From Geitlerinema sp. PCC 7407 (lineage in GTDB: Bacteria; Cyanobacteriota; Cyanobacteriia; PCC-7407): DNA of 64,000 bases. Each line of letters opens with the position of its first letter. Position 1 is the stretch's first letter. Position numbers and translations under genes: made by a program. The stretch is from assembly GCF_000317045.1 (NCBI RefSeq), contig NC_019703.1:1042501-1106500 (forward strand), in the 5' to 3' direction. The notes under the pieces are model-generated. The model saw only the letters and a list, made by a program, of their open reading frames with translations. It was not told where the DNA came from and did no database searches. Of this stretch, positions 1-64,000 are shown one piece after another.

Positions 1-320
1 CCAAAGCGCTTTAGCAAGGGCAGCTCGGCCTGAGCCGCGCTCTCGAGGGCCAGCCGAAATTCCTCTGGATTCGGCCGATCGAGCTCCAGCGCCGCCAAAA
101 AAATGCGGGCAATGGGCAGATCGGCGTGCTGCTCTAAAAACTTGAACGCCTGCTGGGAACTGCGTCGATAGAGCCCGAGGGACTCCCGCACGACGCGGTC
201 TTGTCGCCGCAAAATCCGAAACCAAAATGCCGCCCGCTCAAGAATCAGCGCAACGGCCAAAACCGAGAAGCCCAGCAGGGGCCACATGACGACCCCGCCC
301 AGGATGAAAAGATTAGCCAT
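1..320 (-). CDS. MotA/TolQ/ExbB-family proton channel, partial (N-terminal part only)
   Basis: The protein starts at the ATG read from 318-320 on the minus strand and runs off the left edge after about 106 residues. It opens with one hydrophobic helix (NLFILGGVVMWPLLGFSVLA) followed by LILERAAFWFRIL, the usual start of ExbB/TolQ-type inner-membrane channels. These proteins use proton flow to energise TonB-like or Tol-like systems, normally with an ExbD/TolR partner encoded next to them; any partner would lie beyond the window. The gene is divergent from the helicase gene at 464, so the 143 bp between them should hold both promoters. The family is fairly sure; which subfamily, and so which transport process, is not visible. 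Confidence 0.82.
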   Translation of the reverse strand, partial: MANLFILGGVVMWPLLGFSVLAVALILERAAFWFRILRRQDRVVRESLGLYRRSSQQAFKFLEQHADLPIARIFLAALELDRPNPEEFRLALESAAQAELPLLKRF

Positions 321-463
321 AGCCTCGAAAGGGAGCGAAAAAACGACCGCGTGCTCCTGCAAGGCTAGCTTACCGGAAGCGGGGGCTGGGCGATCGCCTT
401 CTATAAGGCTGTCACTGGGGCGATCGCCTCGTTAAGCTAGGGCAAGCACCTTTTGCCGCCGCC

Positions 464-2740
464 ATGACCTCCGTCGTTACGCCCCAAGAACTTGCAATTG
501 CCCACCTGCGGGATAGCCTGCGAGCGGGCCAGCGTCCCCTGGCCGACTGGCAGGGCGGCTCGCTGGCGGTGTCGGCGGTCCCGGGCGCGGGCAAGTCCAC
601 GGGGATGGCCACGGCCGCCGCGATCGCGATCGCCCGTCACCAGCTCAACCTGCGGCGTCAGCTGGTGGTCGTCACCTTTACCCGCTCCGCCGCCGCCAAC
701 CTCAAAGCCAAGATTCGCGAAAAGCTCAAGGCCCTCTCTCTGCCGCCCACGGGCTTTACGGTCCACACCCTGCACGGGCTGGCCCTGCACATCGCCAATC
801 GCCACCCCGAGCTGTCGGGCCTGAATCTGGAGAGCGTCACCCTGGTTTCGCCTTCTCAGAACCATCGCCTGATCCGGGCCTGCGTCGATCAGTGGATCGC
901 CGAAAATCCCCTGCGCTACCAGCGGCTCTTGGAGGGCCGCGCCTTCGACGGCGAAGAAACCGAGCGGCTGCGGCGGCAGTCAGTCCTGCGCACCAGCATT
1001 CTGCCGGACCTGGCCCAAACGGTGATCCACGAGGCCAAAAGCTCCGGCCTGACGCCCCAGGACCTGTGGGCCCTCGAGGCTGACGCTCCGGACGAGCTGT
1101 CGGTGCTGGCGATCGCCGCTGGCCTCTACGAGCACTACCAAACCCTCCTGCGGGCGCGGGGCCTGATCGACTACGACGAAATGATCTTGGCGGCTCTGCG
1201 GGTCCTCGAAAACGAGAGCGCCCGCCACCTCTGGCAGAGCCACACCTTCGCGGTCTTTGAGGACGAAGCCCAGGACTCGACGCCGCTGCAAACGCGCCTG
1301 CTCGAAATCCTGGCCACGGACCCCGAACAGCCGGATCAGCCCAACTTGATCCGGGTGGGCGACCCCAATCAGGCCATCAACTCCACCTTTACCCCGGCGG
1401 ACCCGATCTTTTTCCGGGAGTTCTGCGCCCAGTGCCAGACCCAAAACCGCCTGGCCCAGATGACCCAGGCCGGCCGCAGCAGCCCGATTATTTTGGCGGC
1501 GGCCAACTTCGTCCTGGAATGGGTAAATCGCTCTCAGTTGGCGGGCTCCGAGCAGCCCTTTCGGCCCCAGCGCATCGAGCCCGTGCCTCCCGACGACCCC
1601 CAGGCCAACGCCAACCCAGCCCCGACGGGGGGCGGTCTGGAGCTGTGGACGCCTCGGGACATTCATCACACCCTGGAGTTGCTGGGCCAGCGAGTGCGGC
1701 ACCTGCTGACGGAGAACCCGACGGCCAATGGGGCGGTGCTGGTGCGTGAAAACAAGCAGGGGCGCTTTGTGGCCCAGGCTCTGGCCTATCTGGAGAAGGA
1801 GCACGGCATCCCGGTGTACGAGGCGGGCGCCCGCGATCGCCAGTCGCACATTCCCAGTGAAATGCTGGCCCTGCTGCAATTTATTGAGCGGCCCCACTCG
1901 CCGGACTACCTGAAGGCCGCCCTGAAGGTCCTCAGCGATCGCCGACAGATCCCGTCCCAGGATCTCGACGCGATCGCCAGCCAGCCCGAGCGGTTTCTCT
2001 ACCCCAGCCCCCTGGATCCGCCCCAGGCGGAGCCCGTCGCGGCGGCCCGTCGCTACTGTGCGGGGCTTCTGCGGGCGCGCCAGGAGCTGCCGTCCTATCA
2101 GCTCATTACCTTCTTGGCCTTTACCCTCGACTACGAGTCGAGCGAGCTGGCCACCGCCGACAAGCTGGCGACGCGCCTGGTGCAGCAAACAGCGGGGGAT
2201 AACGCTTTGGGGGCCATCCTGAGCGCCCTGAGCGAAATTGTCAGCTCCGAGCGCTTCGAGCCGGTGGAGGCCGAAAACAGCGAGGAGCGCTACACCCGAG
2301 CTGGGCAGCTCACGATCATCACCATGCACAAGGCCAAGGGCCTGGACTGGGACTACGTCTTTTTGCCCTTCCTGCACGAGAATATTTTGCCGGGAAATCT
2401 GCGGGTGCTGCCCCAGGCCCAGTTTTTGGGAGATTTTATGCTGTCGGAGGTGGCCCGGGCCCAGATTCGCGCCAGCCTGCACCGCCAGTTCCCCTTGCCC
2501 GGTAGCGAGGCCGCCTGGCAGCGAGCTGCCGACCTCAAGACCGCCGAAGAGTTTCGCTTGCTGTACGTGGCTATGACCCGCGCCAAGCGGCTGCTGTGGA
2601 TGTCGGCAGCCCAAAAGGCCCCCTTCACCTGGAACAAGCCCGGCAACCTAGAAGACCAGCGGCCCTGCCCAGTGATAGCGGCCCTCCGGCAGCAGTTTCC
2701 GGAGGCGATCGCCTCTGTCCCCGCCGCTAAGGGTTCTTAG
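464..2740 (+). CDS. UvrD/Rep-type (superfamily 1A) ATP-dependent DNA helicase
   Basis: 758 residues. SF1 helicase motifs appear in order: Walker A GAGKST (about 41-46), motif Ia [16 protein letters not shown] (about 68-84), motif [10 protein letters not shown] (about 265-272), motif [13 protein letters not shown], motif [17 protein letters not shown] (about 620-635) and motif [16 protein letters not shown] (about 698-711). This set identifies a 3'-5' DNA-unwinding ATPase of the UvrD/PcrA/Rep group, acting in DNA repair or replication restart. It resembles a shorter cyanobacterial branch rather than canonical PcrA, which has the very conserved DEYQDTN in motif II; here the motif is DEAQDS. The ATG at 464 leaves no room for a longer conserved N terminus. 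The stop codon interlocks with that of convergent ribBA. Function in this organism is inferred from family only. Confidence 0.9.
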
Positions 2741-4446
2741 CTCACGGTTTTGGCGTCAGCAGTCTGGCAGAAGCTGTAGATTTGCTGGGTTTCCCAGCGA
2801 TCGCTCAGGGTCGAGGGCGGCTGGCTGAGGGGGAAGCTCTGGCGATCGAGCTGGACCTGGAGGTTGGTCAGGGGGTCGACCCCCGCCGCCAGCAAGAACT
2901 CGAGCTGCTCAATTTGGGCCCAGGTGGCTAGGCGATCGAGAATTTGGGCGATCGCCTGACCGTAGGGATGGTTGGGCTGGCGGTACCAGTCCTGTGTCGC
3001 CAGTCCGGTTTGGTCGAGGCCCAGATGGATTGTCAGGGAATTTTTGCCAAAGAGGCCCACTGCCACCGGCCGCGCCTCCTCCTGCACCAGCAGATCGTGC
3101 GATCGCCCCAGATGACGAATGCGCTCGAGCCGCTCGTAGCGCTCCTTCACGCTCAGCGGCTCATCGCGCCACCGGATCGAAATCGTCGTCAGGTAGGTTT
3201 GCAGCAGCAAGTGGCCCAGCTTTTCGGCCTTGGCGGCCAGGTAGCTGGAGTTGTAAGGCGTTGCCTCGATCAGCAGCGGCACCCGGTCCACCATCTCCAG
3301 CCCGTAGCCCTTGAGACCGGCGATTTTCCGGGGATTGTTGGTGATCAAACAGATCTGCTTGACCCCCAGATCGTTGAGAATCTGCGCTCCCACGCCGTAG
3401 TTGCGCAGGTCCGCCGGAAAGCCCAGGCGCTCGTTTGCTTCCACCGTGTCCAGGCCCATGTCTTGCAGCGAGTAGGCCTTGAGCTTGTTGATCAAGCCAA
3501 TGCCCCGCCCTTCTTGGCGCAGATAGACCACCACGCCTTGGCCCGCGTTTTCGATCATTTTCATCGCTGCCTGGAGCTGCATCCGGCAGTCGCAGCGCAG
3601 GGAGCCCAGAGAATCCCCCGTCAGACACTCCGAGTGCATCCGCACCATGACCGTGCCCGCCGAGAACTGGTCCGGCTCGCCTTTGACGATCGCCACGTGC
3701 TCCGAGTTATCCAGGATATTGCGGTAGCCGTAGATCTTGAAGTGGCCGAACTCGCTGGGCAGGTCAGCCACGGTCTCGCGCACCACAAAGCGCTCGTGCT
3801 GGAGCCGATAGCTGATCAGGTCCGCGATGCTGATGATCTTGAGGTTGAACTGGCGGGCGTACTCCAGCAGCTGGGGAAGCCGCGCCATGGAGCCGTCGGG
3901 ATTCTGGATTTCGCAGATGACGCCCGATGGATACAGACCCGCCATGCGGGCCAGGTCGACGGCGGCTTCGGTGTGGCCGGCGCGCTTGAGGACGCCGCCT
4001 TCGCGGGCCCGGATCGGGAAGATGTGTCCTGGCCGCGCCAGGTCGAAGGGCTTGCTGGCCGGGTTGATGGCGACCTGGATGGTGCGCGCCCGGTCTTCGG
4101 CGGAGATGCCGGTGCTGACGCCGAGATGGGGGGCGGCGTCGATGCTGACGGTGAAGGCCGTTTGATTGCGATCGGTATTATTCGATACCATCAACGGCAG
4201 ATCCAGCTCGTCAAGGCGATCGCCCGTCATGGCGAGACAGATCAGCCCTCTGGCTTCGACCGCCATGAAATTAATCATGTCGGGGGTGGCAAACTGGGCC
4301 GCGCAAATGAGATCCCCTTCGTTTTCGCGGTTTTCGTCATCGACGACGACGATGGCGCGCCCAGCCTTGAGGTCGGCGAGGGCAGCAGCAATGCTGTCAA
4401 ACTGCGGGGCGGGTGTGAAAGAGTCGGATTGGTGAAGCGGTTCCAC
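2737..4446 (-). CDS. ribBA: Bifunctional 3,4-dihydroxy-2-butanone-4-phosphate synthase / GTP cyclohydrolase II
   Basis: 569 residues. The RibB half shows [10 protein letters not shown] (about 36-45), TGISAEDRA (about 112-120) and [13 protein letters not shown] (about 158-170), the metal and substrate-binding segments that convert ribulose 5-phosphate to dihydroxybutanone phosphate. The RibA half shows the zinc site with C274, C285 and C287 (HSEC then LRCDC) and RQEGRGIG (about 310-317), which opens the GTP imidazole ring. Together they supply both precursors for riboflavin. About 140 residues after the RibA domain form a C-terminal extension that I recall from other cyanobacterial RibBA proteins and whose role is not known to me. 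I see no FMN riboswitch in the 408-bp leader. The 3' end overlaps the helicase stop by 4 nt. Confidence 0.97.
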
Positions 4447-4854
4447 TAGAGAAATGGTGAAGCGAAAGAACTGTTAAGGTTTCTTAATAGGTAGTTCTGA
4501 TTGTATCTTGTCTTCCCAGAACCTTTGGGGCGATCGCCTTTACCACGGAGGTTGACGGCCCTAAGGGAGAGTCAAAAGCTGGGTCTGAGCCCGACCCAAC
4601 CAAAAGCCTGAAGGTGGCTCATGGGCTGTATTTTTTTGCAGTATAGTTGAGCCATCGGCGGGCAACTAAGGGATAAATTCCCGATAAAGAGGCAGTTTGA
4701 GGGCTCAATCAGGACGGTTGTGTTCTTGGATCAGGGTATTCACTGAGGGGAAATCAGTCTTAGAGAGGCCAAACAGTCTCTCTCTGGAAAACCCCAAAAT
4801 TCTCCGTTGTGATGACGGGTAGTCTGTCAAAAAACTCCACAGGAATTTGGTGTT
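4447..4854. promoter_or_regulatory. Divergent ribBA/argC intergenic region
   Basis: 408 bp with no convincing open frame. A possible -10 for argC is TATAGT at 4642-4647, which would give a leader of about 200 nt. Within that leader AGAGAG (4762-4767) and CTCTCT (4778-4783) could pair into a small hairpin. Neither element is proven; no riboswitch fold was recognised. Confidence 0.35.
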
Positions 4855-5913
4855 ATGGGTGACGTTGGGCAGGTACCGGTTGGGATTATAGGTGCCTCAG
4901 GCTATGGCGGTGTGCAGTTGGTTCGCCTGCTGATGGACCATCCAGGAATTGAGGTGGCCTATTTGGGCGGTGAGAGCAGCGCGGGAAAGTCGTTTTCTCA
5001 CCTCTATCCCCACTTGGGTCATGCGGTCCATTTGACGATCGAGCCGATCGATCTGGAGGCGATCGCCCAGCGCTGTCGAGCCGTGTTCTTGTCGCTGCCC
5101 AATGGTCTGGCCCACCAGATCGCCCCGACCCTGCTGGAGAAGGGGTGCAAGGTGCTGGATTTGTCGGCGGACTACCGATTTTTCAATCTAGACACCTATA
5201 AGTCCTGGTACGGAGGCGATCGCCTAGATGGCGCGATCGCTGAAACGGCGGTGTATGGCTTGCCTGAGCTTTACCGCGATCGCATTGCCGAAGCGTCCTT
5301 GGTCGGCTGCCCGGGCTGCTACCCCACGGCCAGTTTGCTGGCCCTAGCGCCCCTGCTCAAGCAAGGCCTCATTTTGCCTGACAGCACCGTGATCGACGCC
5401 AAGTCGGGCACCTCCGGCGGCGGCCGTCAGGCCAAGGTCGGCATGCTCCTGGCTGAGGCCGACAACTCTGTGAGCGCCTACGGCGTCGCCCGCCACCGCC
5501 ACACCCCCGAAATCGAGCAAATCTGTAGCGATTTGGCGGGCCATGAGGTCACGGTGCAGTTTACGCCCCACCTGATGCCCATGGTGCGCGGCATTCTCTC
5601 CACGGTGTACGCCACGCTCCGCGATCCGGGCCTGGTGCGCGAAGATTTGCTGACGATCTACTCTGCCTTTTATCGCAACTCGCCCTGGGTGAAGCTGCTG
5701 CCCAGCGGCACCTATCCCCAGACCAAGTGGGCCGCAGGCACCAACCTGGCCTACATCGGCATCGAGGTGGACCCCCGGACGGGCCGCGTGATCGTGATGT
5801 CTGCGATCGACAACTTGGTGAAAGGTCAGGCAGGCCAAGCGGTCCAGTGCCTCAACCTGATGCTGGGCCTAGAAGAGACCCTCGGCTTGCCCCAGCTGTC
5901 GTTCTATCCATAA
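4855..5913 (+). CDS. argC: N-acetyl-gamma-glutamyl-phosphate reductase
   Basis: 352 residues, normal length for the family. The Rossmann glycine motif is [16 protein letters not shown] (from about residue 11), and the active-site cysteine is C155 in GCPGCYPTA, which forms the acyl-enzyme during NADPH-dependent reduction of N-acetylglutamyl phosphate to the semialdehyde in arginine synthesis. [10 protein letters not shown] and the C-terminal [17 protein letters not shown] are also typical. It stands alone, divergent from ribBA. A hairpin followed by T residues that could end its transcript lies inside the convergent RNA-binding-protein gene at 5993-6016. Confidence 0.97.
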
Positions 5914-5973
5914 TCGCGGCGATCGCGATGGGCCAGAGAGGGCGATCGCGCTTCCCTGGCCAAACCCAAAGTT

Positions 5974-6246
5974 CTAGCGCCGGAAGCTGCCTCCCCGAGA
6001 CTCCTCTCGGGGTTTTGCTTTATTCACTCGCAGCTGGCGTCCCATCCACTCAGCGCCATTGAGCTCCTCGATGGCGGAGTCCTCTGTGCTGTCATCGGTC
6101 AAGTCCACAAAGGCAAAGCCCCGCATCCGGCCTGTTTCGCGATCGGTGGGCAGGACCACTCGTTCGACGGTGCCGTACTCCGCAAAGACGCTCCGAACAT
6201 CCTCTTCTGTCGCTTGGTAGGACAGGTTGCCAACGTAAATAGTCAT
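5974..6246 (-). CDS. Short RRM-domain RNA-binding protein (cyanobacterial Rbp type)
   Basis: 90 residues: a single RRM domain with RNP2 IYVGNLSY (about 3-10) and RNP1 RGFAFVDL (about 42-49), then a short basic tail ending RGGSFRR. Cyanobacterial Rbp proteins of this size bind RNA; several relatives respond to cold or help localise mRNAs of membrane proteins. The tail here is short and has only a hint of the glycine-rich region found in some relatives. The last codons of the gene double as the stem-loop that would end convergent argC. No terminator of its own is evident. Family assignment is secure; the specific role is not. Confidence 0.92.
   Translation of the reverse strand: MTIYVGNLSYQATEEDVRSVFAEYGTVERVVLPTDRETGRMRGFAFVDLTDDSTEDSAIEELNGAEWMGRQLRVNKAKPREESRGGSFRR
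5993..6016 (+). terminator. Probable argC terminator inside the 3' end of the convergent rbp gene
   Basis: CCCCGAGA (5993-6000), loop CTCC, TCTCGGGG (6005-6012), then TTTT on the plus strand. The 8-bp stem is perfect. It lies about 80 bp after the argC stop and within the coding sequence of the opposite-strand RRM gene. Confidence 0.65.
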
Positions 6247-6547
6247 AAAAATCAGTCAGTAGGCCAAACAGCGGGCCGCAGTTGCCAGCGCTGTGGGCGA
6301 TCGCCTTCTGGGCTGCCGTTTTGCCCCGCGCTCAGCGAAAACCTCTGGGCAAACAAGGGACAAAACCGGGGACAGAGTGAAATCAAGGGCGATCGCGCTG
6401 CAAAGCGCTATATCCCAGCCAATCTGCGGTTGGGACCCATCATAGCCCGACCTTTTTGGCCCAAAAGATCGCCTACACTACAAAATTGCGCCCCGCAGAT
6501 GATTCTGGAGGCGCATTGTCAGGACTTCTTAATATTGGCGAGTGCCG
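6247..6547. other. Intergenic region upstream of the RRM gene
   Basis: 301 bp between two minus-strand genes. It should contain the promoter and leader of the RRM gene. I see two HIP1 copies and no convincing small gene, RNA or clear promoter boxes. Confidence 0.3.
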
Positions 6548-6763
6548 CTAGTCGATGGTGATGGACTGCGGACCGTCTCCCTTGCCGTTCTGGCTGCTGT
6601 TGGAGGGGGTAGCGCTGGGCCGACCGGCTTGCTGATCGAGCCAGCTGCGGACCGGGTCTTCGGTGAGGCTCAGGCGAAAAATACCGGAAAAAAGACCGCC
6701 CGTGAAGGCAACGGGGTTCTGGGAAAACTCACGCACGAGGGGGGTTAGTTCGGTCAAAAACAT
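6548..6763 (-). CDS. Small conserved cyanobacterial protein of unknown function
   Basis: 71 residues from the ATG at 6761-6763, starting MFLTELTPLVREFSQNPVAF and continuing GGLFSGIFRLSLTEDPVRSW. The FxGG(L/F)xSGxxRLxLxxDPVxxWLDQQ pattern is one I recall from short cyanobacterial hypothetical proteins. The N-terminal two thirds could form an amphipathic helix plus a short hydrophobic stretch; the tail after about residue 50 is Ser/Gly/Asn-rich and probably unstructured. The frame stays open upstream past the nrdJ stop, but the protein-like sequence begins at this ATG. It lies downstream of nrdJ in the same direction with a 154-bp gap, so co-transcription is possible. No function is assigned. 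Confidence 0.68.
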   Translation of the reverse strand: MFLTELTPLVREFSQNPVAFTGGLFSGIFRLSLTEDPVRSWLDQQAGRPSATPSNSSQNGKGDGPQSITID

Positions 6764-6917
6764 GGCTGCATCCTTGGCGAAAGCGTTGGGGCCTTCTGGA
6801 AAAGGCGTTTCTACAAGGAATCCTAGCGCGATCGCCGGGATTCGGTAGAGGGCGATCGCCGTGGAGAATGACCCCAAGCGGCGATCGCTTCGAGATACGG
6901 ACTTAGCCTGACTAGCC

Positions 6918-9900
6918 CTAGTTGCTGGGCTGCTGCTCAGGCAGTAGGCACTTGTCGGAGTCGCAGCCAGCGGGTCCAGCCTCGGCCATTTCGCCCAGGT
7001 CGTACCGGCTGAGGGCGGCGTGGAAGTCTGCCGTTGCGCGGCGCTGCTTGACCGCGTCCAGCATGGCTTCGTAGGTTTCCTTCGAGATCGGCTCAAAGGG
7101 CAGCCGGGGGAAGGTTTGCAGGTCATCAAAGCGGGCCAGCAGAGCCGCTGACATGTAGCCTTCATCTCCCTCGATCGCCTGGAAGATGCGATCGCCCAGA
7201 CTCTCGATCTCGCCTTCCCGCAGCTCGATGGTGGCGCTGGTGTTGTGGGTCACGTAGTGCCGCTGCACCTGCATGTAGAAGTCAAACTGTGCGTCAGCCG
7301 AGAACTGAGAAATATCAATTTGATCTGCCCCTGGCAGATTGGCCCAGGGCACTTCTACCGGGATTTCTACCAGCCACTCCGTGCAGCGCGGATCGAAAGG
7401 ATCGTTGAGCAAATTGCCCTGCTCATCCTTATCTGATTGCGAGGGCACCACTGAGTAGCCAAAATCAATGCAGGCCAGGGCGACCGGGTCATTCTTGCGG
7501 AAGGTGATCCGCCGAATGTAGCGCTGGGCCTTGGGGGGGTGCCAGCCTGGGGCTGCGCTGGTCAGCAGCGACTTGGTGCCGGAGGGCTGGACCGTGGTGC
7601 AGCGGTTGGGCCGCTTGATCCCGTGGCGATCGCAGTAGTCCCACACTGCCGCGTGGACGATCTCGCGCCAGCGGCTCAGGTACTCTGCCTCCTTCCGCCG
7701 GAACTCTGCGCCCTCGGGGGTGTCAGGACGCCCTGCCTCCCACCAGCGCAGCCAGTCTGACCCAAAAGCCGTCACAAAGAAATCAAACAGCCCCGTGAAG
7801 GAAACCCCCACGATGGGATCGAGTTCTCGAGAGTCCTGATAGCGCGGCTCCTGGAACTGGTGGTTGAGCAGCGCCGCCACAGAGAGCGCCCCCGCCGTAA
7901 AGGCTTCTGCCTGCTCATTCAGGTTCTGCGGATCGATGCGGTTTAGGTGCACCTCCGAAAGGTTGCACTGTCCGGTGAGAGTACCGCCAAAGACTCCCTT
8001 GTGAAACTCCGGCTCGTTGAAGCAGTAGCTATCGTGCTGTCCCGGCAGGGGTTCCACCGAGCGGATTACTTGCCACTTGCCCTTGATCTTGGGCGCATGG
8101 CCTCTGGAGGTATCCACTCGCTGGCAGGGAATGGCGGCACAGTCGGTAATTTGCAGATACCACAGATCCTTTTTGCGGACCCCCAGGTTGGTTTTGCTGC
8201 CGGCCTTGGCCATGAGGTTGATCGAGGAGGCAATGCCGCACTTCAGCAGCAGCAGGTACAGGCGGTAGGCTCGGTCATAGTCAGAAACATAGAGCCGTAC
8301 GCCGCCAGAGGAAGTCTCCGAGCCATCGGCATCAATGAGTCCGGCGATGAAATGCAAGATGCCTTCGCGGTTCCAGCTTGCTAGGGCTTCAAGGGCTTGG
8401 GCCTCGCCCTTGAGGGCGCGTACCTGCTCCGGATCAAAGTTTTCGTGGAAGCCCGTGTACAGCAAGCAGGGCGTTTCTGGGTTTTGGGCGTAGTAGCGCG
8501 GCGTGCCGGAGGTCCGTCCTGCCAAGGCAAGGCTCTGATAGCTCTTGACCCCGTAAAGCCGCAACTGAAGCTGGGGCTTGCCATGGGATTTGCACAGCGA
8601 GCCATCACCGACCAATTGACCGAGGGTATAGGCCCAGGTGGGATCGACAAACTTGCCGTCGCGGTAGTCAATCTTGAACGGCTCTGTGTGCAAGGCGTAG
8701 GGATGGCTGGTGAGGCGATCGCTCAGTTCCTCGGTAGTCACTTCGGTGTAGGTGCTGCTAAAGCGATCGCCCACAAAGAAGCGGTGCTTGGCGGTCACAT
8801 CCAGCGATGTGCCATCCCCAAAGGTGACTCGATAAAGCTGACGGTTTCGCCCTGTCTGAACAGGAACCACCTGGCTCCAGCGGCGACCATTCCATACTTC
8901 CACCGCTTGTCCCACCAGAGATTGAATGGGGTGCAGACCATCGCGGGTGATCAGCAGTGTGGAGCCCGCAACGCAGTGGAAATCAGCCCCCAGGATTTCT
9001 CCGCAGTTGTGGGCGACTAGGCCATTGGCGTCAAATCGGGCCGGACCGGGCACGGTGCAGTCGTAGACCGCCTCGACACCATCAGGCACAACGCTAGCCA
9101 CTGTCGCGGTAAACCGCTCGCGCCCATACTGCGCCGAAGCCTCGGCTAATTGCGCTGTCTTTGCAGGGTCCTGGAAGCCGATGAGTGCTGCAAAGATCGC
9201 GAGGTTGTCATTGGCGATCGCCAACTCGGGCTGAGCTCCTGACCTAGCGTCAATCGCAGAAACAATTCCCAGGCGTCCCAGCATTCGCTGCACCGCTTGC
9301 AGATCCGCCAGACTGCTTTGAGCGAGACGCACACTGACGCTTCCGGTCGGGCTGCTCTGAATGCGGCTATGGGCACTAAACAGCCCCTGCAAAAAGCCTT
9401 GATAAAACTCGTAGCTCCCTTGTTCTATGGCGGAAGTGACGGCTGGTTGGTCTAGGATGACGCCAAACTCCGTGGCGAGACTAGCAACCTCTCCAGAATT
9501 GAGGGCTTTACGGGTGAGGGTTTGCGTGCGGACTAAAGCGGGCTTGGCCACCACTGCCTGAGCCAAGCTGTCGCTGCCGACTAGAGAGCCGAGCAGCTGA
9601 CCAGAGGCCAAGGTACCTTGGCCAGCCCAAGGCTGTAGGCCCCGGTGGTTGTGCAGCAAAACGCGATCGCCGGGTTGGAGGGTTTCAGCTGCCACCCAGT
9701 CGGTGTATTGAGCTTTCTGGGTCTGGGCCGTCACCTTCAAGACTTTGTGGTTGCCGGTTAGGCGCAGGCTGTAGCCCTCTTGGGTTGTCAGCTTGAGCAC
9801 GTCCTTGGTGCCGGAGTAGAAGAAACCAGCAGGCGTGGTGCTAAACAGCTCGCCATTGACGTAGGTGCTGTGCTGAACCCCGATCAGGTCCTTGACTTGG

Positions 9901-11171
9901 CGAGGACCGTCGCCGGTGTGGACCCAGGTATCTGCGGTCACGCAGGGATTCAGGCCGTAGCGCTGGAGGCGGTGCTCCACCTCGCGATCGCTCATTTCCG
10001 GGCGGAAATTCTTCAGCCAGCGGCGGGCTTCTTCTTTGCCCAGGGAAGTGTAGACCTCCAGGAACTCTTGGCGAATATCGGGGTGCGTGAGCAAATCAGC
10101 GCTGGAGCGGGCGATCGCCTCCGGCGCGTACTGGATTGCCCCTTCTCCCGAATAGAACTGCTTGCGCACCGCCTCCACGCACTCCTCGCGCGTCGGCTTG
10201 TGGTGGAAAACGCGGGTGTGGTTGGCCATCCGCAGCGCGTCCCGCTCTGGATCGATGCGCCAGTTCCCCGCTTCATCCTGCTGCCACAGATTGTCCTTGG
10301 CCGTTGCTCCCAGCGCGTCATCGGCGGCAAACTGGCGCATACCGGCGCTTCGGCGGACATTTCCGGCCACGATGCAGACCGCTGCTTCGTCGATCAGGAG
10401 GCAGCACTCCACCGAGGTGAGCTGGCGGCCGATCGCCTTGTTGAGAATATTGGCGCAGCGCTCATAGAGTTCTGGCAGCTTCACGGGGTTGGCGACTCCG
10501 CCGAAGCCCTTTAGGCGCTCGCCCGAGGGCCGCACATCGCTCAGGTCAACGGTGACCGTCACCTCTGCGTCAAAGCGCTCATCGCTGGACAGCTCCAGAA
10601 TGGTCTGGTAGGACTTCACCCAGCCCTGGCGACTGTCGCCCACGTGGAGGGTGACATGGTTGCCGTCGATCAGAACTTCGGTAAGGTCTCGGCGCTCTGC
10701 AGCGGGCGTCGTGCCAATGGCTCCCTGGGAGCGGACCGTGATGCGGTTGCGGATGACTGGCAGCTGGCGAATGTACTCCGGCTCCAGAATGGCGCCGGTG
10801 CCGCAGCCCATCATCGCGAGGTCCATCATCAGGCCGAAGGCCTGCCAGTCGATGACGTTGGTGCTGGTGCAGTTGTAGGCGCCCGAGAAGTTTTCGGGGC
10901 GCTCCAGCCACTCGGTCCCGCCAACCCACATCCAGCGGCCCGACGGGAGGGCTTTTTGCTCCTGCTGCATCTTGAGCAGGAGGGCAGTTTCTTTGGCGGT
11001 CAGCTTGCCGAGCTTGGTCAGACCGCGAACGGTGCGATCGCACACTGCATTCCAGGTCTCGCGCCCATTGTCGGTGCGGCGGCTGTAGGTGCGGTAGAAC
11101 ACCGGATAGGCGGTGGGAGCGTTCTCGGGGAACTCCCCACTCTGACGGGATCGCTCAAGCTCTTGGACCAT
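6918..11171 (-). CDS. nrdJ: Adenosylcobalamin-dependent (class II) ribonucleotide reductase with two inteins
   Basis: 1417 residues as translated; removing the two inteins leaves about 768, the usual size for the cyanobacterial monomeric B12-dependent enzyme that makes deoxyribonucleotides. The start is set at the ATG of MVQELERSRQSGEF, the typical beginning of the family; an in-frame start 150 bp upstream adds residues with no family resemblance. Host features are the redox cysteine in YNCTSTNV, the radical cysteine in NPCGEI, the partner cysteine in CNLSEVHL, PSGTKS, and the C-terminal CDSDKC pair that relays electrons from thioredoxin. Both inteins interrupt the catalytic loop, so the enzyme can only work after splicing. 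The upstream region contains the palindrome at 11221-11238. The small gene at 6548 follows in the same direction. Confidence 0.96.
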   Translation of the reverse strand: MVQELERSRQSGEFPENAPTAYPVFYRTYSRRTDNGRETWNAVCDRTVRGLTKLGKLTAKETALLLKMQQEQKALPSGRWMWVGGTEWLERPENFSGAYNCTSTNVIDWQAFGLMMDLAMMGCGTGAILEPEYIRQLPVIRNRITVRSQGAIGTTPAAERRDLTEVLIDGNHVTLHVGDSRQGWVKSYQTILELSSDERFDAEVTVTVDLSDVRPSGERLKGFGGVANPVKLPELYERCANILNKAIGRQLTSVECCLLIDEAAVCIVAGNVRRSAGMRQFAADDALGATAKDNLWQQDEAGNWRIDPERDALRMANHTRVFHHKPTREECVEAVRKQFYSGEGAIQYAPEAIARSSADLLTHPDIRQEFLEVYTSLGKEEARRWLKNFRPEMSDREVEHRLQRYGLNPCVTADTWVHTGDGPRQVKDLIGVQHSTYVNGELFSTTPAGFFYSGTKDVLKLTTQEGYSLRLTGNHKVLKVTAQTQKAQYTDWVAAETLQPGDRVLLHNHRGLQPWAGQGTLASGQLLGSLVGSDSLAQAVVAKPALVRTQTLTRKALNSGEVASLATEFGVILDQPAVTSAIEQGSYEFYQGFLQGLFSAHSRIQSSPTGSVSVRLAQSSLADLQAVQRMLGRLGIVSAIDARSGAQPELAIANDNLAIFAALIGFQDPAKTAQLAEASAQYGRERFTATVASVVPDGVEAVYDCTVPGPARFDANGLVAHNCGEILGADFHCVAGSTLLITRDGLHPIQSLVGQAVEVWNGRRWSQVVPVQTGRNRQLYRVTFGDGTSLDVTAKHRFFVGDRFSSTYTEVTTEELSDRLTSHPYALHTEPFKIDYRDGKFVDPTWAYTLGQLVGDGSLCKSHGKPQLQLRLYGVKSYQSLALAGRTSGTPRYYAQNPETPCLLYTGFHENFDPEQVRALKGEAQALEALASWNREGILHFIAGLIDADGSETSSGGVRLYVSDYDRAYRLYLLLLKCGIASSINLMAKAGSKTNLGVRKKDLWYLQITDCAAIPCQRVDTSRGHAPKIKGKWQVIRSVEPLPGQHDSYCFNEPEFHKGVFGGTLTGQCNLSEVHLNRIDPQNLNEQAEAFTAGALSVAALLNHQFQEPRYQDSRELDPIVGVSFTGLFDFFVTAFGSDWLRWWEAGRPDTPEGAEFRRKEAEYLSRWREIVHAAVWDYCDRHGIKRPNRCTTVQPSGTKSLLTSAAPGWHPPKAQRYIRRITFRKNDPVALACIDFGYSVVPSQSDKDEQGNLLNDPFDPRCTEWLVEIPVEVPWANLPGADQIDISQFSADAQFDFYMQVQRHYVTHNTSATIELREGEIESLGDRIFQAIEGDEGYMSAALLARFDDLQTFPRLPFEPISKETYEAMLDAVKQRRATADFHAALSRYDLGEMAEAGPAGCDSDKCLLPEQQPSN
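7968..8975 (-). mobile_element. NrdJ intein 2 (336 aa) with intact-looking LAGLIDADG endonuclease domain
   Basis: The intein begins with Cys at 8973-8975 (CVAGSTLLITRDGLHPIQSL) and ends LTGQ, just before host CNLSEVHL. Splicing block B is DVTAKHRFF with its conserved histidine. The endonuclease has both dodecapeptides with their acidic residues: TLGQLVGDGSL and FIAGLIDADGSE. The C terminus is Gly-Gln instead of the usual His-Asn, so cyclisation would have to use glutamine. Glutamine-ended inteins are known, and I recall the same ending in related ribonucleotide reductase inteins. The +1 residue is the host cysteine equivalent to the redox-pair Cys419 of the Lactobacillus leichmannii enzyme. 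The endonuclease looks competent for homing; this is inference from motifs. Confidence 0.92.
9006..9944 (-). mobile_element. NrdJ intein 1 (313 aa) with decayed endonuclease motifs
   Basis: The intein begins with Cys at 9942-9944 (CVTADTWVHTGDGPRQVKDL) directly after host YGLNP and ends GLVAHN before host CGEILGADFH. Block B is LRLTGNHKVLKVT. The splicing ends are standard (Cys1, His-Asn, Cys+1). The centre still has the layout of a LAGLIDADG endonuclease, but the motifs read LLGSLVGSDSL and FLQGLFSAHSRI. Where active relatives have DG or DADG, the second motif has SAHS, so both acidic residues are gone there. It therefore probably splices but no longer cuts DNA. The +1 cysteine is the thiyl-radical cysteine of the reductase. 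It could have come from an older invasion than intein 2. Confidence 0.92.
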
Positions 11172-11496
11172 GGGGAAACTCTTGGTATGTATGGTGAAAA
11201 GCGTCAATAATGCCGGTTTAGACGCTATCGCTAGCGTCAAGAAACTTAACTTTAACTCAATTACCCATCGGGATGAAGGGCTCTGAAGCAAAATGCAAAG
11301 GCGCTGGCTGAAGGGCGTCACCCCTGGCAGTGCATCCAGAGCAAAGGAGTCATGATACCAATTTGGCTAGCGATTGGCTGGAGAAAAATAGGCCGAAAGC
11401 CGGGGCTTGGACAGGAGTTTGGCGGCCAAATGCCCCTTTTCTGGGAATCTCGCTAAGATACTTGGGTTCTGTTTGTGCAACGTTGAACTTCACAGA
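11172..11496. promoter_or_regulatory. Divergent nrdJ/PPOX intergenic region with an 18-bp palindrome
   Basis: 325 bp. At 11221-11238 the sequence GACGCTATCGCTAGCGTC forms an inverted repeat with 7-bp arms and a TCGC centre, about 50 bp upstream of the nrdJ start. It could be an operator or a short hairpin in the nrdJ leader. It does not match the NrdR box as I know it. I recognise no B12 riboswitch, although nrdJ is B12-dependent. An in-frame upstream ATG for nrdJ at 11319-11321 was not used. Confidence 0.45.
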
Positions 11497-12075
11497 ATGA
11501 CCCTTGCGCCTTGGCGATCGCCCCTGAGTCGGGCTCTGCACCGCAACCGCTCCCTGGTTTACGCCCGCTATCTTCAGCTCGCGACCGTCCGGCCCGACGG
11601 GCGCCCTGCCAACCGAACCGTGGTGTTTCGCGGCTTTCGAGAAGGCGACAACCGGCTCCAGTTTGTCACCGACAGCCGCAGCGAAAAAATCAGCCAGCTG
11701 CATCAGCAGCCCTGGGCCGAAGTGTGCTGGTACTTTCCCAAGACGCGGGAGCAGTTTCGGCTGTCGGGGCGCCTGGGCGTGATCGATGGGGCAGAGCCGG
11801 AGCCGCAGCGTCAGCAGGAGCGCCAAGACAGCTGGCGATCGCTCTCAGACAACGCCCGAATCCAGTTTGCTTGGCCCCATCCCGGCTACGCCCGCGCAGA
11901 GGCCGCTGACTTTGCGCCGCCCCTGCCAGACCCCGACGTTCCTGTCGCCGACTTCTGCCTGCTTCAGCTCGAGCCGACCTGGGTGGATCACCTAGAGCTG
12001 CGAGGCGAGCCGCAAAATCGCTGGCGCTACCACCTCGAACACGAAGAGTGGGTGGTGCAGTCCATCAATCCCTGA
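11497..12075 (+). CDS. PPOX-type FMN-dependent flavoprotein (alr4036/Npun_F5749-like)
   Basis: 192 residues from the ATG at 11497 (MTLAPWRSPLSRALHRNRSL). The split-barrel pyridoxamine-phosphate-oxidase fold is indicated by RYLQLATVRPDGRPANRTVVFRGF, DSRSEKISQL, WAEVCWYFPKTREQFRLSG and the C-terminal WRYHLEHEEWVVQSINP. The same layout defines a cyanobacterial PPOX subgroup annotated as probable FMN-dependent. The true substrate is unknown; it is unlikely to be the housekeeping PdxH because the final residues differ. The gene is divergent from nrdJ and convergent with cysE. A longer upstream in-frame extension was rejected because conservation begins at this ATG. Confidence 0.82.
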   Translation: MTLAPWRSPLSRALHRNRSLVYARYLQLATVRPDGRPANRTVVFRGFREGDNRLQFVTDSRSEKISQLHQQPWAEVCWYFPKTREQFRLSGRLGVIDGAEPEPQRQQERQDSWRSLSDNARIQFAWPHPGYARAEAADFAPPLPDPDVPVADFCLLQLEPTWVDHLELRGEPQNRWRYHLEHEEWVVQSINP

Positions 12076-12140
12076 GCTAGAGACAGCTTAGAGCCCCCCC
12101 AAAGCGCTTCGACGAGCGGCTGGCCCCACATGGAAGCCGC

Positions 12141-12173
12141 AAAAAAAGCGGGGACACCCGAAGGGGTCCCCGC
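12141..12173 (-). terminator. Intrinsic terminator of cysE
   Basis: Read on the minus strand, GCGGGGAC pairs with GTCCCCGC (12148-12173 overall, with CCC/GGG extending the stem) and is followed by seven T residues (12147-12141). It lies about 28 bp beyond the cysE stop. The plus strand has no T run, so it serves cysE rather than the PPOX gene. Confidence 0.88.
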
Positions 12174-12200
12174 CGTCATCTGGAGCCATAACTTTGGCGA

Positions 12201-12968
12201 TTAGATGCCCGAACCGCCCAAAAATTCTTCGATTTCGCGATCGCGCAGCTGGCACTGAGGCGACTTCTCTAGGGCGTCCCCAGCCCCCACCAGGGCCATC
12301 AGCCGCTCCTCCGTCAGCGCTGGCGACGACCTGACCGACTGCTGAAGCGACTCAAGCTGCTGCTCGAGCTGCTCGATGCGATCGACCAGGGAGCGAATCA
12401 CCTGGGCCTCGGAGTCCGGCAGGCTGCCGTGCTCCAGCGGGTTCACCCGGACGCCCGAGCGATAGATAATTCGGCCCGGTATGCCCACCACGGTGCAGTC
12501 TGAGGGGACATCCCGCAGCACCACAGAGCCCGCGCCAATGCGGACGTTATCGCCAATCTCGATGTTGCCGAGCACCTTGGCCCCGGCACCCACCACGACG
12601 TTTTCGCCCAGGGTGGGGTGGCGCTTGCCGCTTTCCTTGCCGGTACCGCCCAGGGTCACGCCCTGGTAGATCAGGGCATAGTTGCCCACGATGGCCGTTT
12701 CCCCGATCACGACGCCCATGCCGTGGTCGATGAAGACGCCCCGACCAATGCGGGCGCCTGGGTGAATCTCAATCCCGGTGATGAACCGGCCTAGATGAGA
12801 AATCATGCGGGGAATGAGGGGAATACCGAGACTTCTCAGCCAGTGGGCAAATCGATGAAAAGTGAGAGCCTGCAGCCCTGGATAGCAAAGGAGAACTTCC
12901 AGCCAGTTTCTAGCAGCGGGGTCCCGCTCGAAAATGATGCGAAAGTCAGTCCGGAGGGTATTCAGCAC
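12201..12968 (-). CDS. cysE: Serine O-acetyltransferase
   Basis: 255 residues. An N-terminal helical segment ([20 protein letters not shown]) is followed by a left-handed beta-helix built from hexapeptide repeats (about 65-170). The catalytic pair is D81-H82 in [23 protein letters not shown] and [20 protein letters not shown] complete the acetyl-CoA site. It acetylates L-serine as the first committed step of cysteine synthesis. The last 60 or so residues are rich in Glu/Gln/Leu heptads ([19 protein letters not shown]) and probably form a coiled coil, which some cyanobacterial CysE proteins have and E. coli CysE lacks. A single gene with its own terminator. Confidence 0.96.
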
Positions 12969-13043
12969 GAGTGGTTACCACCTGCGGTGACAGAAGCCAC
13001 TCACTATTTTAACGCCTAGGCGAAAGACCCCGATCGCTCTGTC

Positions 13044-13074
13044 AGGAAACCCCCAGGACATCAGTCCCAGGGGT
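13044..13074 (-). terminator. Possible terminator of the secreted-protein gene at 13163
   Basis: ACCCC (13049-13053) and GGGGT (13070-13074) pair around an inner GGAC/GTCC stem, and the minus strand then reads TTTCC. The stem has a two-base internal mismatch and the T run is short, so confidence is limited. Confidence 0.45.
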
Positions 13075-13162
13075 GGAGGGTGATATTTAGACGTTGGTCT
13101 TCAGAGGTCTCTAGAGGTCTTTGGCGTCTTTGCAAAGAAGCGCTGGTTTTTGGGAGCGCAGA

Positions 13163-13642
13163 TCACTGCTCTTCGACGGTGAGGCGGTAGCGGAAGCGAT
13201 CGCCCGCCTGAAGGCTGCCCACCCACACTTCGTAGGTGCCTGCCTCAAAGGAGCCGCTGATGCTGGCGTCTTTGCTGGTTTCGGTGTCGTCGCCGCAGCG
13301 TACGGTGCTTTGGTTGGGGCCGCGCACCAGCAGGGTGCTGTCCTTGCCGCTCTCGACTTTTAGGGTGATGGGGCCTGTGCCCGGCGCGATGGTAATCAGG
13401 TGGTCAGGAACTTGGTAGTCACGGCTGTAGCCCAGGCAGCGCTGGCCGTCGCGATCGCGGTTGGCGATGCGCGGCAGGTCCATCGTCCCGCCTGTGGAGC
13501 CAGACGCCTGGACCTTGGTGAATCCGGGTTCTAGGGCAAGGGTCCCATAGGTCGCTGTTTGGGCGATCGCTGCTGAACCGATGACCCCTAGGGCCAAGCT
13601 GGCGATCGCGAGTCCGCCCGACAATTTTCCGACTCGTTTCAT
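13163..13642 (-). CDS. Secreted protein of unknown function with PPC-like beta-sandwich character
   Basis: 159 residues. The start at 13640-13642 is fixed by a strong ribosome binding site, GGAGG seven bases upstream. MKRVGKLSGGLAIASLALGV with a following AIAQ is a Sec signal peptide, cleaved about residue 27. The mature part holds GFTKVQASGSTGGTMDL, CLGYSRDYQVPDHLITI, STLLVRGPNQSTVRCGDD and GTYEVWVGSLQAGDRFRYRL. The last segment resembles the end of pre-peptidase C-terminal (PPC) beta-sandwich domains. Two cysteines (in RCLGY and RCGDD) could form a disulfide. Similar secreted proteins occur in cyanobacteria without known function. It stands alone. Confidence 0.78.
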   Translation of the reverse strand: MKRVGKLSGGLAIASLALGVIGSAAIAQTATYGTLALEPGFTKVQASGSTGGTMDLPRIANRDRDGQRCLGYSRDYQVPDHLITIAPGTGPITLKVESGKDSTLLVRGPNQSTVRCGDDTETSKDASISGSFEAGTYEVWVGSLQAGDRFRYRLTVEEQ

Positions 13643-13901
13643 GAGAAAACCTCCTTGCATTGGTTGCACCCCTCACACAAGCCTTCGCTTTCAGGGCGAT
13701 CGCGCCTATGTTTCGCAAGTCCTATAGACGCTCTCTTTGCCCCAAAAGTTTCCTGCTCCGTAACGCTGGCGTATCCAATGACACTGTCCCTTCGGCAGCC
13801 TGAGCGCTCTTCCCAAACGCCACCTCCCAGACAGAAAGCCCGATGACCGAAGTCACCAGGCTGAAATTTTGAGGAACTTTGTCAGGAGAGAGTAAGCCAA
13901 C

Positions 13902-14558
13902 TTAGTTTGCCGGAGCGGGCTCAGGAGCCGTCGCTGGAGCAGGACTACTGGGAGATTCGGGTGCGCTTTGCTGCTCCGCTGCGGGAGCCTCGTTTGCCGG
14001 GGCGGGAGCCTCAGCCGGCTGCTGGGCTTCACCACCGGACTGCTGCACCGGATTGGGAATATTAATGTCAATGTTGGGCGCTTGGGGCGCGGGCTGCTCG
14101 GCGGGCTGCTGAGGCTGGGGAGCGGGCACCGGAATGACTTCCTGGGTCCGGTCGATGGTCCGCTCAATGATCGTGGTCTCCTGCTGCGGGCTGGGAGGAG
14201 CTGCCTGGTTTTGCGGCTGATTGTTTTGAGGAACCGGGATGATCGTGGGTAGGTTATTTTCTTCGCGCTGGTTGAAGAGGAACAGCGCACCCCCCACTAA
14301 GCCCAGCAGCGCCATCACAAAGATCCCCAGCAGGAGACCCCGCGCTGCATTCTCATTGTCACGGGAAGCTTGCAGATTGTAGCGAGCTCGTTCGTGGGCC
14401 AGCCGCTCCTCGGCGACTAAGTTGCGGTCTTTGGCATTTTGACCTTGGACGTAGCCGTTTCGGTAGGCAACCTCGCTGCGCGTGGCGGGACGGGCATCGG
14501 TGCTGCCCTGGAGGTTGGTTTGCTGGGGAGGAATCTTGGACGGATCTTGGTTAGCCAT
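13902..14558 (-). CDS. Single-pass membrane protein with long Pro/Ala/Gln-rich tail
   Basis: 218 residues. An N-terminal cytoplasmic part (MANQDPSKIPPQQTNLQGST, then a charged region ending SRDNENAARG) leads to one transmembrane helix LLLGIFVMALLGLVGGALFL (about 74-93). About 120 residues of low-complexity Pro/Gln/Ala/Glu follow, which should be unstructured. VAYRNGYVQGQ is the most protein-like motif before the helix and recurs in cyanobacterial hypotheticals I recall. No enzymatic domain is visible. The tail could be a spacer in the periplasm or wall, but this is inference. Flanked by AT-rich non-coding DNA. Confidence 0.7.
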   Translation of the reverse strand: MANQDPSKIPPQQTNLQGSTDARPATRSEVAYRNGYVQGQNAKDRNLVAEERLAHERARYNLQASRDNENAARGLLLGIFVMALLGLVGGALFLFNQREENNLPTIIPVPQNNQPQNQAAPPSPQQETTIIERTIDRTQEVIPVPAPQPQQPAEQPAPQAPNIDINIPNPVQQSGGEAQQPAEAPAPANEAPAAEQQSAPESPSSPAPATAPEPAPAN

Positions 14559-15037
14559 TTTTCTATCTCGAATCGTGATGATTGATGAGGAATTTGGAAG
14601 CGAAGGTCTTGAGTCAGAAATCGCTAAAAGTAGATGAACAAACGCTGAATAAAGACAATCTTTGAGATAAATCTGTCAGAGAGCTTTGCTAAAAAGGAAC
14701 TTTCATTTCCTTGTTTTCTACCTTAGGCGATCGCTCTTAGAAACTCCTCTATCCTGAGAATAGAATGCTGCCTCTGTCTGATGGAATAGTTGAGTGCTTT
14801 TTGGAATGTTTGAATTTGATTATTGGTAGTTTGTTTGCTTGATTTGATCGCTGTTGATCTAAGAATTTCTAAGGAATTACTAATTTGTCAAAAAATATCT
14901 ACTGTAACTTGCAGATAGCTCAGGGAATCTAGAAAACGTGCGGAAGTTACTTTAAATAGACGCTTGTCGTCTACTTCTAGAATCTTTGGTGAAACTCAGC
15001 CTTTAAGAAGCTTTTGTCAGATTTACATAATTGCCAC
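14559..15037. other. AT-rich intergenic stretch
   Basis: About 480 bp much richer in A and T than the flanking genes and with one HIP1 copy. No open frame looks real on either strand. A small inverted repeat, TAGACG/CGTCTA around CTTGT, lies at 14957-14973. It probably holds the promoter and leader of the gene at 13902. Confidence 0.3.
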
Positions 15038-15061
15038 AAAAAAGCCGCCCTGACGGCGGCT
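15038..15061 (-). terminator. Intrinsic terminator of the gene at 15117
   Basis: Minus-strand AGCCGCC pairs with GGCGGCT (15043-15061, loop GTCAG) and is followed by TTTTTT. It sits about 56 bp after the stop of the small minus-strand gene. Confidence 0.88.
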
Positions 15062-15116
15062 AGAGAGGTCACTTAGGAAGTTATGCGGAAAGAGCAGTTT
15101 TGTTGCTACAAGCGGA

Positions 15117-15389
15117 TTACCACCACTTGCGATCGCCGTTTTCGTCCATTCGAGCTTGACGAATAACGTCAGAAATTTCCTCGGCGTCCTTCACGTGATG
15201 CAGCGCTTTTTGCTCACCGTTGGGTTCATCTACCACAAAGTAGGTGGGAACTTGAATGTGATCGCCGGTGATATCGGGCGAATCGACAGCCAGCTGTTCT
15301 GACTTTTCGTCAAGATCTTTAGCATCATCAATGCGATCGCCCGGATTAGCAGTCAAAGGCGTTTTATTATCTGATTTTTGATCAGTCAT
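15117..15389 (-). CDS. Small acidic protein of unknown function
   Basis: 90 residues, strongly acidic, starting MTDQKSDNKTPLTANPGDRI. The first half is Asp/Glu/Ser-rich and likely disordered; the second half (VPTYFVVDEPNGEQKALHHV, DAEEISDVIRQARMDENG) looks folded and ends RKWW. A GAGGAAAT ribosome binding site precedes the ATG and a good terminator follows, which supports a real, independently expressed gene. I do not recognise the family. There is no membrane segment or signal peptide. Confidence 0.72.
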   Translation of the reverse strand: MTDQKSDNKTPLTANPGDRIDDAKDLDEKSEQLAVDSPDITGDHIQVPTYFVVDEPNGEQKALHHVKDAEEISDVIRQARMDENGDRKWW

Positions 15390-15730
15390 ACTATTTCCTC
15401 TGCGTCTCTGCGGGGCCGCTGTGCTAGAGGGCTATCCGATTGGCGAAGAAACTGACAACAGAAAAGTTGTGAGTACTGACCAATGGAATAGCGAAAAAAC
15501 TAACAGCCCACAAGCAAGAATGAATCGCTTGTTACTGCCATTAAAGCTAGAGAAAATACAAATCAAATCACCCTAGAGTGATAGACCCATCGGCGATCGC
15601 CCAATCTCTCTCTTAGGAGATTCTCCGGCAGAGAGAGCGGCTGGCGCAGGGCTCTGTCGCGGGAGGCACCTAGCCTGTTTGCAGGGGCCAAACCGCTGTT
15701 CGAAATGACTTCAAACAGCGAAAAAAACAC
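15390..15730. other. Intergenic region between the small acidic protein gene and metH
   Basis: About 340 bp, AT-rich near 15480-15570. It should contain the promoter for the gene at 15117. Nothing else could be supported; short open frames here lack protein-like composition. Confidence 0.3.
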
Positions 15731-15764
15731 AAAAAATCCCTCCCGTTTTGAGGGGGAGGGAGGG
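15731..15764 (-). terminator. Intrinsic terminator of metH
   Basis: Minus-strand CCCTCCC(CC) pairs with GGGAGGG around TCAAAAC, and TTTTTT follows (15736-15731). It is about 25-60 bp beyond the metH stop. Confidence 0.82.
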
Positions 15765-15789
15765 TCACCAAACAGCAAACTCCGGCGCG

Positions 15790-18700
15790 CTAAGCGCTGA
15801 AGTATTTGGCGCTCGGGTGGTATGTCACGATGGCCGTGGTGGATTGCTCAGGATACAGCTGCTCACTTTCGTCCATGTGCAGGCCCAGGCGATCGGCTTG
15901 GAGCAGCTCCAGCAGGGTGGACTGGTCCTGGATATTGGGGCAGGCCGGGTAGCCAAAGCTATAGCGAGAGCCCTGGTAGCGCTGGGCCAGCACGTCACGA
16001 ATATTGTCCGGATCCTGAGCCCCGAAGCCCAGCTCCCGGCGAATCCGGGCGTGGGTCCACTCGGCCAAGGCCTCAGCCATCTGCACCGCCAGACCATGGA
16101 AATAGAGGTAGTCGGTGTACTGGTTGCCTGCAAAGAGCGTCTGAGCGTACTCCGTGGCGATCGCCCCCACCGTCACCGCCTGCATCGGGAAGACATCCAC
16201 CTGGCCCGACTCCTGGGGCGCAAAGAAGTCCGCAATGCACAGCCGCCGCAGAGACTTCTGGCGCGGGAAGGCAAAGGTCGCGACCGGAGCCGATCCAGCC
16301 AGCTCAGCGCCGAGGGCCGGATCGTAGAGGTGCAGCGAATTGCCCTCCGCCTGGCAGGGGAAGTAGCCGTAGACCACCTGGGGATGGAGCAGTTTCTCCT
16401 CGATGACGCGCTGCTTCCACGTTTCCAGAATGGGGTAGACCTTCTCCGCGAGGAACGCGTCGTACTCCTCCCGTGATTGCTCCTTGGGCTTGCGGAACTG
16501 CCACTGACCGGCGATCAGCGCCTGATGGTCGAGATACCAGAAAATCTCTTCCCACGAAATATCGTCCGGCCCGAGGATCTGAGTCCCCCAAAAAGGCGGC
16601 GTAGGCCGGGAAATATCGGCGCTGACGGCTTCAGAGCGGCGGGTATCCTCAACGGCGATCGCCTCAGTCTCGTCCTTGAGCGTCTGCTCGCTCACCGTCT
16701 CCGTCTCGCTGCGCTCCCGGACTGGCTGCCCCGCCTCATCCAAGAAGCCCTGGGCATCATCCCAGCGCCCCGCCACCTTGGCAGGCATCAGCTGATCCAT
16801 AAAGTGAAGATCAGAGAAAGCATCTTTGCCATAGATCACCTGGCCTTTGTAGGTCTGCTGGCAATCCTCATAGACGAACTTCGGCGTCAGGGCCGCGCCA
16901 CCCAAAATCACCGGCACCGTGATGCCCCGCTCATTAAACACCGCCAAATTTTCTTTCATGAAGGCAGTCGACTTCACCAGCAGACCGCTCATGGCAATGC
17001 AGTCTGCCCGGTGCTGCTCGTAGGCCTCGATGATGTTCTCCACCGGCTGCTTGATGCCCAGGTTGATCACCCGGTAGCCGTTGTTGGACAAGATAATGTC
17101 CACCAGGTTTTTGCCGATGTCGTGGACGTCGCCTTTCACCGTCGCGATGATGAAAGTGCCCTTGCTGCTGTCGCCCGAGTCCGCCTTTTCCATGAAAGGC
17201 TCTAGGTAGGCGACTGCCGCCTTCATGGTTTCCGCCGACTGGAGCACAAAGGGCAGCTGCATCTGGCCCGAGCCAAATAGCTCCCCGACCACCTTCATGC
17301 CGTCCAGCAAGAAAGTGTTGATGATCGTCAGGGGCGCGTAGGTTTCCAGGGCTACCTTCAGGGCGTCCTCGAGGCCGATGCGCTCGCCGTCGATGATGTG
17401 CTGCTTTAGGCGGTCCTCGATGGGCAAGTCGGCGATCGCTGGCCCAGAGCGAGCATCCTTGCTGCTGACCCCCTCAAACAGCTTCGTCAGCGCCGTCAGC
17501 GGGTCAAACACGCAAATGCCATTGTCAAAGCGCCGCTCATCGTAGATCAGCTGGCGACACACCTCCCGATGGTCGGGGTCGATCTTGGCCAGCGGCAGAA
17601 TCTTGGCCGCGCTCACAATGGCCGCGTCCATGCCGACGCCCATGGCCTCGTGGAGAAACACCGAGTTCAGCGTGATGCGGGCCGCCGGGTTCAGGCCAAA
17701 GGAAATATTGGAGACCCCCAATAGGATGTGACATCCCGGCAGGTGCTCCCGGATCATCCGGATCGACTCGATGGTGGCTTTGCCGTTGGCCCGGTCCTCC
17801 TCGATGCCGGTGGAAATGGGCAGCGCCAGCGGATCGAAAAAGATTTCGTAGGCAGGAATGCCGTACTCGACCGCTGCCCGATAGGCCCGCTGGGCAATCT
17901 GGAACTTTTTCTCGGCCGTCCGGGCCATGCCCTCTTCGTCGATGGTGCCGACCACGATCCCGGCGCCGTAGCGCTTCGCCAGCTCCAGCACCTTGAAAAA
18001 TCGCGGCTCGCCATCCTCATAGTTGGTCGAGTTGAGGATGCACTTGCCCCCCGCTACCTTCAGGCCCGCCTCCATCTTTTCCCACTCGGTGGAGTCGAGC
18101 ATCAGGGGCAGCGTCACGTTGGTGACCAGCCGCGAGACCAGAGCGTTCATGTCTTTGACGCCGTCGCGGCCGACATAGTCCACGTTCACGTCCAGGACGT
18201 GGGCTCCTTCGCGCACCTGGGCCTTGGCGAGGGACACCAGGCCATCCCAGTCTTCGGCATTTAGCAGGTCGCGGCACTTCTTGGAGCCGCTGGCGTTGAG
18301 GCGCTCCCCGATGATCAAGAACGAGTTGTCCTGCTCGTAGGGCTGAGCGCTGTAGATCGAGGCCGCAGCGGGGGTGTAGTGCAGGGCGGTGCGCTCTTGG
18401 GTCGCGGCGCTGCCGTTGAGGTTGCTTTGGCGGACCTCCCGCGCCTTGGGGGTGAGGGTTTGGGCGAGGTCTGCCAGCTGGGCGATGTGGTCGGGCCGCG
18501 TGCCGCAGCAGCCGCCGATCACCTGGACGCCCCAGTCCTCCACAAACCGCATCAGCGCCATACGCAGCTCGGTGGGGGTGAGCTTGTAGTGGGCGTGGCC
18601 GCCGACATTCTCAGGCAGGCCGGCGTTGGGGATGCAGGAAACCACAAAGGGGGACTGCTCGCAGAGATATTTGATGTGCTCCATCATCCGGTCGGGGCCG

Positions 18701-19389
18701 GTGGCGCAGTTGAGGCCCAGGATGTTGATGGGGTAGGGTTCCAGGATGGCCAGGACGGCGCTGATGTCGGAGCCCACCAGCATGGTGCCGGTGGTTTCCA
18801 TGGTGACAGAGACCATCAGGGGCAGGCGATCGCCTTTTTCGGCAAAGACCTCTTCGATGGCATTCAGGGCGGCTTTGATTTGCAGGACGTCCTGGCAGGT
18901 CTCCACAATAAAGAGATCGACGCCGCCGTCGTAGAGCCCCTGGGCCTGGACAGTGAAGGCCTCCTTGAGGGTGTCGTAGTCGATGTGGCCGAGGGTGGGC
19001 AGCTTGGTGCCGGGGCCGATGGAGCCCGCGACGAATCGGGGCTTGTCGGGGGTGGAGAATTCGGCGGTGCAGGACTTGGCCAGCTCGGCGGCGGTTTTGT
19101 TGAGCTCGTAGGCGCGATCGCCGAGGTCGTACTCTGCCAAGACGAAGGTGCTGCCACCAAAGGTGTCGGTCTCAATCACGTCGGCCCCGGCTTCGAGAAA
19201 CTGCCGATGGACGGTTTTGACGGCCTCGGGCTTGGTAAAGACGAGGTACTCGTTACAGCCTTCGTACTCGGGGCCTCCAAAGTCCTCGGCGGTGAGGTTT
19301 TGAACCTGTAGGTTGGTACCCATGGCGCCGTCGAAGACGATGACGGGCCGCTCTGGACTGTAGAGGCGTTCGAGAAAGAGGCTTTTCAT
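15790..19389 (-). CDS. metH: Cobalamin-dependent methionine synthase
   Basis: 1199 residues from the ATG of [20 protein letters not shown]. Domains in order are: homocysteine-binding barrel with zinc cysteines in LNCATG (about 225) and [11 protein letters not shown] (about 291); pterin (methyltetrahydrofolate) barrel (about 345-610, [14 protein letters not shown]); and B12-binding cap and Rossmann domain with GDVHDIGKN (about 750), whose histidine is the lower cobalt ligand. A Glu/Thr-rich linker follows, then the C-terminal SAM-dependent reactivation domain. The enzyme methylates homocysteine via methylcobalamin. The linker of about 60 residues (around [20 protein letters not shown]) is longer and more acidic than in E. 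coli MetH. An upstream in-frame start was rejected because family similarity begins here. trmFO lies upstream in the same direction. Confidence 0.97.
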
Positions 19390-19515
19390 CGGTGTTGGAA
19401 ACGAGCGTTGAGGATGGAAACGGGCGATCGCGTCTGGCGATGCGAATTTGGCGATGCCAAGAGGACAGACTCCCAAAGAGCCCAAATCTAGACGCTTTTA
19501 TATTTTGCCGGATTC

Positions 19516-20898
19516 CTAGGCGTTGACCAGCAGGCCAGGCGCAGAACCGTCGAGACTGGTGTGCCAAGCCGCGAGATCGGCAAAAGCGCGATCGCGATAG
19601 GCCCCGTAGCGCTCCGGTTTGCTGCGAATCCGCTGACCCAGATCGGGCAGGATGCCAAAGTTGGGCGGCATGGGCTGGAAATGCTTCGGCGAGGCGGAGC
19701 TGATGAAGGCAAACAGAGCGCCCATCATGGTCGTCGCGGGCAAGACCAGCGGATCGAGTCCCCGCGCGACGCGGGCGGCGTTGGTGCCCGCTAGCCAGCC
19801 GCCCGCCGCGGCGGCGGTGTAGCCCTCCGTGCCCACCAGCTGCCCCGCCGCAAACAGCGTGGCCCGACTGCGAAACTGGAGACTGGCATCCAGCAGCTCC
19901 GGCGAGTTGATAAAGGTGTTGCGGTGCATGACGCCCATGCGGACAAACTCCGCATTCTCCAGGCCCGGAATCAGCCGGAAAACCCGTTTTTGCTCGCCCC
20001 AGCGGAGGTTGGTTTGGAAGCCGACCATGTTCCACAGCTGACCGGCCTTGTCTTCCTGGCGCAGCTGCACCACCGCGTAGGGCCGCTTGTCCCGATTTGC
20101 CGGATCTTTAAAGTCTCCGAGCCGCGCGTCAAACAGGCCGACGGGCTTCATGGGGCCGTAGCGCATGGTGTCTTCACCGCGCCGGGCCATTTCCTCGATG
20201 GGCAGGCAGGCCTCAAAGAATTTGGCGGTTTCGCGCTCGAAGTCCTTGAGCTCGGCCTGCTCGGCCTGGCACAGCTCTTGCCAGAAGTGGAGGTACTGTT
20301 CCCGGCTGAGGGGGCAGTTCAGGTAGGCCGCTTCGCCGCGATCGTAGCGAGAGGCGAAAAAGGCTACCTCGTGATTAATCGATTCGCCGATCACAATGGG
20401 GCTGGCCGCGTCAAAGAAACTCATGTAGGCCATGCCGGTAAAGCGCTGCAGGTCCTCAGCGAGGGCGGCGCTGGTCAGGGGGCCAGAGGTCAAAACGACA
20501 ATGCTATCGGTGGGGATGGCGGTGACTTCGTTGCGCCGCAGCTCTACGAGGGGATGCTCCGCCAGGGTGCGGGTCAGGTCCTGGCTAAACTGGCCCCGGT
20601 CCACGGCCAGGGCACCCCCGGCGGGGACAGCGTGCTCGTCGGCCTTGCCGATGATGATCGAGCCCAGGCGACGCAGCTCTTCGTGCAGGAGACCAGCGGC
20701 GCGATCGGTGGCCTGAGCCCCAAAGGAGTTGCTGCACACCAGTTCGGCCAGTTCTTCGCTGTGGTGGGCAGGACTGGCCTGAAGCGGCCGCATTTCGTGG
20801 AGGATCACGGGGACCCCGGCCTGGGCGATTTGCCAGGCGGCTTCGGTGCCTGCGAGTCCGCCGCCGATGACGTGAATGGGTTGTTGCTCAGATGCCAT
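19516..20898 (-). CDS. trmFO: Folate-dependent tRNA (uracil-54-C5) methyltransferase
   Basis: 460 residues from the ATG of [20 protein letters not shown]. The FAD motif is [11 protein letters not shown] (about 12-22). [10 protein letters not shown] carries C55 and [11 protein letters not shown] a second conserved cysteine; cysteines at such positions take part in catalysis. [36 protein letters not shown] and [16 protein letters not shown] are TrmFO signatures. It makes ribothymidine at position 54 of tRNA using methylenetetrahydrofolate and FADH2, unlike SAM-dependent TrmA. It lies 126 bp upstream of metH and 55 bp downstream of a DMT exporter, all on the minus strand; both TrmFO and MetH draw on the folate one-carbon pool. 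Confidence 0.96.
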
Positions 20899-20953
20899 GG
20901 TGCCCGTTGCCCTAAACCAGAGATTTTCCATTGTACCGCTCTGGTTTGGGTGT

Positions 20954-21889
20954 CTAGGCGGAGGCTTTGGGGGGAGATGTGGGCGCACCGAGAAGGGCGA
21001 TCGCCACGCCAAGGAGCAGCAGGCCTGCGCCAAACCCCACCCACAGGTCTGGCCGCTCCCCAAACAGCCAGTACCCCAGCAGACTGGCGCCGACCGGCTC
21101 AAACAAAATCGCCAGGGAAACCCAGGTGGGCGACACCCAGCGCAGGACCCAGTTGATGCTGGTGTGTCCCACGAGCTGGGGCACGATCCCCATTAGCAGC
21201 GCCCAGCCGTAGACGCTGGCGGGTAGCTGGCGGTAGGCCAAGCCCAGCAGGCTGGGCAGGGGCAGCAGCAAGAGCGCAGCGGTGCTGTAGGCGATCGCCC
21301 CATAGGCGCGCGTGCTCAGACCCTGATGCTGGGCTTCGCGGCCCAGGATCATATAACCACTGGCTGCGATCGCCCCCACCAGCGCCAGCCCATTGCCCAA
21401 GAGGGGCGCGCTGCCGGGACTCGCCCCGCCGCTGCTGCCCCAGCCGATCAGCAAGCCGCCCGCCAGGGCCAGCCCGATCCCCAGGAGCGATCGCCGCGAC
21501 AGCCGCTCCTGCCAGACCAGCCAGCCGATCAGCGCCACCCACAGCGGGTTGGTGGTGACCAGAGCCGTCGACGCAGCAATCGAGGTATAGGACAGCGAGG
21601 TGATCCAGGTCGCAAAGTGAATCGCCAAACACAACCCCGCCCACCGAGCAAGCACCACAGAATCCGCCGAAGCGAGGCGGCGAGGCGGTTGGCCCAGGCT
21701 CAGCAGCGGCAAAATCAAGGCCGCGATCGCCAGCCGCGAAGCCGCCAAAAAGAGCGTAAAAGCGGGCGATCGCAACCCCGCATCGGCGATCGCCAGCCGC
21801 ACAAAAATCGCTGCGGTCGAAACCGCCAAAATGCCCCCCGCCAGCACCAGCCAAATCTGCCAGCGGGGGGCCTGAGAGTCTGCATCCAT
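20954..21889 (-). CDS. EamA/DMT-family membrane transporter
   Basis: 311 residues with about ten hydrophobic helices in two EamA halves. The first half includes [18 protein letters not shown] and [20 protein letters not shown]; the second includes [20 protein letters not shown] and [20 protein letters not shown]. The TxxP/TNPLWVAL and xLEPVxA patterns are typical of drug/metabolite transporters that export amino acids, nucleosides or other metabolites. The substrate cannot be told from sequence. It is the promoter-proximal gene of a possible transporter-trmFO-metH transcript. Confidence 0.9.
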
Positions 21890-22457
21890 GGGCGCTCTGG
21901 GTGATGAGTGTCCCCAGTATCCTACGCAAACGCTGGGTGCTCACCCTGGCGGTGAAGCGGTTTTTTGGGGCGCGATCGCCCCTGCCAGTGCCCGGCCCAA
22001 AAGCCATCTGCTCAATCCGCAAAACGAAAGCGAGCCTGGGGGCGAAAGCGGCTTCCCAAAAGAAAAGTTCGCGGTTTCAGCACCAAACTCGCCAGAAATT
22101 TACGAATCAAAAGCGTTAAAAGTACCCAAAAGTGGGGACTCTATTTTCAGACAGACTCATAGACTCACTGCCCCGGCCGGGTTCGGCTGGGGTTTCTTTG
22201 TCTGGCTTCCGGACGCGCCCCCCTGGGAGGAGTTCCCCAAAGCTACAAACCTTCGCACTTCTGGCCTCTAGCGACCTCTAGGGGCCAAGCCAGCCTCCAC
22301 TCAGCCTTGAGCAATTGGGCGAGGCGATCGCCTTTTGATATGCCCAAAGTGTGAAATCAGTCAAGATCTGGTGATTTTGGTTTAAGAAATATTGCGAAAG
22401 CCCGGAACCTGCGTTAAGTTTCATAACAGATAAGGTTTTCTCCAGGAGGCCAGAATC
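21890..22457. promoter_or_regulatory. Divergent intergenic region upstream of hli
   Basis: 568 bp between the DMT transporter and the Hli gene. A short frame over 21888-22271 has no protein-like features. The ribosome binding site CCAGGAGGCC lies upstream of hli. I could not find a convincing HLR1 (RpaB) site, which would be expected near a light-induced gene. Confidence 0.35.
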
Positions 22458-22601
22458 ATGGAAAATCAAGAGCCCAAGTTCGGCTTTACCAACTTCGCTG
22501 AGACCTGGAATGGCCGGCTTGCCATGCTGGGTTTCGTTGTTGGCCTGATCACCGAATTGGTCACCGGCCAAGGCATCTTGTCCCAGCTCGGCCTGATGTA
22601 A
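22458..22601 (+). CDS. High-light-inducible protein, one-helix (Hli/Scp, CAB-like)
   Basis: 47 residues starting MENQEPKFGFTNFAETWNGR and ending SQLGLM. It has one thylakoid helix with the chlorophyll-binding signature AETWNGRLAMLGFVVGLITE, in which Glu, Asn and Arg bind chlorophyll or pair between helices, as in the plant LHC superfamily. Hli proteins pair up, bind chlorophyll and carotenoid, and protect photosystem II assembly and chlorophyll synthesis under strong light. It has a strong ribosome binding site (AGGAGG) and its own terminator, so it is an independent small gene. Which Hli type it matches (HliA/B or HliC/D) was not determined. Confidence 0.93.
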   Translation: MENQEPKFGFTNFAETWNGRLAMLGFVVGLITELVTGQGILSQLGLM

Positions 22602-22653
22602 TTTTTGTTCCATCGCAACCAAGCTGGCCTGAGATCGTTAACTTAGCTGCAAG

Positions 22654-22685
22654 AACTGGGGGATTTACGTCCCCCAGTTTTTTTG
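22654..22685 (+). terminator. Intrinsic terminator of hli
   Basis: AACTGGGGG pairs with CCCCCAGTT around a short ATTTACGT loop, followed by seven T residues. It is 53 bp after the hli stop. Confidence 0.9.
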
Positions 22686-22784
22686 TGCGGTCAGCGGTGA
22701 GTGGAAAAAATTGCAACAATCCCTTGCACGCGAATTTCTTTGTGGCAGTGTGGATTGGTAGCCATTGTCTCTGATGAAACCGCT

Positions 22785-23786
22785 ATGGCAGTCGATATCC
22801 GGCCCCTCCGTACCGCGAAATTCCGCGATCCTTGGATTTACGTTGCTTGGGCTGCGGTGGGTCTGATCTTTGTGGCGGGTTTGACCTCTTTGTTTCTGCG
22901 CCAGTCGGTGGTCAACACGACCGTGTCTGCTGAACCCGAAGAACCGGCAGAGCTGGCGCCCATCAAGCTGCCGCGCGCCTGGCTGGGGGCCACGCGGATC
23001 GATGTGAAGGCCGTCATCCCAGACAACCGCTGGCTCACCTACGAAATTCAGATCCTAGATGCCAAGGGCGCGCCGCTCGGTTCGGCGATCAAGCAGGCCT
23101 GGCGCGAGTCGGGGACCTGGTACGAAGAGGGAGAGTCTGGTTCCTGGGCGGAGGACGACTTGTGGGGTGGCCTAGACGTACGCTCTGCCACCAAAGACCA
23201 GACAGGACCTGTGACCATCGCGGTGAATGTGCTGGAGTATGGCCTGACCTCGGGGCAAGAAATCGAGGAGCCTGTGAGCTTCCGGGTGCAGGTGAGCCGA
23301 GGCGTTATCGATAGCCGCTATTTGTGGGGGGGATTCTTTGGTTCTCTGGTGCTGGCGGTGCTGGCGTCCCTGTCGGTGGGCCAAAGCGGCAAAAAAGTGA
23401 TTGCTAAAAAGATAGACGACAGCGACGTGGGCGATCGCGCCGTGGTGGGTGGCCCCAACCGCTTGGTGCGCGTTAGCGTGGACGTGGCTTCTGATGAAAC
23501 GTCTCCCCAGTCGCTCCAGGTCAACCTCTATCTCAAAAATGGCGATGGCGACCAGATTTACGCCCGGCCGGAGACCGTGAAGCTCACGCTCCACAAAGAT
23601 GAAGACGGCAAGCTGGATCGAGCAACCGGTCACCTAGACGCATTTTTTGTCCTGGAGCCCCGGGGCTCCTATGGGTTCTATGCGACGGTGATGCCGGATG
23701 CTCCGGTGGATTCAACGCGTCTGACGGTGCGCGACGGGGCGGTGACTCGCCAGCCTGTGGACGTGATCACGCTGCGTCAGAGCTAG
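22785..23786 (+). CDS. Membrane protein of unknown function with two transmembrane helices
   Basis: 333 residues from the ATG of MAVDIRPLRTAKFRDPWIYV. Helix 1 (about 17-40, ending LTSLFLRQSV) and helix 2 (about 178-200, YLWGGFFGSLVLAVLASLSV) enclose a segment of about 135 residues on the outer side. This contains a beta-rich domain with LTYEIQILDAKGAPLGSAIK and GTWYEEGESGSWAEDDLWGG. The cytoplasmic C-terminal part (about 200-333) is also beta-rich (RLVRVSVDVASDE, GSYGFYATVMPD). The outer Trp/Glu-rich block resembles domains in DUF4178-type neighbours, which is interesting because a DUF4178 gene lies 2 kb downstream, but I could not establish homology. It lies upstream of the spermidine-synthase-like gene in the same direction. 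An upstream in-frame start 84 bp earlier was rejected. Confidence 0.75.
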   Translation: MAVDIRPLRTAKFRDPWIYVAWAAVGLIFVAGLTSLFLRQSVVNTTVSAEPEEPAELAPIKLPRAWLGATRIDVKAVIPDNRWLTYEIQILDAKGAPLGSAIKQAWRESGTWYEEGESGSWAEDDLWGGLDVRSATKDQTGPVTIAVNVLEYGLTSGQEIEEPVSFRVQVSRGVIDSRYLWGGFFGSLVLAVLASLSVGQSGKKVIAKKIDDSDVGDRAVVGGPNRLVRVSVDVASDETSPQSLQVNLYLKNGDGDQIYARPETVKLTLHKDEDGKLDRATGHLDAFFVLEPRGSYGFYATVMPDAPVDSTRLTVRDGAVTRQPVDVITLRQS

Positions 23787-23867
23787 GGGCGATCGCTTTT
23801 AGGAGCCATCGCCCGCACTGCGCGAAGTCGCCCATTCAAAAATTTTGGGTCAAGGGGAAGGGAAATC

Positions 23868-24098
23868 ATGCTCACCAAACTTTTTGCAGTCGTAGCCATT
23901 GCGATCGCCATGGGAGCGATCTACGGAAGCTACACCCAGCGCTCGGCGCTGCACCTGGGCCAAGAAGCCCAGGCGGCCTACTGGCCGCGCCACGGCACCC
24001 GCCTGTCGGGCCACTACCACAACAGCGTCTGGGTGCCGCTGCCGAGTCGCACGGTGTACGGCGGCTTTCAGGGGGGCGGTCCGGGGGTTGGCAAGTAG
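23868..24098 (+). CDS. Small exported or membrane-anchored protein of unknown function
   Basis: 76 residues starting MLTKLFAVVAIAIAMGAIYG, a hydrophobic segment that could be a signal peptide or a membrane anchor. The rest is Gly/Tyr/His-rich (WPRHGTRLSGHYHNSVWVPL, ending GGFQGGGPGVGK). GGGGAAGGGAAATC upstream of the ATG supports translation. It sits between the two-helix membrane protein and the spermidine-synthase-like gene in the same direction, and similar small genes accompany DUF350/DUF4178/speE groups elsewhere (recollection). No function is known to me. Confidence 0.65.
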   Translation: MLTKLFAVVAIAIAMGAIYGSYTQRSALHLGQEAQAAYWPRHGTRLSGHYHNSVWVPLPSRTVYGGFQGGGPGVGK

Positions 24099-24187
24099 CC
24101 TTTGTGTCCGGTGATGGCACAAGACAAGATTCCTGCGCAACCTTGCCGAGAAGCCCTCAATCCTGATTTAAGATAGCTGCCCAATTT

Positions 24188-25768
24188 ATGTCTGCGATCG
24201 AACCGTTAAATTCTTTGGACGCTGCCCCTGAGCCGCATTCCCTCACGCGTCAGCAGTGGCGCTTGCTGCTGCTGACGACGGCGGTGTCGTCGAGCTGCGG
24301 TCTGGCTGCGGAGCTGCTTTTGGGGACCCTTGCTAGCTATCTGGTGGGCAATCAGGCCCTGGCCTATGGCGTGGCGGTGGGGGTGTTCTTGGCGGCGATG
24401 GGCTTAGGGGCTTACCTGAGCCGATTTGTCGCTCTTCAGGGCGATCGCCCCCAGCAGCAGCGCCAGCTTTTGCGCTGCTTTTTGCAGGTGGAGTTGGCGA
24501 TCGCGCCTTTGACGGCCTTTTTGCCCCTGGGGCTGTTTGCCCTCTTTGTGGCCGGGGGGACCCTGTGGCCGGGCCTCTTTTTGGCGACGGTGATCCTGGG
24601 GACTTTGGCCGGGATGGAGGTGCCCCTGCTGACGCGCCTGGTCGAGCAGGAAAAAGGCTTGCGGGATGCCCTCTCGGGGGTGCTGGCCCTGGACTATGTG
24701 GGGGCGCTGTGCGGATCGATTGCGTTTCCGGTGCTGCTGCTGCCGCTGATCGGCCTGTTTCCGTCAGCGGCGGCGATCGGGTCTTTGCCGGCGTTCATGG
24801 TGTTTTTCCTAGGGCGCGAGTTTCCCCGGCTGCGCCGCTGGAGCCACTACGGGCTGGCGGTGGCGATCGCCCTGCTGGTGTTTGCGCCGCTGTCCGTGCC
24901 CCTGAGCGATCGCCTCGAAAACAGCCTCTACGGGGCGCCCGTGGTCACCCGGCTCCAGTCGGCCTACCAGCGCGTCGTCGTCACCCGCATGGGACGGGAC
25001 GTGCGGCTGTTTTTGGATGGGGACTTGCAGCTGTCGACCCTCGATGAGTACCGCTACCATGAGGCCCTGGTGCATCCGGTGATGAGCGCCAATCCCCACC
25101 GCCGCCAGGTGCTGCTGCTGGGGGCCGGGGACGGCATGGCCCTGCGGGAGGTCCTCAAGTGGCCGGAGGTCGAGCGCGTGGTCGTTCTGGAGCTGGACCC
25201 CACCGTGGTGAAGCTGGCCCAGCGTCATCCTTTTTTGCGGCGCTCCAATCAGGGGGCCTTCGAGGATCCGCGGGTCGAGGTGCAGTTTGCCGATGCCTTT
25301 CTCGCGGTGCCCAAGCTGCCCACGACCTTTGATGTGATCATTGCGGACTTTCCAGATCCCGATCGCGACACCATTGCCAAGCTCTACACCCAGGGGTTTT
25401 ATCAACAGCTCGTGTCTCGCTTGGCCCCGGACGGGGTGATGGTGACCCAGGCGTCGAGCTCGTTTTTTGCGCCCAAGGTGATGGCCTGCATCGCCGCCAC
25501 CCTCCAGTCGGTAGGCATGGCTGTGCACCCCTACAGTGTGGACGTGCCGAGCTTTGGACCGTGGGGGTTTGTGCTGGCGGCGCGATCGCCTCTGGACCTC
25601 TCGGCGCTGACGCTGCCGGTGGAGACTCGCTTTCTGACCGAGCCCTTGCTGGCCCAGATTTTCGTCCTGCCCAAGGACATGCAGCCCCAGCCTGTCGAAA
25701 TCAACCGCTTGGCTCGTCCGGTCATCGTCCGCTACCAGAGCGATCCTCACTGGGCGGTGTATTACTAA
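24188..25768 (+). CDS. Membrane-fused spermidine-synthase-like protein
   Basis: 526 residues. The first 235 or so are hydrophobic (about seven helices; LLLTTAVSSSCGLAAELLLG, FLPLGLFALFVAGGTLWPGL). The rest is a spermidine-synthase-like Rossmann domain with LLLGAGDGMALREVLKW (about 307-323), VVVLELDPTVV, VEVQFADAF and FDVIIADFPDPD. The last motif contains the aspartates that bind the amine and decarboxylated SAM. The fusion of a transporter-like membrane domain with SpeE is found in many bacteria, often with DUF350 and DUF4178 genes; whether it makes polyamines is not established. Spermidine synthase itself has no membrane part. The DUF4178 gene follows after 71 bp, probably on the same transcript. 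Confidence 0.88.
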   Translation: MSAIEPLNSLDAAPEPHSLTRQQWRLLLLTTAVSSSCGLAAELLLGTLASYLVGNQALAYGVAVGVFLAAMGLGAYLSRFVALQGDRPQQQRQLLRCFLQVELAIAPLTAFLPLGLFALFVAGGTLWPGLFLATVILGTLAGMEVPLLTRLVEQEKGLRDALSGVLALDYVGALCGSIAFPVLLLPLIGLFPSAAAIGSLPAFMVFFLGREFPRLRRWSHYGLAVAIALLVFAPLSVPLSDRLENSLYGAPVVTRLQSAYQRVVVTRMGRDVRLFLDGDLQLSTLDEYRYHEALVHPVMSANPHRRQVLLLGAGDGMALREVLKWPEVERVVVLELDPTVVKLAQRHPFLRRSNQGAFEDPRVEVQFADAFLAVPKLPTTFDVIIADFPDPDRDTIAKLYTQGFYQQLVSRLAPDGVMVTQASSSFFAPKVMACIAATLQSVGMAVHPYSVDVPSFGPWGFVLAARSPLDLSALTLPVETRFLTEPLLAQIFVLPKDMQPQPVEINRLARPVIVRYQSDPHWAVYY

Positions 25769-25839
25769 AAACAGTGCCGGAGATCGTGACTGCGATCGAC
25801 AATCTTGAAACACATGCCTTGGAGAGGAGATAAGTCTCT

Positions 25840-26427
25840 ATGCTGTCGCTTTTTTTGCTGGCGATCGTGGTTGTCGTGGTGGGGGGCGCCTTTCTTTACT
25901 GGCGACAGCAGCGCTTGGAAGGGGCTCCGCCCCAGGCGTCTCTGCCCACGGCGGCCCGCACGGTCTTTGACTTGCAGGTGGGGGACATTGTGCAGTACCT
26001 GGCGACAGACTGGGTGGTCGAGGGACGGCTTGACTACAACGACAATGGCTACACCTGGACGGAGTACCTGCTACAAGACGACGATCGCCTGAGCTGGCTG
26101 TCGGTCGAAGAAGACGATCGCGTGGAGGTGGCCCTGCTAGAGGTGACCACCGATCTGGAACTGGGCGCAGAGCCGCCGCGCCAAATCACCTACCTGGGCG
26201 ACTCGTACCGGCGCGTCGAGGCGGGGGTGGCGATGATGAGCCGCATTGGCCAGACGCGCCAGCGACAGGCCGAGAAATGCCGCTACTTCGACTATGAAGG
26301 CCCCGACGACAAGGTCTTGTCCGTCGAAATCTGGAATGGGGAGCCTGAGGTGACTGTCGGCAAGCGCATCCGTCCGTCGTCGCTGACGATCTTGCCGGGT
26401 CAGGGTCGCAGCGTTTATCGCGAATAG
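25840..26427 (+). CDS. DUF4178 protein with N-terminal membrane anchor
   Basis: 195 residues. A single N-terminal helix (LSLFLLAIVVVVVGGAFLYW) anchors the protein. The rest is a DUF4178 domain: FDLQVGDIVQYLATDWVVEG, DNGYTWTEYLLQDDDRLSWL, DRVEVALLEV and FDYEGPDDKVLSVEIWNGE. DUF4178 genes are repeatedly found with membrane-fused speE-like genes, and this is such a pair. GGAGAGGAGATAAG gives a good ribosome binding site. The function of the domain is unknown to me; a role in a stress- or envelope-related complex with the SpeE-like protein is inference from context. Confidence 0.88.
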   Translation: MLSLFLLAIVVVVVGGAFLYWRQQRLEGAPPQASLPTAARTVFDLQVGDIVQYLATDWVVEGRLDYNDNGYTWTEYLLQDDDRLSWLSVEEDDRVEVALLEVTTDLELGAEPPRQITYLGDSYRRVEAGVAMMSRIGQTRQRQAEKCRYFDYEGPDDKVLSVEIWNGEPEVTVGKRIRPSSLTILPGQGRSVYRE

Positions 26428-26602
26428 GGCGATCGCGAATCTATCTTGGGCTAGACAGGCAAAACTGCGGGCTCTTCGGCACTCTAGAAAGGAGAGACGC
26501 CTCCAGGGCGACTCCCCTGTACGATGCTTGGTTTGGTGGCGATCCCGGCTGGCTGGGCAGTAGCGCAGCGGCCCCTTTGATGTTGAGAGAGCCCTATCCA
26601 CT

Positions 26603-27994
26603 ATGTTTCGAGTGAGTTTTCCCATTGTTTCGTCCCGCTGGATGGTTCCTTTGGGGCGGGGATTGGCCTTGGCCCTGATCAGCGGCGCGATCGCCTGTGA
26701 GAGCGCCCCCACCGAATCCTCTATGGCGCCAGCGCCAGCGTCCCCCGAGCCGTCTTTGGCGGCCTCGCCGGTGTCTGCCCAGACGACGCTCCCGGCCAAG
26801 GCGATCGCCACGGAGCCCCTCTCCCCCACGCCCATTCGCATCACGCCTGACGATCTGCCCGCGCCCTACGCCAGCGAAAGCGCTGCTCGTCCGCCCAACG
26901 TGATTCCCATCCCCAGCAATCCCACCCTGCGGGTGCCAGCGGGCTTCACGGTGAACGTATTTGCTGAAGGCCTCGACGCGCCGCGCTGGCTGGCCCTGAC
27001 CCCCGAGGGCGACGTGCTGGTGACCGAAACCCGCCAAAACCGGATTCGGCGGCTGCGTGACACCAATCAAGACGGCGTCGCAGACGTCCAGGAGGTCTTT
27101 GCGGAGAGCGGCAACGGCCTGGATATCCCCTTCGGCATGGCCTTCGCGGGGGGCTCCTTCTTCTTGGGCAATCACGACTCGGTGCTGCGCTTTCCCTACC
27201 AGCAGGGCCAGGGCCGCCTGACCGGCACCGGCGAAAAAATCGCGGACCTGCCAGGGGGCGGCTACCGCCAGCACTGGACCCGCAACGTGGTGGCTGCCCC
27301 AGACGGCCAAAAGCTCTATGTGTCGGTGGGCTCGCGCTCGAACGCTGAGCCGGAGCCGCTGCCCCGCGCCTCGGTGCAGGTGATGAACCTGGACGGCTCG
27401 GAGGCCCAAACCTTCGCCTACGGTCTGCGCAATCCGGTGGGCCTGGACTTTCATCCGCGATCTCAGGAGCTATACACGACGGTCAACGAGCGCGATGGCC
27501 TGGGAGACGATCTGGTGCCGGATTACCTGACTCGGATTCAGCAAGGGGAGTTTTATGGCTGGCCCTACACCTACTTCGAGCCCGATCGCTTGGATCCGCG
27601 CAACCGCGCCGCCAATGGCCAAAGCTTGCAGCCGGAGCTAGCGGCCCAGACCAAGATGCCGGATGTCCTGTTCCAGTCGCATTCGGCGGCCCTGGGGCTG
27701 CAATTTTATGACGGGACGACGTTCCCGGAGAAGTACCGCAATGGCGCTTTCGTGGCCTTTCGGGGCTCCTGGAATCGCAATGAAGGCACGGGCTACAAGG
27801 TGGTGTTTGTGCCCTTTGAGGGCGATCGCCCGACCGGCGCCTACGAGGACTTCTTGACGGGCTTCTTGGTGAATCCCAGCGGGCCGGATACCTGGGGCCG
27901 CCCGGTGGGGCTGCTGGCCTTGCCCGATGGCAGTCTCTTGGTGACGGAGGAGGCCAACAACCGGATCTACCGGATCCAGTACGCGGGAACCTAG
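26603..27994 (+). CDS. PQQ-dependent sugar dehydrogenase-type lipoprotein (sorbosone/glucose dehydrogenase family)
   Basis: 463 residues. The N terminus is a lipoprotein signal with GAIAC (cysteine near residue 32), then a 60-residue Ala/Pro/Ser-rich linker. The domain (about 100-463) is a six-bladed beta-propeller: TPEGDVLVTETRQNRIRRLR, HWTRNVVAAPDGQKLYVSVG, YGLRNPVGLDFHPRSQELYT, AALGLQFYDG and AFVAFRGSWNRNEGTGYKVV. HWTRN and YGLRNPVG are characteristic of L-sorbosone dehydrogenases, which oxidise sugars with PQQ in the periplasm. Whether this strain makes PQQ was not visible here. The stop interlocks with that of mobA in CTAG. Confidence 0.88.
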   Translation: MFRVSFPIVSSRWMVPLGRGLALALISGAIACESAPTESSMAPAPASPEPSLAASPVSAQTTLPAKAIATEPLSPTPIRITPDDLPAPYASESAARPPNVIPIPSNPTLRVPAGFTVNVFAEGLDAPRWLALTPEGDVLVTETRQNRIRRLRDTNQDGVADVQEVFAESGNGLDIPFGMAFAGGSFFLGNHDSVLRFPYQQGQGRLTGTGEKIADLPGGGYRQHWTRNVVAAPDGQKLYVSVGSRSNAEPEPLPRASVQVMNLDGSEAQTFAYGLRNPVGLDFHPRSQELYTTVNERDGLGDDLVPDYLTRIQQGEFYGWPYTYFEPDRLDPRNRAANGQSLQPELAAQTKMPDVLFQSHSAALGLQFYDGTTFPEKYRNGAFVAFRGSWNRNEGTGYKVVFVPFEGDRPTGAYEDFLTGFLVNPSGPDTWGRPVGLLALPDGSLLVTEEANNRIYRIQYAGT

Positions 27995-28629
27995 GCAGGG
28001 GGCGGGGGGCGATCGCCTCCCGCCAGGATGCGCAGATCGTCGGGGGTGTTGCAGTTAAACAGCCACTGGGGATCGTCCACGGGCAGCACCTCGACGACTT
28101 CGCGGTCCAGCCAGCGCTGGAACGATCGCCCGCCCCCCTCAATAAAGGCCTCCAGGCTGGCCAGACACCGCCGCCGATAAAAGCCGCACAGGGGATCCCA
28201 GCGATCGCCCAGGCGAGGCAGCCAGGCGATCGCCTCCGCCGGAACCTGGGGCAGCTGGGCGGCCCACGCTCCCATCTGCGCCCCCTCCAGGCGAGGCAGG
28301 TCGCACGCCAGCAGCAAGACCCACTCCCTCGAAAGCTGCCGCAGCCCGGCCGCGAAGCCCACCAGCGGCCCCGGCGCCTCTTCCCCGGGCGATCGCGCCT
28401 CGCTGAGCACCTGACAGTCGGGGGGCAGCACCGCCTGATAGCGATCGCCCCAGGGCGTCAGCACAAAAACGCGATCGCTACAGCCCCGAGCCACGCGGCA
28501 CACCTGGGCCAGCATCGCCTCGCCATCCACCGGCACCAGCGCCTTGTCGGTGCCCATGCGGCGGCTGTTGCCCCCCGCCAAAATCAGGACGCTGAGAAAA
28601 TTTTGGGTGTGCACTGCTGACGACTCCAT
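27991..28629 (-). CDS. mobA: Molybdenum cofactor guanylyltransferase
   Basis: 212 residues. The nucleotide-binding motif is LILAGGNSRRMGTDKALVPV (about 16-35); the metal and nucleotide aspartates lie in LLACDLPRLEG, and NCNTPDDL near the C terminus is typical. MobA joins GMP to molybdopterin to give the dinucleotide cofactor of nitrate reductase and other molybdoenzymes. It is a single gene here, convergent with the sugar dehydrogenase gene, so the molybdoenzyme it serves lies elsewhere. Confidence 0.93.
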   Translation of the reverse strand: MESSAVHTQNFLSVLILAGGNSRRMGTDKALVPVDGEAMLAQVCRVARGCSDRVFVLTPWGDRYQAVLPPDCQVLSEARSPGEEAPGPLVGFAAGLRQLSREWVLLLACDLPRLEGAQMGAWAAQLPQVPAEAIAWLPRLGDRWDPLCGFYRRRCLASLEAFIEGGGRSFQRWLDREVVEVLPVDDPQWLFNCNTPDDLRILAGGDRPPPPA

Positions 28630-28981
28630 CGCGATCGCCTCTCTCCCTGGCCGACTCTTCTGTGGTGCCCATGCCCCCGGCGTTATCGCCTATCGTTGAT
28701 CCTCTCTTCTGGAAAGGCATCTTGACTGCGTTTCCTAGCGCCAACCCTCCAGCGGGGCTAATAGAGTAAACAAATGACTTAAGGGCATTTGTAGCGCAAT
28801 CACAACAAAGCTTAGGAAGTCGAAAAAATGCCCTTCAAGCTACAACAAAGCTTATAGAGACGTAAGAAAAGTCCTAAGACCTGGAAAATCGGCTCTGATG
28901 CCCAGAAAGCGGCTGTTTTCGCTGATTTAATGGGCGATCGCGTCTCCCCCAGGCATAACCTTGCTATAACATTCGGTCGGT
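28630..28981. promoter_or_regulatory. Divergent mobA/GGDEF-EAL intergenic region with nested repeats
   Basis: 352 bp. ACAACAAAGCTTA occurs twice (28802-28814 and 28842-28854), 40 bp apart. AAGGGCATTT (28781-28790) is mirrored by AAATGCCCTT (28826-28835). The repeats are about 130-200 bp upstream of the cyclic-di-GMP gene and may be regulator sites. A TATAAC at 28965-28970 is a possible -10 but would leave almost no leader. Confidence 0.4.
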
Positions 28982-30913
28982 ATGCTGAATTCGCAGCGTT
29001 CTACAAGCGGGATAGTTACTCTGGCGCACCTTCCCCTGCCCGGCGTTATTCCTCGCACAAAGCTGGGAGACCTGGCCTGTCATGACTTTCAGGTTACTCC
29101 CCAAACCTTTGGCGAGGTGATTGCCCGAGAACTGGCCCGATGCCCGGAGTTGCCAGGAGTTTTGATTACCGAAAATCAGGGCTTCCGGGGAATGATCTCT
29201 CGTCAGCGTTTCATGGAGCGCATGAGCCGTCCCTACAGCCTCGAGCTCTTTCTAAAGCGACCCATTCAGATCTTCCTAGAAGCAGCAGAAAATTGCCAGG
29301 CTCCGCTGCTGCTGTCGGCGGCGAGTCCCATCGAAGATGCTGTCCAAAAAGCGCTTCAGCGTCCTACAGCTCACCTTTACGAACCTATTGTGATTGTTTC
29401 TGAAGACCACCAACTGCGCCTGCTAGACTTCCAGGCGCTGCTGATCGCTCAGTCCCAGCTCTTGGCGGCTCAGCGGGCAGAGCTGATGCAGCAGGCCCAG
29501 GAAATCTCGCTGCTCAATCAGTGCTTGTCTTGGCAAGCGAGCCACGATCCGCTGACCGGCTTGCTGAACCGCCGCGAATTTGAGCAGTGCCTCGAACAGG
29601 CGATCGCCGACGTCTCTGGGGACGCCTCTATCGCCGATCGCCCGCCCATTTTGGCCTACCTCGACCTCGACTGCTTCAAGATCGTCAACGACACCTGCGG
29701 TCACGCAGCGGGAGACGAGCTGCTGCGCCAGGTTGCCAATTTATTTAAGGGACACCTGCGCACCAGTGACCTGCTGGCTCGCCTGGGGGGCGATGAATTT
29801 GGCATTTTGCTCCAGCAGTGCTCCCTGGAGGAAGCCCGTCAGGTGGCTGAGCGTTTGCGATCGAGCATTGCGGCTCTGCGCTTTTGCTGGCAGGGGCGGG
29901 TCTTTGCCATTGGCGTGAGCATTGGCCTGACGGCGGTGACCAAGGGCTGCGGCAGCAGCGCTGCGCTGCTCAATACGGCGGATGCGGCCTGCTACGCAGC
30001 CAAAAACCGAGGCCGCAACCGCATTCAGGTCTATGAGATGGGCGATCGCGAGCTGCTGCAAAAGCAGGGCCAGGTTCACTGGGTGGCCCAGATTACCGAT
30101 GCCCTAGAGCGCGATCGCTTCAAGCTCTACTATCAGGCCATCGTGCCCGTTGCTACCCTGGCAGACACCTCCGATCGCGAGATTAGCCAGTGTCTGGCCG
30201 CTGCCACAACCCACTACGAAGTCCTGCTGCGCCTCCCCGACGAGGCGGGGCACCTAGTGCCTCCCTCCGCCTTCTTGCCAGCGGCGGAGCGCTACGGCAT
30301 GATGCAGGCCATCGATCGCTGGGTCCTCACCACCCTCTGCCGCCAACACCAGGATCGCTGCCAGCGCGGCCTTACCACCGAGACTGGCACCTCCTGGCTG
30401 TACAGCGTCAACCTGTCCGGCGCCAGCCTCAACGATGACCAGTTCGTGGAGTTTGTGCGCCATCAGCTCGCCCGCTTTGACATCGCGCCTTCCCTGCTGT
30501 GCTTCGAAATTACCGAAACCGTCGCCATCTCAAACTTGACGCGGGCTGTGAAGCTCATTGACCAGCTGCGGGCCATCGGCTGCTACTTTGCCCTAGATGA
30601 TTTCGGCAGCGGCATGTCCTCCTTTGGCTACCTCAAAAACCTGCCGGTGGACTACCTCAAGATCGACGGCAACTTTATCAAAAGCCTCGTGAGCAGCCCG
30701 GTGGATGTGGCCATGGTAGAAGCCATCAACCGGATTGGCCACCTGATGGGGATCAAGACGGTGGCGGAGTTTGTGGAGACAGAGAGCATCCTTGCCAAGG
30801 TGATGGAGCTGGGGATCGACTACGCCCAGGGCTACAAAATTGCGGTGCCGCTGCCCGCGCCGCTGCCCCTAGCGGCGGGGAGCGTGGCCAAAACGCGATC
30901 GCGCTCTGCCTAG
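28982..30913 (+). CDS. CBS-GGDEF-EAL cyclic-di-GMP turnover protein
   Basis: 643 residues. Two CBS-like motifs occupy about 30-155 ([20 protein letters not shown] and [20 protein letters not shown]), then a short coiled coil (about 158-175). GGDEF domain: [15 protein letters not shown] and [10 protein letters not shown], with an RTSD product-inhibition site five residues before GGDEF. EAL domain: YQAIVP, YEVLLRL (EVL instead of EAL), [46 protein letters not shown]. All catalytic acidic and metal residues I can identify are present in both domains, so it may both make and break cyclic-di-GMP. The CBS pair may sense an adenine nucleotide. Stands alone with a hairpin after the stop. Confidence 0.92.
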
Positions 30914-30929
30914 CCCGAGGGACCTATCA

Positions 30930-30950
30930 GGCGATCGCGATCCGATCGCC
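30930..30950 (+). terminator. HIP1-cored hairpin after the GGDEF-EAL gene
   Basis: GGCGATCG (30930-30937) and CGATCGCC (30943-30950) pair around CGATC, followed by CTTTG. The stem is strong but the T run is short, so it may be a weak or RNase-protecting terminator. Confidence 0.5.
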
Positions 30951-31601
30951 CTTTGAGCAGTTCTATAACGATCTCTGCGCCCCGCCCCAAAAACTTTGCT
31001 CAGCCCAGAAAGCGCTTTCTTTTTCTCCAAGCCCAGTGTTTTTACGTAAAAATATTAAAGAAGTGAAATATTTCGAGATATCACAAAAATTCATTTGAAA
31101 TCGTGTTTTTCTCAGAATTGATCCAGAGCCTCAAAATTCTTCAATGCCGCTCATTGACTGACTTAACAGCTTAAGAAAAAAGAAAATATCAGAGAAGTTT
31201 AAACTTTTTGACTTCTGTGATGACAGTCACAGAAAAGCCGTTTTACCTTGCTGACAATGAAGCCCATACTCTCTATGCGTCGTTGTTGCCAACTGCCTCA
31301 GAATTTCCTCGGTAATTTCTAGATCTACGTCGCGCTATACTGAGCTTTCGAGGAAGCGAATGATGAGACAAATGCTCCTAGAAATCAGCAAATAACGGCT
31401 TGATGCAAGCCTAAACCCCTTGTTTACCTGGGTTTGGCTGCGCTCACAACCTTTCTAGTCGATGGGCACTGGTCGAGATTCATGCCCAGGGGAATGAAAG
31501 AGCATCGTTGGTTTTTGTATCGGTCTATGGTCTGAAATTGCAGCTGAAATGTCTGTTAATGACAGCAGCTAGCAACCCTCTAGAACCCAGAATTTGATCT
31601 A
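30951..31601. other. AT-rich intergenic stretch
   Basis: About 650 bp downstream of the GGDEF-EAL gene. No HIP1 copy and a clearly higher A/T content than the flanks. I found no tRNA, known RNA motif or credible protein on either strand before the short gene at 31602. It could hide an unrecognised RNA gene. Confidence 0.3.
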
Positions 31602-31754
31602 ATGAATAACTTCTTATCCACTCGTTTTGGGGGATTCTCTCGCATGCAAATGTCCCCGACAATTCGCTGGATTATACGACTCATTGCCATGCAAGTGGTG
31701 ATTTTGAGTGTGGGATCGGGACTGCTGGTGTGGTTTGCTCGGGTGGCTTGGTAA
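31602..31754 (+). CDS. Possible 50-residue single-helix membrane protein
   Basis: The frame starts MNNFLSTRFGGFSRM and continues SPTIRWIIRLIAMQVVILSV and GSGLLVWFARVAW, then TAA. One strong transmembrane helix spans about residues 22-44, with Arg on both sides. No clear ribosome binding site precedes the first ATG; ATGs at 31644 and 31650 are alternatives. It lies just ahead of the three-paralogue cluster in the same direction. Small membrane proteins of this kind are common in cyanobacteria, but I do not recognise it. Confidence 0.45.
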   Translation: MNNFLSTRFGGFSRMQMSPTIRWIIRLIAMQVVILSVGSGLLVWFARVAW

Positions 31755-31825
31755 GGGCGATCCCCGCCGCTGGAGGTCGAGGAATAAAGTGTCAGCAATT
31801 CGTCAGCACTGAGAATTTCTCAGGC

Positions 31826-31839
31826 TATGCTGTGTAGCA
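31826..31839 (+). promoter_or_regulatory. Copy 1 of the shared upstream box
   Basis: TATGCTGTGTAGCA, 42 bp before the ATG at 31881. It matches boxes at 32835-32848 and 34014-34027, giving consensus TATNCTGKGWRGCA. It fits a -10 element plus transcription start; no convincing -35 is present. Confidence 0.45.
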
Positions 31840-31880
31840 GAATTGATTGATCGCTTCTTCCTCAGACTCCGTGTTTCCCG

Positions 31881-32771
31881 ATGAATGACGCTAGTTTGAC
31901 GGCGCGCGCCCAGCAGGGCGAGTTGAAAGCGATCGTGGTGTTCCTCAATCGTCATCTGCGGCCCCATGGTCTCAACGTCAATGCAACGTTTCGTGGGCAG
32001 TGCCTACATGTCTTGGTGGAGGCGCCCGTAGAGCCCGATCAGTCCACCTCGGTCGGTTTGGTCTACGACCATGTGCATTTGCTGGGCAGTGAAGTGATCC
32101 ATAGCGCGGTGATCTATGGTCGCCGGGTGGGTCGCAAAAAGCCTGCCTGGATGGAGACTGTGTATTTGTGGGGAGAACCTGGGGACGACGAGGACGAGAT
32201 GCCTGCCTCGCTCATCGGGTCGCCTGCCCCGACGTCGCTGTCGACGCTGGAGTCTGGGGGATCTGCCGCGACGCCCCAGACACTGCCGTCTCCGGCGATA
32301 GAAGCTCCTGGTGCCCCCGCTGCGGTGCCGCCGGATCGCCCCAAAATTCCGGTGCTCCGTCTGCTGAGAAAACAGCAGCTGCTGGCGGTCTGGCAGCGCC
32401 CTCTGCTGGGGATCGCGGCGGTGACGCTGCTGATGGCGGGGGGAACCCGTCATTGGCTGCTGTCCCAGGAAGTCCAGCCTGGGCCGGCGGTGCAAACGGT
32501 GAGCTTGGTGACGGCGGCGCGGGCAACCGGGGCCTCGGAGGAGCTGTTTCAGCAGGGGGTGGCGGCAGCGATGAAGGCGGCGGGCCTGACCCAGTCGGCG
32601 CGGACGGGGGCTGAGTGGCAGACGGTCACGGAGCACTGGAGCCAGGCGATCGCGGCGATGCAGGCGGTGCCGTCCGGGAGCACCAAGGCGGCGATCGCCC
32701 AGCAAAAAGCGCTGGAATACCAAAAAAACCGTGAATATGCTCGCCAGCGGGCTTTGACGAGTTTGCCCTAG
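31881..32771 (+). CDS. Paralogue 1 of a tandem three-gene family, unknown function
   Basis: 296 residues. The N-terminal module (about 1-95) reads LTARAQQGELKAIVVFLNRH, CLHVLVEAPV and VIYGRRVGRKKPAWMETVYL and is shared with the next two genes. A Pro/Ser/Ala linker of about 55 residues with acidic GDDEDEMP leads to one transmembrane helix (about 174-192, LLGIAAVTLLMAGGTRHWLL). The C-terminal part (about 210-296) is helical, with EWQTVTEHWSQAIAAMQAVP then AIAQQKALEYQKNREYARQR. I recall this W-x-x-A-I...VP...A-Q-x-K-x-x-x-Y-Q-x-N pattern as a repeat in many cyanobacterial envelope and signalling proteins. No catalytic residues are evident. An integral-membrane scaffold or sensor role is inference. 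Confidence 0.75.
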   Translation: MNDASLTARAQQGELKAIVVFLNRHLRPHGLNVNATFRGQCLHVLVEAPVEPDQSTSVGLVYDHVHLLGSEVIHSAVIYGRRVGRKKPAWMETVYLWGEPGDDEDEMPASLIGSPAPTSLSTLESGGSAATPQTLPSPAIEAPGAPAAVPPDRPKIPVLRLLRKQQLLAVWQRPLLGIAAVTLLMAGGTRHWLLSQEVQPGPAVQTVSLVTAARATGASEELFQQGVAAAMKAAGLTQSARTGAEWQTVTEHWSQAIAAMQAVPSGSTKAAIAQQKALEYQKNREYARQRALTSLP

Positions 32772-32834
32772 CGGGCGGAGAATCTCAAAATTCTGGCAAA
32801 TCTTGATATAGTGCGCCCCCTCAAAAGGCCGTAG

Positions 32835-32848
32835 TATCCTGGGAGGCA
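32835..32848 (+). promoter_or_regulatory. Copy 2 of the shared upstream box
   Basis: TATCCTGGGAGGCA, 24 bp before the ATG at 32872. It is followed by ACCGCCTC as in copy 3, so the whole leader seems duplicated with the gene. Confidence 0.45.
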
Positions 32849-32871
32849 AGTGCCTCCACCGCCTCTGCGAA

Positions 32872-33972
32872 ATGACTCAGGCTGATTTATTTGATCGCGT
32901 CAAACAGGGTGAACCCGACGCGTTAGCTGCATTGCTCAATCGCTATCTCCAGCCGAAGGGGATTACAGCGACGGCAACGCTGCGCGATGAGTGTCTACAT
33001 CTTTTTCTAGAAGGTCCCCAGGTCCCCAACCGTCAGGCCCTGAGCGCCTATGTTCAGCAGGGGCTGATCGGCTTGCGGGACAAGCTCGGGGCTGAGTACA
33101 CGACCTTCCGAGCGGTGCGGCTCTACGGCACCAAGCAAGGTAAGCCGTCGCCAGCGTGGGAAGAGCCGATTGATCTTGGCGAGTCTGGCAATGGCAGCGT
33201 TCCGGATTTGTCTGCTGCGATGACGCCGGACGCGATCGCCTCGGTCCCGGACAATGTGACCGAAGCCGAGGAGCCAGAGCACCCCAGTTCGGCGATCGCT
33301 CTGCCGTCCCAGCTCACCCCGACGGGCGCCGACGAAATTTTGGCGATCGTGCCGGTGACGCCGCCGGGAGCCCCGTCGCGTCTGTGGGCCAAGGTGCGGG
33401 CAGCGATCGCCCTTTTGCTGCTGCTGGGCCTCGCGGGGGCGGCGGCAACCTTTGCGTGGTACTGGTCGCGCCAGCTGCGCGCGGTGAGCCAGAGTCAAAA
33501 TCTCCGCATCCAGGTGGGCAATGTGGAGGCGATCGCCGACTTGGCGACCCTGCAAACGGTCCGTCAGTCCCTACAAACCACAGCCGATCGCCTAGAGTCC
33601 TTGCCGGTCATACCCGTCGTGAGTCACGCGCCCGTGGAAGCCGAGATCGCCGAGGTCCGGCCCCTGCTGACCGATGTCCAGGACCGGCTAGCCACCGAAG
33701 AGCTAGCCCAGGCCAATCTCCAGGCCGCGCTGCGCCAGGCCCAGCAGGCTGAAACCCTCAGCCAGCAAGCAACGACGCCCGAGCAGTGGGACCAAGTCGC
33801 CCAGATGTGGCAAGCGGCGATCGCCCACTTGGTCGTCGTCCCCGACAACACCCTGGCCGCGGCCCAAGTCCAAGAGCAAAGACTGCTCTATCAGCAAAAC
33901 TATCAAGAAGCCCGAGATCAGCTAACAAAGCTGCGTTCAGCCCCACCGCCGGCTGCTGCTGCCAAGCCATAA
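32872..33972 (+). CDS. Paralogue 2 of the tandem three-gene family, unknown function
   Basis: 366 residues. N-terminal module: LFDRVKQGEPDALAALLNRY, CLHLFLEGPQ and VRLYGTKQGKPSPAWEEPID (about 4-102). After a linker there is one transmembrane helix (about 177-197, IALLLLLGLAGAAATFAWYW). The outer part is a long helical region of about 165 residues rich in Ala/Gln/Glu/Leu, likely coiled coil (QDRLATEELAQANLQAALRQ). It ends with the motif found in paralogue 1: EQWDQVAQMWQAAIAHLVVV, then AAQVQEQRLLYQQNYQEARD. The shared N- and C-terminal parts show paralogues 1 and 2 derive from one duplication. The last residues APPPAAAAKP are a low-complexity tail. Function unknown. Confidence 0.78.
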   Translation: MTQADLFDRVKQGEPDALAALLNRYLQPKGITATATLRDECLHLFLEGPQVPNRQALSAYVQQGLIGLRDKLGAEYTTFRAVRLYGTKQGKPSPAWEEPIDLGESGNGSVPDLSAAMTPDAIASVPDNVTEAEEPEHPSSAIALPSQLTPTGADEILAIVPVTPPGAPSRLWAKVRAAIALLLLLGLAGAAATFAWYWSRQLRAVSQSQNLRIQVGNVEAIADLATLQTVRQSLQTTADRLESLPVIPVVSHAPVEAEIAEVRPLLTDVQDRLATEELAQANLQAALRQAQQAETLSQQATTPEQWDQVAQMWQAAIAHLVVVPDNTLAAAQVQEQRLLYQQNYQEARDQLTKLRSAPPPAAAAKP

Positions 33973-34013
33973 AAGTCAATATTCCCTCTACCGTTGGATG
34001 TGCGGAAGTAGAG

Positions 34014-34027
34014 TATTCTGGGTAGCA
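34014..34027 (+). promoter_or_regulatory. Copy 3 of the shared upstream box
   Basis: TATTCTGGGTAGCA, 27 bp before the ATG at 34054. It has the best match to copy 1 (TATNCTGNGTAGCA, with AATT nearby in both) and shares ACCGCCTC with copy 2. Confidence 0.45.
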
Positions 34028-34053
34028 AATTCGTTACCGCCTCCGTCCCGACT

Positions 34054-34932
34054 ATGACTCACCTCACCGTTGTGGACCGCGCAAGACAGGGAGACCCTCG
34101 GGCGATCGCCACCCTAATGAATCGCCACCTCCAACCTCAGGGGATTTGCGTCAAAACCACCTTCGAAAGCCAGCGTCTATACATCTTGCTTGAGGGAGCA
34201 GAGGCTCCGTCTCAAGGGCGTTGGGTGTCTTTTGTGCGCCGGGGTCTCGAAAACCTCGATTCGCCTCTACTGAGTGAGGTGACAATCTACGGTCGCCAGC
34301 TCGGCGAAAAAAAGCCCGACTGGGTGGAAACGCTTGATGTCCAGCCCCAAGGGGACACCCTGCTAGACGCTGAGTCCCTCGAGACAGCGCTGCACCCGCC
34401 CTCAGCGCCGCCCCCGCCGCCCATCCGCTTGCGATCGGCCGACTATGAGCATCGCCTTCGCCGTCTCGGCACCCTGGGGATCACCTACCAAGACCTAATC
34501 CCTCGCGTGGCTGCCGCCCTCACCGAGCAGCTGGCCCCCGGCGAAGAAGTTTTGGACGCGGTGGGCGGGCGCTATCGCGGCAAGCCCACCCTGTTGCTGC
34601 TGACCAACCAGCGCCTCTGGGCCGTGACCAAGCGAGGCCGTCGCGACCTCAAGGAGCAATTTGCCTCCTCCATCGACGACTTGCAAAAGGTTTCTTTCTC
34701 CCGCCGCGGCCTCAAGGTCCGCTACCAAAACACCGATCACCTGTTTCACTTTGACGATCGCCGCAAAGGACGACTCTTTGTGCGCCGCAGCCTTGCTCGC
34801 CTGATCTCGCTGCATCCTGACGAAACGATTCCCAGCGATCGCTACGGCCTGTGGATTAACCTCCTGGGCTATCTGCTGCTGGTTGGGATCTTGGCAGCGA
34901 TCGTGGCCCTGCATTTATTTCTGGCAGCCTAG
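34054..34932 (+). CDS. Paralogue 3: shared N-terminal module fused to a PH-like domain
   Basis: 292 residues. N-terminal module: VVDRARQGDPRAIATLMNRH, LYILLEGAEA and VTIYGRQLGEKKPDWVETLD (about 4-95). The linker is Pro-rich (SAPPPPPIRL). About 145-255 is a bacterial PH-like (YokE/bPH) fold: LTEQLAPGEEVLDAVGGRYR, KPTLLLLTNQRLWAVTKRGR, DDLQKVSFSRRGLKVRYQNT and HLFHFDDRRKGRLFVRRSLA. One transmembrane helix ends the protein (LWINLLGYLLLVGILAAIVA), leaving the rest in the cytoplasm. It lacks the C-terminal helical motif of paralogues 1 and 2, so the N-terminal module is the common element. Bacterial PH-like domains often act in membrane-linked stress systems; the SPFH gene follows after 106 bp. 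Confidence 0.8.
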   Translation: MTHLTVVDRARQGDPRAIATLMNRHLQPQGICVKTTFESQRLYILLEGAEAPSQGRWVSFVRRGLENLDSPLLSEVTIYGRQLGEKKPDWVETLDVQPQGDTLLDAESLETALHPPSAPPPPPIRLRSADYEHRLRRLGTLGITYQDLIPRVAAALTEQLAPGEEVLDAVGGRYRGKPTLLLLTNQRLWAVTKRGRRDLKEQFASSIDDLQKVSFSRRGLKVRYQNTDHLFHFDDRRKGRLFVRRSLARLISLHPDETIPSDRYGLWINLLGYLLLVGILAAIVALHLFLAA

Positions 34933-35038
34933 CTTCGCTCTTATCATCTCGAAGGTCTCGAAGGTAAAGAAGATCGCCAAGAACCGAAACGACTCCAAAA
35001 TCGGAGCCTAGAATCGGAGTATCTTCGAGGGCACCGAG

Positions 35039-35881
35039 ATGGAACAGCTATTAGGTGTGCTACTGGCGGCAATCCTCATGGTAGGTGCCAAGGGATTGCG
35101 CCTCGACCGAGAGTATGAACGGGGCGTTATTTTCCGGCTGGGCCGCCTCAAAGGCACCATGGGCCCGGGCCTATACTGGGTGGTTCCCTGGGTCGACCAA
35201 AAAGTCCAGGTCGACGTTCGGACCAAAACCGTCGACATCCAGCCCCAGGAAACGGTCACCGCTGACAGCGTGACCGTCAAGGTCAACGCGGTGCTGTACT
35301 ACCGAATTCTTGACCCCGTCAAAGCCATCAACAAAGTGGAAAACTACCAGGTCGCCGTTTACCAGACGGCGCTGACGACTCTCCGCAACGTGGTTGGCCA
35401 AAACATTTTGGATGACGTGCTGCAAAATCGAGACAAAGTGAATGCGCGGGTCCAAGAAATCGTCGATGAGATCACCGAGCCCTGGGGCGTGGTGATCGAG
35501 CGCGTGGAAATGAAGGATGTCGAGATTCCCCTGGCGATGCAGCGGGCAATGGCCAAGGAGGCCGAGGCGGTTCGCGAAAAACGAGCGCGCCTGATCAAGG
35601 CGGCGGCCGAGCAGGAAGCCTCGGCGCAGCTGGCCGAGGCAGCCCAGCGCATTACAGAGCATCCGGCAGCTTTGGAGCTGCGCCGCCTGCAAATGCTCAC
35701 CGAGATCGGCGCTGAGAACAACACGACAACGCTGATTATGCTGCCGTCGGACATCGTGACCTTGGCCAAAGAGTGGTCAGAGGCGCTGCGCCAAAATCCT
35801 CAGGGCTCGGGCCTCGCCAAGGTGATGATGCCGGAGCGATCGCCCCAGGAACGCCCAGAAAGTGAGTCCGAAATGGGTTAG
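35039..35881 (+). CDS. Slipin / stomatin-like SPFH (band 7) protein
   Basis: 280 residues. A short N-terminal hydrophobic hairpin segment (QLLGVLLAAILMVGAKGLRL) precedes an SPFH domain: EYERGVIFRLGRLKGTMGPG, PQETVTADSVTVKVNAVLYY, ENYQVAVYQTALTTLRNVVG and WGVVIERVEMKDVEIPLAMQ. The helical segment after it (MAKEAEAVREKRARLIKAAA) drives assembly into rings. Slipins organise membrane domains and are often paired with NfeD; no nfeD is next to it here. It follows paralogue 3 in the same direction, so a shared transcript is possible. The stop interlocks with that of the convergent hydroxylase gene (TTAG). Confidence 0.95.
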   Translation: MEQLLGVLLAAILMVGAKGLRLDREYERGVIFRLGRLKGTMGPGLYWVVPWVDQKVQVDVRTKTVDIQPQETVTADSVTVKVNAVLYYRILDPVKAINKVENYQVAVYQTALTTLRNVVGQNILDDVLQNRDKVNARVQEIVDEITEPWGVVIERVEMKDVEIPLAMQRAMAKEAEAVREKRARLIKAAAEQEASAQLAEAAQRITEHPAALELRRLQMLTEIGAENNTTTLIMLPSDIVTLAKEWSEALRQNPQGSGLAKVMMPERSPQERPESESEMG

Positions 35882-37146
35882 GGGCGCGGCCGTGCTAAAT
35901 GGGGCGATCGCCCCAGAAGCCCCGTCATCAGCCGCAGCGCCAAGCCCTTGACCGGCGGGAGGGTGCGCAGCAGCCACAGCCCCAGCCGCCGCAGCACCAC
36001 CAGGGGCAGCCAGGCATTGGAAAACAGGCGATCGAGGATGTCCGTGAAGCCCAAAATCAGCCAGTTTTCCCAGCGCCGCCACCGCTCATAGCGCTTCAGG
36101 ACGCCGAGGCTGCCGATGTCTTCGCCGGACTGGTGGGCGGCCTGGAGCACTTGGGCCAGGGCCGCCGCATCCCGGATGCCCATATTGAGGCCTTGGCCGC
36201 CCACTGGGTGACAGCAGTGGGCAGCATCCCCCACCAGGGCGAGGCGCGTCTGCACGTAGCGATCGCTGTGCATTAGCTGCACCGGAAACATGAACCGCGG
36301 GCCTGCCAGCGCTAGCGGCCCCATTTGGTCGCCGTAGCGTCGCCGCAGCTCGCCCAAAAAAGCCTGCTCGTCTAGCGCCATCAGCGCCTCCGCCCCTGCG
36401 CGGGGCTCCGTCCACACAATCCGACAGCGCCCCTCGGGCAGCGGCAAAATCGCAAAGGGTCCACCGGGCCAGAAGCGCTCATAGGCAGTGTCGCTGTGGG
36501 GGTCAGCCGGTTTGACGTCGCAGGTGATGCAAGACTGCCAGTACTGCCAGCCCTTGGTGGAGATGCCAGCCCACTGGCGCAGGCGCGATCGCGCCCCGTC
36601 CGCCGCAATGACCAGGCGGGTGCGCAGCGATCGCACTTCACCCTCGACCTCCAGCGTGAGCTCAGCCTCCTGGGCTTGGTACTGGATCTGAGTGACGCTC
36701 GCTGGACAGAGCCACTGCACCCTGGGACATTGCGCCAGATGCTCTTGCAGCGCCTGCAAAAGGACTCGGTGCTCGGCTACGTGGCCCAGCGCCCCGGTAC
36801 CCAAATCTCGGGGCGAAAAGCGCACAACGCCTGGATGCTCGCCGTCCGAGAGACGAATCTGACGAAAGGTCGCGATTTTGGGCAAAATCTGGTCCCAAAC
36901 GCCGATCCCCTGGAAAATTCGGCTGGAGAGCAACGAGACTGCGTAGACCTGCTGTCGGGCGATCGCCGCTGTCTGGGTCTGGGCCTCCACCACGACGATC
37001 CGCAGCCCCGAGTCCTGGAGCGCGCAGGCCAGGGTCAATCCTGTAATGCCACCGCCCACGATCACCAAGTCGTAGTCTGGAAGAGCGCTGGGTGGGGCAT
37101 CAGCAAGGCGCTGGGCAGAAGCAGAACGAAAAGGAGACTGCGGCAT
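35878..37146 (-). CDS. FAD-dependent hydroxylase of the UbiH/Coq6 family
   Basis: 422 residues from the ATG of MPQSPFRSASAQRL. FAD motifs are LVIVGGGITGLTLACALQDS (near the N terminus), RLVIAADGARSRLRQWAGI and RLALVGDAAHCCHPVGGQGL, the last being the GD motif region typical of aromatic hydroxylases. It ends with a hydrophobic stretch (WLPLVVLRRLGLWLLRTLPP) for membrane contact. In cyanobacteria such UbiH-like enzymes are proposed to act on the plastoquinone ring; the exact substrate here is not shown. A longer in-frame start was rejected because its residues lack family similarity. Confidence 0.86.
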   Translation of the reverse strand: MPQSPFRSASAQRLADAPPSALPDYDLVIVGGGITGLTLACALQDSGLRIVVVEAQTQTAAIARQQVYAVSLLSSRIFQGIGVWDQILPKIATFRQIRLSDGEHPGVVRFSPRDLGTGALGHVAEHRVLLQALQEHLAQCPRVQWLCPASVTQIQYQAQEAELTLEVEGEVRSLRTRLVIAADGARSRLRQWAGISTKGWQYWQSCITCDVKPADPHSDTAYERFWPGGPFAILPLPEGRCRIVWTEPRAGAEALMALDEQAFLGELRRRYGDQMGPLALAGPRFMFPVQLMHSDRYVQTRLALVGDAAHCCHPVGGQGLNMGIRDAAALAQVLQAAHQSGEDIGSLGVLKRYERWRRWENWLILGFTDILDRLFSNAWLPLVVLRRLGLWLLRTLPPVKGLALRLMTGLLGRSPHLARPRP

Positions 37147-37350
37147 CGGTAGCAAGGGAAAAGAGACCTGCAAGCAAAACCAGAGCACCCCGGCTCCGAA
37201 GGCCCAAGCCTCAGAAGCCAACGCCTCCCGGCCAAATCCCGAGCGCCTATGGGAACTGGCTCGGCACCAGGAGAGAGTGCTTCATACTTCTTTTCATTGT
37301 GTCGTGAATTTCAGACCTCAGCAAGCCAAACACAGCGAACAGCGGCGGTT

Positions 37351-38121
37351 CTAGACCATGCTGACGGCCATCAGATCCTCGGACATTTCGAAATTGGCCG
37401 TGACGTTTTGGACATCGTCAAGATCGTCAAGGGCATCCATCAGCTTGAGGAGCGATCGCGCCTGGTTGGGATCGGTGACCTCCAGGGAATTGCCGGGAAT
37501 CCAGCGAAACCCAGCGTCGGTCACGCTGTAGCCGCCCGCCCGCAGCGCATTGTTGAGGGCTTCCAGATGGGTCGGCTCGGTGAAAACCTCAGCGCCGGGC
37601 TGGTCTTCGTCTTCGAGCTCGATCAGCTCATAGCTCTCCGCGCCTCCCTCCAGGGAAATTTCCAGCAAATGATCCTCATCGACCACATTCTTGACCGTCA
37701 CCACGCCCTTTTGGGCAAACATCCAGCTCACGCAGCCCGTTTCGCCCAGGTTGCCGCCGTTCTTGCTGAAGGCAGCGCGCAGATCGGCGGCGGTGCGGTT
37801 GCGGTTGTCGGTGAGGGCCTCGACCAAAATGGCGACCCCGCCCGGTCCGTAGCCCTCATAGCGAATGTCTTCGAGAGCGGACTCGCTGCCGAGGGTGCCA
37901 GCGCCTTTGGCGATCGCCCGCTCGATATTGTCGTTGGGAATGCCAGCCGCCTTGGCCTTTTCGATGGCGGTCCGCAGCTGGAAATTACCATCGGGATCCG
38001 GCAGGCCGCTGCGAGCCGCGACGATGATTTCCCGAGAAATTTTGGTGAAAACGGTCGCTTTCTTGGCGTCAACGCGGGCTTTTTGGCGTTTGATATTCGC
38101 CCACTTACTGTGTCCTGCCAT
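37351..38121 (-). CDS. YebC/PmpR/TACO1 family protein
   Basis: 256 residues beginning [20 protein letters not shown], the invariant N terminus of YebC. Also present are [33 protein letters not shown] and [20 protein letters not shown]. YebC proteins were called transcriptional regulators and are now also linked to translation of difficult (proline-rich) sequences in bacteria and mitochondria (TACO1). Full length, no insertion. It lies 204 bp upstream of the UbiH-like gene on the same strand and divergent from the binding-protein gene. Confidence 0.96.
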
Positions 38122-38351
38122 AGCGCTATGAACTGGAATTCAAAACCGTAAAGTTTTAGGGATAAACGCAGCGCGCTCCGGCCTTACAGGCCCCATCCCC
38201 CCGGTTGGTGGGAGCAGGCGCGCCAGGTTCTACCTGTAGTCTGCCACAGAGTGATCCCCTCCCGGTGGGCCAAGCTGGGCTCCCAGGGGAGGCCCTAGGC
38301 GAGGGATCCCGACCCAGGGGACAATGGCCACAGAGTGTCTGGGAAAATGCT

Positions 38352-39716
38352 ATGGCTCATCGAGAACTGGCTCGCCTAGGGCGCTGGCTGGGAGTGGTCT
38401 TGGCGGGAGTGCTGCTGTTGGGGGCGATCGCCGCTTGCCAGCCCATCAGTGCCCCGCCGCCGGGCGTGACGCGCTTGACCCTGTGGCACGGCGTGAATCC
38501 GCCCCCCAACCGGGACGTCCTGCAAGGGCTGGTGGACCGCTTCAATGCAGAGCATCCAGACATTCAGGTCGAGCCGCTCTACATTGGCCAGGGCGATCAG
38601 CAAATGCCCAAAATTTTGGCGGCGGTGGTGGGAAACGCTTCGCCGGACATGCTCTGGTATCCGGCCTCTCTGACGGGGCAGCTGGTGGATCTGGGCGCGC
38701 TGCGATCGCTGGATGAATGGCTCGAAACCTCGCCCCTGGGCGATCAGATCGATCCCGCCCTCTTCGAATCCATGCGCTTCAATGGCCAAACCTGGTCGAT
38801 TCCCTTCGCCACCAATAACTTGGGCCTGTTTTATCGGCCCAGTCTCCTCGAAGCCGCGGGCATTTCCCCACCCCTGGAAACCTGGGAGGAGCTCCGTCAG
38901 GCGGCCCGCCAGCTAACCCGCGACCTAGATGGCGATGGCCGAGTCGACCAGCACGGCATTTTGCTGTCCCTGGGAAAAAGTGAGTGGGTGGTTTTTACCT
39001 GGCTGCCGTTTATGTGGAGCGCGGGCGGTGAGTTTGCGCCCAATCTGGCCGCGCCCACGGTGGGGCCTCAGGACGTGAATTTGCTCAATCCAGGGGCGAT
39101 CGCCGGTTTGCAGCTGTGGCAAAACCTAGTTGAGGATGGCTCAGCGGTCCTCTCCCAGCCGGAGCGGGGCTATGAGCTCGATTCCTTTTTGGCGGGGAAG
39201 GTGGCCATGCAGCTCACTGGCCCCTGGACCCTGGGTCAGCTTCAGGACCTCGACGTGGACTACGCCGTCATGCCGATCCCCCAGGCCCAGCAGCCTGCTA
39301 CGGCAGTGGGCGGCGAGAATCTGTTTTTCTTCAAGACCACGCCGGAGCGGGAGCGGGCGGCCTGGACCTTTGCCGAGTACGTCCTGAGTGAGGCCTTCCA
39401 AACTGAGTGGGCCTTGGGCACAGGCTACTTGCCGGTCAATCTCAGGTCTCGCCAGAGCGACGCCTACCAGGCCTTTGTGGCGGACCAGCCAGCCCTCAAG
39501 GTTTTCCTGGAGCAGAGCCAGTTTGGGCGATCGCGTCCCCTGTTTCCGGGATACAGCCGCATCTCCGAGAACCTGGGGCGGGCCATCGAGGCGACGGTGC
39601 TGCGCCAGAGCTCGGCCGAAGCAGCCCTCCAGACCGCCCAGCAACGCATTGACCTGATTTTTGGCCGTGCCCAAACGGCCTCCCCCGCTGCGGCGGAGTC
39701 TGATCGCGGAGCCTAG
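38352..39716 (+). CDS. Sugar-type ABC transporter substrate-binding lipoprotein
   Basis: 454 residues from the ATG of MAHRELARLGRWLGVVLAGV. The lipobox is LLGAIAAC, so the mature protein is lipid-anchored in the periplasm. The family-1 solute-binding fold is shown by TRLTLWHGVNPPPNRDVLQG, LVDRFNAEHPDIQVEPLYIG, SPDMLWYPASL, MRFNGQTWSIPFATNNLGLF and GKVAMQLTGPWTLGQLQDLD. It resembles UgpB/MalE-type proteins for sugars or glycerol-3-phosphate. No permease or ATPase gene is adjacent; the convergent neighbour is glucokinase, which suggests but does not prove a sugar. It could use permeases encoded elsewhere. Confidence 0.9.
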   Translation: MAHRELARLGRWLGVVLAGVLLLGAIAACQPISAPPPGVTRLTLWHGVNPPPNRDVLQGLVDRFNAEHPDIQVEPLYIGQGDQQMPKILAAVVGNASPDMLWYPASLTGQLVDLGALRSLDEWLETSPLGDQIDPALFESMRFNGQTWSIPFATNNLGLFYRPSLLEAAGISPPLETWEELRQAARQLTRDLDGDGRVDQHGILLSLGKSEWVVFTWLPFMWSAGGEFAPNLAAPTVGPQDVNLLNPGAIAGLQLWQNLVEDGSAVLSQPERGYELDSFLAGKVAMQLTGPWTLGQLQDLDVDYAVMPIPQAQQPATAVGGENLFFFKTTPERERAAWTFAEYVLSEAFQTEWALGTGYLPVNLRSRQSDAYQAFVADQPALKVFLEQSQFGRSRPLFPGYSRISENLGRAIEATVLRQSSAEAALQTAQQRIDLIFGRAQTASPAAAESDRGA

Positions 39717-40771
39717 GTCCGGCGGGCTGCGTAGAGCGCGGCTCCGATCAGGCCGACTTGAGGGTTGAGGATGACGTGGACCGGCACTTTCTTGATCAGA
39801 GAACTGATGCGGCCCTTGTCATTGAGCGATCGCAGGAAATCCCCCTGCTGTAGCAGCGGCAGATTTTTGGCCGCGATGCCCCCGGCGATGTACAGCCCCC
39901 CATAGGGCAAAAGCTTGAGGGCGAGGTTGCCCGCCTCAGCGCCGTAGGCCTGCACAAACAGCTGCATCGCTTGGCCAGATAGGGGATCGCGTCCGGCCAA
40001 GGCTGCTAGAGAAATCACCGCTGCTGGATCGGTGCTTTTGTCCGTTTGGCCTGCTTCTGCTTCCCAGGTGCGCACTGTCTGGGCCACGTCGGGCGACTCG
40101 TTGGCCGAGCCGCGATCGCGCAAAAACTGATAAATCGCCACGATGCCTTGGCCAGAGACCACCCGCTCCACCGAAACCCGCAAAATATTGTGCTTGTCCA
40201 GCAGGTACCTCAGCAGCTGAAACTCCAGCTCTGAGCGGGGTGCAAAGTCCGCATGCCCCCCTTCGGACGGGTAAATTTGATAGTCGCCTTCCTGGGGGAT
40301 CAAAAAGCCTTCGCCCAGGCCAGTTCCCGCTCCGATCACGCCAATGGGTGCGTTGGCCTGGTACTCACCCGCCTGGAGCGTATGCAGATCCGACGGCTCT
40401 AGGCCCAAGACTCCATAGCCGACCGCTGCAAAATCATTGATGAGCGTGACTTGATCGATATTGAGCTCTTGGCTGAGGCGATCGCCATCTAGATCCCAAG
40501 GTAAGTTGGTTAGCTTGCAGGTATTGTTGACCACAGGGCCAGCGATCGCAAAACAGGCTCGCTGAGGATGGAGGGTTTCGCCCGTCTCCTGGGCCGCTGC
40601 CGCCAAGAAGTCTCGCACTAGCGGGACCAAGCTTCGATAATGGCCGCTGAGGTAGCGTGCTTCGTAGCGTGGCACCAGCCGAAAGGGGCGATCGCCGCTG
40701 CCCGCATCACTCTGCACCAGCCGCAAAATCGTCTTTGTGCCACCAATATCGCCTGCCAGTAATAGCGCCAT
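39713..40771 (-). CDS. glk: Glucokinase
   Basis: 352 residues of the Glk family (not ROK). Phosphate-1 motif LLAGDIGGTKTILRLVQSD (about 4-22), ACFAIAGPVVNNTCKLTNLP, VTLINDFAAVGYGVLGLEPS with the catalytic aspartate, and GVIGAGTGLGEGFLIPQ and YPSEGGHADFAPRSELEFQL for glucose binding. It phosphorylates glucose for entry into metabolism. The stop interlocks with that of the binding-protein gene in CTAG. It lies upstream of psbA's 3' end on the same strand with its own spacing. Confidence 0.95.
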   Translation of the reverse strand: MALLLAGDIGGTKTILRLVQSDAGSGDRPFRLVPRYEARYLSGHYRSLVPLVRDFLAAAAQETGETLHPQRACFAIAGPVVNNTCKLTNLPWDLDGDRLSQELNIDQVTLINDFAAVGYGVLGLEPSDLHTLQAGEYQANAPIGVIGAGTGLGEGFLIPQEGDYQIYPSEGGHADFAPRSELEFQLLRYLLDKHNILRVSVERVVSGQGIVAIYQFLRDRGSANESPDVAQTVRTWEAEAGQTDKSTDPAAVISLAALAGRDPLSGQAMQLFVQAYGAEAGNLALKLLPYGGLYIAGGIAAKNLPLLQQGDFLRSLNDKGRISSLIKKVPVHVILNPQVGLIGAALYAARRT

Positions 40772-40887
40772 AAACTTATCGTTTTCTCCTAGACCGAATT
40801 CTCAGCGACTCTAGCACCACATTCGCCTTGGGATCGCTGACCCCCACTCTACGATCGCTGCTCCCCTTTCGCCCAGCTACCCCAAAC

Positions 40888-40914
40888 GAAAAACGCCTCC
40901 CCTAGGGGAGGCGT
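40888..40914 (-). terminator. Intrinsic terminator of psbA
   Basis: A perfect inverted repeat ACGCCTCCCCT/AGGGGAGGCGT (40892-40913) followed on the minus strand by TTTTT. It lies 45 bp after the psbA stop. Confidence 0.9.
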
Positions 40915-40958
40915 CATCGGTTATCTACGGTGTAGCGAACCGAGTAGATGCAAACTTA

Positions 40959-42041
40959 TTAGCCGTGGATGGCAGGAGCTTGCAGAGCAACCGGCATTTC
41001 ATCGCCAGAAGCCAGGTCAAGGGGGAAGTTGTGAGCGTTGCGCTCGTGCATCACTTCCATACCCAGGTTCGCGCGGTTGAGCACGTCAGCCCAGGTGCCG
41101 ACCACTCGACCTTGGCTATCCAAGACCGACTGGTTGAAGTTGAAACCGTTCAGGTTGAACGCCATGGTGCTGATGCCCATCGACGTGAACCAGATGCCTA
41201 CCACCGGCCAAGCGCCGAGGAAGAAGTGCAGAGAACGGCTGTTGTTGAAAGAAGCGTATTGGAAGATGAGACGACCGAAGTAGCCGTGGGCTGCAACGAT
41301 GTTGTAGGTCTCTTCTTCTTGACCGAACTTGTAGCCAGCGTTCTGAGACTCGTTCTCGGTGGTTTCACGCACCAGAGAAGAGGTCACCAGAGAGCCGTGC
41401 ATGGCGGAGAACAGCGAACCACCGAAGACACCAGCCACACCGAGCATGTGGAAGGGGTGCATCAGGATGTTGTGCTCAGCTTGGAACACGAACATGAAGT
41501 TGAAGGTGCCGCTGATGCCCAGAGGCATACCGTCAGAGAAGCTGCCTTGGCCGATCGGGTAGATCAGGAACACTGCGAAAGCTGCAGACAGCGGAGCGCT
41601 GTAAGCAACGCAGATCCAAGGACGCATGCCCAGGCGGTAGCTCAGTTCCCACTGACGCCCCATGTAGCAGCTGATGCCGATGAGGAAGTGGCAAACGACG
41701 AGCTGGTAAGGGCCGCCGTTGTACAGCCACTCATCGAGGGAAGCAGCTTCCCAGATGGGGTAGAAGTGGAGGCCGATAGCGTTGGAAGAAGGAACAACAG
41801 CACCAGAGATGATGTTGTTGCCGTACAGCAGGGAGCCAGCAACGGGCTCACGGATACCGTCGATGTCGACGGGGGGTGCTGCAACAAAAGCGATGATGAA
41901 GCAAACGGTTGCGGTCAGCAACGTGGGGATCATCAGCACACCGAACCAGCCCACATACAGGCGGTTGTCGGTGCTGGTCACCCAGCTGCAAAAACGCTCC
42001 CATAGGCTACCACCCTCCCGACGTTGGAGTGTTGTAGTCAT
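40959..42041 (-). CDS. psbA: Photosystem II reaction centre protein D1
   Basis: 360 residues, full length. D1 landmarks are in place: redox-active Tyr in [20 protein letters not shown] and nearby, the chlorophyll/manganese helices, [16 protein letters not shown]-type QB region (here [20 protein letters not shown]), and the C terminus NFPLDLA344 followed by a 16-residue extension removed by CtpA. Residue 130 is Gln, as in the low-light D1:1 form of Synechococcus 7942 and unlike the high-light Glu130 form. Only one psbA copy is in the window; cyanobacteria usually have more. Leader is long and AT-rich; terminator is strong. Confidence 0.99.
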
Positions 42042-42411
42042 GATGAGTTATTAGTGCCTTTGAACGAAAGGACAGAAATGAATGAAGAGGAATAAATCAA
42101 GCAGGTCAAAATATGTTGCCCGCTTGTTTTAGAAGTTTACATTAGCTTTTCTTGTTTATCAGTTAAGTAGTGTATATATTTTGCGAACTTAGTTGTACAT
42201 GGTTGAAGTTTTCGAAAAATTATCTTGATTCTTTTACAGAAACTTTGAGGTTTTCTCGCAACTTGTTTACAGATTGTAAATAGGCATTAAAAATAAACTC
42301 TGAAAAATCTTGATTGAAAAGGTTTTTGGCCGTTTTTCTTCAAGGTCTTCCAGAGATGAAACTGAGCGATCGCTCTCAAAAATATTTAGTTTTGTATTGT
42401 TTATCGAAGCG
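42042..42411 (-). promoter_or_regulatory. psbA upstream region
   Basis: 370 bp, very AT-rich, with one HIP1 copy. TTTACAGATTGTAAA (42266-42280) is an inverted repeat with TTTACA/TGTAAA arms. TTTACA is the core of the HLR1 element bound by RpaB, but HLR1 uses a direct repeat, so the match is partial. A TATATA stretch near 42175 could serve as -10. Confidence 0.45.
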
Positions 42412-43929
42412 CTAAAAGTCGAAATAAATGTAGGGAAGACCGCCCTGTGGTGCCAGCAGCCACACGATGAAAATGCATAGGGGAATCAGCATGGCTTTGA
42501 TCGGGGGGCTGAGCTGGAGTTTGAGCCCGCGCTGCAGCGTATAGGCAAAGCCCATTCCAGCGGCGATCGTCCCCAAGATCACCCAGATTTGTGCCGGAGA
42601 CATGCTGAGGGCTTCGACATAAATCTTCTGCGTAAACTGAGCGTCTGCTGTTTGGCCCCACAGGCGACGGATCACCAGACTCGAGTCTCGAAGATCGGGC
42701 AGCCGGAAGAAAATCCAGGTGATAAAGACCATCGCCTGGGTGAGGCTCCAAGCAACCAACGTGCCAGGCAGACTGGCCCAAAAGGCCTGAGCCCACGGGG
42801 AGCCTTTTGCATGGGCATCGGTGAGGCGATGAACCGCGAGGGCCACGCCATGGAGCGCTCCCCACACGATGAAGCCCCAAGCGGCTCCGTGCCAGATGCC
42901 CGCCAGGACCATCACAATCATGAGATTGACGCAGGTGCGGCCGAGGCCTTGGCGAGAGCCCCCGAGGGGGAAGTACAGGTAGTTGCGCAGCCAGTCGCCG
43001 AGGGTCATGTGCCAGCGCCGCCAAAAGTCCGCAATGCTGGTGCTGAGATAGGGAAAATTGAAGTTGGGCGGCAGGCTAAAACCCAGCAGAAGGGCGCTGC
43101 CCAAAACGATATCAACGTAGCCGCTAAAGTCCAGATAGAGCTGGAATCCATAGGCGATCGCCCCGAGCCAAAGATCGCTGCTGCCGGCCCGCTGGAGATT
43201 ACCAAAAATCAAGTCAACAACAGTGCCCAGATTGTCGGCTAGTAGTCCTTTTTTGATAGCGCCACAGGCAATTAGCCAGAGGCCTTCTACAACTTGATTG
43301 GGCGTCGGTATTTTGAGGGTTTGGAGCTGCTTCGCAAAGGGATGATAGCGAGTAATAGGGCCAGAAATCAGCTTAGGGAAAAAGAATTTGTAGCTAGCAA
43401 ACTTGAGAAATTGCTGGGTGGCTGGGGCGCCTCGATAAATATCGACGAGATACGCAATATTTTCGAAGCAGAAAAAGCTAATGCCCAGAGGAACAACGAG
43501 GCTTTCGCTAATCCAGTCAGCCTGGACTGCGGCCGCTGGCAAGTTGAGGAGAGTGCCCAGCGATCGCAAGACGAAGGGAATGTATTTGTAGCTGAAAAGC
43601 AGCAGAAGATTGAGCGCAATACCTGCCCACAGAAGCGCCAGACGGCTGCGGTTCCAGTCCTGCTGGGCAAACTGCCAGTTTTCGTTGGAAATGCGCCAGT
43701 CTAAAGGGCGGCTCAGGACCAGACCCAGCCCGAAGTTGAGCCCCGTAAATCCCATCAGCAGCCCCAAGGTGACGAGCAGCCCTGAGAAGTTCTGCGGCTG
43801 GGATGCCGAATAGAAAATGAGGCTGGCAACCAGCAGAACCCACAGCCGCTGGGACTGGTGCTGGGCTAGCCAAAATAGGGTGATGACGCCACCGAGAAAA
43901 AGCGCGTAGAGCAGAGAAAGAAGAGTCAT
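42412..43929 (-). CDS. MBOAT-family O-acyltransferase (AlgI-like)
   Basis: 505 residues with about ten membrane helices. MBOAT signatures: ISFFCFENIAYLVDIYRGAP, FKLISGPITRYHPF-type stretch (here FFFPKLISGPITRYHPFAKQ), YLDFSGYVDIVLGSALLLGF, PYLSTSIADFWRRWHMTLGD and AGIWHGAAWGFIVWGALHG, whose His is the catalytic residue in AlgI. Such proteins transfer acyl groups to cell-surface polysaccharides or other secreted molecules, usually with a periplasmic AlgJ/AlgX-like partner, which is not adjacent here. The physiological acceptor is unknown. Confidence 0.93.
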   Translation of the reverse strand: MTLLSLLYALFLGGVITLFWLAQHQSQRLWVLLVASLIFYSASQPQNFSGLLVTLGLLMGFTGLNFGLGLVLSRPLDWRISNENWQFAQQDWNRSRLALLWAGIALNLLLLFSYKYIPFVLRSLGTLLNLPAAAVQADWISESLVVPLGISFFCFENIAYLVDIYRGAPATQQFLKFASYKFFFPKLISGPITRYHPFAKQLQTLKIPTPNQVVEGLWLIACGAIKKGLLADNLGTVVDLIFGNLQRAGSSDLWLGAIAYGFQLYLDFSGYVDIVLGSALLLGFSLPPNFNFPYLSTSIADFWRRWHMTLGDWLRNYLYFPLGGSRQGLGRTCVNLMIVMVLAGIWHGAAWGFIVWGALHGVALAVHRLTDAHAKGSPWAQAFWASLPGTLVAWSLTQAMVFITWIFFRLPDLRDSSLVIRRLWGQTADAQFTQKIYVEALSMSPAQIWVILGTIAAGMGFAYTLQRGLKLQLSPPIKAMLIPLCIFIVWLLAPQGGLPYIYFDF

Positions 43930-44114
43930 GGGCCGGTTTGAAGGGCGCTAGGTCTGGCAATGAGGGCAGGATGCGCCAACAGAAGGCGATCGCTAGCACT
44001 CTACAGCAATTTGCGCCTGTCGATGTAGGACATCAGGGAAGCGGCCCCAAAGCTCTCGATTCTCTCAAGTTGGTCGGCATGCCGGAGGCTGTGCGAGGGC
44101 TCCGGCCCTCTTTG

Positions 44115-44957
44115 CTACATCCAGGAACTCTTGCGGTTGCGGGCCTCAGGACTATTTTCAATTTCCTGCTGCACCTTCTCTAGGGACCAGCCCCGGCCCA
44201 GGCAGCGCGACCAGGTACGCAGTCCTGCGGGATCGGCCTCCCGTTGCAGAGAGCTTTGATACATCTGGCTAATCAGAACCTGCGCCTCGCGGCTAGAAGC
44301 GACCTTGAGTCTTACCTTGCGCACTGACCAGCCCCTTCCCAGTCGGTCGGCCCAGGTCTTTAGGCCGCGGTAGTCTGCCGGACGCCCCAGCACTTCCTGA
44401 TAAATGGCGTGAATCTGTGCCTCAACCTCGGGAGACAGGTAGGAAGCGGCGTCGATGTTGCTGCCAATCAGGTTGGTCCCCTTGAGATTTGTCTGGCTCA
44501 GGACAGCGTTTTCGAGATTGACGCCGATGAAATTGGCGTTGGCCAGATCGGCGTTGGCGAGGATGGCATTCTCGAGGTCGGCTCCTCGCAGATCGGCCCG
44601 CTCGAAGTTGACACCGGCTAAGTTTGTGTCGATCAAGTTGGCGCTGCCGAGCTGGACCTTTTGCAAGTTGGCGCCTTGTAGGTTCGCACCGCGCAAGTTG
44701 ATGTGTTTCAGGTTTGCGCCCTCGAGGTTTGCGCCGGCGAGGTTGCTGTTTTTGAGGATGGCATCTTCCAGGTTGCTGCCCTGGAGGTCGGCGCCCTGGA
44801 GGTCAACAGCGGTCAGATCGGCGCTGCGCAGGTCACAGCTTTGGCACTGCTTGGTGTTGATAAGTCGCTGCACATCTGCGCGGGAGTCAGCCTTGGCAGG
44901 GGCTCCAAGGCTGGCGATGAAGACTAGGCCGGTGGCAGCCCAAAAAATAGGTTTCAT
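44115..44957 (-). CDS. Secreted pentapeptide-repeat protein with two DUF4214-like repeats
   Basis: 280 residues. Signal peptide MKPIFWAATGLVFIASLGAP. About 40-155 is a run of pentapeptide repeats (A(D/N)LxG pattern: LQGADLQGSNLEDAILKNSN, GANLEGANLKHINLRGANLQ) forming a right-handed beta-helix. About 170-275 holds two related helical units: IYQEVLGRPADYRGLKTWAD with LGRGWSVRKVRLKVASSREA, and MYQSSLQREADPAGLRTWSR with LGRGWSLEKVQQEIENSPEA. These resemble DUF4214. Two N-terminal cysteines (QCQSCDL) may pair. DUF4214 is usually in large surface proteins, so the mixture may be a small envelope scaffold. Role unknown. Confidence 0.85.
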   Translation of the reverse strand: MKPIFWAATGLVFIASLGAPAKADSRADVQRLINTKQCQSCDLRSADLTAVDLQGADLQGSNLEDAILKNSNLAGANLEGANLKHINLRGANLQGANLQKVQLGSANLIDTNLAGVNFERADLRGADLENAILANADLANANFIGVNLENAVLSQTNLKGTNLIGSNIDAASYLSPEVEAQIHAIYQEVLGRPADYRGLKTWADRLGRGWSVRKVRLKVASSREAQVLISQMYQSSLQREADPAGLRTWSRCLGRGWSLEKVQQEIENSPEARNRKSSWM

Positions 44958-45192
44958 AGGTTGATGCGCTCAGAGAATCACGGTTATCCGGTGCGTGGTT
45001 ACCCTATGTGGCTGTTGAAGGTGGTAGACCGGTAGTGAACCCTATTGGGGAACCGAACGCTGGTGGGGGGCGATCGCCCGACTCCTCTCACACTTTTTAG
45101 CTTAAGGTCTGACCTTCCTTCTTGGGAGAGCCCTAGCGCAAGATTCCATACATCTTCACGCGGACAGGCTGAGGGGACCGTGTGAAGCAGCT

Positions 45193-47514
45193 TTAGGAGG
45201 AGCGGCGAGGTCGTTTGAGATTTTTCAGACGGGCCTGAAGGCTGGAGATGTCCTCAGAGTTTCGACCCCCGTAGCGCCAGCTGACGTAGGCGTGAATAAT
45301 GTCGTTGGCCGTGTTGGCCACCTGAGGACCGCTCGTGTGCGATCGCTGGCGTAGGGTTTCAGCGTACTCCAAGGGAGTCTGGGAAGGCCGCTTTTGCCAG
45401 CCCCACTGGGCCATCAGCCCCAGGAGTTGCTGATAGAGCCGCTCCATAGGCGGTAGTTTGGCGAGCCAGCGCTGACGCCGCCAGCTGCGCCAGCGACCCC
45501 AGCCCAACCAGCCCAAGAAGCTCAGGCCGACCAGCAGCAAAAGACCCGCAAATAGGCCAACCCAGCCGCGGAACAGAAGCTGCAAAAACCAGGCAATGAC
45601 GCCCCCAATGACCTGGCCCAAAACGCCAAAAACCCGCGATAGCCAGCCGCTCACCGGCGAGGGCAAGAAGCCAGCGACCCACTGCCAAAACTTGCGCAGC
45701 AGGCTAAAGGCTTGGCTCTCTTCGATCGAGGGCGGCGTGAGTTCGTGGCCGGGAATCGGGTCAAAGGCAAACCACCCGTAGCGCGGGAAGTAAACCTCGG
45801 TCATGGCGTAGGCGTCGGTGTTCTTGACGATGTAGAGGCCGGTAAAGGGGTTGAATTGACCGGGGCCAAAGCCGACGACCAGGCGGGCGGGAATGCCGAC
45901 GGAGCGCAGCATGATGGTCAGCGCTGTGGAGAAGTGGTCGGGATAGCCGCCTTCGTACTCGAAGAGGAACGCTGAAACCAAATCCTCTTGGGCTTCTAGG
46001 AAGGGGAGATCGGGCTGGAGGCTGTAGCGCTGCTTGAGGTACTGGGCCAGGTACAGCGAGGTTTCGTAGGGATTGGTGAGGGGCTTGGGGGAGGCGGCGA
46101 TGATTTCTTCGGTTCGCGATCGCACCCGATCGGCGATCGCCTCCGGCACCTCCAGATACTGCCGCTCAACGAGCGCAGGGTAGTTCGTCCCTGCTTGTCC
46201 CAAAGCCGCCCGATCGCGGAAGGGCACATCGGAAACGACGGTGTAGGTGACCCCCTCTAGCAGGGTCAGGGGCGATCGCAAGCCGCCCTCTGGATCCACG
46301 GCGATTTTGTCGACGGGAAAGTACAGCTCATCGGGCTGCGTCATGGCCGGGATCAGGTTCGTCAGATCCGAAACCACCGTGTAGGTTTGGATCACTTCCC
46401 GATGGCGGCGCAGAGGAGCCGTGCGCGGCAAATAAAACTGATAGGACCAGCGGGGTCGCTCTAGGTTTGTCACCTGGTCATTGCGGGACACCTCCCAGCC
46501 CTGGCCGGTGTAGCGATCGAAGGACAGCACGCGCCAAAAGCCCTCTGCCTGCGATCGCACGCGCAAAACTGTTTTTTCCTCGAGCTCTCCCCGCAGGTTT
46601 TGGTTGATTTTGGTATTGAAGCCGTAGTAGTAGGTGGGATCCATTTGGCCCGCCCCTTCGGCAGGCGAGTTGCCCTGGCCGCCACCGCCCTCTTCTTCTG
46701 CATCCTGATTGGGGCCGCGAGAATACCCCGGATTGATCACCTGACGACCGTCAAATTCCCCTTGGAACTCCACCGGCGCGCTGACCGGGAACGATCGCAG
46801 CTGATAGCCGGGCAGTCTCGGCAAGCAGGCAAAAATGACCAAGCCGCAGCTGACCACTGCCAAAAAGAACAGGCCCAAGCGCTTGGTCGAAAGGTCTGGC
46901 CCGAGGGTCTTCTGGAGATTTTTGGGATGGAGGACCTGGGTGACTAGGCCGAGGCGGGAGCGATAGTCCAGCACCAGCACCGGTAGGGCGATCGCCAAAA
47001 ACAGCAGCAGGAACGGCCCAAAAGCCAGCGTTTGGCTCAAGGTGCCAGCCACGCCCAGCAAAATCAGACCGATCACGACGGAATAGCCCAAGTCTTTGCG
47101 GCGCGGCAAATCAAAGCTGTGTAGCACCTGAAGCTGCACCAGCAGCTCGGCCAGCACCAGGCGAGTATCATTCAGCTCGCCCACCAGCCGCGCAAAAAAA
47201 GCCCCCAAGGAAATCAGCATTCCGATGGCGAGGCAAAACTTCATGGCGATGTTGCGATCGCGCCGGTGCTGCCAGCTCCACACCGCCCCCAAAATGCTGA
47301 GAGGCACCGCCCAAAAACTGCGGCCCGTCGCCTCTGCCGCATTCGCTGCGGCCACATCCAGCGCAATGATACCCACCACTACCAGCGCCTGAGCCATCAC
47401 CCGCAAGGGCAGCGAATCCTCAGGCTCTGGGAGTTCACCAGCATTGATTTGTCGTTGCCACCGATCCAGCAGTGAAGAACGGGGCGATCGCGGGGAGGTT
47501 GACGGATTAGCCAT
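45193..47514 (-). CDS. TgpA-type membrane transglutaminase-like protein with broken catalytic triad
   Basis: 773 residues. About six N-terminal helices (70-230) are followed by a periplasmic part with a transglutaminase-like core (about 470-600). C-terminal helices (about 630-680) precede a cytoplasmic DUF4129-like tail (RLYQQLLGLMAQWGWQKRPS, TPLEYAETLRQR). The core reads EYEGGYPDHFSTALTIMLRS, VGIPARLVVGFGPGQFNPFT and KNTDAYAMTEVYFPRYGWFA. In active homologues GY(C)EHFA and (D)AHAW hold the catalytic Cys and His; here they are Pro525 and Tyr569, while Asp585 (FDPIPGH) is kept. Spacing is 44 and 16 residues, as expected. A non-catalytic role is likely. The same changes may hold across cyanobacteria. 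Confidence 0.88.
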   Translation of the reverse strand: MANPSTSPRSPRSSLLDRWQRQINAGELPEPEDSLPLRVMAQALVVVGIIALDVAAANAAEATGRSFWAVPLSILGAVWSWQHRRDRNIAMKFCLAIGMLISLGAFFARLVGELNDTRLVLAELLVQLQVLHSFDLPRRKDLGYSVVIGLILLGVAGTLSQTLAFGPFLLLFLAIALPVLVLDYRSRLGLVTQVLHPKNLQKTLGPDLSTKRLGLFFLAVVSCGLVIFACLPRLPGYQLRSFPVSAPVEFQGEFDGRQVINPGYSRGPNQDAEEEGGGGQGNSPAEGAGQMDPTYYYGFNTKINQNLRGELEEKTVLRVRSQAEGFWRVLSFDRYTGQGWEVSRNDQVTNLERPRWSYQFYLPRTAPLRRHREVIQTYTVVSDLTNLIPAMTQPDELYFPVDKIAVDPEGGLRSPLTLLEGVTYTVVSDVPFRDRAALGQAGTNYPALVERQYLEVPEAIADRVRSRTEEIIAASPKPLTNPYETSLYLAQYLKQRYSLQPDLPFLEAQEDLVSAFLFEYEGGYPDHFSTALTIMLRSVGIPARLVVGFGPGQFNPFTGLYIVKNTDAYAMTEVYFPRYGWFAFDPIPGHELTPPSIEESQAFSLLRKFWQWVAGFLPSPVSGWLSRVFGVLGQVIGGVIAWFLQLLFRGWVGLFAGLLLLVGLSFLGWLGWGRWRSWRRQRWLAKLPPMERLYQQLLGLMAQWGWQKRPSQTPLEYAETLRQRSHTSGPQVANTANDIIHAYVSWRYGGRNSEDISSLQARLKNLKRPRRSS

Positions 47515-47621
47515 CGGCCTGAGACAGTCCTCATCAACAAGCAGCGCCAGCGCATCGATCGCAAGTCCGCAATCAATACGCTGGCGCTATCCTAGCGTGT
47601 CTAAGGCGATCGCGTCCTCCG

Positions 47622-48776
47622 CTACCTCGCCCCAGCGCTGCCCGTCACCCCAATCATCATCCGCAGCGGCAAAGCTTCCTCCGCATCCGAAAGCTCCACC
47701 TCCAGCGCGTACTCCTCGCCCACCTGGGGATAGGCCAGCTCAACGCACAGATTGCCCGGACCCCCACACTGGGAAAACGACTCCGCCATAGCGCCCTGAA
47801 GCTGCAAACTACCGCTGCCGGGCAGCGCTCCTTCCACCCGCAGCCAGGGCAGACCGTCCTGGAGCAGGTACTGGACCCTCAAAGTCACCGGGCCCAGCGC
47901 CGTCAGCCACTGCCGCTCGGCCTGCGCTTGATCGGCCCCAACTGCAATGCGCAGCGACGAAAGAATCTCGCGAGCTGCCAACAAGGACAACACCATCTGC
48001 TGAGCCGGATCCGCTGTCTCATAGCTGCGGGGGAAATGCTCCCGCGCCGTTTCTGACAGAGTCGCTGTCCCAGATCGCAGCGGCGACACTAGCACCAGGC
48101 CCGCCAGATGATTGAGCGTGGGGGCCTGGCCGGGAAATAGGGCCTCCACCGCCTGAACGAGCTTGGCGCCCTCTTGCAAAGCACTGTGCATGATGGCTTG
48201 GCAACGCTCCAAAATTTGACCCAGCACAATTTCAGGCACTGGTACAGGAAGCGCCGTCTGAAGCTGCTTTAGCCACAGAGCCGCTGGAACTTCTTGGGGA
48301 ATCCGGACGTCTGACAGAATATCGTCAGATTCGGGCTCATAGTCCAAAATTTGCGTCTCCCACGGGAACAAAGGCGGGTGGCGCTGGATATCGGTTTGCA
48401 ACCGACGTTTGATTAGGGCGTGAAAACGATCTTGTACGGTGGACATTTCTCTTGATTTGAGTGGTTGATTCCCCACTGATAGCGAGTCGCCTTCGAGCGA
48501 CGACAACTCGAGAGGACCAAAGCTGCTAACTTCTGCCTCTAGGGGGTCTAGCGCCTCAGCATGGGGGGAATGAAAGGCGTTTGAATCAGCGTCATTATCC
48601 GCAGCCACAGGATGCACCGAAGGGAACGCTTCGGGAGGAAGGTTCGTGGCGCGATCGTGAGCACCCGAAAACTCGTCTGGGCTGGAGTGCTCTCCCGAAG
48701 GAGGCTGAAGCGGGAGAGAGTCCTGTAGCAACCAGCTCAAAAAACTTTGCTGAAACGCTTCTGGTTCCCTATTCAT
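47622..48776 (-). CDS. patU: PatU-like heterocyst/pattern regulator
   Basis: 384 residues encoded directly after hetZ with an 8-nt overlap. hetZ followed by patU is a conserved pair in filamentous cyanobacteria (patU5/patU3 in Anabaena). The first 110 residues are acidic, Ser/Pro-rich and likely disordered; MSTVQDRFHALIKRRLQTDI (from about 109) and ETQILDYEPESDDILSDVRI follow. The C-terminal part is a beta-rich domain (VTLRVQYLLQDGLPWLRVEG, LCVELAYPQVGEEYALEVEL). PatU3 counters HetZ in Anabaena pattern control. Assignment leans on the position next to hetZ and on remembered C-terminal similarity; the N terminus looks divergent. Confidence 0.78.
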   Translation of the reverse strand: MNREPEAFQQSFLSWLLQDSLPLQPPSGEHSSPDEFSGAHDRATNLPPEAFPSVHPVAADNDADSNAFHSPHAEALDPLEAEVSSFGPLELSSLEGDSLSVGNQPLKSREMSTVQDRFHALIKRRLQTDIQRHPPLFPWETQILDYEPESDDILSDVRIPQEVPAALWLKQLQTALPVPVPEIVLGQILERCQAIMHSALQEGAKLVQAVEALFPGQAPTLNHLAGLVLVSPLRSGTATLSETAREHFPRSYETADPAQQMVLSLLAAREILSSLRIAVGADQAQAERQWLTALGPVTLRVQYLLQDGLPWLRVEGALPGSGSLQLQGAMAESFSQCGGPGNLCVELAYPQVGEEYALEVELSDAEEALPLRMMIGVTGSAGAR

Positions 48777-50010
48777 CGGTCGATGCCCCTGTTCCGGATA
48801 TTAATTGGTTACGAATTTCCCAGGCCTGTTCTAACAGCTTGGACCACTGACGCTGCACCTGAGTCAAGCTACAACCCAGTTTTTGGGCGATCGCCCCATC
48901 GGGCTGTCGAGCCTGCTTCAGCTCCAGCAACCTTGCCTGGGATACCGTGATGCGTTGCTGAAGCTCTTGCCACTGTTGCGGCGTCAAACCCAAGTTTTTC
49001 TCTAAGTCTGCCTCAAGCCACTGATGAACCAACTCCCATTCGTGGGAAAGCGCAAACCGGATCAGATGGTACTTAAAGCGCTGCTGTAAGTAATCCCGCT
49101 CTCGGGGCGTCAGGCCCATATGCGCCTCAATCTCGCTAGCGGAGAAGTCCTTGAGCCGCAGCTGAAAATACTCCGCGCAGTCGGCTTGCTTGCGCTGCTT
49201 GAGATAGGCCGTCAGCTCATTGATGACCTTGGTGCGCAGCGTGGCTTCTGGCGCATCGTTGTCCTGAGCTACCATCTGGTCGCGGACCTGCTGGAGCGAG
49301 GCCGCTCCCCAGCTTTGGTCGTCCTCTGGGATGGCGCCTTCGGCGGCCTGCTCGATATCCACAAGAGCCTCTTGGGGCTGCTGCCGCGAAAAAGTTTGGG
49401 CGCGCAAGATGACGAGCTGCTGCTTGCGCCGCCCCGGCAAAGGGATGGGGCGCTTGGCATAGCGCTCGCAAAAGGCCATGTATTCGGCCAGCTCCAGCAG
49501 CGTGGCGGGCGAGTAGCGATCGCCCAGCTCAGCTTCGCGCCGAAAGGCATTGAGAGCTTCGAGGTAAAAGCTCTGCAAAAAGTCCTCAATCAGTAAAACC
49601 CGGGCCTGATAGCTGGCGTGGGCTTGGGGCGGACTGATGTAGCGATAGACAATGGCGCTGAGGGTGCTGTGCAGCTCGACCCGGCCCTGACGAGATTTGA
49701 GGCGATAGTAGCGCAAGCACTGCTGCAGGCGATGGCGCGCAAGGGTCATCGCCCAGGCCTCCGATTGCCCCGAGTCTTGAATTCGCTGACTCTCGAGACA
49801 AATCCGAGAGACCTCAGCGCTCAGGCGGCCCGCCACGGCTCGACAGTCGACCTCAGAAGCCCGTGTGGACTGCCGAAGTTCCTGAAAGATGAACTGAAAG
49901 GTCGCCTCCACGCGCTTGCAGATCTCCCTGAAGTCGCAAATGATTACCACAGACCCTAGCACAGGGCTTTCGGCGGCTCTGGGGCCTGGTTTTCGCAGCC
50001 CGTCCGCCAA
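48769..50010 (-). CDS. hetZ: HetZ-type regulator of heterocyst/cell-pattern development
   Basis: 413 residues with this start. Characteristic stretches: ESQRIQDSGQSEAWAMTLAR, HRLQQCLRYYRLKSRQGRVE, LHSTLSAIVYRYISPPQAHA, IEDFLQSFYLEALNAFRRE, RDYLQQRFKYHLIRFALSHE, WELVHQWLEADLEKNLGLTP and a C terminus ending SGTGASTDE. The C-terminal 100 residues contain a helix-turn-helix-like unit (AIAQKLGCSLTQVQRQWSKL). HetZ controls heterocyst differentiation downstream of HetR in Anabaena and is present in all filamentous cyanobacteria. The conserved part begins near VEATFQFIFQEL (about 34), so the true start could be downstream of the ATG used here. Forms an operon with patU. Confidence 0.94.
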   Translation of the reverse strand: MADGLRKPGPRAAESPVLGSVVIICDFREICKRVEATFQFIFQELRQSTRASEVDCRAVAGRLSAEVSRICLESQRIQDSGQSEAWAMTLARHRLQQCLRYYRLKSRQGRVELHSTLSAIVYRYISPPQAHASYQARVLLIEDFLQSFYLEALNAFRREAELGDRYSPATLLELAEYMAFCERYAKRPIPLPGRRKQQLVILRAQTFSRQQPQEALVDIEQAAEGAIPEDDQSWGAASLQQVRDQMVAQDNDAPEATLRTKVINELTAYLKQRKQADCAEYFQLRLKDFSASEIEAHMGLTPRERDYLQQRFKYHLIRFALSHEWELVHQWLEADLEKNLGLTPQQWQELQQRITVSQARLLELKQARQPDGAIAQKLGCSLTQVQRQWSKLLEQAWEIRNQLISGTGASTDE

Positions 50011-50324
50011 GCCTGACTGGGAAATTTTGCCCAGCTTCGGGCAACGCGTCCCAATACAGACCCGTGACTTGATCGTTCAGCGATATTGCGGCTCATCAGG
50101 AAACTTAACCCTTTTGAGCCAAAAATCTTTGAATTGTTCGCTCAAAAGGGTGCTGCTGGCCTGAAAAAGGGGCGATCGCCCGCGAGAGAGGGCTGGGAAA
50201 AGCCACAAAGCCCGCGATCGCCCCCAAAAGCGCAGCCCATCGACCCCGAAAAGACGGCTAAAATCCGCGAGATTGCCAGAATCGAGGACTAGACTGAGGA
50301 GGGTAGTTCGTTATTCAGTTGCCC
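50011..50324. promoter_or_regulatory. Divergent region upstream of hetZ with a long inverted repeat
   Basis: 314 bp. ACCCTTTTGAGC (50108-50119) and GCTCAAAAGGGT (50140-50151) are perfect 12-bp arms separated by 20 bp, about 100-140 bp upstream of the hetZ start. Two HIP1 copies lie beyond it. This may be a protein-binding site (HetR also uses an inverted repeat upstream of hetZ and hetP in Anabaena, but with a different sequence) or a stem-loop. Confidence 0.55.
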
Positions 50325-50795
50325 ATGGATCTCGATCAACAGCTCAGTGTGCTGCTAGAAGAAGCGCCCCAGGACGGCAGCACTCCTGCGGCGATCGCCG
50401 CGATCGCCCCCCTGCTCAAACAAATTGCGCTCCAGCTGCGCCACCGGGAATACTACATTCGCCAATCCCTCGATCAGCAGTGGATGCTGACCGAGCTGGT
50501 CCAGCGGGGCCAAACCGAAACCACCAAAACCGTCATCTACGCCTTTCCCAGCCTGAACGACGCCGCCTCCGGTGCCAAGGGAGCCCAAGATCCGCGCTTG
50601 ATGGCGCTACCGGTCCCCGTCACCCACATCTTGTTTCAGATGCTTGCCCTCGAAGGCGTCGATAGCATCATCTTTGTTGAGACCCCCGGAGATCCCAACT
50701 CTGGCGTAGAAGTGCAGCGATCGATCCTGCAAGCCCTGGTTCGAGAACAGCTTATCCAGCTGAGCTCCCCGCCGATCCCGCCCGACATTGCCTAG
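50325..50795 (+). CDS. Conserved cyanobacterial protein of unknown function
   Basis: 156 residues from the ATG of MDLDQQLSVLLEEAPQDGST; a TTG six bases upstream in the same frame is an alternative start. The first 60 residues are helical (AIAPLLKQIALQLRHREYYI), then QQWMLTELVQRGQTETTKTV, IYAFPSLNDAASGAKGAQDP and LPVPVTHILFQMLALEGVDS, ending IQLSSPPIPPDIA. I recall this family as a widespread cyanobacterial hypothetical ("IYAFP...D"). No catalytic motif. Divergent from hetZ, convergent with sds. Confidence 0.8.
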   Translation: MDLDQQLSVLLEEAPQDGSTPAAIAAIAPLLKQIALQLRHREYYIRQSLDQQWMLTELVQRGQTETTKTVIYAFPSLNDAASGAKGAQDPRLMALPVPVTHILFQMLALEGVDSIIFVETPGDPNSGVEVQRSILQALVREQLIQLSSPPIPPDIA

Positions 50796-50830
50796 ACCAC
50801 TCCAGCGGCTCAGCCCAGGGAGCGCGCGTT

Positions 50831-51802
50831 TTAGTAGAGGCGGCTCAGGACGTAATCCGTCAGCCGGAGCAGAGCCTGCCGAGAATCGGAAGCGGGGAGA
50901 TCGGCGAGGGCCTCCACGGCGATCTTGGCGTGGCTTGCCGCTAGCTCGCGCGATCGATCCAGACCCTGGCTCGTCTGCACCAGCTCTAGGGCCTTCTCGA
51001 GGTCTCCCTCCTGGGTGAACTCGCGCTCAATAATAGCTTCCAGGTAAGGCTGCTCCTCCAGTGCGTAGAGCGCCGGTGCCGTCAGGTTACCGCTCTTGAG
51101 ATCGGAGCCAGCTGGTTTCCCCAGGGACTCCGCTGACCCCGTGAAGTCCAAAATGTCGTCAACGATCTGGAAGGCCAAGCCCATGTGCTTGCCGTAGCGG
51201 TACAGGTTGTCGGCCATTTCTGGCGAAACTTCGCTGAGCAAGCCAGCTGCCTTGGCGCTGTTGGCGATCAAAGAAGCGGTTTTGTAATAGCTTTTGTCGA
51301 GATAGGCCTCGATGGACAGACCGGTGTCAAACTGCGTCAGGCCCTGGCGAATTTCGCCCTCGGCCAAGTCCATGATCACTTCCGAGAGCAGCTTGACGAC
51401 GGCGAGGTTATCCAGGTTGGCCAGATACCAAGATGCCTGGGCAAACAAAAAGTCCCCGGCCAGCACAGCCACGCGGTTACCAAAGCTGCTGTGAACGGTG
51501 GGGACACCTCGGCGAAGCTCTGCTTCATCGACGACATCGTCGTGAACCAGGCTGGCGGTGTGAATCATTTCAGTAATTTCTGCGAGGCGGCGATGACGAG
51601 GGGTCACGCCTTGGTCCGGTAGGGTCGCTCGCGAAATCAGCAGAACTACTGCTGGCCTCAGTCGCTTTCCGCCCGCCCCAAACAGATGCTCTGCTGCAGC
51701 ATACAGAATGGGATGTCGGGCACCCACCAGCTTTTTTAAGTTTTCCGTCAGCAATTGCAAATCTGACTCGACTGGGGAAAAGAGTGATGTTGCTGAGGTC
51801 AT
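50831..51802 (-). CDS. sds: Solanesyl (all-trans polyprenyl) diphosphate synthase
   Basis: 323 residues. First Asp-rich motif VHDDVVDEAE (D88-D92), second AFQIVDDILDFTG (near 213-225), GGKRLRPAVVLL (about 44-55) and KTASLIANSAK. The family elongates FPP or GGPP with IPP; bulky/small residues before the first motif (TASLVHDD) fit long-chain products, here the nonaprenyl tail of plastoquinone-9. A UbiH-like hydroxylase elsewhere in the window could serve the same pathway. Highly conserved in cyanobacteria. Confidence 0.95.
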   Translation of the reverse strand: MTSATSLFSPVESDLQLLTENLKKLVGARHPILYAAAEHLFGAGGKRLRPAVVLLISRATLPDQGVTPRHRRLAEITEMIHTASLVHDDVVDEAELRRGVPTVHSSFGNRVAVLAGDFLFAQASWYLANLDNLAVVKLLSEVIMDLAEGEIRQGLTQFDTGLSIEAYLDKSYYKTASLIANSAKAAGLLSEVSPEMADNLYRYGKHMGLAFQIVDDILDFTGSAESLGKPAGSDLKSGNLTAPALYALEEQPYLEAIIEREFTQEGDLEKALELVQTSQGLDRSRELAASHAKIAVEALADLPASDSRQALLRLTDYVLSRLY

Positions 51803-52600
51803 GGACTGGCTGGCTCAGGCAGTAAGTTACGAAATTTTACATATCTTATACACATTCTAAGTCAAGCCCTTGGGTTGTGAAACAAATCCGATGGTTTTCT
51901 TGTCCCTCTGGCTTAAAAAGTCTGGTTTGCGGTGCTTTGAGGGCGATCGCATTTTGAGCGGCTTGGAGCCCGATCGCGTTTTGGGGGACTTCCTCGGCCT
52001 GCTCGATCGCCCCGTCGCGGCCATGGAGCCTGGGGCGATCGCCCTGAAACTAGCCAAGATTGGTTCAAAAACTGTATCAACAAACACAAAAAACAGATTT
52101 TGAAAACGGGATGGGGGCTAAATCAGGCCGCGGAGTGATTTTTGAGCTCTCAACAAAAAATAAACCCCTTGAGGGACAAGGATTTGGGCGAAAGTGTAAT
52201 TTTGTAAAAAATGTTCAAACTCACCCTTCCTGAGTCTTCTGCGAAGGGAGATGCTGTGTTAGCCTTAACATTAAGGATTTCATCATCAATTCAATAGCTA
52301 ATTACCCAGAACCGCGCTTCTAAAGCGAGTGTGCTGGTGGTAAGCATCCATGCCTTGATCAGCGAAAACCACGGGGTTCTCGTTTGATTGCAGTTTGCAG
52401 CGAACCGATTGCTTCGGCATGAGGTGACTGGCGTTGTGAGCCTGGATTGAGCCACGCACTTGCCGAGCGATCGCAGCGGTTTCAGTGGGTATTTGGTGCA
52501 GCAAAGTAGGTGTTTGCAATTCATGGCGATTTGCAAAATGTCTGCCTGCCATTCGATTTGGAATCCTTTGCTCCTCTATTTGCTGCAACCGGATCTTGCC
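51803..52600. other. Long non-coding stretch between sds and the small membrane gene
   Basis: About 800 bp. The first 300 bp are HIP1-rich (five or more copies between 51940 and 52045) and both strands are open without protein-like composition. The rest is AT-richer. A weak minus-strand candidate at 52298-52420 is listed separately. No known RNA was recognised. Confidence 0.35.
52298..52420 (-). CDS. Weak candidate for a 40-residue protein
   Basis: MPKQSVRCKLQSNENPVVFA followed by DQGMDAYHQHTRFRSAVLGN. The composition is protein-like and the frame extends upstream, but there is no ribosome binding site and I do not recognise it. It may be a relic or chance. Confidence 0.22.
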   Translation of the reverse strand: MPKQSVRCKLQSNENPVVFADQGMDAYHQHTRFRSAVLGN

Positions 52601-52720
52601 ATGACTTACCGCGACATTCCGCTCCTGATTCCTGCCCTGGCCACGGTGTATCTGCTGACGGTGTATGTGCTGTTGGCCTTGGTGCAGCGTGCTCGAACGT
52701 GGCGTCGCCCTCAGGGATAG
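52601..52720 (+). CDS. Possible 39-residue single-helix membrane protein
   Basis: MTYRDIPLLIPALATVYLLT then VYVLLALVQRARTWRRPQG. One helix (about 7-27) with a positively charged C terminus indicates the tail stays in the cytoplasm. It resembles the small subunits of photosynthetic or NDH complexes in size and form, but matches none that I remember (not PsbM, PsbX, PsbY, PetM, PsaM). A hairpin at 52769 follows. No strong ribosome binding site. Confidence 0.5.
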   Translation: MTYRDIPLLIPALATVYLLTVYVLLALVQRARTWRRPQG

Positions 52721-52768
52721 GGCATGGGTCTGCTGCGATCGCTGCCGCGGGCCAAATAGCCAAAAATG

Positions 52769-52812
52769 AGAGGCTGCTGGGTGGGATTCTCCCGCTGAGC
52801 AGCCTCTTTACT
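52769..52812 (+). terminator. Hairpin after the small membrane gene
   Basis: AGAGGCTGCT (52769-52778) and AGCAGCCTCT (52798-52807) pair perfectly, followed by TTACTGTTT. It lies 49 bp after the stop of the 39-residue gene and about 75 bp before fabI. Confidence 0.65.
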
Positions 52813-52886
52813 GTTTCTGGCCTGGGGCCAATTTTTCGGTTCCGCCATCCAGTATTCTCGTTATTGGCTTGTTCGCATAGAGACTC

Positions 52887-53663
52887 ATGCTAGATCTAAC
52901 TGGGAAAAAGGCTTTAGTTACGGGTATTGCCAACAATCGCTCCATTGCATGGGGGATTGCGCAGCAGCTTCATCAGGCTGGGGCCACACTGGGGATTACC
53001 TACTTGCCCGACGACAAGGGCCGCACCGAAAAGAAGGTGCAGGAGCTGGTGGAGCCCCTCAATCCCAGTATCTTTGTGCCTTGCAATGTCCAAGATGATG
53101 CTCAAATTGACAGCTGCTTCCAAATGGTGAAGGAGCAGTGGGGCGAGTTTGATATCTTGGTTCACTGTCTGGCGTTTGCGGGCAAAGATGAGCTGACGGG
53201 CGACTTTAGCGGCACCTCTCGCGAAGGATTTGCGCGGGCGCTGGACATTAGCGCCTACTCCCTGACGCGCCTCGCAGCGGCGGCAAAGCCGATGCTGCGC
53301 AGCGGTGGCAGCATCATCACGCTGACCTACCTGGGCAGTGTCCGCGTGGTGCCCAACTACAACGTGATGGGCGTGGCCAAGGCGGCGCTGGAGTCTAGCG
53401 TGCGCTACTTGGCGTCGGAGTTTGGTCCCCAGGCGGTGCGGGTGAACGCGATTTCGGCCGGTCCGATCCGGACCTTGGCGTCTTCGGCAGTGGGCGGCAT
53501 TTTGGACATGATCCACCACGTGGAAGAGGTGGCTCCTCTGCGCCGGACGGTGACGCAGCTGGAAGTGGGGAATGCAGCGGCGTTCCTGTGCAGCGACTTG
53601 GCGAGCGGCATCACGGGCCAGGTGCTGTATGTGGATGCGGGCTACGAAATGATGGGCATGTAG
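52887..53663 (+). CDS. fabI: Enoyl-[acyl-carrier-protein] reductase (NADH)
   Basis: 258 residues, normal FabI length. NADH motif LVTGIANNRSIAWGIAQQLH, SDR-like catalytic Tyr158 and Lys165 in YNVMGVAKAALE, VHCLAFAGKDEL, and AISAGPIRTLASSAVGG. It carries out the last reduction of each fatty-acid elongation cycle. The catalytic Tyr is six residues before Lys, as in FabI rather than classic SDR (YxxxK). Single gene, followed by hisB after about 100 bp in the same direction. Confidence 0.97.
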   Translation: MLDLTGKKALVTGIANNRSIAWGIAQQLHQAGATLGITYLPDDKGRTEKKVQELVEPLNPSIFVPCNVQDDAQIDSCFQMVKEQWGEFDILVHCLAFAGKDELTGDFSGTSREGFARALDISAYSLTRLAAAAKPMLRSGGSIITLTYLGSVRVVPNYNVMGVAKAALESSVRYLASEFGPQAVRVNAISAGPIRTLASSAVGGILDMIHHVEEVAPLRRTVTQLEVGNAAAFLCSDLASGITGQVLYVDAGYEMMGM

Positions 53664-53762
53664 TGTCTCTGGCAGGGCGATCGATAATGAAAAGAACGAT
53701 CGCCCGCTGCGATTCTCAGAGCGATCGCCTTGGGCGAGATCATTTTTTCTTCGAAAATTCCT

Positions 53763-54404
53763 ATGCAGACACGTGAATCCCAGGTTCCTTCCCAAAGTTT
53801 GAGCGGGTTGGTGACAGAGCGCATTGCGTCGGTCAGCCGCAAGACGGGCGAAACCGATGTCCAGGTGACGATCAATCTGGACGGAACGGGCCGCTGTAGC
53901 GCGAATACGGGAATTCCGTTTCTAGACCACATGCTGCACCAGATTGCGTCCCACGGCTTGGTGGATCTGGAGGTGCGCGCGGTGGGCGATATCGAAATCG
54001 ACGATCACCACACCAACGAAGATGTGGGAATTACGCTGGGTCAGGCGCTGGCTCAGGCCTTGGGCGATCGCAAGGGCATCTATCGCTTTGGCCACTTTGT
54101 GGCGCCCCTCGATGAGGCTTTGGTGCAGGTGGCGCTGGATTTTTCGGGACGCCCGCATTTGGGCTATGGCCTGGAGATTCCGACCCAGCGCGTGGGGACC
54201 TACGATACCCAGCTGGTGCGGGAGTTCTTTGTGGCGCTGGTGAATCACGCCCAGATGACGCTGCACATTCGCCAGCTAGACGGCATTAATTCTCACCACA
54301 TTATCGAGGCGACTTTTAAGGCCTTTGCGCGATCGCTGCGGATGGCAGCCGAGGTCGATCCGCGCCGCGCCAACACGATTCCCAGTTCTAAGGGGGTCCT
54401 GTAG
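53763..54404 (+). CDS. hisB: Imidazoleglycerol-phosphate dehydratase
   Basis: 213 residues from the ATG at 53763 ([20 protein letters not shown]). Manganese-binding histidines in [16 protein letters not shown] and [20 protein letters not shown], with the repeat half in [19 protein letters not shown] and [17 protein letters not shown]. Monofunctional enzyme, sixth step of histidine synthesis. A TTG-free upstream extension exists but begins after a stop region, and the family starts here. A HIP1-cored terminator follows. Confidence 0.96.
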
Positions 54405-54468
54405 GACGCCGAGCCCAAGGGGCTCGCGGTGAGGCGCAACAGCGAATACTGCCTGAACGGCTGGACTT

Positions 54469-54492
54469 GGGGGCGATCGCCCCCATTTTTTT
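54469..54492 (+). terminator. HIP1-cored terminator of hisB
   Basis: GGGGGCGATCGCCCCC (54469-54484) is a perfect palindrome with HIP1 as its centre, followed by A and seven T residues. It lies 64 bp after the hisB stop. Confidence 0.75.
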
Positions 54493-54641
54493 GGGCCTTT
54501 CTTGCAGCGAGCCATGTAGTGCTGCATGGGGGGCATAAAAGAGGCGATCGCCTTTCTGGGGCCAGCTCTCAACCCTTCGAGGGCTGCGACCTCGGGAGTC
54601 GGCGGTTATGATGGTAAGAATTGACATTTCTTTACATTTCG

Positions 54642-56084
54642 ATGCTTCTTTCTCCCGGCAGCATTAAGAAAATTCAAGCGTCCTTCAAAGAGAAAGTCTT
54701 GTTTGGCAATGAGCCCAGTCCCGAGCTGGTCGCCATTCTCTTGGTCTACTTTGTCCAGGGGATTTTGGGGTTGGCTCGACTGGCCGTGAGCTTCTTCTTG
54801 AAAGACGACTTGGGTCTGACGCCGGCCCAGGTCTCGGCGCTGATGGGAATTGCGGCGATTCCCTGGGTCGTGAAGCCGCTGTTTGGCTTTCTCTCGGATG
54901 GATTGCCAATTTTTGGCTATCGGCGGCGGCCCTATTTGGTGCTGTCGGGACTGTTGGGGACGCTGTCCTGGGTCGCTTTGGCGACGGTGGTCGATAGCGC
55001 TCTGACAGCAACCGTGGCGATCGCCCTGAGCTCGCTGTCGGTGGCCGTTAGCGACGTGATCGTCGATTCGCTGGTAGTCGAGCGGGCTCGATCGGAGTCG
55101 GCGAGCGAAGCCGGATCGCTACAGTCGGTTTGCTGGGGTGCCTCGGCGGTGGGCGGCATTCTCACCGCTTACCTGAGTGGCTTCCTGCTCCAGCACTTCA
55201 GCGTTCAGGTCGTTTTCCTGATTACCTCCTCCTTTCCCCTGGTCGTGTCTGGAGTGGCCTGGCTGATTAGCGAAACTCGGGTAGAGCGTGGCTCGGACTG
55301 GTCGGGCGTCACTACCCAGGTGCAGCAACTGTGGGGAGCCATTTCTCAAAAGTCCATTTGGCTGCCTACGGCTTTCATTTTTCTTTGGCAGGCGACGCCG
55401 ACCGCTGACTCCGCTTTTTTCTTCTTCACCACCAATGAACTGGGCTTTGATGCAGAGTTTCTGGGTCGGGTCCGCTTGGTGACCAGCGTGGCATCGCTGC
55501 TGGGAATTTGGCTGTTCCAGCGATTCCTCAAGGCGATTCCGATCCGCGTCATCCTGGGCTGGACGACCGTGATTTCAATGCTGCTGGGCCTGACCACCCT
55601 GCTATTGGTCACCCACGCCAACCGCAGCCTCGGCATTGACGATCACTGGTTCAGTCTGGGAGATAGCTTGATTTTGACGGTGATGGGCCAGATCGCCTAC
55701 ATGCCCATTTTGGTGCTGTCGGCGCGTCTCTGTCCGCCGGGGGTCGAGGCGACACTCTTTGCCCTGCTGATGTCGCTGTGGAACCTAGCAGGCCTGCTGT
55801 CCCAGGAATTTGGGGCGATCTTGACCCACTGGCTGGGCGTGACGGAGACCAACTTCGACAAGCTTTGGCTCCTGGTGACCCTGACCAATCTCAGCACTCT
55901 GCTGCCCTTGCCTTTGCTGGGGTGGCTCCCGGAAGGGGCGTCTCAGGATGTGCCGGTGGTGGAAGCGCCGACAGTGCCGGCACCCGCAGCTTTGAGCGAG
56001 GCGGAGCAGCCGGAGGTGCCGGCGCTGTCGAGCCTGGTGCCAGGGAGGCTGCGATCGGAGCCGCTGGAAGAGCCGGTGGACTAG
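54642..56084 (+). CDS. BT1-family (folate/biopterin) membrane transporter
   Basis: 480 residues from the ATG of MLLSPGSIKKIQASFKEKVL. About twelve helices; family motifs VYFVQGILGLARLAVSFFLK, GIAAIPWVVKPLFGFLSDGL, PIFGYRRRPYLVLSGLLGTL, SVAVSDVIVDSLVVERARSE and GSLQSVCWGASAVGGILTAY. A cyanobacterial BT1 protein (slr0642) transports folate, and plant chloroplasts have a homologue. The C-terminal 40 residues are Pro/Glu-rich and unstructured. A TTG start 21 bp upstream is possible but unneeded. Confidence 0.9.
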   Translation: MLLSPGSIKKIQASFKEKVLFGNEPSPELVAILLVYFVQGILGLARLAVSFFLKDDLGLTPAQVSALMGIAAIPWVVKPLFGFLSDGLPIFGYRRRPYLVLSGLLGTLSWVALATVVDSALTATVAIALSSLSVAVSDVIVDSLVVERARSESASEAGSLQSVCWGASAVGGILTAYLSGFLLQHFSVQVVFLITSSFPLVVSGVAWLISETRVERGSDWSGVTTQVQQLWGAISQKSIWLPTAFIFLWQATPTADSAFFFFTTNELGFDAEFLGRVRLVTSVASLLGIWLFQRFLKAIPIRVILGWTTVISMLLGLTTLLLVTHANRSLGIDDHWFSLGDSLILTVMGQIAYMPILVLSARLCPPGVEATLFALLMSLWNLAGLLSQEFGAILTHWLGVTETNFDKLWLLVTLTNLSTLLPLPLLGWLPEGASQDVPVVEAPTVPAPAALSEAEQPEVPALSSLVPGRLRSEPLEEPVD

Positions 56085-56165
56085 AGCGGCAAAAATGCCC
56101 GCTATCTGGGGTGAAAACGAATTCTGCTTTGTTTGTGAACTGTTCTGAACCTGCGATCGCCTGCT

Positions 56166-57680
56166 ATGCAAAACGCTCAAGCTTCTCAATCTAAGACTGG
56201 ACCTCAAGGGCCTGCATTCCAGCGTCGAGACTGGCAGCGAGGCTACGAATCTCTGCGTCAGGAGTCGGCCTACTGGATTGACTCGATAGAGGGAAAGATT
56301 CCTGAGACGCTTCAGGGGACGCTGTTTCGCAACGGGCCGGCGCTGTTCGATCGCGGTGGGCAGTCGGTGCAGCATCCCTTTGATGGCGATGGCATGATCT
56401 GCGCGATCGCCTTTTCGGGCGGACGGGCCTACTTCCAAAATCGGTTTGTCCGCACCCAGGGCTTTGTTGAGGAGCAGCAGGCTGAGCGGTTTCTGTATCG
56501 CGGCGTCTTCGGCACCCCAAAGCCGGGCGGTATCCTGGCCAATGCCTTTGACACCCGCCTCAAAAATATTGCCAACACCCAGGTGATTTATTGGGGCGGC
56601 AAGCTGCTGGCCCTCTGGGAGGCCGCCGAGCCCCATCGCCTGGACCCGTGGACCCTGGAAACCCAAGGACTCGATCGCCTGGATGGGCTCTTGCAGCCAG
56701 GAGACGGCTTTGCGGCCCACCCGCGCTTTGACCCTAGCGCTGACATCACGAGCGGGGCGCCCTGCTTGGTCAACTTCTCCATTAAGCCGGGGCTATCGAC
56801 CAAAATTCAGGTCTTTGAGTTTGCCCCTGACGGCAGCCTGGTGCGCCAGCAGTCGCGATCGGTGCCGGGGTTTGCCTTCATTCACGACTTTGCGATCACG
56901 CCCAACTACTGCATCTTTTTCCAAAATCCGGTTTCCTTTAATCCGCTGCCCTTCTTGGTGGGATTGCAGGGAGCGGGCGAAGCGGTGAAGTTTCAGCCGG
57001 ATAAACCGACGCGGATGCTGGTGATTCCGCGACGTCCGGAAGCGCCGATGCAGGTCTTGGAGGCTCGCTCGGGGTTTGTCTTCCACCACGCCAATGCCTT
57101 CGAAACGGAGGAGGGGCTGGTGGTGGACTCGGTGTGCTACGACTCATTGCCGACGGTGGAGTCGGGGGTGGACTTTCGGGAGGTGAACTTCGCGGCGCTC
57201 GATCCGGGGCAGCTGTGGCGCTTCAAGCTGGACCTGCGGGCCGGGGCTGTGACCTCGGAGCGCCTAGAGGTCCAAAGCTGCGAGTTCCCGACGATGCACC
57301 CGGACTATGTGGGTCGACCCTACCGATACGTGTATGTGGGGGCAGCCCATGAGCCGACGGGAAATGGGCCGCTCCAGGGAATTTTGAAGCTGGATTTGGC
57401 GGGGGGCGATCGCCAGTTTTGGAGTGCGGCGCCCAAGGGATTTATCAGTGAGCCGATCTTTGTGCCCAAGCCTTCTTCTCAGTCGGAAGATGACGGCTGG
57501 CTGCTCTCCATGGTCTATGACAGCGCCAACCATTGCTCGGAGCTGGTAATTTTGGACGCTCAGCAGGTCTCGGCGGGGCCGATCGCCCGTCTGCGCCTCA
57601 AGCACCATGTGCCCTACGGCCTCCACGGGACGTTTGTGCCGGAGTATTTTGGTCCTGCGCCTTTGTCTGCGGGAGCTTGA
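56166..57680 (+). CDS. Carotenoid (apocarotenoid) cleavage oxygenase
   Basis: 504 residues of the RPE65/CCD propeller family. The four iron-binding histidines are recognisable in contexts such as FIHDFAITPNYCIFFQNP, VFHHANAFETEEGL and, near the C terminus, YGLHGTFVPEYFGP; LFRNGPALFDRGG and HPFDGDGMICA are N-terminal marks. The best-known cyanobacterial member, Synechocystis ACO (Diox1), cleaves apocarotenals to retinal. Substrate not proven. Follows the BT1 transporter after 81 bp in the same direction. Confidence 0.92.
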   Translation: MQNAQASQSKTGPQGPAFQRRDWQRGYESLRQESAYWIDSIEGKIPETLQGTLFRNGPALFDRGGQSVQHPFDGDGMICAIAFSGGRAYFQNRFVRTQGFVEEQQAERFLYRGVFGTPKPGGILANAFDTRLKNIANTQVIYWGGKLLALWEAAEPHRLDPWTLETQGLDRLDGLLQPGDGFAAHPRFDPSADITSGAPCLVNFSIKPGLSTKIQVFEFAPDGSLVRQQSRSVPGFAFIHDFAITPNYCIFFQNPVSFNPLPFLVGLQGAGEAVKFQPDKPTRMLVIPRRPEAPMQVLEARSGFVFHHANAFETEEGLVVDSVCYDSLPTVESGVDFREVNFAALDPGQLWRFKLDLRAGAVTSERLEVQSCEFPTMHPDYVGRPYRYVYVGAAHEPTGNGPLQGILKLDLAGGDRQFWSAAPKGFISEPIFVPKPSSQSEDDGWLLSMVYDSANHCSELVILDAQQVSAGPIARLRLKHHVPYGLHGTFVPEYFGPAPLSAGA

Positions 57681-57695
57681 GCCTCAGAAGCTTTG

Positions 57696-57720
57696 TCAGC
57701 GGGCGATCGCCCGCTGATTT
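57696..57720 (+). terminator. HIP1-cored palindrome after the carotenoid oxygenase gene
   Basis: TCAGCGGGCGA and TCGCCCGCTGA form a perfect 22-bp palindrome (57696-57717), followed by TTTCC. It begins 15 bp after the stop. The stem is strong, the T run short. Confidence 0.55.
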
Positions 57721-57809
57721 CCTGCCGAAAAGGGCGGCAACTGACTGTCAAGGTCTGTTAAGCTCTGCGGTAGAACTAGGCACGAGCTCCTGGGACGCGC
57801 GAAGACACT

Positions 57810-58802
57810 ATGAAATTTAGTATTGTCATCACGACGTACAATCGCCTTTCTCTGCTGCGGCGGGCGATCGCCTCTTCGCTTGCTCAAACGGTGCCCTGCG
57901 AAGTGATTGTCATCGATGACTGCTCCTCGGACGACACGGAGGCCTACGTGCGCAGCCTGGGCGATCGTGTTCTGTACCACCGCAACGCCACCAATCAGGG
58001 CCACTCTGCCGCCGTAAATTTGGGGGTTCAAAAAGCCTCAGGGGACTGGATCAAGCCCCTCGATGATGATGACTATCTGGCTCCGGACTGCCTTGAGGGA
58101 ATGCTGGCGGCGATCGCCCAGCGCCCCGAGGCGGTCATTTGTTCCTGCCAGGCAGCCCAGGTCAACGAGCAAGAAGTTGAGCTGAGCCGCACTCGCCGCG
58201 TTGGCACCCGCGATAGCTTTTATGTGCCCCAGGAAGACATTCACTACGGCATGCTGCTGGAGTGGCTGCCCTTCGGCACGCCCGCACAGGTGGCCTTTCG
58301 CCGGGATGCCTTCTTGCAGTCGGGCGGCTGGGACTCCAGTCTTGACACAAACTGCGATGACATCGACTCGTGGATTCGCATTGCGCAGTATGGGGATGCG
58401 ATTTTCCTCAATCGCTGCCTGGCCTACCGCACCGTGTGGCCCCAGGCCTACAATCGCCGGTTCCCAGTGCAAAAGCGCTTTGAGACCAACCTGCTGATGA
58501 AGCAAAAAATTTATCAGGCGGTGAGCGATAAACATCGCCAGCAGGTCCCGCCCTTTGCGGCTATTCACAACTACCTCCGGCTGCACTGGTCCCTGGTTGC
58601 CCTCAAGCAGCGCCAATTGGGACCGGCGATCGCCCTCATGGGACCGGCGATCGCCTCCTGGCCAGCGTGGCAGCTGCTTTTGCAGGCCCGAGCCGGTGGC
58701 GCCAAAGCCGCCGCCAAATCTGCCCAAACCATCCAGCAGATTCCCTTGTTGCCCTCTTCTCCGGGGCCTGCGGCGGCGCTCGGCTCCGGCAATGGCGAAT
58801 AA
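57810..58802 (+). CDS. Family 2 glycosyltransferase
   Basis: 330 residues. GT-A fold: MKFSIVITTYNRLSLLRRAI at the N terminus, CEVIVIDDCSSDDTEAYV, NQGHSAAVNLGVQKASGDWI and the metal-binding LDDDDYLAP (about 86-94). It probably adds a sugar from a nucleotide donor to a surface glycan or lipid. The C-terminal 100 residues are helical. No glycan gene cluster is nearby, so the acceptor is unknown. Confidence 0.92.
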   Translation: MKFSIVITTYNRLSLLRRAIASSLAQTVPCEVIVIDDCSSDDTEAYVRSLGDRVLYHRNATNQGHSAAVNLGVQKASGDWIKPLDDDDYLAPDCLEGMLAAIAQRPEAVICSCQAAQVNEQEVELSRTRRVGTRDSFYVPQEDIHYGMLLEWLPFGTPAQVAFRRDAFLQSGGWDSSLDTNCDDIDSWIRIAQYGDAIFLNRCLAYRTVWPQAYNRRFPVQKRFETNLLMKQKIYQAVSDKHRQQVPPFAAIHNYLRLHWSLVALKQRQLGPAIALMGPAIASWPAWQLLLQARAGGAKAAAKSAQTIQQIPLLPSSPGPAAALGSGNGE

Positions 58803-58822
58803 TCTGCTAGTGTGGCGTGTCC

Positions 58823-59959
58823 CTAGTCGCCCGCCCCAAACGCTAGAACCGCGTTTTGGCCGCCAAAGCCAAAGCTGAAACTCAGGCAGTACTCGCCGGT
58901 GGCGGGCTGGCGGGTGCGCACTAGGTTGAGATCAAAGTTTGGAGTTTGCAGCCCCGTGCAGGGCGGTAGTTCCTGATGCCCTAGGGCCAGCAAGCAAAAA
59001 GCCGCCCCCAGGGCTCCAGAGGCTCCCAGCGTATGGCCGGTGGCCCCTTTTGTGGAGCTGACTGCTGGCCCAAAAGGGAACAGCGTCTGAATCAGATCCG
59101 CCTCCTGCTGGTCGTTGAGGCGCGTGCCGGTGCCGTGGGCGTGAATGTAGTGAATGGCGGCGCTGGTCAGGCCGCTGCGACGCAAGCACTGCTCGACCGC
59201 CGCCTTGGCCCCGGCTCTGTGGGGGTCGGGGGCGCTGACGTGGTGAGCGTCGGCTGTTAGCCCTGCTCCGAGCACCCGCCCGTAGATTTTGGCGCCTCGC
59301 TGACGGGCGATCGCGGCCCGCTCCAGCACCAAAAACGCCGCGCCCTCTCCCAGCGCAAGGCCGTCGCGATCGCGATCGAAGGGCCGAGAAGTCTCTGTCG
59401 CCAAAGCCCCCATCCGCTGAAAGCCCGTCAGCGTCAAAGGCGTGATCGGCATATCGATCGCCCCTGCCAGCACCTGCTCGCACTGACCGGATTCAATCAG
59501 CATCATCCCCTGGGCGATCGCCCAAGCCCCCGTAGCGCAAGCAGCCATGGGCGAGAACACTGGACCCTGACTGCCGACCTGCCGAGCAGCGGCGATCGCC
59601 ACTGACTGCGGCAAAGACGCCAGCCACGCTGCGCCCCCGGGAGCGTGCGATCGCCTCTGGAACGCCTCCGCGAATTGCTCCCACGCTCCCTGATAGCTGC
59701 GACTTGAGCCGATCACGACCCCCAGCGACCTCAGCGGCAGCGCCAAGCCCGCATCTTCTACCGCTTCCTGGATACCTTCGCCCAGAGCCGCTTCGAGGAC
59801 GCTAGGCTGCGATCGCCAAAGCCCCAAAGGCCGGCTAGGCAGCTCCGCAAAAGGCTGAATCAAGCGCAACCCCGATTCCCCTGCCAAAACTCGCTGCCAG
59901 GTGCTCCGTCGATTTCCCAGACTGGACACCAGGCCAATGCCAGAAACAACAACCGTCAC
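58823..59959 (-). CDS. Beta-ketoacyl-ACP synthase (FabF-like, short)
   Basis: 378 residues, about 35 shorter than FabF. Catalytic triad Cys141 (PMAACATGAWAIAQG), His275 (IHAHGTGTRLND) and His309 with Lys304 (STKGATGHTLGASGALG) is complete. The GFGG loop near the C terminus (SFGFGGQNAVL) is also present. It could take part in a special fatty-acid or polyketide-like pathway rather than the main FabF step, because the sequence at positions around 85-110 departs from FabF. No other fatty-acid or polyketide genes adjoin it. Convergent with the glycosyltransferase. Confidence 0.88.
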   Translation of the reverse strand: MTVVVSGIGLVSSLGNRRSTWQRVLAGESGLRLIQPFAELPSRPLGLWRSQPSVLEAALGEGIQEAVEDAGLALPLRSLGVVIGSSRSYQGAWEQFAEAFQRRSHAPGGAAWLASLPQSVAIAAARQVGSQGPVFSPMAACATGAWAIAQGMMLIESGQCEQVLAGAIDMPITPLTLTGFQRMGALATETSRPFDRDRDGLALGEGAAFLVLERAAIARQRGAKIYGRVLGAGLTADAHHVSAPDPHRAGAKAAVEQCLRRSGLTSAAIHYIHAHGTGTRLNDQQEADLIQTLFPFGPAVSSTKGATGHTLGASGALGAAFCLLALGHQELPPCTGLQTPNFDLNLVRTRQPATGEYCLSFSFGFGGQNAVLAFGAGD

Positions 59960-59989
59960 AAGTCCCTAGTGCCCAGCAACACCCAAGCG

Positions 59990-60820
59990 TCAGGGCTGGC
60001 TATCGCTAGCCGCCCCGGCCGGAGAAGGACTGGAACTGGACTGTGCCTGGCCCGCAGGCTGCTTGAGATTGTCCAGGCCGCTGGTGACCTCAGCCGACTC
60101 AATGCGATCGCCCTGCTGGATCTTGTCCACCACATCCATGCCCTGGGTCACATAGCCGAACACCGCATAGTTCCCGTCCAAAAACTGCAAATCTGCCAGC
60201 GCGAAATAGAACTGCGCAGACGCCGAGTTGGGAGCCGAAGAGCGCGCCATTGCCACTGCCCCCCGACGATGCTTCAGCTTAGGCACCTTAGAGACATTTC
60301 CCGCTTCCTCCAGCGTCTTGCCATAGATTGGCTGATTCGTGCCCTGGGGCACGATTTCTAGCGGAATGTAGCGAGTTTCCTGCGTTTCTGGATCCACAAA
60401 ACTTCCGGTTCCCAGGCCAGCGGGTGGGAAATTGGGGTCCTTACTTTGGGGGTCGCCCCCTTGCACCACAAAAGGCTCCGGATCACGCACGACCCGGTGA
60501 AACACCAACCCGTCGTAAACGCCTCGCCGCACCAAATCTACAAAGTTACCCGCCGTAATCGGTGCATTGGTGCCATCCACCTCAATCACAATCGGCGAAC
60601 CTTTCACCGTCATCGTGACCGTTGCTTTGCCATTGAGTCGAGGCAGGGCCGCCAACTCTGCCGATGCTCGGGGCGGAAGCGTACTGGCAGCAGGCGTCGT
60701 TGCCGAAGCACTGGCCGAAGCGTCGGGAGGCGTAGCCGCCTGCTGAGCAGAGCATCCTGAAAGCACCAGCGTCCCGAGAACGACAAAGGAGATTAACCAT
60801 TGCTGAAAACGTGCGTGCAT
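59990..60820 (-). CDS. Cyclophilin-type peptidyl-prolyl isomerase lipoprotein
   Basis: 276 residues from the ATG of [20 protein letters not shown]. Lipobox LVLSGC (cysteine near residue 22), then an Ala/Ser/Thr-rich linker, then a cyclophilin domain: [20 protein letters not shown]-type stretch ([20 protein letters not shown]), [41 protein letters not shown] and [20 protein letters not shown]. It catalyses proline isomerisation, probably in the periplasm or thylakoid lumen side. A longer in-frame start was rejected because it would put charged residues before the signal. Confidence 0.92.
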
Positions 60821-61068
60821 CTTCTGCTTACCTACCCAGTCAAAGCCGAACATCATCATATGCCATATCCGCGCACCGACCAGTTTGACTCTGGTGAAGT
60901 GCGTTGAAACCCTTGCAAAATATAGGTTTTGTCGATGTGCCAAGAATTTTTGACTGCCCTTTAGCGCTACAAATTCCTACACCTAGAGCGATCGCCCCAG
61001 TGTTCCCAAGCGTTCCTAAACTCGCTGAGAAAGACAGTTTTCACAGTCCAGAAACGAGCTGATCGGAC

Positions 61069-61632
61069 CTAGAGACCTTCCAGAGGAACTTCCAGAAAGC
61101 GGGCAAGCTCAGCGCCCTGGGTTTCGAGCTGTGCCAGTGCCACCGGCTGCCCAACCCGGGTCAGCGGAATCTCACCTTTGCCCTTGATGCGCAGATAAAT
61201 TGCTCGTTTGGGGTTGAGCCCCTCCTTGATTTCCACCCGCACAGCTTGCACGTCCTGCTGTTTGTAGTTCAGGTCGACCCGCCGATCCTTACCTGGAAAT
61301 CCCCACCGAAAGATTTTGACAGTACCGGTTTCGCGATTGAACTCATTGAAGCCACCGCCCACATCCCACAGGATAACCAGCCATAGATAGGTCGCCAGCA
61401 GGATACCAGCGGTGCCGTAGAGTCCCATCACCAGACCCTGAGGAACGAAAATTAGCTCAGTTGGATCGGCAAAGGGGAGCAGGTTGACCTGAAAATAGCT
61501 CGATAGCCCAGCCAATAGGAAGCCCGTTGCCCCCATTGAAATGACCGTGGCCCAGAAATAATTGCTAAAGCGACGTGAACCCGTTATTTCTTGTCTTAGA
61601 AGTTTTTTATTGGTCGCGGTTTGCGCACTCAT
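61069..61632 (-). CDS. ycf4: Photosystem I assembly protein Ycf4
   Basis: 187 residues from MSAQTATNKKLLRQEITGSR. Two N-terminal helices (FSNYFWATVISMGATGFLLA and VMGLYGTAGILLATYLWLVI) carry the typical GSRRFSNYFWA and FVPQGLVM motifs; the stroma/cytoplasm-side C-terminal domain has GGGFNEFNRETGTVKIFRWG and NPKRAIYLRIKGKGEIPL. Ycf4 assists assembly of photosystem I. An ATG 15 bp upstream is an alternative start. Divergent from psbD. Confidence 0.96.
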   Translation of the reverse strand: MSAQTATNKKLLRQEITGSRRFSNYFWATVISMGATGFLLAGLSSYFQVNLLPFADPTELIFVPQGLVMGLYGTAGILLATYLWLVILWDVGGGFNEFNRETGTVKIFRWGFPGKDRRVDLNYKQQDVQAVRVEIKEGLNPKRAIYLRIKGKGEIPLTRVGQPVALAQLETQGAELARFLEVPLEGL

Positions 61633-62057
61633 GGGCTTGCTCAACACAATGGGAAATTATCAAGACCAAACCTACAAATATTAGAGGATGATGGACAAGG
61701 ACGGCGAACCATCGACGTTGCAGGATGAGCAAAGTGAAACCTTGCTGCGTCTATCGCACGTTTTGATTTATTGCAAGAAAACTTAATAAAAAGTTTCATC
61801 CTCTCATTTCACAACTGAAAATTAATGGATTGGATTGGTGTGCGCAAGGATGAAACTGCGAGCGGAACAGGAGGTTGTTGAGGGCCTCTGCTTGGAGATC
61901 GGCTCAGGTTGTCACACCACTGAAGGGAGTTTGAAAAGGCCTGGAATTCGTCTGAAATCTTGTTTCGGATTGTAAAAATTCTGATATTGAATATCATAAT
62001 AAACGTATTAACCACCTGTAAGCTTGCAATTCTAGTAAGGCAAGAGGTTTTGATCCG
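61633..62057. promoter_or_regulatory. Divergent ycf4/psbD intergenic region
   Basis: 425 bp. The part nearest psbD is AT-rich with TTGTAA (61974-61979) and a GATATT-G-AATATC palindrome (61983-61995) that overlaps a possible -10 region; it may bind a light-responsive regulator. GCAAGAGGT just before the psbD ATG is a ribosome binding site. A long leader of psbD is likely. Confidence 0.45.
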
Positions 62058-63116
62058 ATGACTATAGCAGTCGGACGCGCACAGGCCCAGCGAGGATGGT
62101 TTGACGTTCTCGACGACTGGCTGAAGCGCGATCGGTTTGTGTTCATTGGGTGGTCTGGTTTGCTGCTGTTCCCCTGCGCCTACTTGGCGGTTGGGGGATG
62201 GCTGACGGGGACCACCTTCGTAAGCTCGTGGTACACCCACGGGTTGGCATCGTCCTACCTGGAAGGATGCAACTTTTTGACCGTGGCGGTGTCGACACCG
62301 CCCAACAGCCTGGGACACTCCCTGCTGTTTTTGTGGGGACCTGAGGCCCAAGGGGACTTTGTCCGCTGGTGCCAACTGGGAGGTCTGTGGACCTTTGTCG
62401 CCCTGCACGGAGCTTTCGGGTTGATCGGGTTCATGCTGCGTCAGTTTGAGATTTCTCGACTGGTGGGCATTCGTCCGTACAACGCGATCGCCTTCAGCGC
62501 GCCGATTGCAGTGTTTGTGTCGGTGTTTCTGATGTACCCGCTGGGTCAGTCTGGCTGGTTTTTTGCACCGAGCTTTGGTGTAGCGGCGATTTTCCGCTTT
62601 CTGCTGTTCTTCCAAGGTTTCCACAACTGGACGTTGAACCCCTTCCACATGATGGGAGTGGCTGGCGTTCTGGGGGGTGCACTGCTGTGCGCGATCCACG
62701 GAGCGACGGTGGAGAACACGCTGTTTGAGGACGGCGAGAACGCGAACACCTTCCGGGCGTTCAACCCGACGCAGGCAGAAGAGACGTACTCGATGGTGAC
62801 GGCGAACCGTTTCTGGTCGCAGATCTTCGGGATTGCGTTTTCGAACAAGCGCTGGCTGCACTTCTTCATGCTGTTCGTGCCTGTGACGGGCCTGTGGATG
62901 AGCTCGGTGGGTATCATTGGTTTGGGTCTGAACCTGCGGGCATACGACTTTGTTTCGCAGGAGATTCGGGCAGCGGAGGACCCTGAGTTCGAGACGTTCT
63001 ACACGAAGAACATCTTGCTGAACGAGGGTATCCGGGCCTGGTTGGCACCGCAGGACCAGCCGCACGAAGGATTTGCTTTCCCTGAGGAGGTACTGCCCCG
63101 TGGTAACGCTCTCTAA
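62058..63116 (+). CDS. psbD: Photosystem II reaction centre protein D2
   Basis: 352 residues, full length, five membrane helices. D2 signatures are [80 protein letters not shown] (chlorophyll and iron histidines) and the C terminus [12 protein letters not shown]. It binds the reaction-centre pigments and QA. The last 17 nt overlap the GTG start of psbC, the standard psbDC arrangement. Confidence 0.99.
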
Positions 63117-64000
63117 TGCTTCTATGGTGGCGGGTAACCGCGACCAAGAATCTTCCGGTTTCGCTTGGTGGGCTGGAAACGCCCGCCTAATCAATCTGTC
63201 TGGTAAGCTGCTGGGCGCTCACGTTGCCCACGCTGGCTTGATCGTCTTCTGGACGGGTGCAATGACCTTGTTTGAGGTTGCGCACTTTGTGCCTGAGAAG
63301 CCGATGTATGAGCAAGGAATTATTCTGCTCTCTCACCTCGCTACCCTTGGCTGGGGCGTTGGTCCCGGGGGTGAAGTTGTTGATACTTTCCCCTACTTTG
63401 TCGTAGGTGTGCTGCACCTCGTTTCTTCCGCTGTTCTGGGCTTGGGTGGTATCTACCACGCGGTTCGCGGTCCTGACACGCTGGAAGAGTATTCGTCCTT
63501 CTTTGGTTATGACTGGAAGGACAAGAACAAGATGACCACCATCTTGGGCATTCACCTGATCCTCCTGGGTCTGGGTGCGCTCCTGCTGGTTGCCAAGGCA
63601 ATGGCCTTTGGTGGTCTCTATGACACCTGGGCTCCCGGTGGCGGTGATGTCCGCATCATTACCAACCCGACTCTGAACCCCGCTGTGATCTTCGGCTATC
63701 TGCTGAAGGCACCGTTTGGTGGCGAGGGCTGGATCGTCAGTGTGGACAACCTGGAAGATGTGGTCGGTGGCCATATCTGGATCGGTCTGATCTGCGTTGC
63801 GGGTGGTGTTTGGCACATTCTGACCAAGCCCTTTGGCTGGGCTCGTCGGGCATTCATCTGGTCTGGCGAAGCTTATCTGTCCTACAGCTTGGGTGCTCTG
63901 TCCCTGATGGGCTTCATTGCATCCACGATGGTGTGGTACAACAACACGGTTTACCCCAGCGAATTCTTTGGTCCGACGGCGGCTGAGGCTTCCCAGTCTC
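63100..64000 (+). CDS. psbC: Photosystem II CP43 core antenna protein, partial
   Basis: The GTG at 63100-63102 starts [20 protein letters not shown], with GAGGAGG (63084-63090) nine bases upstream inside psbD. Chlorophyll-binding segments such as [40 protein letters not shown] and [20 protein letters not shown] follow. About 300 codons are in the window; the gene continues past the right edge. The protein binds antenna chlorophylls and contributes a ligand to the manganese cluster via its lumenal loop, which is not fully visible here. Confidence 0.98.

Follow-up and report, generated by a model that had tools for sequence, protein, structure and literature searches.

A TgpA-type transglutaminase homologue without its catalytic cysteine is conserved in Cyanobacteriia and inherited together with unlinked MoxR and DUF58 genes

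The genome of the cyanobacterium Geitlerinema sp. PCC 7407 encodes a TgpA-type membrane protein in which the active-site cysteine and histidine expected of a transglutaminase appear to have been replaced. This raises the question of whether the gene is a decaying enzyme gene or is maintained for a role in which catalysis has been given up. The protein, here called pseudo-TgpA, is encoded within the window, which is the whole stretch of 64,000 nucleotides that was analysed (contig NC_019703.1, positions 1,042,501 to 1,106,500 of the forward strand). Its features are collected in Table 1.

Pseudo-TgpA meets the TgpA family architecture, with TgpA_N, Transglut_core and DUF4129 in order and all above the curated Pfam cut-offs; the TgpA_N region comprises the membrane helices and the first periplasmic part. 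The Pfam matches to TgpA_N and DUF4129, together with the helices of the structural model, support the claim of a preliminary description that the membrane topology and a DUF4129-like tail remain. When a profile of 35 orthologues was used, Pseudomonas aeruginosa TgpA (PDB: 6g49, 6g4h) was the only solved relative (E 6.5e-21), and the profile alignment places Pro525 opposite its catalytic Cys and Tyr569 opposite its catalytic His. The codons of the window likewise give Pro525, Tyr569 and Asp585, in excellent agreement with the replacements, the spacings of 44 and 16 residues and the retained aspartate first described, all within positions 45757-45960. With Pro, Tyr and Asp at these sites, the Cys-His-Asp triad of an active transglutaminase or TgpA enzyme is not present. 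A structural model was generated with AlphaFold from the window protein and 54 relatives (mean pLDDT 75; within the transglutaminase core, most ten-residue blocks reach at least 90 and the lowest block 75). The model is predicted to adopt the TgpA periplasmic fold, superimposing on 6g4h with a Z score of 24.8 and an rmsd of 3.3 over 262 residues.

Table 1. Features of the pseudo-TgpA locus, in positions of the window
Feature	Position	Strand	Evidence
TgpA-type pseudotransglutaminase gene, 773 aa	45193..47514	-	ORF and translation; Pfam TgpA_N, Transglut_core, DUF4129
TgpA_N region, residues 66-433	46216..47319	-	Pfam PF11992, E 3.9e-17; helices in model
Transglutaminase core, residues 479-586	45757..46080	-	Pfam PF01841 Transglut_core, E 2.4e-19
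DUF4129 tail, residues 693-752	45259..45438	-	Pfam PF13559, E 2.4e-10
Pro525, site of catalytic Cys	45940..45942	-	codon CCC; aligned to Cys of 6g49
Tyr569, site of catalytic His	45808..45810	-	codon TAC; aligned to His of 6g49
Asp585, third triad residue, kept	45760..45762	-	codon GAC; Asp/Asn in 157/157 crown rows
PatU-like gene, 384 aa, between hetZ and the pseudo-TgpA gene	47622..48776	-	no Pfam match; homologue downstream of hetZ in other loci
hetZ	48769..50010	-	NCBIfam NF037963, 634.5 bits, cut-off 550
Solanesyl diphosphate synthase gene	50831..51802	-	TIGR02749; synteny, often upstream of hetZ in related loci

To follow the triad residues across the phylum, 386 Cyanobacteriota genomes were searched, of which 151 gave a match at E 1e-5 or better. 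The orthologue set was defined as the 116 genomes of the same class with a best E of at most 3.9e-66, the next same-class row standing at 7.9e-23; by our reading of the search table, these genomes span 24 family codes. Loci were taken from this search, from regions chosen for diversity and from one scan, of which the best 80 of 473 relatives served as named loci. The resulting crown set holds 152 distinct sequences, with five duplicates counted once and one broken copy (L065, from genome G383) left out.

None of the 155 distinct orthologous sequences from Cyanobacteriia (the 152 of the crown set and three of the divergent family f26) carries the catalytic cysteine. Across 157 crown rows, the Cys site is occupied by Pro (142), Ala (9), Gly (4), Val (1) or Ile (1), the His site by Tyr (124), Phe (15), His (15), Gln (2) or Val (1), and the Asp site by Asp (138) or Asn (19). 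The three f26 rows have Glu-Gln-Asp at the triad positions. By contrast, the other classes of the phylum contribute 17 homologues and every one of them has Cys-His-Asp, as do all 12 weaker paralogues. Because the cysteine is present in 0/155 orthologues, against 29/29 relatives that keep the full triad, its absence cannot be a matter of chance. The alignment at Pro525, Tyr569 and Asp585 that had been proposed as a check thus supports the suggestion of a conserved pseudoenzyme should the replacements recur in other cyanobacteria, although the replacements themselves are less uniform than that suggestion implied. Pro and Tyr are merely the commonest residues at the two sites, Glu being a further occupant of the Cys site, and the loss of His holds for most crown rows only; since 15 of the 157 retain it, the loss of Cys alone is universal. 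A nearby alternative Cys/His pair, which would have refuted the idea, was not found in the transglutaminase core, where no Cys column reaches 30% of the 157 crown rows.

The phylogeny points to a single origin of the Cys-less proteins. In a tree of 93 rows, all 68 of them lie on one side of a branch with SH-aLRT 100, and the Cys state requires one change and the His state eight. In a second tree of 37 rows, built from periplasmic columns only after exclusion of the triad columns, all 18 Cys-less rows again fall into one clade (100/100). The f26 branch is placed differently in the two trees, and a 'Gloeobacter-like' identity of this family was not established, as the Psb27 match present in all three f26 genomes falls below that family's cut-off. 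Families f17 and f25 have no pseudo-TgpA and carry instead a TgpA of 772-792 aa with the Cys-His-Asp triad. A topology that groups them with the Cys-less clade could not be rejected (p-AU 0.232), so the loss of Cys may predate or postdate the f17/f25 split, and replacement by an active set cannot be told apart from retention of one with the present data. These two families (loci L104-L107, from G239, G083, G330 and G175) also have no DUF58 of the kind that goes with pseudo-TgpA; alongside their TgpA they have MoxR and a DUF58 of 351-406 aa, likewise in scattered positions.

The pattern of conservation provides further evidence. Among 42 crown rows, the transglutaminase core is the most conserved region, with a mean pairwise identity of 0.67, followed by the N-terminal membrane part (0.64), the preceding periplasmic part (0.54), DUF4129 (0.45) and the remainder (0.42-0.44). 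Residues F554, N555, P556, F557 and N565 are invariant in all 42. The Trp that follows the catalytic His in 16/16 rows from the other classes is Met, Leu, Ile or Val in the crown. In the absence of codon-rate data, these changes look like remodelling rather than decay. Because the Cys-less proteins form one clade and the core is their most conserved part, sequence comparison confirms pseudo-TgpA as an old conserved pseudoenzyme and not a decaying gene, with the loss of activity itself remaining an inference.

Genomic context was then compared between classes. In eight genomes of the other classes (G001, G007, G013, G021, G026, G029, G041 and G044), the gene for canonical TgpA immediately follows those for DUF58 and MoxR, all on the same strand; G016 has a DUF58-TgpA pair close to a contig end, and others, such as G010, G035 and G053, have the three genes on separate contigs. 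Pseudo-TgpA has no adjacent MoxR or DUF58 and does not meet the adjacency criterion of the MoxR-DUF58-TgpA system. In the window's genome, an orphan DUF58 gene (385 aa) lies at 991,745, the TgpA gene at 1,087,696 and an orphan MoxR gene at 4,397,048.

The co-occurrence criterion is met, with neither partner found outside the set. With the DUF58 of the window's genome as query, E jumps from 2.8e-33 to 1.0e-23 among same-class rows, and the genomes with orthologues within this limit, 116 of 386, coincide exactly with those that have pseudo-TgpA, both set differences being empty. With its MoxR as query, rows of at least 67% identity are found in 112 of the 116 genomes and in 0 of the 270 others; the next rows, at ~50-57% identity, come from genomes of the other classes and from paralogues. 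A clear MoxR row is missing in G119, G129, G358 and G372. The eight orphan MoxRs included in a 34-sequence MoxR tree form one clade (97/96) beside those of the other classes, with the operon-linked ones next, and the P-loop LEDVPGVGKT is present in 8/8 inspected.

The three genes also disappear together. The trio is absent from G048 and G231 (f7 g14), G085 (f7 g25) and G157 (f11 g48), inside families that otherwise have it, and from G145, G181 and G266 (f6 g44), though present in G141 of the same genus. Decay is likewise shared: all three genes carry stops in G383, and G119 has TgpA and DUF58 fragments with stops and no MoxR. Despite lacking the trio, G048, G085 and G231 retain hetZ and a MoxR of another type. 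These joint losses are weakened as evidence because some of the genomes are probably reduced or decaying symbionts, in which many genes vanish together, and joint inheritance was scored by family and genus code rather than along a species tree. Within the limits of such genome comparisons, TgpA, MoxR and DUF58 are scattered in Cyanobacteriia but inherited together, and that the scattered partners still travel with pseudo-TgpA is the new result of this analysis. Neither these partner genes, the most telling on function, nor the hetZ-patU neighbourhood considered below figured in the preliminary description.

Additional sets of these genes occur in some genomes. A second, shorter TgpA with Cys-His-Asp stands beside its own MoxR and DUF58 in several genomes that carry pseudo-TgpA (G229:C1:3545293-3550017, G253:C1:1075239-1080499, G072, G125 and G027). 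The window's genome also has a second MoxR and a 441-aa DUF58 of another type (G000:C1:322195-322743 and 816980-817372; L196, L212), which lie apart there and are adjacent in several relatives (G229, G048, G085, G087 and G344).

Inheritance and loss in step with two scattered partners suggest that pseudo-TgpA is a structural part of an envelope machine rather than an enzyme. We therefore favour, as probable although far from settled, the interpretation that it serves, without catalysis, as the periplasmic scaffold or ligand-binding subunit in a cell-envelope machine made up of MoxR, DUF58 and TgpA. The nucleophile would have been lost once, in the ancestor of the sampled Cyanobacteriia carrying pseudo-TgpA, after which the fold and much of the cleft would have been kept under strong constraint. 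MoxR, an AAA+ ATPase, and DUF58 would act on the TgpA subunit from the cytoplasmic and membrane side, switching or remodelling it, and the cleft of this subunit may bind, without modifying it, an envelope or septal ligand in the periplasm. The physical complex, the mode of switching, the binding cleft in the periplasm, the role at the cell wall or septum and the absence of activity are inferred. No experiments on any of the three cyanobacterial genes were found in the literature searched, and the link to the cell wall is inferred by analogy, from gene position and from work in P. aeruginosa and Anabaena.

The position of the gene suggests another reading, in which pseudo-TgpA is a division or septum regulator working functionally with HetZ and PatU and the MoxR/DUF58 link is secondary; we consider this unlikely. 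In the window, hetZ and a patU-like gene immediately precede the pseudo-TgpA gene, which thereby satisfies the position criterion of the hetZ-patU cluster. The name PatU-like is an inference from position and from the order hetZ, patU, 'transglutaminase' reported for Mastigocladus in the part of PMC9284123 available to us, where the intact copy of Anabaena PCC 7120 is treated as a functional transglutaminase. Across 161 Cyanobacteriia loci, hetZ and the homologue of the 384-aa gene are found upstream on the same strand in 96, the homologue alone in 15 (most with a flank of only ~1.5 kb) and neither in 42, with too little flank in 8. Among the 77 of 386 genomes with hetZ over the cut-off, pseudo-TgpA directly follows hetZ and the patU-like gene in 58, lies within 8 kb in 4, is absent in 3, and in the remaining 12 sits at a different location, on a different contig or on the opposite strand. 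A septal role would also fit Anabaena PatU3, which limits septal peptidoglycan synthesis and binds ZipS according to the portion of PMC12288457 that was accessible. However, 42 of the 116 pseudo-TgpA genomes have no hetZ over the cut-off, and the hetZ genomes G048, G085 and G231 lack pseudo-TgpA, DUF58 and orphan MoxR alike, so that strict dependence on hetZ is ruled out.

Other neighbours were less consistent. ORF clustering of 36 loci without hetZ revealed no recurrent neighbour, as no ORF cluster occurs in more than 8 loci; the two largest clusters overlap the pseudo-TgpA gene itself on the opposite strand. Directly downstream of the gene in the window (44115-44957, minus strand), a pentapeptide-repeat protein is encoded that has two DUF4214 units and a signal-like N-terminus; it does not recur as a neighbour among the compared loci. 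In one locus (L083, from G022; 5894-8722, plus strand), hetZ and pseudo-TgpA are fused in one open frame of 943 codons, with HetZ followed by TgpA from about residue 211 and with neither the patU-like gene nor the initial membrane helices; the DUF58 and orphan MoxR of this genome are intact.

The high conservation of the core could also mean that pseudo-TgpA is still an enzyme using other residues of its remodelled cleft. Two candidates adjoin the lost Cys, Asp526 in 42/42 and His527 in 38/42 crown rows. Yet His527 belongs to the ordinary C-E-H-F motif, is found in 13 of 16 active homologues and is therefore part of the ordinary fold, while Asp526 is Ser in family f26 and the nucleophile site has no new conserved Cys, Ser or Thr, which leaves continued catalysis a distinctly improbable reading. 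Even less credit can be given to the view that pseudo-TgpA, itself inactive, competes with or acts as a decoy for an active TgpA paralogue present in the same cell: genomes with both proteins, the Cys-His-Asp paralogue standing beside DUF58 and MoxR, do exist (e.g., G229 and G253), but such paralogues are found in few of the 116 genomes, and the window's genome encodes just four further proteins with Transglut_core, ranging from 218 to 580 aa. A relic or sequencing error, as the broken copies in G383 and G119 and those interrupted by a stop codon in Mastigocladus UU774 and PCC 9339 (PMC9284123, as far as its text was available) might suggest, can hardly be entertained for a window copy open over 773 codons and is ruled out by the fixed loss of Cys in 155/155 distinct orthologues together with the conservation of the core.

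A non-catalytic subunit of the MoxR-DUF58-TgpA machine, as favoured here, would amount to a natural experiment, indicating that the conserved function of this set can run without catalysis: the nucleophile was gone before most cyanobacterial families split, yet the gene stays one of three that are jointly inherited. For a protein that annotations normally present as an enzyme, the analysis also identifies partners that can be tested, and the position of its gene links it to genes controlling septa and heterocyst pattern. A broader conjecture, which we can put forward only tentatively, is that the conserved job of the machine is not transglutamination. It would have run without the nucleophile since the common ancestor of the carrying families, with the transglutaminase cleft serving to bind or sense a ligand of the envelope or septum, and in filamentous lineages the gene would have come to lie beside hetZ-patU. 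The same non-catalytic role may underlie the unexplained essentiality of TgpA in other bacteria. In the literature searched, which had little reach into subscription papers, we found no description of a TgpA pseudoenzyme or of the dispersed trio, and no bacterial membrane-bound dead transglutaminase that occurs throughout most of a class and is inherited jointly with an ATPase.

Among known systems, P. aeruginosa TgpA shares the domain order and periplasmic fold of pseudo-TgpA, and the gene partners there, PA2875, which we take to be a MoxR, and PA2874, presumably a DUF58 protein, would match those of the operons in the other classes of Cyanobacteriota. It differs in having the triad, whereas the cyanobacterial protein lacks the nucleophile and is encoded apart from its partners. 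The P. aeruginosa gene (PA2873) is reported to be essential and co-transcribed with PA2875-PA2874, and its domain had transglutaminase activity in vitro (PMC3507681); the available part of that paper gives no answer as to whether the essential role is catalytic. EPB42 (Protein 4.2) of the red-cell membrane skeleton is similar in using an inactive transglutaminase fold as a membrane scaffold, one of several such transglutaminase or papain folds serving as eukaryotic scaffolds, with menin and Rad4, in the accessible portion of PMC10318531. It is among the fold matches of the predicted pseudo-TgpA structure (7uzs, Z 10.0), but it is eukaryotic, lies on the cytoplasmic side, has another domain order and is no close relative. 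The MoxR-vWA conflict systems, as far as PMC7159879 could be consulted, resemble the trio in that a MoxR ATPase is paired with another conserved protein, joined in some cases by an inactive enzyme as the third component. They differ in forming clusters with vWA proteins and variable effectors, whereas the cyanobacterial trio is dispersed, mostly has a single copy of each member in a genome and appears to be vertically inherited.
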